DNA from: Candidatus Moraniibacteriota bacterium | Lineage (GTDB): Bacteria > Patescibacteriota > Minisyncoccia > CAIUEV01 > JAHKAQ01 | Reading direction: 5' to 3' | DNA length: 37,279 nt | Assembly: GCA_014729725.1 (NCBI GenBank) | Contig: WJJL01000017.1 | Coordinates: 1 to 37,279 of the forward strand | In this document: in pieces, positions 1-37,279 of the stretch | Layout of the letters: the number at the start of each line of letters is the position of its first letter | Numbering within the stretch: position 1 is the first letter of the stretch | Program-made: the position numbers and the translations under genes | Notes under the pieces: generated by a model | The model's database searches: none | Seen by the model: only the letters and a program-made list of their open reading frames with translations | Told to the model about the DNA's origin: nothing

Positions 1-40
1 AGCATATTTATTTTTAATTAATTATTAATACATAATCCAA

Positions 41-418
41 ATGAAAAAATTAGGATTGATTACCGCAGTTTTAGTTGTTTTGAGTGGTTGCTCCATTTGT
101 AATTGCCCAGAGTGTCCTGAAAGTGTTGTTCCAGAGCAATCAAAGGTAAGAATTAACCAAACTCAACCAGCTGATGAAGAAGAGGGAACAGTTAAAGTTC
201 AGACTGATGATGCATCAGTTGAAGTTAAACCAGAGGATCAAGCAATGGATGCTCAATCTGGTGATGCCAGTTTGAAGTACAACACTGATGGAACTATTGA
301 AGGCCAAAGCGCTGACAACAAAGCTGTTGTTGACCCAGATACAGGAGCTGTTGAAGCGAGTTCTGGATCAACCAAGGTAGATGTTGGAAGTGATGGAAGT
401 GTGGATGTCGATTACTAA
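41..418 (+). CDS. Small secreted lipoprotein, unknown function
   Basis: This 125-residue protein starts with a lipoprotein signal: two lysines, a hydrophobic stretch, and the lipobox VLSGC with the modifiable cysteine at about residue 17. Just after it lies a cysteine cluster (CSICNCPEC) with CxxC spacing. The rest is acidic and repetitive, alternating short strands with D/S/G turns (DASVEVKP, DASLKYNTDG, GSTKVDVGSDGS). This suggests an extended or beta-repeat surface domain with no recognisable family. The start is the only ATG near the signal peptide, and no Shine-Dalgarno sequence precedes it. A strong hairpin terminator follows, so this is the end of a transcription unit. Lipoprotein status is well supported; the function is unknown. 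Confidence 0.8.
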   Translation: MKKLGLITAVLVVLSGCSICNCPECPESVVPEQSKVRINQTQPADEEEGTVKVQTDDASVEVKPEDQAMDAQSGDASLKYNTDGTIEGQSADNKAVVDPDTGAVEASSGSTKVDVGSDGSVDVDY

Positions 419-439
419 AAAGATATTTTTACAGGCAAA

Positions 440-474
440 AAAAGAGGCTACCAAACGGAAGCCTCTTTTTTTTA
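440..474 (+). terminator. Rho-independent terminator after the lipoprotein gene
   Basis: The 9-bp stem aaagaggct / agcctcttt has a 10-nt loop and runs into a T tract of eight. It lies 22 nt after the stop codon of the lipoprotein gene. Confidence 0.9.
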
Positions 475-628
475 GCTTATTTTAAATTAGAAATAGATCA
501 ATGTTTTGCTCCAAAAATATTTGGGAGTAGATATAATAATTTGATTTCATAATTCAAAGCAAATCGGATTCCTTAGAAAATTTCAATAGTTCATTAGCAC
601 CCTCTTCCCCGGAAAATCAACTATCTGG

Positions 629-1462
629 TCAAGCAGCCAGCCAGAAAATCACTAATCCAGCCAATAAAACTCTGTAAATCACAAAAACGGTGTAATTATT
701 GGTTTTTAGGAATTTCAAGAGGTATTTAATAGCTAAAAAGCCGACTAAAAAAGCAATAAAGCTTGAAATAAGAAGCAGTTTCAAATCAATTTGGGAATTA
801 AGTAATTGCGGAATTTTCACTAAGGCAGCCCCGGCAATAATGGGAATCGAAATTAAGAAGGAAAATTCAGCAGCTTGGGTTTTGTTGAGTCCTAAAAAAA
901 GGCCTCCGGTGATGGTGGAACCGGATCTGGAGGTGCCGGGAATTAAAGCTAAAGCCTGAAAAATGCCAATGATAAAGGCTTTTAGAGGAGTTAATTTTTT
1001 TCCAAGCGGTTCTGATGAAGTTCGGGTTTGGGTTTTTTTTCGACTAAACAGATCAGCCAAAAACAACAAGACCGCGTAAAATACCAGAGTAAAAACAACA
1101 ATTTTAGGGTCTCTGAATTTTTGTTCAATTAAATCATCTAAAAAAAAGCCGGCTAAAGCTCCCGGAATTGTCGCAATAGCTAGCATTACCAGGAAATTAA
1201 ATTCGCGGGATTTCAATAGAGCTTTAGAATTTAGCTTATAAGACAGAATTTTTTTTGATCCTTTGATAAGCTTTTTTTGATAGTAAAGCAAAACCGCCAG
1301 CAAAGTTCCAAAGTGTAAAGCCACATCAAAAGCCAAGTCATTTTTTCCGACATTTAAATCAAAAACTTGATGGGCGATTACCAAATGACCGGAGGAGGAA
1401 ATCGGCAAAAACTCACCCAGCCCTTGGATAATGGCCAAAATTATGGCTGAAATTACTTCCAT
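629..1462 (-). CDS. uppP: Undecaprenyl-diphosphate phosphatase (BacA/UppP)
   Basis: UppP is an integral membrane phosphatase that dephosphorylates undecaprenyl pyrophosphate, recycling the lipid carrier for peptidoglycan and surface polysaccharide synthesis. Both family signatures are present: QGLGEFLPISSSGH near residues 13-26, with the catalytic glutamate, and PGTSRSGST near residue 174. Six to eight hydrophobic segments fill the rest. The ORF track extends to 1555, but the extra 31 residues are serine-rich and unlike the family. The ATG at 1462 gives MEVISAIILAIIQG and 277 residues, the normal length. A possible extended -10 lies inside the extra segment, which also favours the short start. 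It follows the U32 gene on the same strand after about 115 nt. Confidence 0.95.
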   Translation of the reverse strand: MEVISAIILAIIQGLGEFLPISSSGHLVIAHQVFDLNVGKNDLAFDVALHFGTLLAVLLYYQKKLIKGSKKILSYKLNSKALLKSREFNFLVMLAIATIPGALAGFFLDDLIEQKFRDPKIVVFTLVFYAVLLFLADLFSRKKTQTRTSSEPLGKKLTPLKAFIIGIFQALALIPGTSRSGSTITGGLFLGLNKTQAAEFSFLISIPIIAGAALVKIPQLLNSQIDLKLLLISSFIAFLVGFLAIKYLLKFLKTNNYTVFVIYRVLLAGLVIFWLAA

Positions 1463-1578
1463 GTTGTAGTGTGGATTAAGTTTATTGGTAGTAGGGGGTA
1501 TTTGAAAAATGCTATCAGATGATCGATTTTTGCTAGATGATGACGAATAAATCAACTCTTGTTCTGTCTATAAAATAG

Positions 1579-2952
1579 CTATTTTATCTTTCCGCGAAGA
1601 ATCGTCCATTTTTTCAGTGGTTTATCAAATTCAATATACCATATTTTATCAGTTCCGCCATGGGCACTTTGGACCCTCAAATTTAAAGGATTAGCTGATT
1701 TTTGAGCTAAATTTTTTTCTATAAGCTTGGGATCAAAGATATTTTTGACTTTTACCTTTTTTATTTTGTCGGGGCTAATAGAATCAATATTTTCCCCTTG
1801 ATAGATTGCGTTATGCACAAAAACTGGAAATAGATTTTTTGTACCGGACAGTTTGATTTTTTTAAGGTAGTTAAAAATTCGGCTTTGATTTTTAGTCAGA
1901 TTAGACCTATCGATCAATTCGCCAATCATTTGATAATTAGAAAGATTTCCGGAGTCAGCATAATTTTGAATTTTTTCATCCAGGCCAAAGGCAAAACCAC
2001 TGGTATATTTTCGATTTCCTAATTTAGCAAATTCATTGAGCGCTTCGGAAACTATTTCTTGTCTTTGGGGACCGGCAACTGAAAGCGCTTTTTTATAATA
2101 TTTTACAACAGTTGCCAGGTAATAAAGGGTTTTATTGCGGCCTTCAATTTTTAAAGATTTAATTTTGCTTTTTTCAATTTGGTTAAGATATTCGATTAAG
2201 CAAAGATCTTTGCTGTTTAAGATATAAGCTTCTTTTTTCAAGTTTTGTTTTAAAACCATTTCCACTTGCGGGCGCTTAATTTTTTTGGGTTTATTAGCTT
2301 CGCTTAACTTGATTTGTTCAATTTCAGAAACTTGCCAGGGCCAGCGGCAGGGTTGGGTGCAGTCGCCTTGGTTGGCGCTTTTTTGATTAATCCAGGAGGA
2401 TAGAAGGCAGCGACCTGAATAACTCATACACATGGCGCCGTGGGCAAAATATTCCAACTCAACACCTTTAATTTTTTTTGCGATCTCTTTAACTTCAGCC
2501 AAACCGGTTTCTCTAGCCAGAATTATTCGTTTAACACCTTGCTTTTTCCAAAATTTTACAGCTTCCAGGTTAAGACAATTAGCTTGAGTGGAAAGATGAA
2601 CTTCCATTTCGGGACAATATTTTTTGATCATAGAAATCACGCCAGCATCAGAGGCGATAATAGCATCAGGTTTTAGTTTAATCAGTTTTTGCAAATGATT
2701 TTTAATTTTTTTGAGCTCTTTATTATGGGGATAAATATTCAAGGTTACATAAATTTTCTTTTTGAGTTTATGAGCATACTCAATTCCTTGTTTAAGGTTT
2801 TGAAGGTTGAATTGATTGGCGCGGATTCCGCGTAGCGAAAAATTCGGCATTCCACAATAAACAGCGTCAGCGCCATAAGCAAAAGCATATTTTAGTTTTT
2901 TCAAACTGCCGGCCGGAGCCAAAAGTTCGATAGGTTTGTTTTTAGCTTTCAT
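1579..2952 (-). CDS. U32 family protein (TrhP/YegQ-like tRNA hydroxylation or RlhA-like)
   Basis: This 457-residue protein belongs to the U32 family, once called collagenase-like peptidases. Studied members (TrhP/YegQ, RlhA/YdcP) act in prephenate-dependent hydroxylation of tRNA U34 or 23S rRNA. It shows the family start ELLAPAGSLKKLKYAFAYGADAVYCG (a TIM-barrel beginning) and the hallmark FAHGAMCMSYSGRCLLSSW near residues 168-187. CTQPCRWPW follows, supplying the cysteines thought to hold an iron-sulfur cluster. The length matches TrhP better than the longer RlhA. The start ATG overlaps the 3' end of the upstream lipoprotein gene by 11 bp, so the two are probably cotranscribed. The family call is firm; the exact substrate is not. 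Confidence 0.9.
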   Translation of the reverse strand: MKAKNKPIELLAPAGSLKKLKYAFAYGADAVYCGMPNFSLRGIRANQFNLQNLKQGIEYAHKLKKKIYVTLNIYPHNKELKKIKNHLQKLIKLKPDAIIASDAGVISMIKKYCPEMEVHLSTQANCLNLEAVKFWKKQGVKRIILARETGLAEVKEIAKKIKGVELEYFAHGAMCMSYSGRCLLSSWINQKSANQGDCTQPCRWPWQVSEIEQIKLSEANKPKKIKRPQVEMVLKQNLKKEAYILNSKDLCLIEYLNQIEKSKIKSLKIEGRNKTLYYLATVVKYYKKALSVAGPQRQEIVSEALNEFAKLGNRKYTSGFAFGLDEKIQNYADSGNLSNYQMIGELIDRSNLTKNQSRIFNYLKKIKLSGTKNLFPVFVHNAIYQGENIDSISPDKIKKVKVKNIFDPKLIEKNLAQKSANPLNLRVQSAHGGTDKIWYIEFDKPLKKWTILRGKIK

Positions 2953-3403
2953 TGATTTTGAATTTGTTAATAATACCTCCTTGACTGATTTGTTCCATTC
3001 TATGAATGTTTACATTATAAGAGTCTTTTTTTATATCGTCCAAATAAATCTCCACGCATTGGGTATTGGAAGTTTGAGGGCAGTTTTCCTGGCAAAACTC
3101 TTCCAAAATAAAGACTTCAATGGTCTGATTTTTTACAAAAGTTTTAGTTTCTTTTAATTTACTGCCTCTACTTTCCAAGATAACCGGAAGTTTGATTTTT
3201 AAACTATTTTGGTCCAACCATTGGGAGGTGGCTGATTGGCCGCTACAATCGGTTTTTAACTTAATAAAGTCATGATTGATTTCTTGGCCAAAAGTTTGGG
3301 TTTGGTTTGTTTGTTTAACTTTATTTTTAATTGGGCCTTGTTCCTGGCAGCCATAGAAAAAAATGACAAGACTTAAGAAAAAGCCGATTTTTAATAATTT
3401 CAT
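2942..3403 (-). CDS. Small lipoprotein, unknown function
   Basis: This 153-residue protein has a lipoprotein signal peptide (MKLLKIGFFLSLVIFF) and the lipobox FYGC, with the modifiable cysteine near residue 19. The mature part starts with a Q/K/N-rich linker. It then has about 120 residues with five cysteines, including CQENC and a later C, suggesting disulfides outside the membrane. No family is recognised. It overlaps the U32 gene by 11 bp and is read first from a good promoter at 3446-3473. The pairing with an RNA hydroxylation enzyme looks like transcriptional convenience rather than shared function. Confidence 0.8.
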   Translation of the reverse strand: MKLLKIGFFLSLVIFFYGCQEQGPIKNKVKQTNQTQTFGQEINHDFIKLKTDCSGQSATSQWLDQNSLKIKLPVILESRGSKLKETKTFVKNQTIEVFILEEFCQENCPQTSNTQCVEIYLDDIKKDSYNVNIHRMEQISQGGIINKFKINES

Positions 3404-3445
3404 AAGTTTGGTAAATTAAAGTTATAAAAATTTGAAGGACCTAAA

Positions 3446-3473
3446 ACCTTAGCAAAAGTGAGGGAAAACTCAA
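3446..3473 (-). promoter_or_regulatory. Extended -10 promoter for the lipoprotein-U32 operon
   Basis: Read on the minus strand: -35 TTGAGT, a 16-nt spacer ending in TGC, then -10 TAAGGT. This is an extended -10 promoter, placed about 40 nt before the lipoprotein start codon. Confidence 0.6.
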
Positions 3474-3561
3474 GACAAAGTTATCTTGTTTTTCAGAGGC
3501 TGCTTAATTGGGCCGTTAAATTTGAATTAACAAACTTAATCTTTTAATCAAAATAAAAACA

Positions 3562-3869
3562 ATGGCCAACCAGGAATCGGGATCAGAAATTTATCGGCAT
3601 TTTAGAGACATTTACAAGAAAGCGCTGCATAAAGCGCGCAAAGTAAAAGGTTTGGAAGCAAAAAGGGAACAATATAACAATCTTGAAGGTTTAGATTTTA
3701 GAGAAGATTTATATGATGATGACGGAATACTCGAAATATATGAAAGAGCATTAAAGGGAGTTGATAAAGACTGCCTCGAAAATCGGGGGGATTACGAGAT
3801 ATCATTACAAAAGATGAACAAAAACTTGAACAATTGCAGGATGAAAAGATAAGGAATAATATTTTGTAA
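3562..3869 (+). pseudogene. Small helical protein gene, probably frameshifted at a G6 tract
   Basis: The ORF track gives 96 residues ending at 3852, but the last 20 or so residues look unlike coding sequence. After the run gggggg at 3785-3790, the -1 frame reads LRDIITKDEQKLEQLQDEKIRNNIL and stops at 3869. That is a natural, charged, helical tail fitting the rest of the protein (KKALHKARKVKGLEAKREQYNNLEG). Adding one G to the run would give one protein of about 102 residues. It could be a real frameshift mutation, an assembly or sequencing error in the homopolymer, or programmed slippage. The start ATG follows an A-rich stretch with no Shine-Dalgarno sequence. No family is recognised. Confidence 0.55.
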
Positions 3870-3891
3870 TTATCTTAATTCATGTTAGGCT
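3864..3891 (+). promoter_or_regulatory. Extended -10 promoter for the 3931 gene
   Basis: -35 TTGTAA, a 16-nt spacer ending in TGT, then -10 TAGGCT. It begins at the stop codon of the reconstructed upstream reading frame and lies about 40 nt before the GTG start. Confidence 0.55.
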
Positions 3892-3913
3892 GAAATTAGT
3901 AATTTCTATAAAG

Positions 3914-3924
3914 AAAGGAGGTGA
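3914..3924 (+). promoter_or_regulatory. Perfect Shine-Dalgarno site fixing a GTG start
   Basis: AAAGGAGGTGA lies 6 nt before GTG at 3931, a full-length match to the anti-Shine-Dalgarno sequence at optimal spacing. It decides the start of the following gene. It is exceptional in this window, where nearly all other genes have no such site. Confidence 0.9.
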
Positions 3925-3930
3925 ATCAAA

Positions 3931-4368
3931 GTGCAAAAAGGAACTAATGTTATTATGTGGCTTGCTTTAGTTTTAGCTTTGGCCGCGCTGGGTTTAGCCT
4001 GGATTTCTTACAACCGTACCGGGATAGATTTAGAAAAAAAGCTGCAGGTGCAGATGCGGGAAGGTTATGAGGAACTTCAAAGAGAATTGGCTTTGGCGGA
4101 AATTAGGACCGAACTTGCTTTGATTCAAACCGGATATCAAGCCACTGAAGATTATCAGGCCGCGTTGGAGCAGGCACAGGCAGTAAGAAAAGAGATAAAT
4201 GAGTTTTATAAAGAGGCTCAAGGTCAAACCAAAGAGGAGTTGCCTCGGTTGAATCAGGAGTTTGATAAATTGGAGCAAGATTTAAGACAACAAAGCGCCA
4301 ACTCTCTGGAGCAGTTAGAAAAAATTATTGAATTAATGCAACAAGACTTAAAGACTGCTGAAAAATAA
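3931..4368 (+). CDS. Single-pass membrane protein with a coiled-coil domain
   Basis: This 145-residue protein has one N-terminal membrane segment (VIMWLALVLALAALGLAWI, about residues 8-26). After it come about 115 residues of heptad-rich helix (LQRELALAEIRTELALIQ, EKIIELMQQDLKTAEK). The tail would sit outside or inside the membrane as a coiled-coil rod; orientation cannot be read with confidence. No family is recognised. The start is GTG, chosen because a perfect Shine-Dalgarno site precedes it. The next gene also encodes a small helical membrane-anchored protein, so the two may form an envelope-stress or scaffold pair, but that is a guess. Confidence 0.75.
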   Translation: MQKGTNVIMWLALVLALAALGLAWISYNRTGIDLEKKLQVQMREGYEELQRELALAEIRTELALIQTGYQATEDYQAALEQAQAVRKEINEFYKEAQGQTKEELPRLNQEFDKLEQDLRQQSANSLEQLEKIIELMQQDLKTAEK

Positions 4369-4447
4369 AAAATCCAGGGAATATTTTTCAACTAAAAAAC
4401 CAATATTCAATAATTATTTTCAATATCATTAATTTTTAATTTAAAAA

Positions 4448-4687
4448 ATGGAAAAGATTAACAAAACTGCAACTAAAAAAAAGTTGAAGAAAAAAATCAA
4501 CCGGGTTAAAAACAAGACCGAAAAGGAAATCGAGGAAATGAGAAATCAAGTGGAAAAAGCAATGAATAAGGCGGAAAGTTATGTAAGAAAAAATCCGACC
4601 AAGGCTACTTTGATTTCCGCGGGGATTGGAAGTGCAATTGGAGCTGCTATTACCGCTTTAATTTCCAGCTCAAGGAAGAAAAAATAA
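4448..4687 (+). CDS. DUF883/YqjD-like small membrane-anchored protein
   Basis: This 79-residue protein starts with a strongly basic helical stretch (KKKLKKKINRVKNKTEKE). A coiled-coil segment follows, then a C-terminal VRKNPTKATLISAGIGSAIGAAITALISSSRKKK. That C-terminus matches the layout of ElaB/YqjD/DUF883 proteins, where an R-x-N-P motif precedes a glycine-rich membrane helix with a basic end. Known members are tail-anchored inner-membrane proteins, some binding ribosomes in stationary phase. Similarity here is by layout, so the call is moderate. It sits between the coiled-coil protein and a strong terminator. Confidence 0.65.
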   Translation: MEKINKTATKKKLKKKINRVKNKTEKEIEEMRNQVEKAMNKAESYVRKNPTKATLISAGIGSAIGAAITALISSSRKKK

Positions 4688-4770
4688 GCTTCAATTTTTG
4701 TCTGCGGGATAGATTTTCTTGCAGTCGCTTTGGTTTTAGACAAAAAAGACAAAGAGTTAAAATTGCAACA

Positions 4771-4799
4771 AAAAAACATCTTACAAAAGATGTTTTTTT
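4771..4799. terminator. Hairpin terminator between convergent genes, probably bidirectional
   Basis: The 12-bp stem aaaaaacatctt / aagatgtttttt has an ACAA loop, with T runs on both strands. It sits between the DUF883-like gene (plus strand) and the end of glyS (minus strand) and could serve both. Confidence 0.8.
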
Positions 4800-4859
4800 G
4801 CTCAAATTGAAATTTTAATAAATTTTCAGCAGCTTTTTTGAGAAGATTTTTTACAATTT

Positions 4860-6239
4860 TTAGCCTTTGGCGATTCCTTTGTTTAAATAATCGTTTAGCT
4901 CTTTTATTTTAATCCGTTCCTGTTTCATGGAGTTTCGCTCTCTGATGGTGACGGTATTGTCTTTCAAACTGTCAAAATCAATGGTAATGCAGTAAGGTGT
5001 ACCAATTTCATCTTGTCTTCGATAGCGTTTACCAATGTTGCCGTGATCGTCGAATTCCAAAGCAAATTTTTCTTTCAAGCCATCAAAAACTTCTTTAGCT
5101 TTTTTAACCAGCTCTTTTTTATTCTTTAAAAGCGGGAAAATAGCCGCCTTTACCGGAGCAATTTTTTTAGGAAAGTCTAAGAAAACCCGAGTTTCCTTTT
5201 CCAGTTTTTCTTCTCGATAAGCGCTTAATAAAGCCACCAAAATAGTTCTATCCAAACCAAAGGTAGGCTCCAACACATGAGGAGTGTAGCGACGATTTTT
5301 GACCGGATCAAAATATTCCAGTTTTTGATTGGATTTTTTGGAATGAGCGGTTAAATCGAAATCGGTCCGATGAGCTAAACCAAACAATTCCTTAAAACCA
5401 AAAGGATAACGATATTCAATGTCAATGGTCTTTTTAGAATAATGCGATAATTTAGCTTTAGGGTGTTCGTAGCGTCTTAGATTCTTTTTGTCAGCACCCA
5501 CTTCCATAATGAATTCTTCCTGGAGCTGTAGCCACTGTTCAAATAAATCTTTCCATTCCACTAAAGGGTCAATGAAATATTCGATTTCCATTTGCTCAAA
5601 TTCGCGAAGTCTAAAGATGAAATTACCGGCAACAATTTCGTTTCGAAAAGCCTTACCGATTTGGGCGATACCAAAAGGCACTTTAACGCGCATAGAATCC
5701 ACAATATTTTTAAATTCCACAAAAATAGCGCCCGCGGTTTCCGGCCGCAGATAAACGGAACCTTCAAAACCGTTCATTTGAGTTTGAAACATCATGTTAA
5801 AGTTTTTGGCTGCAGTCCAGTCGGAAGCGCCACATTCGGGGCATTTGGCTTTTAGTTTTTTTAAGGTTTTATTTATTTTTTCCAATTCACCTTCCATATC
5901 TTGTCCGGTTAATTCTTCCACTAAATGATCGGCTCTAAAACGTTTTTTACATTTTTTACAGTCAATCATAGCGTCGTTGAAGCTTTCGGTATGGCCACTG
6001 GCTTCCCAAAGTTTGGGATGAAGTAAAATCGGTCCGTCAATGCCAACCATATCCGGTCGGTCTTGGACAAATTTTTTCCACCAAAGTTTTTTAATATTGT
6101 TTTTTAGCTCCGTTCCATAAGGGCCATAGCTGTAAGAATTAGCAAAACCGCCGTAAATATCGCAAGTCGGGAAGATAAATCCCCGTCTTTTGCAAAGCGC
6201 GGTTAGTTTTTCCATGGTTACATTGTTTTTGGCTGACAT
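4860..6239 (-). CDS. glyS: Glycyl-tRNA synthetase, single-chain class II type
   Basis: The enzyme charges tRNA-Gly with glycine. This is the homodimeric type of about 460 residues, not the alpha/beta type of E. coli. The N-terminus reads CKRRGFIFPTCDIYGG and SYGPYGTELKNNIKKLWW, typical of the family. Four cysteines (CKKC near 94-97 and CPEC near 133-136) form a zinc-ribbon insertion. Class II motif 2 (FRNEI...FRLREFEQMEIEYF) and motif 3 (PTFGLDRTILVALL) are intact, and a C-terminal anticodon-binding domain follows. The ATG is not preceded by a Shine-Dalgarno sequence. Expression is controlled by the T-box upstream, which would raise transcription when uncharged tRNA-Gly accumulates. Confidence 0.97.
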   Translation of the reverse strand: MSAKNNVTMEKLTALCKRRGFIFPTCDIYGGFANSYSYGPYGTELKNNIKKLWWKKFVQDRPDMVGIDGPILLHPKLWEASGHTESFNDAMIDCKKCKKRFRADHLVEELTGQDMEGELEKINKTLKKLKAKCPECGASDWTAAKNFNMMFQTQMNGFEGSVYLRPETAGAIFVEFKNIVDSMRVKVPFGIAQIGKAFRNEIVAGNFIFRLREFEQMEIEYFIDPLVEWKDLFEQWLQLQEEFIMEVGADKKNLRRYEHPKAKLSHYSKKTIDIEYRYPFGFKELFGLAHRTDFDLTAHSKKSNQKLEYFDPVKNRRYTPHVLEPTFGLDRTILVALLSAYREEKLEKETRVFLDFPKKIAPVKAAIFPLLKNKKELVKKAKEVFDGLKEKFALEFDDHGNIGKRYRRQDEIGTPYCITIDFDSLKDNTVTIRERNSMKQERIKIKELNDYLNKGIAKG

Positions 6240-6405
6240 AGGTTTTGATTAATTGTTAATAGAACTTACGCACTTGGTAAATTCTTAGAAAAAAAGCTAT
6301 TTTTACAGGTCTTTCCGTCAGAAGGCTTTAGACTTTAATTTCAGTTGTCCCATTTTTAAGGACAACTTAAGCTCTTCTTTTTTTGACTTTCAATAGTCTC
6401 TAAAC
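6240..6405 (-). other. Untranslated segment between the T-box terminator and glyS
   Basis: This stretch of 166 nt is longer than needed. It holds one clear hairpin on the minus strand, GTTGTCC/GGACAAC (6344-6366, 9-nt loop), and an A/T-rich run to the ATG. No ORF or Shine-Dalgarno site is seen. It may act as a translation-enhancing or stabilising leader, but nothing shows this directly. Confidence 0.4.
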
Positions 6406-6456
6406 CAAAAAAAGCTCGTCTCAAATATCCAGTTATTGAATATTCGGGACGAGCTT
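6406..6456 (-). terminator. T-box terminator hairpin
   Basis: On the minus strand, AAAGCTCGTC pairs with GACGAGCTTT. The helix continues through CGAATATTC against GGATATTTG with one mismatch and two wobbles, giving about 20 bp around an AATAACT loop. Seven Ts follow. Its 5' arm (GCTCGTCCCG) is the same sequence that would pair with the T-box sequence to form the antiterminator. Confidence 0.92.
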
Positions 6457-6585
6457 TGTTATGCCCGCGGTTCCACCCGCTTTCTCCAAAATTTCTTTAA
6501 ATGCTTGTCCTTTGCGGAATCTTATCTGCCGGATTTTGGAGCTCTTTAAAGTTTTATAAGAAAAGGCGCCAATCTCTTTTCCAAT
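6406..6585 (-). ncRNA. T-box riboswitch leader of glyS (glycine)
   Basis: The T-box consensus AGGGTGGNACCGCG is matched by GCGGGTGGAACCGCGGGC at 6463-6480 (minus strand). An antiterminator folds as CGGG-[TGGAACC]-GCGGGC pairing with GCTCGT-CCCG, and is exclusive with the terminator. The bulge TGGA predicts a tRNA ending UCCA; U is the usual discriminator base of bacterial tRNA-Gly, matching the gene. From the predicted start near 6583 to the T-box sequence is only about 100 nt, short for a full Stem I plus Stem III. The first hairpin (6560-6581) is GAAAAG/CTTTTC around AGATTGGCGC, with a GGC glycine triplet in the loop. That could be a very short Stem I. An 8-bp helix TCCAAAAT/ATTTTGGA (6485-6540) follows. 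The T-box class is firm; the Stem I model is an inference. Confidence 0.9.
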
Positions 6586-6589
6586 TTAG

Positions 6590-6617
6590 ATCATAGCAGA
6601 AGGAGGGGATTTGGCAA
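6590..6617 (-). promoter_or_regulatory. Promoter of the glyS T-box leader
   Basis: Minus strand: -35 TTGCCA, 16-nt spacer ending in TGC, -10 TATGAT. This is an extended -10 promoter. It predicts transcription starting near 6583, directly before the first leader hairpin. Confidence 0.75.
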
Positions 6618-6762
6618 GGGGATTATTTTAAGGCTTTTTTAATAATTTTTCCCGATTTGATCTTCAAGCTATCTTTGGATATAACCAAAAAATATACAAT
6701 AAAGATTTGGTTGAAACCAAATTTTTATTAGGCTATGGATTTCTTTTAGAGAATATTTGGAA

Positions 6763-7296
6763 ATGAAGTTAGATAAAAAGTATCCGATTTTGAGTTTGAA
6801 TCAAATCATCAAAAATAGGATTATTTCTTTTAAAGAAATTACCAAAACCCCTAAATTACTAGGTCATTTCAAAGATTATTTAAAGATCGGCTATTATCCG
6901 ATTTTTAAAAATTATCAAAGAAAGATTTCAGTTTATGAAGCTTTAGCCGGAGTTATAGAAAAATCTGTTTATATGGATATAGCAGCCTATTATAGATTGA
7001 AAACTTCAACTTTGCCGATTTTTAAAAAGATTATTTATTTTATTCATACCTTAAAGCCATCTTCCATCCAAGGCGATTTTAGATGCAAGGATGTTATTTT
7101 GGAAGTTGGAGGATCAGGAAAAGATTTAAGTCAGATCAAAGGGCTTAACAATGCTTATTTGGTTTGCGATGATATCTTAACCGGAAATAATAAAAAAATC
7201 CGCTTTATTTATTGGGTTTTTTGTATTAGACATTTTAGAAACCTTAGCCTTGCAATATGGATTGGCTTTGTCTTTGAACCTCCAGCTTTTCCCTCG
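6763..7296 (+). pseudogene. Remnant of an AAA ATPase with DUF4143 domain
   Basis: The 213-residue ORF is a broken piece of the AAA_14/DUF4143 ATPase family. Its middle reads LGHFKDYLKIGYYPIF, typical of the linker in these proteins, and DVILEVGGSGKDLSQIKGLNNAYLVCDDI matches the usual near-terminal EVGGKNK..QIK..yLv.Ddi block. The nucleotide-binding half (about 200 residues) is missing. Just upstream the neighbouring frame reads FLLGYGFLLENIWK, which fits the preceding part, so a frameshift lies near 6760. About 70 residues are lost after KPSSIQ. A second frameshift after NNKKI removes the usual IPLWLFGFLY end. The ORF then runs into a MITE-like repeat (7297 onward), which supplies the proline-rich false C-terminus. 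Such ATPases are often mobile and often decay. Confidence 0.75.
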
Positions 7297-7351
7297 GAAC
7301 CCCCAAACGCTTTGCATCAGAACCCCCAAACCCCCGCAACGGGGGCTTACT
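7297..7351 (+). repeat. Left inverted repeat of the MITE-like element
   Basis: A 55-bp arm matching the reverse complement of 7488-7542 at 54 positions. It contains the hairpin cccccgcaacggggg and three C5 runs. Confidence 0.9.
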
Positions 7352-7487
7352 TGCAGTTAAGTGGTGATGATGAATTAAAGCTATATTTTCCCATTTAGTT
7401 TTTTAATGAAGGTTAACTTTAAATAGTAAGCCAAAAAAACCAAATGGAACAATCTAAACCCTCAGCCATAAATAAAACCCTATGACC

Positions 7488-7542
7488 AGTAAGCCCCCGT
7501 TGCGGGGGTTTGGGGGTTCTGCTGCAAAGCGTTTGGGGGTTC
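7488..7542 (-). repeat. Right inverted repeat of the MITE-like element
   Basis: Reverse-complement partner of the left arm, with one mismatch in the gcatcag/gcagcag segment. Transcribed together, the two arms would fold into a very long hairpin. Confidence 0.9.
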
Positions 7543-7548
7543 TTAACT

Positions 7549-7577
7549 TGATTTTTTTAGTAGAATTGCATTAGGAT
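7549..7577 (+). promoter_or_regulatory. Possible promoter of the nucleotide-sugar dehydrogenase gene
   Basis: -35 TTGATT, a 17-nt spacer, -10 TAGGAT. It lies immediately outside the right repeat of the MITE-like element and about 30 nt before the ATG. It has no TGn extension, so it is weaker than the other promoters described here. Confidence 0.4.
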
Positions 7578-7606
7578 TAGGAGAGTAAAAAATAATCCAA
7601 ATCAAA

Positions 7607-8893
7607 ATGAAAAATCAAACAATTGCGGTTATCGGGATCGGTTATGTGGGCTTGCCATTGGCTTGTCTGGCCGCGGATAAGGGCTATCAGGTTCTGGGAG
7701 TCGATATCAATCAAAAACTGATTGATAAAGTTAATAAAGCTCAAGTTCCGTTTAAGGATGACTTAGTGAAAAAATTGCTTAAAAAAACGGTTCAAAGCGG
7801 AAATTTAAAAGCCTCTAACGACTTTAAGCTTTTGAAAAAGGTTGAAACAATTGCGGTTTGCGTACCAACTCCGGTGGATGAAAACTATCAGCCGGATTTT
7901 AAGCCTTTAATTTCGGCGGTTCAAAGAATCAAAGAAAATTTGGTCAAAGGCCAGCTGGTGATCATCGAATCTACCATTAACCCCGGCGTTTGCGAGGAAA
8001 TCGTTTTGCCGATTTTGGAACAAGGCGGCAAAAAAGTGGGCAAAGATTTCTATTTGGCTCACGCGCCAGAACGAATCAACCCCGGCGATCCTAAATGGAA
8101 TGTTTCCAACTTGCCCAGAAATGTAGGCGCTTTAAGTAAAACCGGACTTAAAAAAGCGGCTCAGTTTTATAGAGATATCATTGACGCGCCGATTAATGAA
8201 ATGCAGTCCATCAAAGAAGCCGAAGCCACCAAAACCATTGAAAACGCTTTTCGAGACATTAATATCGCTTTTATCAACGAAATCGCCAAATCTTTTGATC
8301 AACTGGGAATTGATGTAGTTGATGTAATCAAAGGCGCTTCCAGCAAATTTTCCTTTATGGCGCACTGGCCCAGCTGCGGCGTGGGCGGTCACTGTATCCC
8401 GGTGGATCCCTATTACTTGATTCGAAAAGCCGAAACCGTGGGCTTTAGCCATGACTTTTTAAAGCTGGCTCGCCAAATCAACAACCACATGCCCAAATAC
8501 ACCGTCGAACTTTATCAAGATGAGCTTAACAAAGTGGGCTTGGCGGTAAAAGGCACCAAGACCGCGGTTTTGGGTATCGCTTACAAAGCCGACATCGACG
8601 ACACTCGGGAAAGTCCTGCTTTTGAAATAATCGAAGAGTTGAAAAAAATGGGCGCCGATGTTTTAACTTATGATCCTTTGGTTTTAGAAAAGTCCACTGA
8701 AAAATCTCTCAAGCAGACCTTGAAAAAAGCGCAAGCTCTTTTAATTGTTACCGATCACAGCGAGTTTAAGGAAAAGCTGGACGGTCAAACTTTAAAGAAA
8801 AATAATATCAAAGTGGTTTTAGACGGCAAAAATTGTTTGGATAAAGAAGATATTGTAAAGGCGGGAGTGAATTATAAGGGGATTGGGCGATAA
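7607..8893 (+). CDS. UDP-sugar 6-dehydrogenase (WecC/WbpA-like)
   Basis: This 428-residue enzyme oxidises a UDP-N-acetyl-hexosamine twice at C6 to the uronic acid, using NAD+, for surface polysaccharide or glycan synthesis. The N-terminal Rossmann motif is GIGYVGLPLACLAADKGYQVLGVD. Then come VPTPVDE, the glutamate-bearing ESTINPGVCEE and APERINPGD. The catalytic cysteine lies in GVGGHCIPVDPYY near residue 263. The C-terminal NAD-binding domain has LGIAYKADIDDTRESPA. These features fit the UDP-ManNAc/UDP-GlcNAc dehydrogenase branch (WecC, WbpA, TviB) rather than UDP-glucose dehydrogenase, though the substrate is not certain. The gene stands alone, with no glycan cluster nearby, and its codons are more GC-rich than the flanking remnant. 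Confidence 0.92.
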   Translation: MKNQTIAVIGIGYVGLPLACLAADKGYQVLGVDINQKLIDKVNKAQVPFKDDLVKKLLKKTVQSGNLKASNDFKLLKKVETIAVCVPTPVDENYQPDFKPLISAVQRIKENLVKGQLVIIESTINPGVCEEIVLPILEQGGKKVGKDFYLAHAPERINPGDPKWNVSNLPRNVGALSKTGLKKAAQFYRDIIDAPINEMQSIKEAEATKTIENAFRDINIAFINEIAKSFDQLGIDVVDVIKGASSKFSFMAHWPSCGVGGHCIPVDPYYLIRKAETVGFSHDFLKLARQINNHMPKYTVELYQDELNKVGLAVKGTKTAVLGIAYKADIDDTRESPAFEIIEELKKMGADVLTYDPLVLEKSTEKSLKQTLKKAQALLIVTDHSEFKEKLDGQTLKKNNIKVVLDGKNCLDKEDIVKAGVNYKGIGR

Positions 8894-8929
8894 CGCACCC
8901 TATCTTTCCCTGAAAAGGTGAGTTTTGAA

Positions 8930-9283
8930 TTAAAACCGCGCTCCTTTGTCAATCGACATTTTCTTTTTAATGCTCATAGCTCCGCGTTGTTGCAGAGTTC
9001 TTCTTTTGTCTTTATCTTTTTTGATTTGTCTTTCCATATCAGCCAAGGCAAGATCTCCGGCTTCTTCGATTTTAGTACCTTTTTCCTCGCTTATATAATG
9101 ATTTCCCGGAAATTTGATCTGAATTTCCACTCTGAATTCGCTATTGTTTAAACTATTTATTTCGATTTGGGAATTGACATTTTGATTGCTAATGTGTTTT
9201 TTTAATTTTTCTATTTTAGCGGCCAGATATTTTTTGGTTTCTTTTTCCACTTTGGTACCGGGGGTGTAAAATTTGATTTCCAT
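8930..9283 (-). CDS. raiA: Ribosome hibernation factor, HPF/RaiA family, short form
   Basis: This 117-residue protein binds the ribosome between the subunits during starvation and blocks translation. It has the family beginning with the beta strand MEIKFYTPGTKVEKETKKYLAAKIEKLKKHI. A second strand, FRVEIQIKFPGNHYISEE, leads to the helix AGDLALADMERQIKKDKDKR, with the typical basic end. The long-form C-terminal dimerisation domain is absent. It converges with the dehydrogenase gene (about 36 nt between stops) and diverges from uvrA. No Shine-Dalgarno site precedes the ATG. Confidence 0.9.
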   Translation of the reverse strand: MEIKFYTPGTKVEKETKKYLAAKIEKLKKHISNQNVNSQIEINSLNNSEFRVEIQIKFPGNHYISEEKGTKIEEAGDLALADMERQIKKDKDKRRTLQQRGAMSIKKKMSIDKGARF

Positions 9284-9423
9284 AGTTTTTGGAATTAATA
9301 GGATTTATTTTATTAATGGAAACTGCCGGTCAATTTTTGATTTTTAAGCTTGGTTTTTAAATTTTTCCAGTGTTTCCTTTGATTAAATTATTTCAGTTTT
9401 TTGGAGAGTTGTAAAATATAAAA

Positions 9424-9452
9424 TTGAAACTTAAATTTTTTAATGTTATTAT
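9424..9452 (+). promoter_or_regulatory. Extended -10 promoter of uvrA
   Basis: -35 TTGAAA, a 17-nt spacer ending in TGT, then -10 TATTAT. It predicts a transcript starting near 9459 with a leader of about 75 nt. No LexA-type operator is obvious by eye. Confidence 0.7.
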
Positions 9453-9532
9453 TAGGGAATTATTTTAAACTTTAATTCATTGTCTTTTTGTCTTTTTTCC
9501 TGAAAAGGCACAAAAAAGGAAAGTTTATTTTT

Positions 9533-12349
9533 ATGAAAAAAATAATTATTCGCGGCGCCAGAGAACATAATTTAAAAAATATCGATCTGGAGCTGCCCAG
9601 AGATAAATTTATTGTAATTACCGGGGTCTCGGGCTCCGGTAAATCCACTTTGGCTTTTGATACTATTTTTGCCGAAGGCCAGCGGCGTTATTTGGAGAGC
9701 CTTTCCAGTTACGCTCGGCAGTTTTTGGGTCAAATGGATAAGCCGGATGTGGATTTGGTTGAGGGTATGAGTCCCACTATTTCGATTAATCAAAAATCAA
9801 TCGGCCATAACCCCAGATCAACAGTGGGAACCATCACTGAAATTTACGATTATTTAAGGCTTTTATACGCCAAAGCCGGAACCCCGCACTGTCCTTTTTG
9901 CGGTAAAAAAATCCAGAAAGTTTCTTTGGACGAGATGGTGGAGGAGATTTTGGAACAGTTTAAACAAGGTAAGTCAATCCGGATTTATTCCCCGGTGGTT
10001 AGAGGTAAAAAAGGCAATTACTCGACTCTTTTGGAAAATCTTTATAAAAAAGGTTATCACAAAGCAATCGTTAACGGTAAACAAATTAATTTGTCATCCG
10101 CTAAATTTATTGACCTGGATCGTTACAGTCGTCATAAAATCGAAGTTTTGATCGACGAGATTTTGGTGAATCCCGAAAATCTGGAAAGAATCAGCGAAAG
10201 CATTGAACAGGCTTTGAAATTGGCCGGCGGAATGGTGATTGTTAAAAGTTCAAAAAAGGAAATTTCTTTTAACCAAAAAATGATGTGCGTGAGCTGCAAT
10301 TTCAGTTTTCCTGAAATCGAGCCGCGCTCTTTTTCTTTTAACAGTCCTTATGGGGCTTGTGCCGAATGCGGCGGTTTGGGAAAAAAATTCGAATTAAGCG
10401 AAGAGCTGATTATTCCGGATAAAAACAAAACCATCGGGGAGGGCGCTATTTTACCCTGGAGCTATCGGCGCAATAACTGGTTTGGCACCGTTATCGACGC
10501 GGTAGCCAGGGAGTACAAGGTTTCTGTAAAAGATAGAATTAAAGATATTCCCAAACACAAACTGGATAAAATTATTCATGGTCAAGAGGAGCCGGTAATG
10601 CTCAAAATCAGAACCTACAGCCGCGGTTCCAGAATCTGGACTATGAAATTTCAGGGTCTGTTAAATTATCTTAATCGTCGCTACAGCGAAACCGAGTCTG
10701 AAAAAATCAGAAAAGATATTCAAAAATATATGGTGGAAACCAGATGCCCGGTTTGTAAAGGTAGCCGCTTAAAAGAGGAAAGTCTTTTGGTCAAGATAGA
10801 TAAAAAAAATATCAGCCAAATCACTCATCTTTCTGTGGATCAGGCTTTGGAGTTTTTTCAGAATTTAAAATTGAAAAAATCCAAAAAAATAATCGCTGAT
10901 AAAATTAACAAGGAGATAATTAACCGGCTGACTTTTTTAAAAAATGTGGGGTTAGCTTATTTAACTTTGGATCGTTCCGCGGTAACTCTTTCCGGCGGAG
11001 AGTCGCAGCGGATTAGGTTGGCCAGCCAAGTGGGAGCCGCTTTGGTCGGGGTGATTTATATTTTGGATGAACCGTCGATAGGATTGCACGCCAAAGACAA
11101 CAAAAGACTTTTAAAAACTCTTTTGCATCTAAGAGATATCGGTAATACCGTTATGGTAATTGAACACGATGAGGAAACTATGCGAAGCTGCGACTGGTTG
11201 GTGGATATTGGCCCGGGAGCCGGGGAAAAGGGAGGTAAAATAGTGGTCAGCGAAAATCTGGAAAAAGCTTTGAAAAATGAGGATTCAGCCACAGTAAGAT
11301 ATTTAAAGGGAATGGAAAAAATCGAAACACCGGACCAAAGACAAAAGCCCACTAAAAAAAAGCTAATAATAGAAAAAGCCAGCGAGCATAATTTAAAAAA
11401 TTTGGATGTGGAAATCCCTTTGGAATTGTTCACCTGCGTTACCGGGGTCTCAGGTTCCGGTAAATCAACCCTTGTAAACGATATAGTTTGTAAGGCGCTT
11501 AGCCGGCATTTTTATCGTTCTTTGGAGCAGCCGGGGCGTCATAAGTCTATAAAAGGCCTTCATTTTATCGATAAAATTATCAATGTGGATCAATCGCCGA
11601 TCGGGCGGACTCCGCGTTCCAATCCGGCTACTTACACCAAGGTTTTCACCCATATTCGCGATTTATTCGCTGCCACTCGGGACGCTCGGATAAAAGGCTA
11701 CGGTCCCGGTAGATTCAGCTTTAATGTCTCCGGCGGCCGCTGCGACAATTGTCAGGGTGAAGGTTTTTTAAAGGTGGAAATGCAGTTTTTACCCGATGTT
11801 TATTTACCCTGCGATGTCTGCGAAGGTAAAAGATATAAAAAGGATACTTTAAAAGTTCAATATAAAGGTAAAAATATTTCCGAAGTCTTGGATATGACCG
11901 TGGATGAAGCGGTTGATTTTTTTTCTGATATTCCTCAAATTTGCGATATTTTAAAAGTGATCGCGGATGTCGGTTTAGGATATATTAAATTGGGCCAGCC
12001 GGCTACCACTTTGTCCGGAGGAGAGGCGCAGCGGGTTAAGTTGGCCTCCGAGTTGGCCAAGAAATCCACTTCCAAAACCTTTTATGTCCTGGACGAGCCT
12101 ACCACCGGCCTTCACTTTCAAGATATTCAAAAGCTGCTTTCAGTGGTTGAAAGACTGGTGGATCAGGGCAATACGGTTTTGATGATTGAACACAATATGG
12201 ATGTTATTAAATCCGCGGATTGGATTATTGATTTAGGCCCCCACGGCGGTCAAAAAGGCGGAAAAATCATCGCCCGGGGATCCCCTGAAGAAGTGGCTAA
12301 ATATGAAGAAAGTTTTACCGGCCAGTATTTAAAAAAATATTTAAAGTAA
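9533..12349 (+). CDS. uvrA: Excinuclease ABC subunit A
   Basis: UvrA is the DNA damage-recognition ATPase of nucleotide excision repair, acting as a dimer with UvrB. The protein has two ABC modules. Walker A motifs are GVSGSGKST near residues 31 and 636; signatures are LSGGESQRIRLA near 485 and LSGGEAQRVKLA near 826. Zinc-binding pairs are CPFC (about 119), CVSC with CAEC (about 251 and 276), and CDNC with CDVC (about 736 and 761). The ORF track starts at a TTG at 9488, but the ATG at 9533 gives MKKIIIRGAREHNLKNI, the normal beginning, and 938 residues. A weak AAGGAAAG lies before it. No uvrB or uvrC is nearby. Confidence 0.97.
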   Translation: MKKIIIRGAREHNLKNIDLELPRDKFIVITGVSGSGKSTLAFDTIFAEGQRRYLESLSSYARQFLGQMDKPDVDLVEGMSPTISINQKSIGHNPRSTVGTITEIYDYLRLLYAKAGTPHCPFCGKKIQKVSLDEMVEEILEQFKQGKSIRIYSPVVRGKKGNYSTLLENLYKKGYHKAIVNGKQINLSSAKFIDLDRYSRHKIEVLIDEILVNPENLERISESIEQALKLAGGMVIVKSSKKEISFNQKMMCVSCNFSFPEIEPRSFSFNSPYGACAECGGLGKKFELSEELIIPDKNKTIGEGAILPWSYRRNNWFGTVIDAVAREYKVSVKDRIKDIPKHKLDKIIHGQEEPVMLKIRTYSRGSRIWTMKFQGLLNYLNRRYSETESEKIRKDIQKYMVETRCPVCKGSRLKEESLLVKIDKKNISQITHLSVDQALEFFQNLKLKKSKKIIADKINKEIINRLTFLKNVGLAYLTLDRSAVTLSGGESQRIRLASQVGAALVGVIYILDEPSIGLHAKDNKRLLKTLLHLRDIGNTVMVIEHDEETMRSCDWLVDIGPGAGEKGGKIVVSENLEKALKNEDSATVRYLKGMEKIETPDQRQKPTKKKLIIEKASEHNLKNLDVEIPLELFTCVTGVSGSGKSTLVNDIVCKALSRHFYRSLEQPGRHKSIKGLHFIDKIINVDQSPIGRTPRSNPATYTKVFTHIRDLFAATRDARIKGYGPGRFSFNVSGGRCDNCQGEGFLKVEMQFLPDVYLPCDVCEGKRYKKDTLKVQYKGKNISEVLDMTVDEAVDFFSDIPQICDILKVIADVGLGYIKLGQPATTLSGGEAQRVKLASELAKKSTSKTFYVLDEPTTGLHFQDIQKLLSVVERLVDQGNTVLMIEHNMDVIKSADWIIDLGPHGGQKGGKIIARGSPEEVAKYEESFTGQYLKKYLK

Positions 12350-12476
12350 TTTTTATTTTTTTAAAAAAACAAAAAAACAATAGTGGAACTGCCTTTTGAA
12401 AATCAAGAATTCCCCGCCCTTTTTTAAGCTTGTAATTTGTCGGTTTAGCTGATTCGATTTACTATTTTTTGCGATT

Positions 12477-12504
12477 TTGCTTTTAATAATTTTGTTTCTA
12501 AATT
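12477..12504 (+). promoter_or_regulatory. Possible promoter of the methyltransferase gene
   Basis: -35 TTGCTT, a 16-nt spacer, -10 TAAATT, in the 293-nt gap after uvrA. There is no TGn extension. The rest of the gap is AT-rich, with a short GC hairpin (gccggtctccgggc) and no ORF. Confidence 0.35.
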
Positions 12505-12642
12505 TTAAGTCCAACAATAAAAAATAACAGCCGGTCTCCGGGCATCTTTTAAATTGATGTTATTCAGGATATTTTTTGTTAACCACCGCCCTTTAAGTTT
12601 AGTTTTACCTATTTAAAATACCGAGAGGTTTAATAAATTTTT

Positions 12643-13386
12643 ATGTCAATCTTTTTTAGTTCCAACCGGGATCAGAAAAAATTTGTTAGGAAAAAACTGG
12701 CTCAATATTATCCTAATTTTAAATCCGGCGGTTATTTTTATAAAAAATTTATAAAAAATCTAATTCATAAAGATTCAATAATTTTAGATGCGGGTTGCGG
12801 AGAAAAAGGGCTTATCGAAAGCTTCAACGGTCAAGCCAAATTGATTATCGGAGTTGATGTTGATAAAAAGGAGTTGAGAAAAAATAAAATCGCCCAAAAA
12901 AAGATAGCAGCCGATTTAAAAGCCATTCCTTTAAAAAACAACAGCCTTGATTTAGTGGTATGCGAATTTGTTTTAGAGCATCTGAACAATCCCAAACCGG
13001 TGATTAAGGAAATTTTTCGAGTTTTAAAACCGGGCGGCGGTTTTGTTTTTATTACGCCGAATGTGGTTAACCCCATTATGTTTTTAAGTAAAATTTCACC
13101 CCACAGACTTCATGAATTTTTGTTAAAAAATTTACTTAAAAAACCGACCCGGGCTCACCGGACTTATTATAAGGCAAACACATTAACAAGATTAAAGATC
13201 TTAGCTAAAATCGGCGGCTTTGAGAGATTAAAAATTGTAAGGGCCGGCAATAGCGAATATTTGGGTTTTTGTAAACCTCTGGTAATTCCTTCAATTTTTT
13301 TAGAAAAACTGATGGTCCACAGACCCTTAACAATCTTTCAGATGTATTTGGTAGGTTGTTTTGTAAAAAGGTTAAGGACTAATTAA
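12643..13386 (+). CDS. Class I SAM-dependent methyltransferase (Methyltransf_11 type)
   Basis: This 247-residue protein has the SAM-binding fold in order. Motif I is ILDAGCGEKG (about residues 46-55), followed by the acidic strand end IIGVDVD. Then come AADLKAIPLKNNSLDLVVCEFVLEHL (motifs II-III) and IFRVLKPGGGFVFITPN. The C-terminal third is basic and hydrophobic, perhaps a substrate or membrane-contact lid. Proteins of this kind methylate sugars, lipids or small molecules; the target cannot be told. A weak GAGAGG lies 15 nt before the ATG. It has no partner in an operon, with gaps of about 290 and 360 nt on either side. Confidence 0.8.
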   Translation: MSIFFSSNRDQKKFVRKKLAQYYPNFKSGGYFYKKFIKNLIHKDSIILDAGCGEKGLIESFNGQAKLIIGVDVDKKELRKNKIAQKKIAADLKAIPLKNNSLDLVVCEFVLEHLNNPKPVIKEIFRVLKPGGGFVFITPNVVNPIMFLSKISPHRLHEFLLKNLLKKPTRAHRTYYKANTLTRLKILAKIGGFERLKIVRAGNSEYLGFCKPLVIPSIFLEKLMVHRPLTIFQMYLVGCFVKRLRTN

Positions 13387-13747
13387 GAAACCTGTAAAAG
13401 ACAAGGTGATGTGCGAAATTTTGATTTTTGAGGCATAATGGTTCTAATTATGGTGAAAAATTATTTCAAAAAAATTGCCGGAAAATGAAAATTGGAGTAG
13501 TTGATTTTTTTCAGAGGTTCCTTTGGGTTTAATTGGTTTGGATTGATTTTTAAAAATTGGGAATTATTTAAAGCTGCTTGTAACCGCTCTTAAATCAGGG
13601 AATTGAAAATTTTTATGTTTAGCGCTAACTGTTTGTTTTGTCTTTAAAACAAGGATCTCCGGTTCTGTCATTTGTAAGCCACGGCACAGCAGAGATAATC
13701 AAAACCCAAGCAAACAGGGATAGCGATTATTCAATTAAGATAATTTA
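13387..13747 (+). other. 361-nt intergenic region, no gene seen
   Basis: This stretch separates the methyltransferase and TVP38-type genes. I see no ORF with coding character, no clear terminator and no strong promoter. It is AT-rich with one more GC-rich part near 13650-13720. It presumably holds the promoter for the TVP38 gene. Confidence 0.5.
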
Positions 13748-14389
13748 ATGAAAATAAAAAAAAGAATCCCCCTGCTTTTTATTGGAATTTTCTTTTTGAT
13801 TGTAATTTTTTTTGTTTTTGACCTTAAAAAATACCTGAATCTTGAATTCATAAAGAATTGGATTAACGATTGGGGCGTTTTTGCCCCTTTGGCTTTTATG
13901 ATCATTTATTTTTTGGCGGTTCTGTTTTTTGTTTCCGCCGCCGGGTTAAGCGTGGGAGCCGGAATTTTATTTGGGAATTTATATGGTACGATTTATACTG
14001 TAATTGCGGCCACTTTGGCGGCTCAGGCCGCTTTTTATCTGGCGCGTTTTTTTGGCAGAGATTTGATAGACAGCTTACCTAAAAGCGATTGGGGAAGAAG
14101 AATAAAACAGGTTGATAAAAGAGTGGGACAAAACAGTTTTAAACATCTTTTTATTTTACGCGCTTTGTTTCTTCCCTACATTCCCTTAAGCTACGCCGCT
14201 GGTTTAGGCAAAAAAGTCAATCCATGGGGATTTTTAGGGGCAACTTTTCTAAGCAATGCTATTTTCACGCCCGCTTTTGTATTTTTGGGAGATTCTTTAT
14301 TAAAAGGTCCAAAAGCTTTAATCCTGCCAGGATCTTTAATCTTTTTAGTATTATTGATTCCTAAATTAATAAAAAGGTTTCGCGGTTAA
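13748..14389 (+). CDS. TVP38/TMEM64 (DedA-superfamily, VTT domain) membrane protein
   Basis: This 213-residue integral membrane protein has about five hydrophobic segments. The VTT signature is readable as GLSVGAGILFGNLYGTIYTVIAATLAAQAAFYLARFFGRD, followed by the amphipathic part with LRALFLPYIPLSYAAGLGKKVNPWGFLGATFLSN. The related DedA and TVP38 families include lipid scramblases and putative transporters. The next gene, 71 nt downstream, encodes an FAD disulfide oxidoreductase. In many other bacteria these two domains are fused in one polypeptide, so the pairing is likely functional. No Shine-Dalgarno site precedes the ATG. Confidence 0.88.
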   Translation: MKIKKRIPLLFIGIFFLIVIFFVFDLKKYLNLEFIKNWINDWGVFAPLAFMIIYFLAVLFFVSAAGLSVGAGILFGNLYGTIYTVIAATLAAQAAFYLARFFGRDLIDSLPKSDWGRRIKQVDKRVGQNSFKHLFILRALFLPYIPLSYAAGLGKKVNPWGFLGATFLSNAIFTPAFVFLGDSLLKGPKALILPGSLIFLVLLIPKLIKRFRG

Positions 14390-14394
14390 GTTTT

Positions 14395-14422
14395 TTGGTT
14401 TTTCAAAGTATTAAGCTACAAT
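14395..14422 (+). promoter_or_regulatory. Possible internal promoter before the oxidoreductase gene
   Basis: -35 TTGGTT, a 16-nt spacer, -10 TACAAT, lying in the 71-nt gap between the TVP38-type and oxidoreductase genes. It would allow separate expression of the second gene. Confidence 0.4.
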
Positions 14423-14460
14423 AAACAAAGTCAACAGTTAGACTTTTTAGAGGATTTTTA

Positions 14461-15876
14461 ATGAACAAAAAGGAATTCGACATTATAATAATTGGAGCCG
14501 GTTCAGCGGGTTTGAATGTGGCGGGATTTATGAATCAAGCCGGTTTCAAAACCCTTCTTATTGATCGCTCCGATTATAATATAGGAGGAGATTGTTTGAA
14601 TTTTGGCTGTGTTCCCAGCAAGGCCTTAATTCATCTTGCCAGAAAAGTTAAGGCAGCCGGAGAACTGGAAAACTTTAATTTGGTTTTTAAAAATAAAATC
14701 GATATCAAAAAAGTCACTCAATACATCGATAAAAAACAAGCCGTTATCAAAAAACACGAAAACGCGAGAAATCTTCGTAAAAAAGGGATTAATGTAGTTT
14801 TGGGAAAGGCTGAATTTGTTTGTAAAAAAACAGTAAGAGTTGGAAAAGAAATTTATCAAGGCAAAAAAATAGTTATCGCTACAGGTTCCAGACCCAGAGT
14901 GCCTGGAATTCCGGGCTTAAAAAAGGTGGATTATTATACCAATGAAACTGTTTTTGATATAAAGTATCTTCCCCGGAAATTTCTGGTTGTCGGTGGCGGT
15001 CCTATTGGAATTGAGTTGGGGCAGGCTTTTAGCGATTTGGGTTGTCAGGTAACAGTGATTCAGGCCCAGAATCGTATTTTACCCAAAGAAGATACGGATC
15101 TTTCGGATATTTTACTAAAAGAGCTGAAAAGGCGGGGTATAAAATTTTTTTTAAATTATCGTTTGAGTTCTTTTAGAAATAAAAACACCGCTTTAATTAA
15201 AAATAAAAAAAATGGCTCTGTTTTAAAGGTTAATTTTGACGCGGTGCTTTTAGCTGTTGGACGAAGTATTGATTTGGGCGGTTTAAATCTTGAAAAAGCT
15301 GCTGTTGAAACCAATGAAAAAGGATTTTTAAAAATAAATGACAAATTGACCACCACAAATAAAAGTATTTTTGTTTGTGGCGATGCGGCGGGAAGTCTTC
15401 AGTTTACCCATGCCGCCGAATTGCACGCTAAAATTGTTATTAATAATTTTTTTTCTCCTTTTTCCAAAAAACTGGATTATAAAAATTTTTCCCGGGTTAT
15501 TTATACTACTCCGGAAGTAGCTGCTTTTGGAAAAAGCAAAGCCCGGTTAAAAAAGGAAAAAGTTAATTTTAAAGTTTTAACCAATGATTTTAAGCAGGAC
15601 GACCGGGCCATTATTGAAGATTACCCCTCATCTTATTTAAAACTTTTTGTCGCCAAAAACAAGATCCTGGGAGGAGCCATGATTGCTCCTAATGCCGGTG
15701 AATTAGTTCAGGAATTGATTTTAGCCAATTCTTCAGGAGTAAAAATTTCAGAAATTTTTGATAAAATTTATCCTTATCCCACTGCGACTCGAGTAAATAA
15801 AAGCACTGTTACTGCGCTTTTTTCTCAAAAACTTAAAAAAACATGGTTGAGAAAGCTGCTGCGATTGCTTTATTAA
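14461..15876 (+). CDS. FAD-dependent pyridine nucleotide-disulfide oxidoreductase (MerA/Lpd-like)
   Basis: This 471-residue flavoprotein has the FAD-binding motif IIIGAGSAGLNVA near residues 9-21. The redox-active pair is GGDCLNFGCVPSK (C45 and C50), the NAD(P)H motif is VGGGPIGIELGQAF near 178, and the second FAD motif is VCGDAAG. The C-terminal dimerisation domain is present. In lipoamide dehydrogenase this end carries a catalytic His in HxHPT followed by Glu; here the site reads YPYPTATR, so both His and Glu are absent. The protein is therefore unlikely to be a lipoamide dehydrogenase and fits the mercuric-reductase-like group linked to TVP38 proteins. MerA's N-terminal metal-binding domain and C-terminal cysteine pair are also absent. 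A GAGG Shine-Dalgarno site lies 8 nt before the ATG. Confidence 0.88.
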   Translation: MNKKEFDIIIIGAGSAGLNVAGFMNQAGFKTLLIDRSDYNIGGDCLNFGCVPSKALIHLARKVKAAGELENFNLVFKNKIDIKKVTQYIDKKQAVIKKHENARNLRKKGINVVLGKAEFVCKKTVRVGKEIYQGKKIVIATGSRPRVPGIPGLKKVDYYTNETVFDIKYLPRKFLVVGGGPIGIELGQAFSDLGCQVTVIQAQNRILPKEDTDLSDILLKELKRRGIKFFLNYRLSSFRNKNTALIKNKKNGSVLKVNFDAVLLAVGRSIDLGGLNLEKAAVETNEKGFLKINDKLTTTNKSIFVCGDAAGSLQFTHAAELHAKIVINNFFSPFSKKLDYKNFSRVIYTTPEVAAFGKSKARLKKEKVNFKVLTNDFKQDDRAIIEDYPSSYLKLFVAKNKILGGAMIAPNAGELVQELILANSSGVKISEIFDKIYPYPTATRVNKSTVTALFSQKLKKTWLRKLLRLLY

Positions 15877-15892
15877 ACAAAAAGACCGGCAT

Positions 15893-16066
15893 TTGATTAA
15901 GCCGTATTCTAAGAAAAGAATAAAAATAAGTTTTGGCATTTTTATAAAATGTTTTGCCAATCAAGAACCGGAGAAAATATTGATAAATTTAATGAAAGAA
16001 AATGATAGAGTATTTTATTTAGGACAATACAAAAAACCCGAAAAAGATTTCAAGGTTTTTTGCTAA
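15893..16066 (+). CDS. Possible small ORF (57 aa), uncertain
   Basis: An open frame not in the ORF track runs through the 3' end of the oxidoreductase gene and continues to a TAA at 16064-16066. It includes FANQEPEKILINLMKENDRVFYLG. That composition looks like coding sequence. The only usable start is a TTG at 15893, with no Shine-Dalgarno site. The last codons form the hairpin described as a terminator. It may be a real small protein, a remnant of a longer gene, or chance. Confidence 0.25.
   Translation: MIKPYSKKRIKISFGIFIKCFANQEPEKILINLMKENDRVFYLGQYKKPEKDFKVFC
16031..16061 (+). terminator. Possible terminator before the rpoB promoter
   Basis: The 8-bp stem AAAAAACC/GGTTTTTT has a 15-nt loop and ends in a T run. 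It lies after the oxidoreductase gene and before the rpoB promoter. The stem is A/U-rich and the loop long, so efficiency is uncertain. Confidence 0.5.
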
Positions 16067-16144
16067 CAAGTGTTTGTTTGTTAGAATATATAATCAGTAA
16101 AAAAACTCCGAAAAGTGCAATATGTGGTGGACGCCTACACAAAT

Positions 16145-16173
16145 TTGACAGAAATAAAAACTTCTGCTAAATT
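16145..16173 (+). promoter_or_regulatory. Extended -10 promoter of rpoBC
   Basis: A perfect -35 TTGACA, a 17-nt spacer ending in TGC, and -10 TAAATT. It is the strongest promoter in the window, fitting an RNA polymerase operon. It predicts transcription starting near 16180 and a leader of about 315 nt. A TATAAT at 16089-16094 lies upstream, but without a good -35. Confidence 0.8.
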
Positions 16174-16179
16174 TTTTGT

Positions 16180-16494
16180 TAGTCTTTAATCTCAACTTTA
16201 TTTGAAGTGACAATCCAAAAATTTTTCGATAAAAATAAATAGCATTAACCTCAAGAGACAAGGAGTCTTTGTTTTTCTTTGTCTTTTGAGATTATTGGAA
16301 AAGTTGTCAAACCACAAAAGGCCATCAGGGTTAAAAAATAATTCCAACAATAAGCGGTAGAATCAAAAAATGTTAATTGATTTAAGATTAACAATAAAAT
16401 GATTTAAATTCAACGCCGGTTCAATCCAAATCAAACAGCAAACCGGATTTTAATACAAAATTTTACTAAGCGGCTTTGTTAACTATATAACTCT
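16180..16494 (+). other. Long rpoB leader with hairpin
   Basis: These 315 nt carry no ORF of note. The main structure is a 14-bp hairpin at 16250-16290, CTCAAGAGACAAGG against CTTTGTCTTTTGAG with G-U pairs. No T run follows, so it is not a terminator. The leader ends in an AT-rich stretch with no Shine-Dalgarno site. In many bacteria rpoBC follows rplJ-rplL and is regulated through them; here those genes are absent, so the leader may take part in control of expression. Confidence 0.5.
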
Positions 16495-19400
16495 ATGTCA
16501 AAAATTAAATCAGCAAAAAGACTAAAACTAAAGTCTAAATTTAGCGCTCATTCCAGCTTATCCAAGAGAAAATTTTTAAATGATATGGGGAAAATTTATT
16601 CTCTGCCGGATTTAATAGAGGCTCAAAAAAGATCCTATCAATGGCTGATCAAAGAGGGAATCCAGGAATTGCTGGAGGAAATTTCCCCAATCAGGGATTA
16701 TACCGGAAAAAATTTGGATCTTTATTTCTCCAGTTTTTATTTGGATGAAGCAAAATACGATGAAAGAATCGCCAAGGAAAGAAACATTTCTTATGAAGCA
16801 CCCATCAGAATAAGAGTCAAGCTTATCAATAAACAAACCAAAAAAGAAACCGAACAAGAGATTTATTTGGGCGAATTCCCTTTAATGAGCAAAAGCGGGA
16901 CTTTTATTATCAATGGAGTAGAAAGAGTGGTTGTGTCTCAGCTTTTAAGATCAGCCGGGGTGTTTTTTACCAGCCGTCAATTTAGAGGCAGAAATCTTTT
17001 CGGAGCCAAAATCATTCCCAGTCGGGGAGCTTGGCTGGAATTTGAAACCGATCCAAATGATGTAATTTCTGTTAAAATCGATAGAAAAAGAAAAATTCCG
17101 GTAACCGCTTTGATTAGAATTTTCGGTTATTCCAAAAACAGTCAAATCAAGAAACTTTTTGCCGATGTAGACACAGGAGAAACAAAATATATCGAAGAAA
17201 CTTTAAAAAAGGATGTTTCCACTAACGAAGGCGAAGGTTATAAAGAGGTTTATAAAAGAATCAGACCCGGAGATATGGCCACAGAAGAAAACGCCAAACA
17301 AATGATCGATTCGATGTTTTTTGATTTTAATCATTATGATCTTTCCAAAGTGGGAAGATACAGAACCAATCGAAGATTAAAATTAAAGCCTAAAAACCGA
17401 AAAAAAGAACAAGATATGACTTTAAGATCCGAAGATTTAATTGAGACTATCAAAGAAATTATTCGCTTAAACAATGATTCCAAAGCCGAAGGAGACGATA
17501 TCGACCATCTGGGCAACAGGAGAGTAAGAGCTATCGGAGAGTTGGTGCAGGCCAAAATCAGAGTTGGCTTTGCCAGAATGGAAAGAAATATAAAAGACAG
17601 AATGAGTACTTGCGATTTGGAAACTGTCCTTCCTGGTCAGTTAATCAATTCTCGGCCGGTGGCGGCTGTTTTAAAAGAGTTTTTTGCTAGCTCCCAGTTA
17701 TCTCAATATATGGATCATGTCAATCCTTTAGCCGAACTGGAGCATAAAAGAAGACTCTCGGCAATGGGTCCGGGCGGACTTACCAGAGAAAGAGCCAGTT
17801 TTGAGGTAAGAGATGTTCATACCAGTCATTATGGAAGAATCTGCCCGATTCAAACGCCGGAAGGCCCTAATATTGGTTTGGTAACTCATTTGGCCTGTTA
17901 TGCCAGAGTCAACGATTATGGTTTTTTGGAAACTCCTTATAGGAAGGTGGAAAAGGATAAAGACGGTAAACCCAGATTAACCGAACAGGTTGATTATTTA
18001 ACCGCTGACGAAGAGGAAAAATTTAATATTGTTCAGGCCGGCACCCCGGTGGATGAAAAAGGCTATTTTGTAAAAGACAAGGTTCAAGCCAGAGTAAAAG
18101 GGGAGGCTAGTTTGATTTCTGGCGAACTGGCGGATTATGTGGATATTTCCCCCAAACAGATTGTCAGTGTGGCCACTTCCTTAATTCCGTTTTTAGAACA
18201 CGATGACGCGAATCGAGCCTTGATGGGCTCTAATATGCAGCGTCAGGCGGTTTCTTGTATAAAACCTCAAGCTCCAGTAGTGGGGACCGGTATTGAAGAC
18301 AAAGCTGCCGCTGACTCCGGACAAGTGGTTTTAGCTGAAGAATCCGGGGTTGTTAAAGAAGTGGATGCCGATCACATTACTGTTAAAAGCGGTAAAGGTA
18401 AAATGCAAAATTACGATTTACTCACTTTTGCCAAATCCAACGCTTTTACCTGCATTAGTCAAATCCCGGCGGTTGATGTCGGGCAAAAAATTACCAAGGG
18501 TCAGTTATTGGCCGACGGGGCTTCAACTGATCAAGGCGAATTGGCTTTAGGTCAAAATGTTTTGGTGGCTTTTGTTCCCTGGCACGGTTATAACTTTGAG
18601 GACGCCATTATTATTTCCGAACGCTTGGTTCACGATGATAATTATAGTTCCATTCATATCGAGGATCACAGTATCGATGTCAGAGACACCCGTTTGGGTC
18701 CGGAAATCGTAACTCGCGATATTCCCAACATAGGCGAGGAAAGATTGAAAAATCTTGATGAAGAAGGGATTGTAAGAATCGGAGCCGAAGTCAGTGCCGG
18801 CGATATTTTAGTGGGAAAAATTACGCCCAAAGGCGAAAGCGATTTAACCGCTGAAGAAAGACTTTTAAGAGCCATTTTCGGAGAAAAATCCCGAGATATT
18901 AAAGACAGCTCTCTTTATATGCCAAACGGAGAACGCTGCAAAGTTGTCGGAGTAAAGATATTTTCCAGAGATCAGGGAGATAAACTTCCTTCCGGAGTAA
19001 TTAAACAAATTCAAATTACAGTGGCGCAGCTTAGAAAGGTTCAAGAAGGCGATAAATTAGCTGGAAGACACGGGAATAAAGGAGTTATTGCCAAGATTCT
19101 ACCCAGAGAGGATATGCCTTATCTTCCTGATGGAACCCCGGTTGATATTGTTTTAAATCCTTTGGGAGTGGCTTCGCGTATGAATATAGGTCAGATTCTG
19201 GAAACTCATTTGGGATGGGCAGCTAAAACTTTGGGCTATAAAGTGGCCTCCCCGGTTTTGGGAGGAGTAAGCGAGACTCAAATTTCCAGACAATTAAAAA
19301 AAGCGGGCTTACCGGAAGACGGCAAAGTTGAATTAATAGACGGCGTTACCGGAGAATATTTCGATAATAAAGTAAATGTGGGCATAATGTATGTGATGAA

Positions 19401-19734
19401 GTTAAATCATTTGGTGGAAGACAAAATTCACATGAGATCCATTGGCCCTTATTCTTTAATTACCCAGCAGCCTCTTGGAGGAAAAGCTCAATTCGGAGGT
19501 CAGAGATTTGGGGAAATGGAGGTTTGGGCGTTAGAAGCTTACGGAAGCGCCTATACCTTGCAAGAGATGTTGACTATTAAATCCGATGATGTAAGAGGAA
19601 GATCAAAAGCTTACGAGTCCATTGTCAAAGGGGAAGAAATTCAAAGTCCCAATGTTCCGACCTCTTTGCATGTTTTGGTTAATGAAATGAAAGGCCTGTG
19701 TTTAAATGTTGAATTACTGGAAGAAAAGGAATAA
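16495..19734 (+). CDS. rpoB: RNA polymerase beta subunit
   Basis: The catalytic beta subunit of RNA polymerase. At 1079 residues it is shorter than the 1342 of E. coli, lacking large lineage-specific insertions. Conserved parts appear in order. They are [16 protein letters not shown] and the rifampicin-pocket region [32 protein letters not shown], then [15 protein letters not shown] and [15 protein letters not shown]. Next are [15 protein letters not shown] and the C-terminal [24 protein letters not shown]-like block. The first 30 or so residues are basic and variable. It is followed by rpoC after 67 nt with no terminator, so the two are cotranscribed. No Shine-Dalgarno site precedes the ATG. 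Confidence 0.98.
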
Positions 19735-19801
19735 TTTTTAAAATTTTTGGATTTATATTTTGGTCCTACTCAATTTTTTAATAAAACTCTAATTTAAATT
19801 T

Positions 19802-22800
19802 ATGAGCAATAAGGTTAGCGATTTTAAAGCGGTAAAATTAAAACTTGCTTCTCCCCAGGAAATTCTGGATTGGTCCCATGGTGAAGTTTTAAAACCGGAA
19901 ACCATTAACTATAGAACCCAAAGATTTGAAAAAGACGGACTTTTTTGCGAAAAGATTTTCGGACCCAGTAAAGATTGGGAATGTTATTGCGGTAAATATA
20001 AAAGAATCAGATATAAAGGAATAATTTGCGACAAATGCGGAGTGGAAGTTACCAGAAGTATTGTCAGAAGAGAAAGAATGGGACATATTAGTTTGGCGGT
20101 TCCGGTAGCCCATATTTGGTATTTAAGAGGGGCCCCTTCCAGAATAGGCTTGATTTTAAACATGAATACCAGTGATTTGGAAAGGGTGGTTTATTTTGCA
20201 AGTTATATAATTACAAGAGTTAATGAAGATGAAAGGGCAAAAGTAGTAAAAGAAATCGATAAACAGTATAAAACAAAAGTAAAAGAGCTAAAATCCTCTA
20301 AAAAAACCAAAAAAGAGCGCGAAGAGGAAATAGATGAGTTAAAGAAACAACGCCGGGAATCCAAAGAAATCATTGATTCTCTAAAAGTAAAAAAAGTGAT
20401 TTCTGAAAACGAATATCGTGATATTTCTTTTAGGTATGGTCATGTATTTGAAGCCGGTATCGGAGCCGAAGCGATTCAGCGAATTTTATCTGAAATTAAT
20501 TTGCAAAAAGAGGTTGAAAAACTGCAGAATCAGTTAAAAAGTGAAGCCAAGGGTTTGAATAAAAAGAAAATTCTGAAAAGACTGCGTTTAATGAAAGGTA
20601 TGCTAAAGTCTTTAATTAAACCCGAGTGGATGCTCTCCACAGTTATTCCGGTTATTCCGCCTGATTTGCGCCCGATGGTTCAATTGGACGGGGGTCGTTT
20701 CGCTACTTCGGATTTAAATGATCTTTACAGAAGAATTATAAATAGAAACAACAGGTTGAAAAAACTTTTGTTAATCGGCGCTCCGGAAGTGATTTGTAGA
20801 AATGAAAAAAGGATGCTCCAGGAATCGGTTGATGCTTTGTTTGATAATTCCGCCAGAAGAAGTCAGGTTTCGGTAGTCGCTTCCACAGGACAAAGAAGGC
20901 CGCTAAAATCGCTGGCCGATATGTTAAAAGGCAAACAAGGCCGTTTCAGACAGAATCTGCTTGGTAAAAGAGTTGATTATTCAGCGCGTTCCGTAATCGT
21001 GGTGGGAGCCAATTTAAAAATCGATCAGTGTGGTTTGCCTAAGAAAATGGCTTTAGAGTTGTATAAACCTTTTATAATAGAAAAATTAATTAAACGCGGT
21101 TATGCTCATAATGTAAGAAGCGCCGGCAGATTGGTGGAGCAGGAAACCACTGAAGCTTATGAAATTTTGGAAGAGGTTATTCAAAATCATCATGTAATTT
21201 TGAATCGAGCCCCAACGCTTCACAGATTGGGGATTCAGTCATTTCAACCCATTTTAATTGAGGGAAAATCGATTCGAATTCATCCTATGGTTTGCGCCGC
21301 TTTTAACGCCGATTTCGACGGAGATCAAATGGCGGTTCATCTTCCTTTAACCGATAAAGCAAGAGAAGAATGCGCCAATATTATGCTTTCCAAAAATAAT
21401 CTTCTTAAACCCTCCACCGGAGAGCCAATCGCTATTCCCACTCAAGATATTGTGCTTGGTCTTTATTATATGACCGAACTAAAAGATTTGGAAAACAAAC
21501 AGCCAAAATTGGCCGGTTCTTTTCAAGAGGCTTTGATTTTGTATGAAATGGGACAGATAAGTTTGAGAGAAAAAATTATAGTCAACGATGAAGACAACGC
21601 CCAGATGGAAACTTGTGTGGGAAGGATAATGGTTAACCAGATACTTCCCGATAAAATGCCTTTTATTAACGAGCACTTAAATAAGAAAAAAATTAAACAA
21701 ATTATCGCCACTTTATTCAGGCTGGTCGGGATGCAGGAAGTTTCCAAGGTGATTGATGATTTGAAAAATCTTGGATTTAGCCAGGCCACAAAATCCGGAA
21801 TATCCTGGGGAATGAAGGATACAAAAGTGCCTAAAAATAAATCCAAATTCATTGAACAGGCGGAAACTAAAATTAAAGAAATTGATGAACAGTATAATAT
21901 GGGGCTTTTAACTAAAGAGGAAAGAAAAAGTCAAGTAATTCAAATTTGGAACAGCTGCCGTGATCAAATTGCTCAAGAGGTGGAAAAAGAGATTGACAAA
22001 AAAGGTTCGGTTTTTTCCATGGTGGATTCCGGGGCCAGAGGAACTATGGCGGTTTTGGTTCAGTTGACCGGTATGAGAGGATTAATGGCCAATCCAAAAG
22101 GAGATATTATTGAACTGCCGGTTAGAGACAGTTTTAAAGAAGGTTTAAATGTTTTGGAATACTTTATCTCTTCCCATGGAGCCAGAAAAGGTATGGCAGA
22201 TACCGCTCTTAGAACCGCAACAGCCGGTTATCTAACCAGAAGATTAGTGGATGTAGCTCAAGATGTTATTGTAATTGAAGAGGATTGCGGGGCCAAAGAA
22301 GGTTCTGTTTTATACAAAAGCGACACCGAAGAGGTTGGAGGAGATTTCAGCGACAGGCTGGAAGGCAGAGTGGCTTTAAAAGATGTTATCGATCCGAAAA
22401 ATAAAGAAATTATAGTCAAAGGCGGAGAATTAATCACCAGAGAAAAAGCGGAGCGAATCAATAATTCCAAGCTGGAAAAAGTTGAAATAAGATCTTTAGT
22501 TTACTGTAAAACCAAAAACGGAATTTGTCGAACTTGCTACGGTTATGATTTAGGTAAAAAACAACTGGTGGAGCTGGGTCAAGCTGTTGGAGTGATAGCG
22601 GCTCAATCTATCGGAGAACCCGGAACTCAGCTGACTATGAGAACCTTTCACGCAGGAGGCGTAGCCGGAGAGGATATTGTTTCCGGTTTGCCCAGGGTTG
22701 AGGAAATATTTGAAGCAAGAGTTCCCAAAGGAGAGGCTCTTATTTCGGAAGTTGACGGAAAAGTGCTTGACATTAAAGAGGAAAACAAGCAAAAAATTAT

Positions 22801-23377
22801 TGAAATTAAGCCTGATAAAAAAGGTCAGGATGTTAAAAATTATACGGTTGGATCAAATTCGGTTTTACTTATATCCAAAGGGGATTTAGTGGTCAAAGGA
22901 CAACAGCTTGTTTCCGGTCATATAGATTTAAAGAAGTTGTTTAAATTATGCGGCTTAAAAACGGTACACCGCTATATTACCAAAGAAATTCAAGAAGTTT
23001 ACGCCTCTCAAGGTGAAAGTATTGATGACAAGCACATAGAAATTATCATAAGACAAATGACTTCCAGAAAAAAAATAGTGGAATCGGGCGACAGTCAATT
23101 AATTGTTGGTGATGTGATCGAGGATTCAAGAGTAGAGGAAATTAATGAAAAACTGGCTAAAGCCGGCCAAAAACCGGTTAAAGTTGAAGATATGCTTTTG
23201 GGAATTACCAAAGTTTCTCTCTCCACCAATAGCTTCCTATCAGCGGCTTCCTTTATGCACACCGCTCAGGTTTTAATAGAGGCTTCTTTGCTGGGCAAAG
23301 TGGATCCTTTAAAGGGTCTAAAAGAAAATGTGATTTTAGGAAAATTAATTCCGGCTGGAAGCGGTTTTGAAGGCTAA
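19802..23377 (+). CDS. rpoC: RNA polymerase beta' subunit
   Basis: The beta' subunit holds the active-site magnesium. The catalytic motif NADFDGDQM is at about residues 502-510. The N-terminal zinc-binding cysteines appear as CYCGKYKRIRYKGIICDKC near residue 60. A lysine/glutamate-rich coiled-coil insertion lies between about residues 150 and 270. Trigger-loop and C-terminal parts follow (GEPGTQLTMRTFHAGGVAGEDIVSGLPRVEEIFEAR), with a second cysteine cluster near CRTCYG. The length of 1191 residues is compact. It ends the rpoBC unit, and a hairpin terminator lies about 35 nt downstream. Confidence 0.98.
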   Translation: MSNKVSDFKAVKLKLASPQEILDWSHGEVLKPETINYRTQRFEKDGLFCEKIFGPSKDWECYCGKYKRIRYKGIICDKCGVEVTRSIVRRERMGHISLAVPVAHIWYLRGAPSRIGLILNMNTSDLERVVYFASYIITRVNEDERAKVVKEIDKQYKTKVKELKSSKKTKKEREEEIDELKKQRRESKEIIDSLKVKKVISENEYRDISFRYGHVFEAGIGAEAIQRILSEINLQKEVEKLQNQLKSEAKGLNKKKILKRLRLMKGMLKSLIKPEWMLSTVIPVIPPDLRPMVQLDGGRFATSDLNDLYRRIINRNNRLKKLLLIGAPEVICRNEKRMLQESVDALFDNSARRSQVSVVASTGQRRPLKSLADMLKGKQGRFRQNLLGKRVDYSARSVIVVGANLKIDQCGLPKKMALELYKPFIIEKLIKRGYAHNVRSAGRLVEQETTEAYEILEEVIQNHHVILNRAPTLHRLGIQSFQPILIEGKSIRIHPMVCAAFNADFDGDQMAVHLPLTDKAREECANIMLSKNNLLKPSTGEPIAIPTQDIVLGLYYMTELKDLENKQPKLAGSFQEALILYEMGQISLREKIIVNDEDNAQMETCVGRIMVNQILPDKMPFINEHLNKKKIKQIIATLFRLVGMQEVSKVIDDLKNLGFSQATKSGISWGMKDTKVPKNKSKFIEQAETKIKEIDEQYNMGLLTKEERKSQVIQIWNSCRDQIAQEVEKEIDKKGSVFSMVDSGARGTMAVLVQLTGMRGLMANPKGDIIELPVRDSFKEGLNVLEYFISSHGARKGMADTALRTATAGYLTRRLVDVAQDVIVIEEDCGAKEGSVLYKSDTEEVGGDFSDRLEGRVALKDVIDPKNKEIIVKGGELITREKAERINNSKLEKVEIRSLVYCKTKNGICRTCYGYDLGKKQLVELGQAVGVIAAQSIGEPGTQLTMRTFHAGGVAGEDIVSGLPRVEEIFEARVPKGEALISEVDGKVLDIKEENKQKIIEIKPDKKGQDVKNYTVGSNSVLLISKGDLVVKGQQLVSGHIDLKKLFKLCGLKTVHRYITKEIQEVYASQGESIDDKHIEIIIRQMTSRKKIVESGDSQLIVGDVIEDSRVEEINEKLAKAGQKPVKVEDMLLGITKVSLSTNSFLSAASFMHTAQVLIEASLLGKVDPLKGLKENVILGKLIPAGSGFEG

Positions 23378-23411
23378 AAAATAAAAAATTCTTTTTAAGT
23401 TTACAAGTTTT

Positions 23412-23434
23412 AGTATAAAAATTATACTGTTTTT
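23412..23434 (+). terminator. Terminator of the rpoBC operon
   Basis: The perfect 7-bp stem AGTATAA/TTATACT has an AAA loop and is followed by GTTTTT. It lies 35 nt after the rpoC stop. The stem is A/U-rich, so termination may be partial. Confidence 0.65.
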
Positions 23435-23505
23435 AATAGTGGAATTACTATTTTAAGGAAAAAAGCAATCGGCGCTTTAAATTAATTTTTTAAACACAAA
23501 CCAAA

Positions 23506-24120
23506 ATGCCGGAAAGTTTAGAATACCTATTTGGCAGCAAAAAAAAGCTTAGATTGATTAAAACTTTTATTTTAAATGCCGATATTCCTTTCACTTCAAA
23601 AGAGATTTCTCAAAGAATTAAATTTCCCTGCAAATCTGTTTCATCGGAGCTTTTAAAAATGGAAAAAACCGGTTTTATCAAGTCAAAAAAAAGAAAAAAC
23701 AGAAAGTTTTATTTTTTAAACAAAAATTATATTTTTTATGCTGATTTGAAAAACATTGTGGCCAAATGCAACATTACTCCTCAAAGTAAAACTTTAAATT
23801 CCATTAAAAAATGTGGCGATATTGTTTGCGCGGTTTTGACCGGGATTTTTGTGGATGATAAAAAAAGTATGGTTGATCTTTTTATCGCCGGCGAGCGCTT
23901 GTCCAAAAACAGGATTTCCAAGTTGATCGGCGATATAGAAGCCGATATAGGCAGAGAGATTCGCTACTCTGTGATGGGCAGCGAGGAATTGATTTATAGA
24001 TCGGAAATGCTTGATAAATTTGTTACCGATATTTTAGACGAAGATAATATAATTTTAGTTAATAGAATCAGAGAAAAAAGAAAGAAATATCGAAAAAGCC
24101 TTAAAAATGTCTATCGATAA
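23506..24120 (+). CDS. Winged-helix protein with degenerate nucleotidyltransferase-like domain
   Basis: This 204-residue protein has an N-terminal winged helix-turn-helix (about residues 8-75). It reads TSKEISQRIKFPCKSVSSELLKMEKTGFIKSKKRKNRKFYFLN, an ArsR/MarR-like recognition helix and basic wing. The C-terminal part (DIVCAVLTGIFVDDKKSMVDLFIAGERLSKNRISKLIGDIEADIGREIRYSVM) has the fold pattern of minimal nucleotidyltransferase domains. However, the usual GSxxxG catalytic loop is replaced, so activity is unlikely. It is probably a DNA-binding regulator. Its 3' end overlaps the next gene by 14 bp, so the two are translated from one message. No Shine-Dalgarno site precedes the ATG. Confidence 0.7.
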   Translation: MPESLEYLFGSKKKLRLIKTFILNADIPFTSKEISQRIKFPCKSVSSELLKMEKTGFIKSKKRKNRKFYFLNKNYIFYADLKNIVAKCNITPQSKTLNSIKKCGDIVCAVLTGIFVDDKKSMVDLFIAGERLSKNRISKLIGDIEADIGREIRYSVMGSEELIYRSEMLDKFVTDILDEDNIILVNRIREKRKKYRKSLKNVYR

Positions 24121-24502
24121 AAAGAAAAACCTAAAATCATCAAAAAGTCAAAAATCTTTCAGCTTTTTAGCCGATAAGGTAATTCGCTTTTTTTTTGTAA
24201 TTTCTTTGACGGTCAATATTTTGACTTGGCTTTTGATTTCGGTGAAGCTTTTTACTCTTTCCAGCCCCATAATTCTTAGCTATAATGCTTTTTTGGGAGT
24301 AAACGAGAAGGGCGCAAAATATTTAACAGTGGTTTTTCCGATTTTAGGTTTATTTATAATTTTTCTAAATTACGCTTTAGGTCAATTGTTTAAAAAAGAC
24401 AGTTTGGTAACCAGTCGGATTTTGGCGGCCACCTCTTTATTGTTTAATTTAATTATGATAATCGCGGTCTCAGCTTTGATTTTTGTAAATGATATATACT
24501 AG
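24107..24502 (+). CDS. Small integral membrane protein, unknown
   Basis: This 131-residue protein has a basic N-terminus and three hydrophobic segments: FFFVISLTVNILTWLLISV, TVVFPILGLFIIFLNYALG and AATSLLFNLIMIIAVSALIFV. A loop with LSYNAFLGVNEKG lies between the first two. No family is recognised. It overlaps the winged-helix gene by 14 bp, and the glycosyltransferase gene follows 60 nt later. A membrane sensor for the regulator or a helper of the glycosyltransferase is possible, but both are guesses. Confidence 0.75.
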   Translation: MSIDKKKNLKSSKSQKSFSFLADKVIRFFFVISLTVNILTWLLISVKLFTLSSPIILSYNAFLGVNEKGAKYLTVVFPILGLFIIFLNYALGQLFKKDSLVTSRILAATSLLFNLIMIIAVSALIFVNDIY

Positions 24503-24562
24503 GGAAGCTAGTTAGCTTGACCCCCCGGAATGCTTGATTGCGATAAAATTTAGTAAATTTTT

Positions 24563-26089
24563 ATGAAATACCCCGATTTTCCCCAAAATAAGGATTCTAA
24601 AGAATATAAGCTGCATCGAAGAATAGAGATGATCCCCGGAATTTTAACCTGGGGCACTTTGCTTGGTTCGGTTTTTCTTTCTTTTGTGTGGCCGGTGGCG
24701 GCGGTGATTTTAATTATTTTTTACGATATTTTTTGGTTAATAAAAGTTTTTGTAATAACCGTGCATTCAGTTATCGCTTTTAGCCGGCTGGGCAAGGCCA
24801 AAAAAGAAAATTGGCTTAAAAAATGTGAAAATTTGGGAACCAAAGACGGATTGAATTTAAAAAATGTCTATCATTTAATTATTATTCCTTACTATAATGA
24901 AGGGCTGGAGATTTTAGAGCCGGGGATTAAATCGATTGTCGATTCCAATTATCCCAACGATAGAATTATTATTTCTATGAGCAGCGAGGAGCGGGCCGGA
25001 AAACAGGCCAATCAAAAACAGGAAATTTTAAAACAAAAATACGGTTCTGAATTTAAAGCTTTTTTAACTTCAGTGCACCCCGATATTAAAGGCCGGATGA
25101 AGGTTAAATCCAATAACGCCAACTGGGGCGCCAAGCGGGCTGTGAAATATTTAAAAAAAGAAAATATTGATTTTGATAAAGTAATAGTCTCAAACTTTGA
25201 TTGCGACAGCTGTATTCACCGGGAATATCTGGGAGCGGCTTCTTATCATTTTATTAAGACCAAAAAAAGGTATAAAAGCAGCTACCAGCCGCTTCCCGTC
25301 TATAACAATAATATTTGGGATGCGATTGCTTTGGTTAGAATAATCGCCTTGGGCTGTTCTTTTTGGCATATGATCGAGAGTACTAGGCCGGAGAGATTGG
25401 TAACCTTTTCCTCTCATTCCATGAGCCTTAGAGCCTTGATGGAAGTCGGCTTTTGGCAAGAGGATGTAATTAGCGACGATTCCGCTATATTTTGGCAGTG
25501 CTATATTTATTACAATGGAGATTACCGGGTTCAACCCCTTTATCTTCCGGTTTCCATGGATGCGACTTTATCGAATTGTTTTTTAAAAACAATCGTTAAT
25601 CAGTACAAGCAAAAAAGACGCTGGGCCTATGGAGTGGAAAATTTTCCCAGAGTGGTCAGAGCTTTTTTAAAAAATTCCAAAATTCCTTTTACTGAACGCT
25701 TAAGGCTTTCTTTTATAATGTTGGAGGGCCATTACTCCTGGGCCACTTCCTCACTGATCATTCTTTTATTGGGTTGGCTGCCGCTAATTATCGGGGGTAA
25801 TGAATTTAACGAAACCGTTTTATCTCATAGCCTGCCGGTAATTACGAAAAATCTTTTAACTGTCGGTATGATCGGTTTAATCGTGTCTATGTTTTTAAGT
25901 TTTTTTATGTTACCGCCCAAACCTAAAAAATACGGTAAATTAAAATATTTAAGTATATTTTTTCAATGGCTTTTAATTCCTTTAGTGGCTCCTTTATTCG
26001 GTATTCCCGCGATTGAATCCCAAACCCGTTTAATGCTTGGTAAATATTTCAAAAGCTTTTGGGTAAGTGAGAAAATGAGAAAGGAGTAA
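24563..26089 (+). CDS. Membrane glycosyltransferase, GT2/cellulose synthase-like
   Basis: This 508-residue protein has two membrane segments near its N-terminus, a cytoplasmic catalytic domain, and three or four C-terminal segments. Inverting GT-A family 2 features appear in order. HLIIIPYYNEG lies near residue 105, SNFDCDS near 210 as the DxD-type nucleotide-sugar site, DDSAIFW near 305 as the catalytic acid region, and KQKRRWAYG near 349 like the QxxRW motif of processive synthases. It probably polymerises or transfers a sugar at the inner membrane; the product is unknown. It is the third gene of the group after rpoC. No Shine-Dalgarno site precedes the ATG. Confidence 0.85.
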   Translation: MKYPDFPQNKDSKEYKLHRRIEMIPGILTWGTLLGSVFLSFVWPVAAVILIIFYDIFWLIKVFVITVHSVIAFSRLGKAKKENWLKKCENLGTKDGLNLKNVYHLIIIPYYNEGLEILEPGIKSIVDSNYPNDRIIISMSSEERAGKQANQKQEILKQKYGSEFKAFLTSVHPDIKGRMKVKSNNANWGAKRAVKYLKKENIDFDKVIVSNFDCDSCIHREYLGAASYHFIKTKKRYKSSYQPLPVYNNNIWDAIALVRIIALGCSFWHMIESTRPERLVTFSSHSMSLRALMEVGFWQEDVISDDSAIFWQCYIYYNGDYRVQPLYLPVSMDATLSNCFLKTIVNQYKQKRRWAYGVENFPRVVRAFLKNSKIPFTERLRLSFIMLEGHYSWATSSLIILLLGWLPLIIGGNEFNETVLSHSLPVITKNLLTVGMIGLIVSMFLSFFMLPPKPKKYGKLKYLSIFFQWLLIPLVAPLFGIPAIESQTRLMLGKYFKSFWVSEKMRKE

Positions 26090-26096
26090 TTTTTTA

Positions 26097-26124
26097 TTGC
26101 AATTTGGAAATTTTTTGCTATGCT
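26097..26124 (+). promoter_or_regulatory. Extended -10 promoter for the 26161 gene group
   Basis: -35 TTGCAA, a 16-nt spacer ending in TGC, -10 TATGCT. Transcription would start near 26131, about 30 nt before the ATG. Confidence 0.7.
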
Positions 26125-26160
26125 AAAGAAAGACTTTAATTTAAAGCTTAAATTATAAAA

Positions 26161-27294
26161 ATGTCAACCTATGAAAAATTGGGAAGAGGCTTAAAGGAAA
26201 GAGGATCGGCAAAATCAAAACCTGACGAAAAAGACCTTCCCAAACTTCAGGAAATTCTCAATGAGACCGAACACGAAGTTTTGAAATTTGGGATAGTTTC
26301 AATTTTGTCAAAGGAAAATGAGAATGAAATTGTTGAAAAGTTGTTTAAAAAACAAGTTGTTGATGGTGAGAAAGATATACAAAAGATTTTAAATGCCCAA
26401 AAAGAGGCTCAAAAAGCAAAAGTCAAAATAGACCAGTTTATTGAAATGGCAAAATCCAAAGAAATAATTAAACAAGCACTTATTCACTCTCAAAAACAAG
26501 GGGATCTGGCTTACCAAGATTTGGTAAAAGATGAAGCTTTAATAGAAGCGGTAGCTGATCCGAAAAATTTGATGAAAATTTATGTTGAAAAACCTGTTGA
26601 ATTTGGAGAAATCATGGATAAAACCTCCCAATTTGTTGAATTTCATAATAAAGCTTTTGCGCCCTTGAAGACCGGTGAAGAAGCGATTCAATCAAAATAT
26701 GGTATTGGAGAAGATGATTTTAATAGATTAATAGACATTGAAGATCAAAATGAAGCTGAAAAGCAAATCAAAAAATATGTTCAAGAAAATGTTTCCTTTA
26801 TTCCGCGGCTGACATTTGAAATGGGAGCACCATCTTTAAAAACCAGAAAGGAAGCTGGAAAAATAATCCGGAGTTTTAGAAAAAATTGGAAAGATTTTTT
26901 AGATAAAAGTGAGAAAAAATTAGAAAAAGTCGGAGAAGAATTAAGAAAAAGTATTTTTGATGAAGAATTTGTTAAAAAATTGATGGAAATCGCTCAAACA
27001 AACAAGAGGGAGTCATCTGAAAATCCACTTGGTTTACCTCAAAGACTTTTGGAAAATGACGCAGGAAAACTTCATGAAGATTTTAAAGAATATATTGGAC
27101 AAGAATGGTCAGGTGGGGTAACAGGATTTAATGATAAATGGCCTGATCAGAGATATAAAGACGGGGGTGAAAAATTCAGAAAACAATTTTTAGAAACTCA
27201 GTATCCTCAAATGGCCGGAGGCTCAAGTTTTTTTAGCAAGACTTTAATGGAAATTTTTGATAGAATTTTAAAAAATGTGGAAAAATATACTTAA
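26161..27294 (+). CDS. Unknown helical cytoplasmic protein
   Basis: This 377-residue protein has no signal peptide and no membrane segment. It is rich in K, E, D and F and predicted to be almost all helix, with coiled-coil stretches (EIVEKLFKKQ, KKNWKDFLDKSEKKLEKVGEELRK-like segments). I recognise no family and see no catalytic motif. It is the first gene after a good promoter and precedes two more small unknown proteins and a VirD4-like ATPase, so it may work with them. Its codon use is more AT-rich than that of uvrA or the ATPase gene. Confidence 0.7.
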   Translation: MSTYEKLGRGLKERGSAKSKPDEKDLPKLQEILNETEHEVLKFGIVSILSKENENEIVEKLFKKQVVDGEKDIQKILNAQKEAQKAKVKIDQFIEMAKSKEIIKQALIHSQKQGDLAYQDLVKDEALIEAVADPKNLMKIYVEKPVEFGEIMDKTSQFVEFHNKAFAPLKTGEEAIQSKYGIGEDDFNRLIDIEDQNEAEKQIKKYVQENVSFIPRLTFEMGAPSLKTRKEAGKIIRSFRKNWKDFLDKSEKKLEKVGEELRKSIFDEEFVKKLMEIAQTNKRESSENPLGLPQRLLENDAGKLHEDFKEYIGQEWSGGVTGFNDKWPDQRYKDGGEKFRKQFLETQYPQMAGGSSFFSKTLMEIFDRILKNVEKYT

Positions 27295-27330
27295 AAACTT
27301 TTTTATCTCTAATTTTTAAATTTTTATCTC

Positions 27331-27603
27331 ATGGACAAACAAGATCAACTTTTCAACCAACTTCAGGATATTATTTTGCAAGGCGATGAATATAAAGTCA
27401 AAAAATTCGTGTTAGAAAATTTCAATGATTTCCCCAAGGACTTTCAAAAAGAAATAGCCGTATCTTTATTCAAAGACGGATTAGACAATGTTATAGCCGA
27501 CAAATTCAAGGAATTTGAAATTAAGCGCAGAAATTTACAAATTATGATTGATGCGGCCAGGGAAGAGCTGGAAAAAGCGAAGGAGGAAGAAGAAACGCAA
27601 TAA
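27331..27603 (+). CDS. Small helical protein, unknown
   Basis: This 90-residue acidic helical protein (KVKKFVLENFNDFPKDFQKEIAVSLFKDGLDNVIADKF) ends in a charged coiled coil (EELEKAKEEEE). No family is recognised. It lies 36 nt after the previous gene and 62 nt before the next, on the same strand, consistent with an operon leading towards the coupling ATPase. Residues 20-60 resemble in style the helical C-terminus of the next protein (IKDEIKAVKIAKKVFKDSPHYLDKF), so both may carry a related small domain. Confidence 0.65.
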   Translation: MDKQDQLFNQLQDIILQGDEYKVKKFVLENFNDFPKDFQKEIAVSLFKDGLDNVIADKFKEFEIKRRNLQIMIDAAREELEKAKEEEETQ

Positions 27604-27665
27604 AGACTTTTGTATTTTTTAACAAAAAAAACAGTCAGTTTATATTAATTTAAGCTAAGCTAACC

Positions 27666-28133
27666 ATGCCGGATCCTAACTCCAATCAACAGTCTCAAGG
27701 ACACCAGCGGGAAATACCCGATTCCGAAAATTTTGCTTTTGAGGAAAATGTAGGAGAATCTCAGGAGCCAAAACCTCAAGAAGGCCCGTCGGGACCTGAA
27801 CCGGTCCAGCCCGTTCAGGAAAATCAAACAGAATTCGGACCAAGTCAGGAATCGCTTAGCGAAAGTGAAAAAACCGAACAAGATCGGTTTGAAAAGCAGG
27901 GTAAAAGCCGATCGGTTCAGACCAAACCGGCCAAAGCCAAGGATGATCAAGACGATAGCGAAAGCGAAAAAATCGCTAAAATGGAAAAAGATCAGCAGGT
28001 GGATGTTCTGGTAAAGATGGCTTTGATAAAAGATGAAATTAAAGCGGTTAAGATCGCCAAAAAGGTTTTTAAAGACAGCCCGCATTATTTGGATAAATTC
28101 CATGACGATTTGAGTTTAAGAAAACAAGGTTAG
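27666..28133 (+). CDS. Disordered protein with short C-terminal helical domain
   Basis: Of 155 residues, the first 100 are proline-, glutamine- and glutamate-rich and clearly disordered (PKPQEGPSGPEPVQPVQENQ). The last 45 form an amphipathic helical domain: QVDVLVKMALIKDEIKAVKIAKKVFKDSPHYLDKFHDDL. That layout suggests an adaptor or docking protein. It precedes the VirD4-like ATPase gene by about 250 nt, a gap with no gene but a GGTTTTT/AAAAACC hairpin near 28185. No family is recognised. Confidence 0.7.
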   Translation: MPDPNSNQQSQGHQREIPDSENFAFEENVGESQEPKPQEGPSGPEPVQPVQENQTEFGPSQESLSESEKTEQDRFEKQGKSRSVQTKPAKAKDDQDDSESEKIAKMEKDQQVDVLVKMALIKDEIKAVKIAKKVFKDSPHYLDKFHDDLSLRKQG

Positions 28134-28382
28134 TTAAGAAATATGGGAATTACGCTTTTGGTAAATTTTTAGACAAAATATTGCGGTTTTTTTGATGCAA
28201 AAACCTTGATAAGTCTTTTAAAAACCTCGTATCCTTTTTTGGAGTATATTTGCTTTCGGCATAGGCTTGAGATTTTTGGCGGATAAATTTTTTAAAAGGC
28301 GCAATTCCTAAACCAAACAGATTTTTTCAGAGACTCCCTAAAAACAAATAGCGCTATTTATTAACAAATAAAAAAATAAAAA

Positions 28383-30911
28383 ATGACGGAAAGTTTTTTA
28401 ATTATAATTTTAGCGACAGTTTTTATTTTGCCGCCATTTTTGTGGTATTTTTTGTTTTTTAAGGTAAGAAAAAAAGGGCGTTTGGAAAGAGCTACCACCA
28501 TGGTGCTTCTTTCGGTTTCCCTGCCCAGAGAGGAGGATAAAGAAAACAAAGAGGAAAAAAAGGACGATAAGGAAATTGTGGCCATAACAGAGCAGCTTTT
28601 GATTGGACTTTATCGAATGAGAGATTCTTTTTTAAAAGAACTTTTTTTCGGTAAACCGCAGTTTACTTTGGAAATCGCCAATCCTTTTGACGACGATGGG
28701 ATTTATTTTTTTATCGCTTGCCCCAAACGCTTTGCCACTTCAGTGGAAAAACAGATTTACGGGTTTTTTCCCAAAGCTAATGTAATCAGAAAAAAAGGGG
28801 ACTTTAACATTTTTACGCCCAGTGGAAAATCGATGGGAACTTATATGACCTTAAGACGAAAACCTTTTCTTCCCATTAAAACCTACAAACTTTTGGAATC
28901 GGATTCACTCAACAACATTACCAACTCCCTTTCCAAGTTAAAAAAAGTGGAGGAAGGGGCTGCTATTCAGATAATTTTACAAAGCGCTTCAACCGACTGG
29001 AAAAATAAAAGCCTTTTGATTGCCAGAAGAATGAAGCAAGGGGAATCTTACAATCGGGCGAAAAGAAATACTTTTTTTAGGTTTGTTGGAGAATTTATGT
29101 CGTTGCCCATAAAAAAAGATGAAAATCAGATGGCCAACACCAATGAACCTAACATGTATGGCACGCGCCAGCAGGATTTAAGGCAGCTTACCCCGGGTGA
29201 GGAAGAGAAGTTGAAACTGATTGAAGAAAAAACTTTAAAGCCGGCTTTTGAGGTAAATATTCGGCTTTTGGCTTCATCCGATAACAAGGAGCGAGCTCAA
29301 GAGATTTTAAATCATATGGTGGGGGCTTTCAGTCAATTTGACTCGGTTGATATGAATGGATTAATTACGCGAAAACCTCTTTCCCTAAAAGATCTTATTT
29401 TTAATTTTTCTTTTCGTAATTTTTCCAAAAAATTCAAATGTCTTTTAAACAGCGAGGAGATTTCCAGTATTTTTCACTTTCCCATTTACTCCACTCAAAC
29501 TCCCAAGCTGGATATTGTTAAAGCCAAAACCGCGGCGGCTCCGGTTAATGTACCCAATGAAGGGTTGCTGCTTGGTAAAAATGTTTACAGGGGTATGGAA
29601 ACCGATATTTTTCTGGGAAGAGACGACAGAAGAAGGCATCTTTATACAATTGGACAAACCGGTACCGGAAAATCCGGATTTTTGCATGAAATGGCCAGGC
29701 AGGATATTCAAAACGGCGAAGGTGTTTGTATTATCGACCCTCATGGTGAGTTGGTGGAAGAAGTAATTGCTCAAGTTCCGCCCAACAGAATTCAGGATGT
29801 TATCTTATTTGATCCTTCTGACATTGAAAGGCCAATGGGACTAAATTTACTGGAATATGATAAGCCGGAGCAAAAAACTTTTGTGATTAATGAAATGATT
29901 AGTATTTTTGATAAACTTTACGACCTAAAACAAACCGGCGGTCCTATGTTCGAGCAATATATGCGAAATGCCATGCTTTTGGTTATGGCTCATCCCGAGT
30001 CAGGCTCCACTTTGATGGAAATTTCCAAGGTTTTGGCGGATGCTGATTTTCGAAGAATGAAACTGGATAACTGTGATAATCAGGTGGTGGTGGATTTTTG
30101 GACTAAAGAAGCGGAAAAAGCCGGAGGCGAAGCGGCGCTGGCCAATATGGTGCCTTACATTACCAGTAAGCTGACCACTTTTGTAACCAATGATATTATG
30201 CGGCCCATTATTTCTCAACAAAAATCCGCTTTTAATTTCAGAAAAGCCATGGATGAGCAGAAAATTGTTTTAGTGAATTTAAGTAAAGGTAAAATCGGGG
30301 ATATTAACGCTAATCTTTTGGGCATGGTAATTGTAGGTAAAATCTTAATGTCTTCTATGGGTAGGGTAGATATGCCGCAGGATCAGCGAAAGGATTTTTA
30401 TCTCTATATTGACGAATTTCAAAATGTAACAACCGAATCCATTGCCTCCATTTTGTCGGAAGCCAGAAAATACCGTTTGAACCTAATTATCGCTCACCAG
30501 TTTATTCAGCAGCTGGAGGAAAAAATCAGAGATGCGGTTTTTGGAAATGTAGGATCAATGGTAACTTTTAGAATCGGAGCAACAGACGCGGAATATGTTG
30601 TAAAACAATATGTTCCGGTTTTTTCGGAGAAAGATTTAATCAATGTTGACAACTTTAAAGCTTTTACCAAAGTGATGATAAGCGGCGAGGTAAGTTCGCC
30701 CTTCTCCCTAGAAACTTATCCTCCCAAACCCGGAATGTATAACCTTCAAGATCAAATCCGGGATCATTCCAGAAATACTTACGGAAGGGATAGGATGGAA
30801 ATTGAAAGAGAATTAAAAGAACGGATGGAGCTTGCGGATAAACCAAAAAAGAACCTGTTTGAAGATGATGAAGATTATGACCCTATTGATTCGGATATGC
30901 CGCCGAAGTAA
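28383..30911 (+). CDS. VirD4/TraG-like type IV secretion coupling ATPase
   Basis: This 842-residue membrane-anchored ATPase pumps DNA or protein through, or to, an envelope channel. One N-terminal membrane segment (IIILATVFILPPFLWYFLFF) is followed by a charged linker. A domain of about 350 residues of the kind often found before the motor in this group comes next. The motor has Walker A IGQTGTGKS near residues 422-430 and Walker B FYLYIDEFQNV near 672. It also has ARKYRLNLIIAHQFIQQL, a TraG/VirD4 and HerA feature. The C-terminus is acidic. Similar proteins are common in CPR genomes, where they are linked to DNA uptake or pili; that is an inference. No other T4SS gene is in the window. Confidence 0.88.
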   Translation: MTESFLIIILATVFILPPFLWYFLFFKVRKKGRLERATTMVLLSVSLPREEDKENKEEKKDDKEIVAITEQLLIGLYRMRDSFLKELFFGKPQFTLEIANPFDDDGIYFFIACPKRFATSVEKQIYGFFPKANVIRKKGDFNIFTPSGKSMGTYMTLRRKPFLPIKTYKLLESDSLNNITNSLSKLKKVEEGAAIQIILQSASTDWKNKSLLIARRMKQGESYNRAKRNTFFRFVGEFMSLPIKKDENQMANTNEPNMYGTRQQDLRQLTPGEEEKLKLIEEKTLKPAFEVNIRLLASSDNKERAQEILNHMVGAFSQFDSVDMNGLITRKPLSLKDLIFNFSFRNFSKKFKCLLNSEEISSIFHFPIYSTQTPKLDIVKAKTAAAPVNVPNEGLLLGKNVYRGMETDIFLGRDDRRRHLYTIGQTGTGKSGFLHEMARQDIQNGEGVCIIDPHGELVEEVIAQVPPNRIQDVILFDPSDIERPMGLNLLEYDKPEQKTFVINEMISIFDKLYDLKQTGGPMFEQYMRNAMLLVMAHPESGSTLMEISKVLADADFRRMKLDNCDNQVVVDFWTKEAEKAGGEAALANMVPYITSKLTTFVTNDIMRPIISQQKSAFNFRKAMDEQKIVLVNLSKGKIGDINANLLGMVIVGKILMSSMGRVDMPQDQRKDFYLYIDEFQNVTTESIASILSEARKYRLNLIIAHQFIQQLEEKIRDAVFGNVGSMVTFRIGATDAEYVVKQYVPVFSEKDLINVDNFKAFTKVMISGEVSSPFSLETYPPKPGMYNLQDQIRDHSRNTYGRDRMEIERELKERMELADKPKKNLFEDDEDYDPIDSDMPPK

Positions 30912-31030
30912 TCCCGCCCCGTCGCTTGCAAGCGATAGGATAAGCAACGGGGTTCAACCTCCAAATGTCGCTACTCACCCTGTCCCTTGGACACACCTTA
31001 TCCCTTCCTTCTCAGGGAGGGGACGATGAA
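30912..31030. repeat. GC-rich intergenic palindrome cluster (REP-like)
   Basis: This stretch of about 120 nt is much more GC-rich than its surroundings. It holds a perfect 14-nt palindrome TCGCTTGCAAGCGA framed by CCCCGT/ACGGGG, a hairpin TGTCC-CTT-GGACA, and a looser pair of CCCTTCC and GGGAGGGG. There is no T tract for a terminator. It looks like a repeated extragenic palindromic element. The 9-mer GCAACGGGG also occurs in the MITE-like element at 7.3 kb. Confidence 0.5.
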
Positions 31031-31076
31031 TGTGAGTTTTTAATACTTTGAATTAAATAAGCACTATCCATAAATT

Positions 31077-31610
31077 ATGAAATATATATTCAACTTTTTG
31101 ATAATTTATTTAATCTCTTTGATTGAAATTGCGGTAATCCCGGGCCTTGGTTTAGGCCGGTTGGAACTTAATTTTTTTATTGTGTTTTTGGCCGCGGTTA
31201 TTTTGAGTTATTCCTTTAATCAAGCTTTGATTTTCAGTGTTATTATGGCTTTAATCATCGAGTCTGTCTCGGTATTTACTTATGGCAGTGTTTTGCTTAT
31301 TTTTGTCTTGGCCGCGGTTATTTTTAATTATTTTTTTAAGAAAAGCAATCAAAAGCTGGAATTTGTTAACCTTTTGGTTTTTTCGCTTATTATTTTAATA
31401 ATTTATGAACTGGATTTATTCTTATTAAGAAATTCTCTAGCCGGTAATGCAGGTTTTTTGGAAGGGTTAAAAAACAATCTTTTTAGGTTCTTGTGGGAAT
31501 TATTTAAGGGAATTTTAAGTAATGGGTTGATTTTAGTACCCTTCTTTTACTATTTTATGAAAAAAGTCAATGAGGTTTTTGATTCGCTGGAGACAAGGCG
31601 GAGGATTTAG
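31077..31610 (+). CDS. Integral membrane protein, MreD-like
   Basis: This 177-residue protein has five or six hydrophobic segments. The order of segments, the short loops, and the pattern of a glycine/leucine-rich loop (IPGLGLGRLELNFFIVFLAAVIL) followed by a helix pair resemble MreD, the membrane partner of MreBC in rod-shape maintenance. No mreB or mreC is nearby, which weakens the call. An ECF-transporter S-component-like protein is the main alternative. It ends with a basic tail (RRRI). Confidence 0.45.
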   Translation: MKYIFNFLIIYLISLIEIAVIPGLGLGRLELNFFIVFLAAVILSYSFNQALIFSVIMALIIESVSVFTYGSVLLIFVLAAVIFNYFFKKSNQKLEFVNLLVFSLIILIIYELDLFLLRNSLAGNAGFLEGLKNNLFRFLWELFKGILSNGLILVPFFYYFMKKVNEVFDSLETRRRI

Positions 31611-32111
31611 GCGGAGGTTTAGAGGAGGGGAGAAGAGGCGTTTCTTTAGGTTAATAAATATATTAATATAAGGAAGTGGATGTAAAATCAATAATCCATC
31701 CATGAAATTTTTGATTTTGAAAAAAATTATAAAACAGGCCGGTTTTTACTTCCAAAGAGGTAAGAGCTTTTTTTGGTCAGGAAGATATTTTAGAAAAGTT
31801 TGACATTATGGGGCCTAAGAATTAGAAAATTTTGATTAAATTCAAAATTGATCCCAAACCTTTTTAAAATATTCAATATAATACAAACTATGTTGCGGCT
31901 TTTTGGTTGGTCATTCCCAATAAAAAGTTTTATGTTTTAGATATTTTGGGGATTTTGGAGGGGCATTGAATAGGCTCAGTAAGTTCTTAAAAAGCTTTCT
32001 AAGAGATTTAAGCCATAAGGAAGCCGCAGGAGAAAGTGATTAAAAAGAGGAAATGATTTAAAGTAGGATTCAAGTTAATTTTTAATTTAAATTAAAGAAT
32101 AATAAAAAACT
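31611..32111 (+). other. 501-nt region without an intact gene
   Basis: The region holds the decayed ORF at 31733-31969, AT-rich flanks and no clear terminator or promoter. It also marks the change to the more AT-rich region that follows. Confidence 0.5.
31733..31969 (+). pseudogene. Decayed ORF with two in-frame stops
   Basis: One frame reads NRPVFTSKEVRAFFGQEDILEKFDIMGPKN, TAG, KILIKFKIDPKPF, TAA, then NYVAAFWLVIPNKKFYVLDILGILEGH and TGA. All three segments look like natural protein and share a frame, so this is a decayed gene rather than chance. Before it, a neighbouring frame gives FEKNYKTGR, which would join on by a frameshift. The last segment resembles the strand pattern in the nuclease domain of phage large terminases; this is only a suggestion. 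Confidence 0.5.
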
Positions 32112-33101
32112 ATGATAAAAGAAATTAATGGTTTTGAACAAGAAATTATGAAACAAGTCAAAGAATCATTGAAATTTATTAAAGAGATAGAATATAAAGG
32201 GGAAAAAATTATTTTATACACTGACATGGATGGAACTTTCTTTGATCATTATACTTATCAGCCTACTGGTGTAGAAGAACCTGCAAAAGTGTTTGTTGAG
32301 AAAAATGGGATTTTACGACCAGTTACCAGCAAAACAGCTGCTGAAATGATAGATATTTCAGATGGATTAAAAGAAAAGAATATTTCAATAAACTCTTTTA
32401 TCATAGAAGGGGGAGCAGGTTTTTATTCAAAAAAAGACCATTATCCAGAGAATCATTTAAAAAAGATGGCTCGAGATTATGAATATTATTATGAATTTGA
32501 TCCAAATTCAGGATATGAGAAAGTTTTTTTTAGTAAAATAGGAATACATGAAATTATTAAAACCTGCTTTAAAATCGTAAAAATGGCAAAGGATAAACTC
32601 AATTTAGATTTATTTTTAATTTCTTTTGATGAATACAATTTTCAAAAACAAACTGGTCTAGATGATAATCAATTACATTTAGCTATGCAAAGAGATAGAT
32701 CAGAAGGTATTGGATTTGTTAATCCAGATGAAGCTAAACCTGAAAATATATCTGGAATTATTGAACTAGCAAAAAGTTTAAATAAAAATATTGTTGCTAA
32801 AATGGGAGGAAGATTCATTTCTGTTACAGGTGGATCTGATAAAGGTAAAGCAGTAGAATTTACAAAAAAGTGTGATGGATTTGGTTGCTTAAATTTAGGA
32901 ATAGGTGATTCAAAAAATGATGAACCTTTTTTAAGAATAGTTGATTATTCTTTTTTAGTAAAATCTGCCAATGGAGAACATAAAGATTTAGATGTTGGAG
33001 ATATTCATAAACTTCCCTTCATTGGTCCGGAATCTGTTGGATTTTTATTAAAATTATTTAATAAAAGATTTAAGGATTATTCAACCAATTTAAGCCAATA
33101 A
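32112..33101 (+). CDS. HAD-IIB sugar phosphatase, mannosyl-3-phosphoglycerate phosphatase-like
   Basis: This 329-residue phosphatase has a complete HAD active site. Motif I is LYTDMDGTFF (about residues 36-45) and motif II is PVTSKTAAEM. The motif III lysine lies in GSDKGKAVEF, and motif IV is GIGDSKNDEPFLRIVD. A C2-type cap lies between. The closing GPESVGFLL resembles the GPEGW end of mannosyl-3-phosphoglycerate phosphatase (MPGP), which removes phosphate from a glycosyl-phosphoglycerate to make a compatible solute. Its 3' end overlaps the converging GH13_18 gene by 25 bp. Both that gene and the next one relate to the same sugar chemistry. No Shine-Dalgarno site precedes the ATG, and the codon use is very AT-rich. 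Confidence 0.85.
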   Translation: MIKEINGFEQEIMKQVKESLKFIKEIEYKGEKIILYTDMDGTFFDHYTYQPTGVEEPAKVFVEKNGILRPVTSKTAAEMIDISDGLKEKNISINSFIIEGGAGFYSKKDHYPENHLKKMARDYEYYYEFDPNSGYEKVFFSKIGIHEIIKTCFKIVKMAKDKLNLDLFLISFDEYNFQKQTGLDDNQLHLAMQRDRSEGIGFVNPDEAKPENISGIIELAKSLNKNIVAKMGGRFISVTGGSDKGKAVEFTKKCDGFGCLNLGIGDSKNDEPFLRIVDYSFLVKSANGEHKDLDVGDIHKLPFIGPESVGFLLKLFNKRFKDYSTNLSQ

Positions 33102-34879
33102 ACAGTATAAGGAGTTAAATTAATTTTTACCACATCTTTATTCAATTCAAAGGTTTTTCCAGTTATAATATCAATAGCTTGATTGAAATTTTTAAAGTAG
33201 GCTTCGTATCTATAAAATTTGAATAACTGATTTTTGTTGCTTACATTAATTAATATTAATACTTTATCTTTCTGGTCTCTTGATTGTCTAAGTATTGAAA
33301 AAATTGAATTATTATTCATCAATATTATTTGCTTGCCTGAAGGATGGAAAGCTTTATATTTATTTCTTAATTTTAATAATTTTAGTAATTTCGAAAATAT
33401 TAAACTATGGACTGATTTTTTATTGTTTATAAGATCTAAGAGTTCTTCTTCTTTTAAATTTGTTCTATTAATGTCTCTATTAATCTTAGTTTTTAAGGCC
33501 TTTTTTTTATTATTTTTAGAGCCAAACAATCCATGGAAATAGATTCCGGGTACTCCTTTTAAACTAAGAGCGACAGCTCTTGAGGCAATGTATCTTTTTA
33601 TTCTTGTCGATTTTTTTTCTAAAGACTTAGAATTTAAGAAACTATACCAAGTTATATTTAACTCGTATGGAGTCTTTTTGTTATTGATACCTGTTCTATA
33701 ATTAACCAAGCCCCCTCTTTTTAAAGTAGTCTTTACTAAGTTATTGATTTCACTGCTTGTTAATATATTTTTTGCTGGTAAGACCCCTATGCCATCATGT
33801 GAATCTAAAAAGTTAAAATATGTTGTTAAATCCGAAGGTGTGTTTAAGGTTTTTGCCCAATTTGATAATTTACTGCAATTGCCAGTTAAAAAAGTATGTA
33901 ATGTTAAAGGGGGGAGTGGAAAATTATAAACCATTTGAGCTTCATCATAACCATTGCCAAAATAGGAGATATTATCAAGATGGGGGACATTGGTCTCATT
34001 GACGATCGTCACATTAGGTTTAACCATATCCAGTACGATTCTAAAAAAGCTCACGATAGCATGAGCTTCAGGTCTATGAGCACAATTTGTGCCCATTGTC
34101 TTCCATATATAAGTGGTTGCATCAAATCTCAGAAAGTCTACACTTTGTTTACAATAAAACAATAAGACTTTCATCATCTCTATCAAAACTTTAGGATTCT
34201 GATAGTTTAAATCGATTTGATCAGCACTAAAAGTAGTCCACACATATTGATCACCTTTAGTTGTTGAAAATTTAGAAAATAATTCAGAAACTCTGGGTCT
34301 TAATATTTTTGCTAAATCTGATTTTTTTAATGGATTTTTTTTAGGGTAGGCTAAAAAAAAGTTTTCAAATTTTTTATCACCATTTATAAATCCAATAAAC
34401 CATTGACTTTTACAAGAAATGTGGTTTAAAACCAAATCAAACATTAAGTTAAATTGATTTCCTATTTTAGAGATTTGATCCCAGGTTCCAATTTTTTTGT
34501 CAACTTGCTTGTAATTTATGACGGAAAATCCTCGGTCTGATGAATATGGATAAAAGGGTAATATATGGATTGTATCAAATGAGCTTTTTAAGTAATCTTT
34601 TGAGAATTTATGTAATGCTTCCAAAGGATTTTTTTTAGACTTTGATCTAATAAAATCCCCATAGGTTATTAGAATTATTGTTTTTTCTGTTAATCTGGAA
34701 TAAGAGTTATATTGTAGATTACTTTTTAAATCAATCTTGTTTTTGTTTAGATGGTTTTCAAGAATTCTATAAATTTTTTTATTCAATGTTGATAATTCCT
34801 TTCCTTTTATGTTTGGATAGATTTTTCTTATAGAAGTTCGAATTTTTTCCTTTTGAAATTTTTTGATCTTATTATCCAT
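33077..34879 (-). CDS. GH13_18 glycoside phosphorylase (sucrose / glucosylglycerate phosphorylase-like)
   Basis: This 600-residue enzyme belongs to the alpha-amylase family branch that splits or makes alpha-glucosides with phosphate. The barrel starts IILITYGD and HILPFYPYSSDRGFS, followed by FDLVLNHIS. The nucleophile aspartate is D253 in FLRFDATTYIWK, the acid/base E295 in IVNETNVP, and the third aspartate D362 in FLDSHDGIG. The GTNCAHRPEAH segment fits the subgroup with phosphorylated or glycerate acceptors better than plain sucrose phosphorylases. Length is somewhat above the usual 490-560, owing to an N-terminal helical extension of about 60 residues. It lies 18 nt after the large HAD gene and is probably cotranscribed with it. 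Confidence 0.88.
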   Translation of the reverse strand: MDNKIKKFQKEKIRTSIRKIYPNIKGKELSTLNKKIYRILENHLNKNKIDLKSNLQYNSYSRLTEKTIILITYGDFIRSKSKKNPLEALHKFSKDYLKSSFDTIHILPFYPYSSDRGFSVINYKQVDKKIGTWDQISKIGNQFNLMFDLVLNHISCKSQWFIGFINGDKKFENFFLAYPKKNPLKKSDLAKILRPRVSELFSKFSTTKGDQYVWTTFSADQIDLNYQNPKVLIEMMKVLLFYCKQSVDFLRFDATTYIWKTMGTNCAHRPEAHAIVSFFRIVLDMVKPNVTIVNETNVPHLDNISYFGNGYDEAQMVYNFPLPPLTLHTFLTGNCSKLSNWAKTLNTPSDLTTYFNFLDSHDGIGVLPAKNILTSSEINNLVKTTLKRGGLVNYRTGINNKKTPYELNITWYSFLNSKSLEKKSTRIKRYIASRAVALSLKGVPGIYFHGLFGSKNNKKKALKTKINRDINRTNLKEEELLDLINNKKSVHSLIFSKLLKLLKLRNKYKAFHPSGKQIILMNNNSIFSILRQSRDQKDKVLILINVSNKNQLFKFYRYEAYFKNFNQAIDIITGKTFELNKDVVKINLTPYTVYWLKLVE

Positions 34880-34897
34880 AAAATTTTTTACTTAGAA

Positions 34898-37279
34898 TTA
34901 TTTTTCACGGTCAGATTTTTCTATTTTTGCCAGTAATATTTTTAGGAAATTATTATTGGAATAATTTTTTACTGGTGTATGTTTTGCTAAGCTTGTTTCG
35001 TCTAATTGTGCGCTTTTTTTATTCTTAATTAAAAAACTGTGGCCTTTGCGCTCAAAAACATTTTGGTATAATCCACTATGTTTCATTGAATTGCCAACAG
35101 CTACTGCTCCCAAACGCTTTTCATCACAATTTTCAACTTTACTTATGAGTTTGAATAATATATCAACAGCTTTACTTTCATTAACCTTCAAAGTAGAGAA
35201 GTAATAGAAATCTGTTCCTTTATTAAAGTGGTATTTGTCTGAAAATCTTTCTTTTAATTTTTCCATAATTTCATCTTCATATCCACCTTCAATGATAAAG
35301 GGAGGATTAAAGTACTTCCTATTTTTAGCATTTTGAATTTTTTGAGGGCTAGTCAATTTGGGATATTGACTCAATTCTCCATCCTCCATTTCTGTTAAAA
35401 ATTTTATTCTACAATTTTGATATTTTGAATCGACTTCTTTACCTAGATTGTCAATATAAGTTTCCAAATCTTCTTTGAAATAAGTTAAATCATTTTTTTC
35501 TATTTCTGAAGCTAATTCAATAGTTACAAAATTTGGATCTGCTTGTATTTTTAAACCAGGTAGAAAGTTTTGCAAGTCTGCTACTTCTATATCAACCTCT
35601 CTTTTTTTTAAAAAGGATTTTGAAATTTTGATGGCAGCCCCATTTTCGATAATAAGAAAAGGTTGATTTTTTATATTTTTTCCATTTTCTTCAAAGAAAT
35701 TTTCTATTTCCGCATATGTTTGAGTAGTTGAAATTACTGGTATGATATTTCTATATTCTTTATTTAAAAATAGTTTACTTATTTCTCCTGAGCTATCAAG
35801 ATCAGATGGGTTCATAAAAAAGAAAGTTTTTTCTCCTTCATGAATCATAGTATTCATGCTTTCAAAGGCTTCAATAATGCCGGGATCAATTTTTTCAAAG
35901 GTTATTTCATGATATGAGGGAATAGACATTTCTCTAATTGTTAATTCCATGAAATCCCATTTGATTCCACCTTCTTCATCAGGTTGAGGGACTTTAAATT
36001 TAATAATTTCTCTACCTGTATCAGAATCTTTTTCGATCCTTATAAAATTTATTAATCTTTCGATGGATTCAACACCATAATATTCTATTAATTTTAAAGC
36101 TCTGTATTGGAATATCTCTGGAGCCATCCCTCCTTTTTCCCAAATTTTTTGGGCACTACCTGGTAAATGAGAATGAATATAGTTAAATAGATCGACCATT
36201 CCCGATTTAAATTCTCCATCCTCAGTTTTAAAGCCAAACAAATAATCTATATTTTCTTGAGTTTCGATGGTGAATCCAGAAGCTGATTTCATATATAAAA
36301 GATAATCTTCTAATGAATAGCCCTTGTTCCCTTGGAGGGGATAAGTTAAACGACCAAAGCCAAACTTTTTGTTGTCATTTTTGGCTTCTTTTTTTAATAT
36401 TTGGGTTACTCTACCGCCTTCCCCTTTATTTTCACTTGAAAAAATACTTTCTAATGCTTCTTGAATTAAAGTCGGATTTTCATGTTCAATACCATTGAGC
36501 TCTAGCAATTTTAAAAATGGATCCTTTGAGTCGGGTAATAAATGTTCAGGCATTAAATGTACAGATTTTTTTTCAAGTTCTTTTAAAATATTGAGACATT
36601 GTTCACATGTCTTAGCATTAATCACCGAAGAATCAGGGTTAGTTTGCATTGCAATGGTTTTTCTCCTTAATGAATTAACAAAATTTTCCCTAGGAATCTT
36701 TCCTGTTGAAATTGCTTTTCTCAATTCTGAAGTTGTTTTTTCTCTCATGCCCCCGGTTCTTGAGAGAGGTTTATCATGCATCTTTTTCCAAAGACTTTTG
36801 ATTTTACTTTCAAAATTTGGATAGTCATCTATTGGGTGGTTTCGTTTAAAATCATCTAATAATTTGTTTAATTCATCTTCTCCTTCGATGTTTCGCATAG
36901 CAGAAGCTGTTGTATGAAATAAATAATCGATAGGTAAATCTCCCATTATGTAATCATCGTCTGTTTCCATTACTTCTATATTTTGATAATTTTGATCTAG
37001 CAATTCTTGGAATAAGATAAACCTTTGAGTTTGGAGGTTTTGAGCTTTTGCAGATGTTCCAAATCCCATATCTGTATGAATAATTGAATCATCGATTTTA
37101 TCTCTTACGAGGTATTCACTCACATTATTAAATTTTATTTTACTCATTAGATAATCCAAATCTTCATTAATTTCTTGGGATCCTTCTTCCTTTAACATTT
37201 CTTCACATGCCGATTTTAAGGCTTCTTTAATATCCCTAAAGTTTTTTTCGTTATTTCCTGAAACTTGTGAGGATAAAAC
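34898..37279 (-). CDS. Large protein with C-terminal degenerate HAD-IIB domain, 5' end beyond the window
   Basis: The ORF track starts at an ATG at 37198, but the frame is open to the window edge (VLSSQVSGNNEKNFRDIKEALKSACEE), so the true start lies outside. The first 430 or so visible residues are helical and unrecognised. The last 320 follow the MPGP-type HAD-IIB plan. Motif I is FFMNPSDLDSSG and motif II PVISTTQTYAEI, then FLIIENGAAIKI, RKYFNPPFII and the lysine in VNESKAVDIL. Motif IV, normally GDSxND, reads AVGNSMKHSG, so both acidic magnesium ligands are lost. The domain may bind a phosphosugar without hydrolysing it. With the intact phosphatase and the GH13_18 enzyme it forms one module. 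Neighbouring HAD genes suggest duplication followed by divergence. Confidence 0.7.
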   Translation of the reverse strand, partial: VLSSQVSGNNEKNFRDIKEALKSACEEMLKEEGSQEINEDLDYLMSKIKFNNVSEYLVRDKIDDSIIHTDMGFGTSAKAQNLQTQRFILFQELLDQNYQNIEVMETDDDYIMGDLPIDYLFHTTASAMRNIEGEDELNKLLDDFKRNHPIDDYPNFESKIKSLWKKMHDKPLSRTGGMREKTTSELRKAISTGKIPRENFVNSLRRKTIAMQTNPDSSVINAKTCEQCLNILKELEKKSVHLMPEHLLPDSKDPFLKLLELNGIEHENPTLIQEALESIFSSENKGEGGRVTQILKKEAKNDNKKFGFGRLTYPLQGNKGYSLEDYLLYMKSASGFTIETQENIDYLFGFKTEDGEFKSGMVDLFNYIHSHLPGSAQKIWEKGGMAPEIFQYRALKLIEYYGVESIERLINFIRIEKDSDTGREIIKFKVPQPDEEGGIKWDFMELTIREMSIPSYHEITFEKIDPGIIEAFESMNTMIHEGEKTFFFMNPSDLDSSGEISKLFLNKEYRNIIPVISTTQTYAEIENFFEENGKNIKNQPFLIIENGAAIKISKSFLKKREVDIEVADLQNFLPGLKIQADPNFVTIELASEIEKNDLTYFKEDLETYIDNLGKEVDSKYQNCRIKFLTEMEDGELSQYPKLTSPQKIQNAKNRKYFNPPFIIEGGYEDEIMEKLKERFSDKYHFNKGTDFYYFSTLKVNESKAVDILFKLISKVENCDEKRLGAVAVGNSMKHSGLYQNVFERKGHSFLIKNKKSAQLDETSLAKHTPVKNYSNNNFLKILLAKIEKSDREK

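Follow-up and report, generated by a model that had tools for sequence, protein, structure and literature searches.

Bidomainal sucrose-phosphate synthase, as described for Synechocystis PCC 6803 and for plants, carries a fused HAD domain without catalytic residues and is accompanied by a separate, active phosphatase; it has been proposed that the dead HAD domain binds the phospho-intermediate and hands it over (PMC9971976, PMC4493782). For GpgS of M. tuberculosis, roles have been assigned to Lys114, to Val186 and Thr187, which contact the acceptor, and to Glu232 and His258, and this enzyme shares a common fold and a common active-site layout with MgS (PMC2581804). Glucosylglycerate phosphorylases are marked by a glutamate in loop A and by a T/SETN motif, whereas sucrose phosphorylases have the sequence N(L/V)D(I/L/V)YQ, and the genes of the former are reported to adjoin glycerate kinase and GpgS/GpgP genes (PMC7178133).

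The window analysed here is a stretch of 37,279 bases, which is an entire contig (C67) of a 1.14 Mb assembly (genome G000). Its fusion gene (34898-37279, minus strand, with the stop codon at 34898-34900) is an open frame of 793 codons that is open at its 5' end, and since the window spans all of the contig, the N-terminus of the protein is encoded off it. It is reasonably probable that this gene encodes a glucosyl(phospho)glycerate synthase whose phosphatase tail is dead and which would operate with a separate phosphatase and with a phosphorylase for recycling; this is the explanation that we consider the best. Complete orthologues are present in two genomes of other genera of the same family, G002 (873 residues; L006/L019) and G004 (914 residues; L007/L020), having 34% and 28% identity to the window protein, respectively. 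The alignment with these orthologues shows that the window protein lacks the first ~150-185 residues, including the first strands. When the assembly was searched for this missing part with the N-terminal region of an orthologue, no match was found with this query, whose sensitivity is unproven, there being no positive control. Scans of the genome collection and of plasmid, phage and viral sequences gave only the two orthologues, which brings the known sequences of the family to three, with the window protein truncated at its 5' end. Two weak class-wide profile matches, L011 and L012, were discarded as spurious, since they read as polynucleotide phosphorylase and RNase J; the class-wide matches L013-L018 are weak in the same way. 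The window also encodes, at 28383-30911 (plus strand), an ATPase of 842 residues matching the type IV coupling protein/HerA families (TrwB_AAD_bind, 8.7e-9), whose N-terminal region has no Pfam match.

The C-terminal HAD domain

When the entire fusion protein is compared with Pfam, NCBIfam and the PDB sequences, the HAD part alone gives matches. The last ~320 residues of the protein (residues 470-793; 34901..35872, minus strand) form a domain of the mannosyl-3-phosphoglycerate phosphatase (MPGP) type, as seen from profiles and from the predicted fold. Residues 513-737 match the MPGP profile TIGR01486 of NCBIfam (1.8e-5), the G004 orthologue matches TIGR02463 (1.1e-7), and the comparison of the fusion family with two intact MPGPs by hhalign gives an E-value of 2e-4. 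The domain-only AlphaFold2 model (pLDDT 60, pTM 0.60) has MPGP (PDB entry: 1WZC) as its best PDB match in Foldseek (E 1.6e-9), followed by YedP, with the sucrose and trehalose phosphatases lower in the ranking; this likeness is supportive, not fully independent, because the intact MPGP-type phosphatase of the window was one of the rows of the alignment. The domain has a HAD core with a C2B cap, of the MPGP subfamily. This is in agreement with the sequence-only reading, which had assigned it to HAD-IIB.

In the model, strand 1 (KTFFFM, residues 484-489) is followed by NPS (residues 490-492; 35804..35812, minus strand), which places Asn490 at the position of the nucleophile and a serine at the position of the +2 acid. 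Motif I, DxDxT with an aspartate as nucleophile, is absent here, and the orthologues have NPF (G002) and DPL (G004), so that the nucleophile position is N/N/D in the three members, the aspartate of G004 being kept without the other catalytic residues. The segment SDLDSSG, in which both aspartates of motif I had been thought to be retained, lies downstream of the motif I register, is without the motif threonine and is not conserved (NPFDFQ in G002, DPLAVG in G004), and that assignment had to be given up. The lysine of motif III is replaced by a glutamate in the window protein (E701 in VNESKAV; 35177..35179, minus strand) and in G004 (VNEKTAG). The loss of motif IV, read correctly from the sequence at the outset, extends to the orthologues: GDSxND is replaced by GNSMKHS in the window protein (residues 729-735; 35075..35095, minus strand), the counterpart of GNSMKH is ATNKQK in G004, and the motif is missing from G002, where the HAD core is truncated. 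Cap-like residues, AKNRxYxxPF, are kept in two of the three members.

Because catalytic residues are lost in all three members, it is very unlikely that any of them acts as a phosphatase through the normal HAD mechanism, and the degenerate state of both orthologues shows that the decay is not a local mutation. As judged from these alignments, the HAD tail is a non-catalytic module, and the catalytic loss is common to all known members of the family. The description of the domain as catalytically weakened is thus right as to the loss, which the orthologues share, but it understates the decay, which also includes the asparagine at the nucleophile position and the change of the motif III lysine into Glu701.

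A stand-alone MPGP-type HAD-IIB phosphatase is encoded two genes from the fusion gene (32112..33101, plus strand; TIGR01486, 9.5e-26), and all its catalytic motifs are intact (DMDGT, DKGKA and GDSKND), as had been stated before. The proposal that the HAD domain of the fusion protein is a duplicated copy of this phosphatase was dropped, at least as a recent duplication: the two HAD domains give no meaningful pairwise alignment, and a single-sequence search of G002 and G004, which is not exhaustive, gave no such phosphatase.

The N-terminal part and its glycosyltransferase motifs

The part preceding the HAD domain (residues 1-449; 35933..37279, minus strand) has no match in any of the profile libraries searched (Pfam, NCBIfam). 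Its comparison with GT81 by hhalign and by hmmsearch --max gave no significant match, and the scoring of long GT81 motif blocks, also tried before the short-motif test, was not significant; the test that was positive came after these. In this short-motif test the blocks were taken from GT81, as were the spacing limits, with one free insertion allowed. For the C-terminal motifs, none of 3000 column-shuffled family alignments reaches the observed score (z about 7), and for the set that includes the lysine and DxD motifs none of 2000 column shuffles does so, these counts being uncorrected for the fact that GT81 was picked after the motifs had been read, and GGRVT giving most of the score. The lysine, DxD, GRVT, glutamate and histidine motifs occur in the order of GpgS.

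The motifs, as aligned, are the following. AKAQNL (residues 77-82; 37034..37051, this and all following motifs on the minus strand), with the invariant Lys78, is the counterpart of GKGEAL of GpgS. DDDY (residues 107-110; 36950..36961) is an invariant DxD-type metal/nucleotide motif, and GGRVT (residues 288-292; 36404..36418), also invariant, corresponds to the motif by which GpgS binds the carboxylate of its acceptor, phosphoglycerate. YPLQG (residues 313-317; 36329..36343) is the counterpart of the PLSGE donor loop; in the fusion family PLxG is kept (ALxG in G004), and the glutamate is replaced by an asparagine or an aspartate. GFTIET (residues 335-340; 36260..36277) is the counterpart of GYGVEI, with Glu339 corresponding to Glu232 of GpgS, and in SHLP (residues 370-373; 36161..36172) His371 corresponds to the metal ligand His258. 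All three members have the same residues at the proposed catalytic positions, with an overall identity of ~30%. Blocks resembling PALNEE and STD can be placed in the G004 protein at FMIPTIGDK and RVVLSGQTVGNNE, 29 residues apart as in GT81, with low scores of their own. The G002 orthologue (L006:1147-3768, minus strand) contains AAIGYLMETSED two times, as a short internal repeat that coincides exactly with the suggested active-site motif G[YF]xxET.

The three-row model of the whole fusion protein is unusable (pLDDT 37); the order and the spacing of the motifs agree with a GT-A fold. As the full profiles fail and the confidence of this model is so low, the assignment draws on motifs, spacing and context. 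From these it follows with good probability that the N-terminal part is a GT-A transferase of the GpgS/MgS type, which is to be read as probable and not proven, because the motifs were inspected before GT81 was selected and because GGRVT contributes most of the score. On the same grounds it is kept outside GT81. The large N-terminal region, previously regarded as unrecognised, would then most probably be a transferase whose catalytic motifs are kept in all three members.

Neighbouring genes and the proposed pathway

On the strand of the fusion gene, the gene that follows downstream (33077..34879, minus strand) encodes a GH13_18 phosphorylase, its start codon being 18 bp past the stop codon of the fusion gene. 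This protein has the glucosylglycerate phosphorylase signature, with a glutamate instead of a glutamine in loop A: four proteins have PYELN, and three controls of the sucrose phosphorylase type from related genomes have YQ, within an N(L/V)DIYQ loop that the window protein lacks. The (T/S)ETN site of strand 5 is NETN in the window and G002 phosphorylases and TETN in that of G004. G002 and G004, which are the other two genomes with the fusion, have orthologues of it at 55-56% identity, and none was found in G003 and G005-G008, four order-level relatives being counted as without one; in G001 only a protein of the sucrose phosphorylase type is found, adjoining a sugar kinase.

A glycerate 2-kinase gene follows the phosphorylase gene in G004 and in G189, a more distant genome, and in G002 the phosphorylase gene adjoins a mannosylglucosylglycerate synthase gene (L027:11108-12400, minus strand; NF041101, 1.2e-65), which suggests that this relative may also produce mannosylglucosylglycerate. 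The phosphorylase of G189 (L072:7996-11218, plus strand, including the kinase gene that follows) belongs to the same clade and has AEIN in place of ETN; no fusion protein was detected in this genome, though the phosphorylase-kinase pair is present. The gene directly upstream of the fusion gene in G004 encodes a sugar nucleotidyltransferase. Downstream of the fusion gene lies a transposase-like gene (L020:4898-5719, plus strand), of the IS3 type as judged from sequence alone, which may account for the separation of the fusion gene from the phosphorylase gene. A canonical full-length GpgS gives no match in G000, G002 and G004 with a profile that finds one in a positive-control genome, and the search for a glycerate kinase in G000, the assembly of which is estimated to be 94.7% complete, gave none. 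The neighbouring genes, the phosphorylase signature and the lack of a full-length GpgS match make glucosylglycerate the likely product of the fusion enzyme.

In the preferred scheme, the N-terminal part would be a very divergent, retaining GT-A transferase that uses an NDP-glucose to glucosylate 3-phosphoglycerate (or glycerate), and the MPGP-type tail would be a former phosphatase of the same pathway that has lost its catalysis family-wide. The dead tail could have a role in structure, in docking the active phosphatase, in holding or sensing the product, or in adjusting the transferase. In the window genome, the separate HAD phosphatase (32112-33101) would strip the phosphate, generating glucosylglycerate, which the GH13_18 enzyme encoded next to the fusion gene would recycle by phosphorolysis into glucose 1-phosphate and glycerate.

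It is also possible, though rather unlikely, that the transferase takes glycerate directly, as does the mannosylglycerate synthase of Rhodothermus. No phosphatase would be needed then, and the tail would be a relic of an ancestral two-step route kept for stability. This is consistent with the similar fold and active site of MgS and GpgS described above, with the truncated HAD tail of G002 and with the failure to find an MPGP-type phosphatase in the fusion-bearing G002 and G004; however, that search used a single sequence and was not exhaustive, and an intact phosphatase of this type lies two genes away in the window genome. The further reading suggested when the sequence was first read, in which the protein as a whole senses or regulates a phosphosugar without any catalysis, is improbable: the HAD catalytic residues are indeed gone and the cap-like residues are kept in two members, but the metal, donor and acceptor motifs of the transferase are invariant in all three, which is unexpected for a dead transferase part at such low identity, and profile searches found no DNA-binding or signalling domain. 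Sensing may be a property of the tail, and the protein would mainly be an enzyme. It is very improbable that the HAD fold, which two members retain as a folded unit, now serves a new catalysis by other residues, as the surroundings of the former active site are unconserved, both around the varying nucleophile position and at motif IV. A local mutation, an assembly error or a pseudogene in one genome, as might be suspected for a gene that runs off the contig end, can practically be dismissed, given the intact 793-codon frame and the degenerate motifs in two independent genera.

Comparison with known synthases

If the synthase reading is correct, the protein fills the missing synthase slot of a glucosylglycerate pathway in Patescibacteria with small genomes, in which no such synthase is recognised by standard profiles. 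The fusion protein shares with GpgS (GT81) and MgS (GT78) the lysine, DxD, GGRVT, PLxG, G[YF]xxE and histidine motifs, which follow one another identically and, in the catalytic half, at matching distances. Unlike these enzymes, it has no full-length profile match, the glutamate of PLSGE is replaced, there are about 110 residues between RxGG and GGRVT, and the protein is much larger, with its HAD tail. The tail has the fold and the cap type of MPGP (HAD-IIB; 1WZC, 1XVI) but differs from it by the loss of motifs I, III and IV. A synthase followed by an MPGP-type phosphatase in a single chain is also the arrangement of the bifunctional mannosyl-3-phosphoglycerate synthase/phosphatase (NF011072, GT55 and HAD-IIB); in the fusion protein, unlike in that enzyme, the phosphatase half is dead. 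A GT55 identity was rejected, as profile searches with the fusion proteins gave no match to NF011072 or to Pfam PF09488.

In other Patescibacteria, four open reading frames (L032-L035, starting at 1477, 1462, 1474 and 1474, respectively, plus strand) encode a GpgS-like transferase fused to a SerB-like HAD-IB domain, the motifs of which are kept in two (DLDKT/DLDET and GDGKSD) and lost in the other two (TLDNT/TFDRT and ANSEKC/VNSPAW). As is probable for the window protein, a GpgS-type transferase is joined to a HAD phosphatase domain, whose motifs are lost in two of the four. Because these proteins, unlike the window protein, have a clear GT81 profile match and a HAD-IB tail, they represent an independent fusion and, by the sequences of the two without motifs, a separate example of a phosphatase tail that is dead.

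The closest parallel is bidomainal sucrose-phosphate synthase, which likewise combines an osmolyte glycosyltransferase with a dead HAD phosphatase-like domain and a separate phosphatase. Its transferase is of the GT-B type (GT4) and its HAD domain of the SPP type, whereas the fusion protein has GT-A, GpgS-like motifs, without any Pfam glycosyltransferase match that would indicate a GT-B (GT4) domain, and an MPGP-type HAD domain. Since both the transferase and the phosphatase families differ, the fusion has an independent origin and stands outside the sucrose-phosphate synthases. It is tentatively proposed, with less confidence than the synthase reading itself, that a new glycosyltransferase family of one Patescibacteria lineage makes glucosylglycerate under the control of a dead tail that binds the phospho-intermediate, as a third independent 'synthase plus dead phosphatase' beside those of sucrose and trehalose synthesis. 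Such a protein would provide an independent case, with an unrelated transferase fold, for the question of why a phosphatase domain without catalysis is retained in osmolyte synthases, which is open for sucrose-phosphate synthase, and a compact bacterial example in which channelling and allostery could be distinguished by simple domain deletion. By analogy, the fusion arrangement may work like that of bidomainal sucrose-phosphate synthase.
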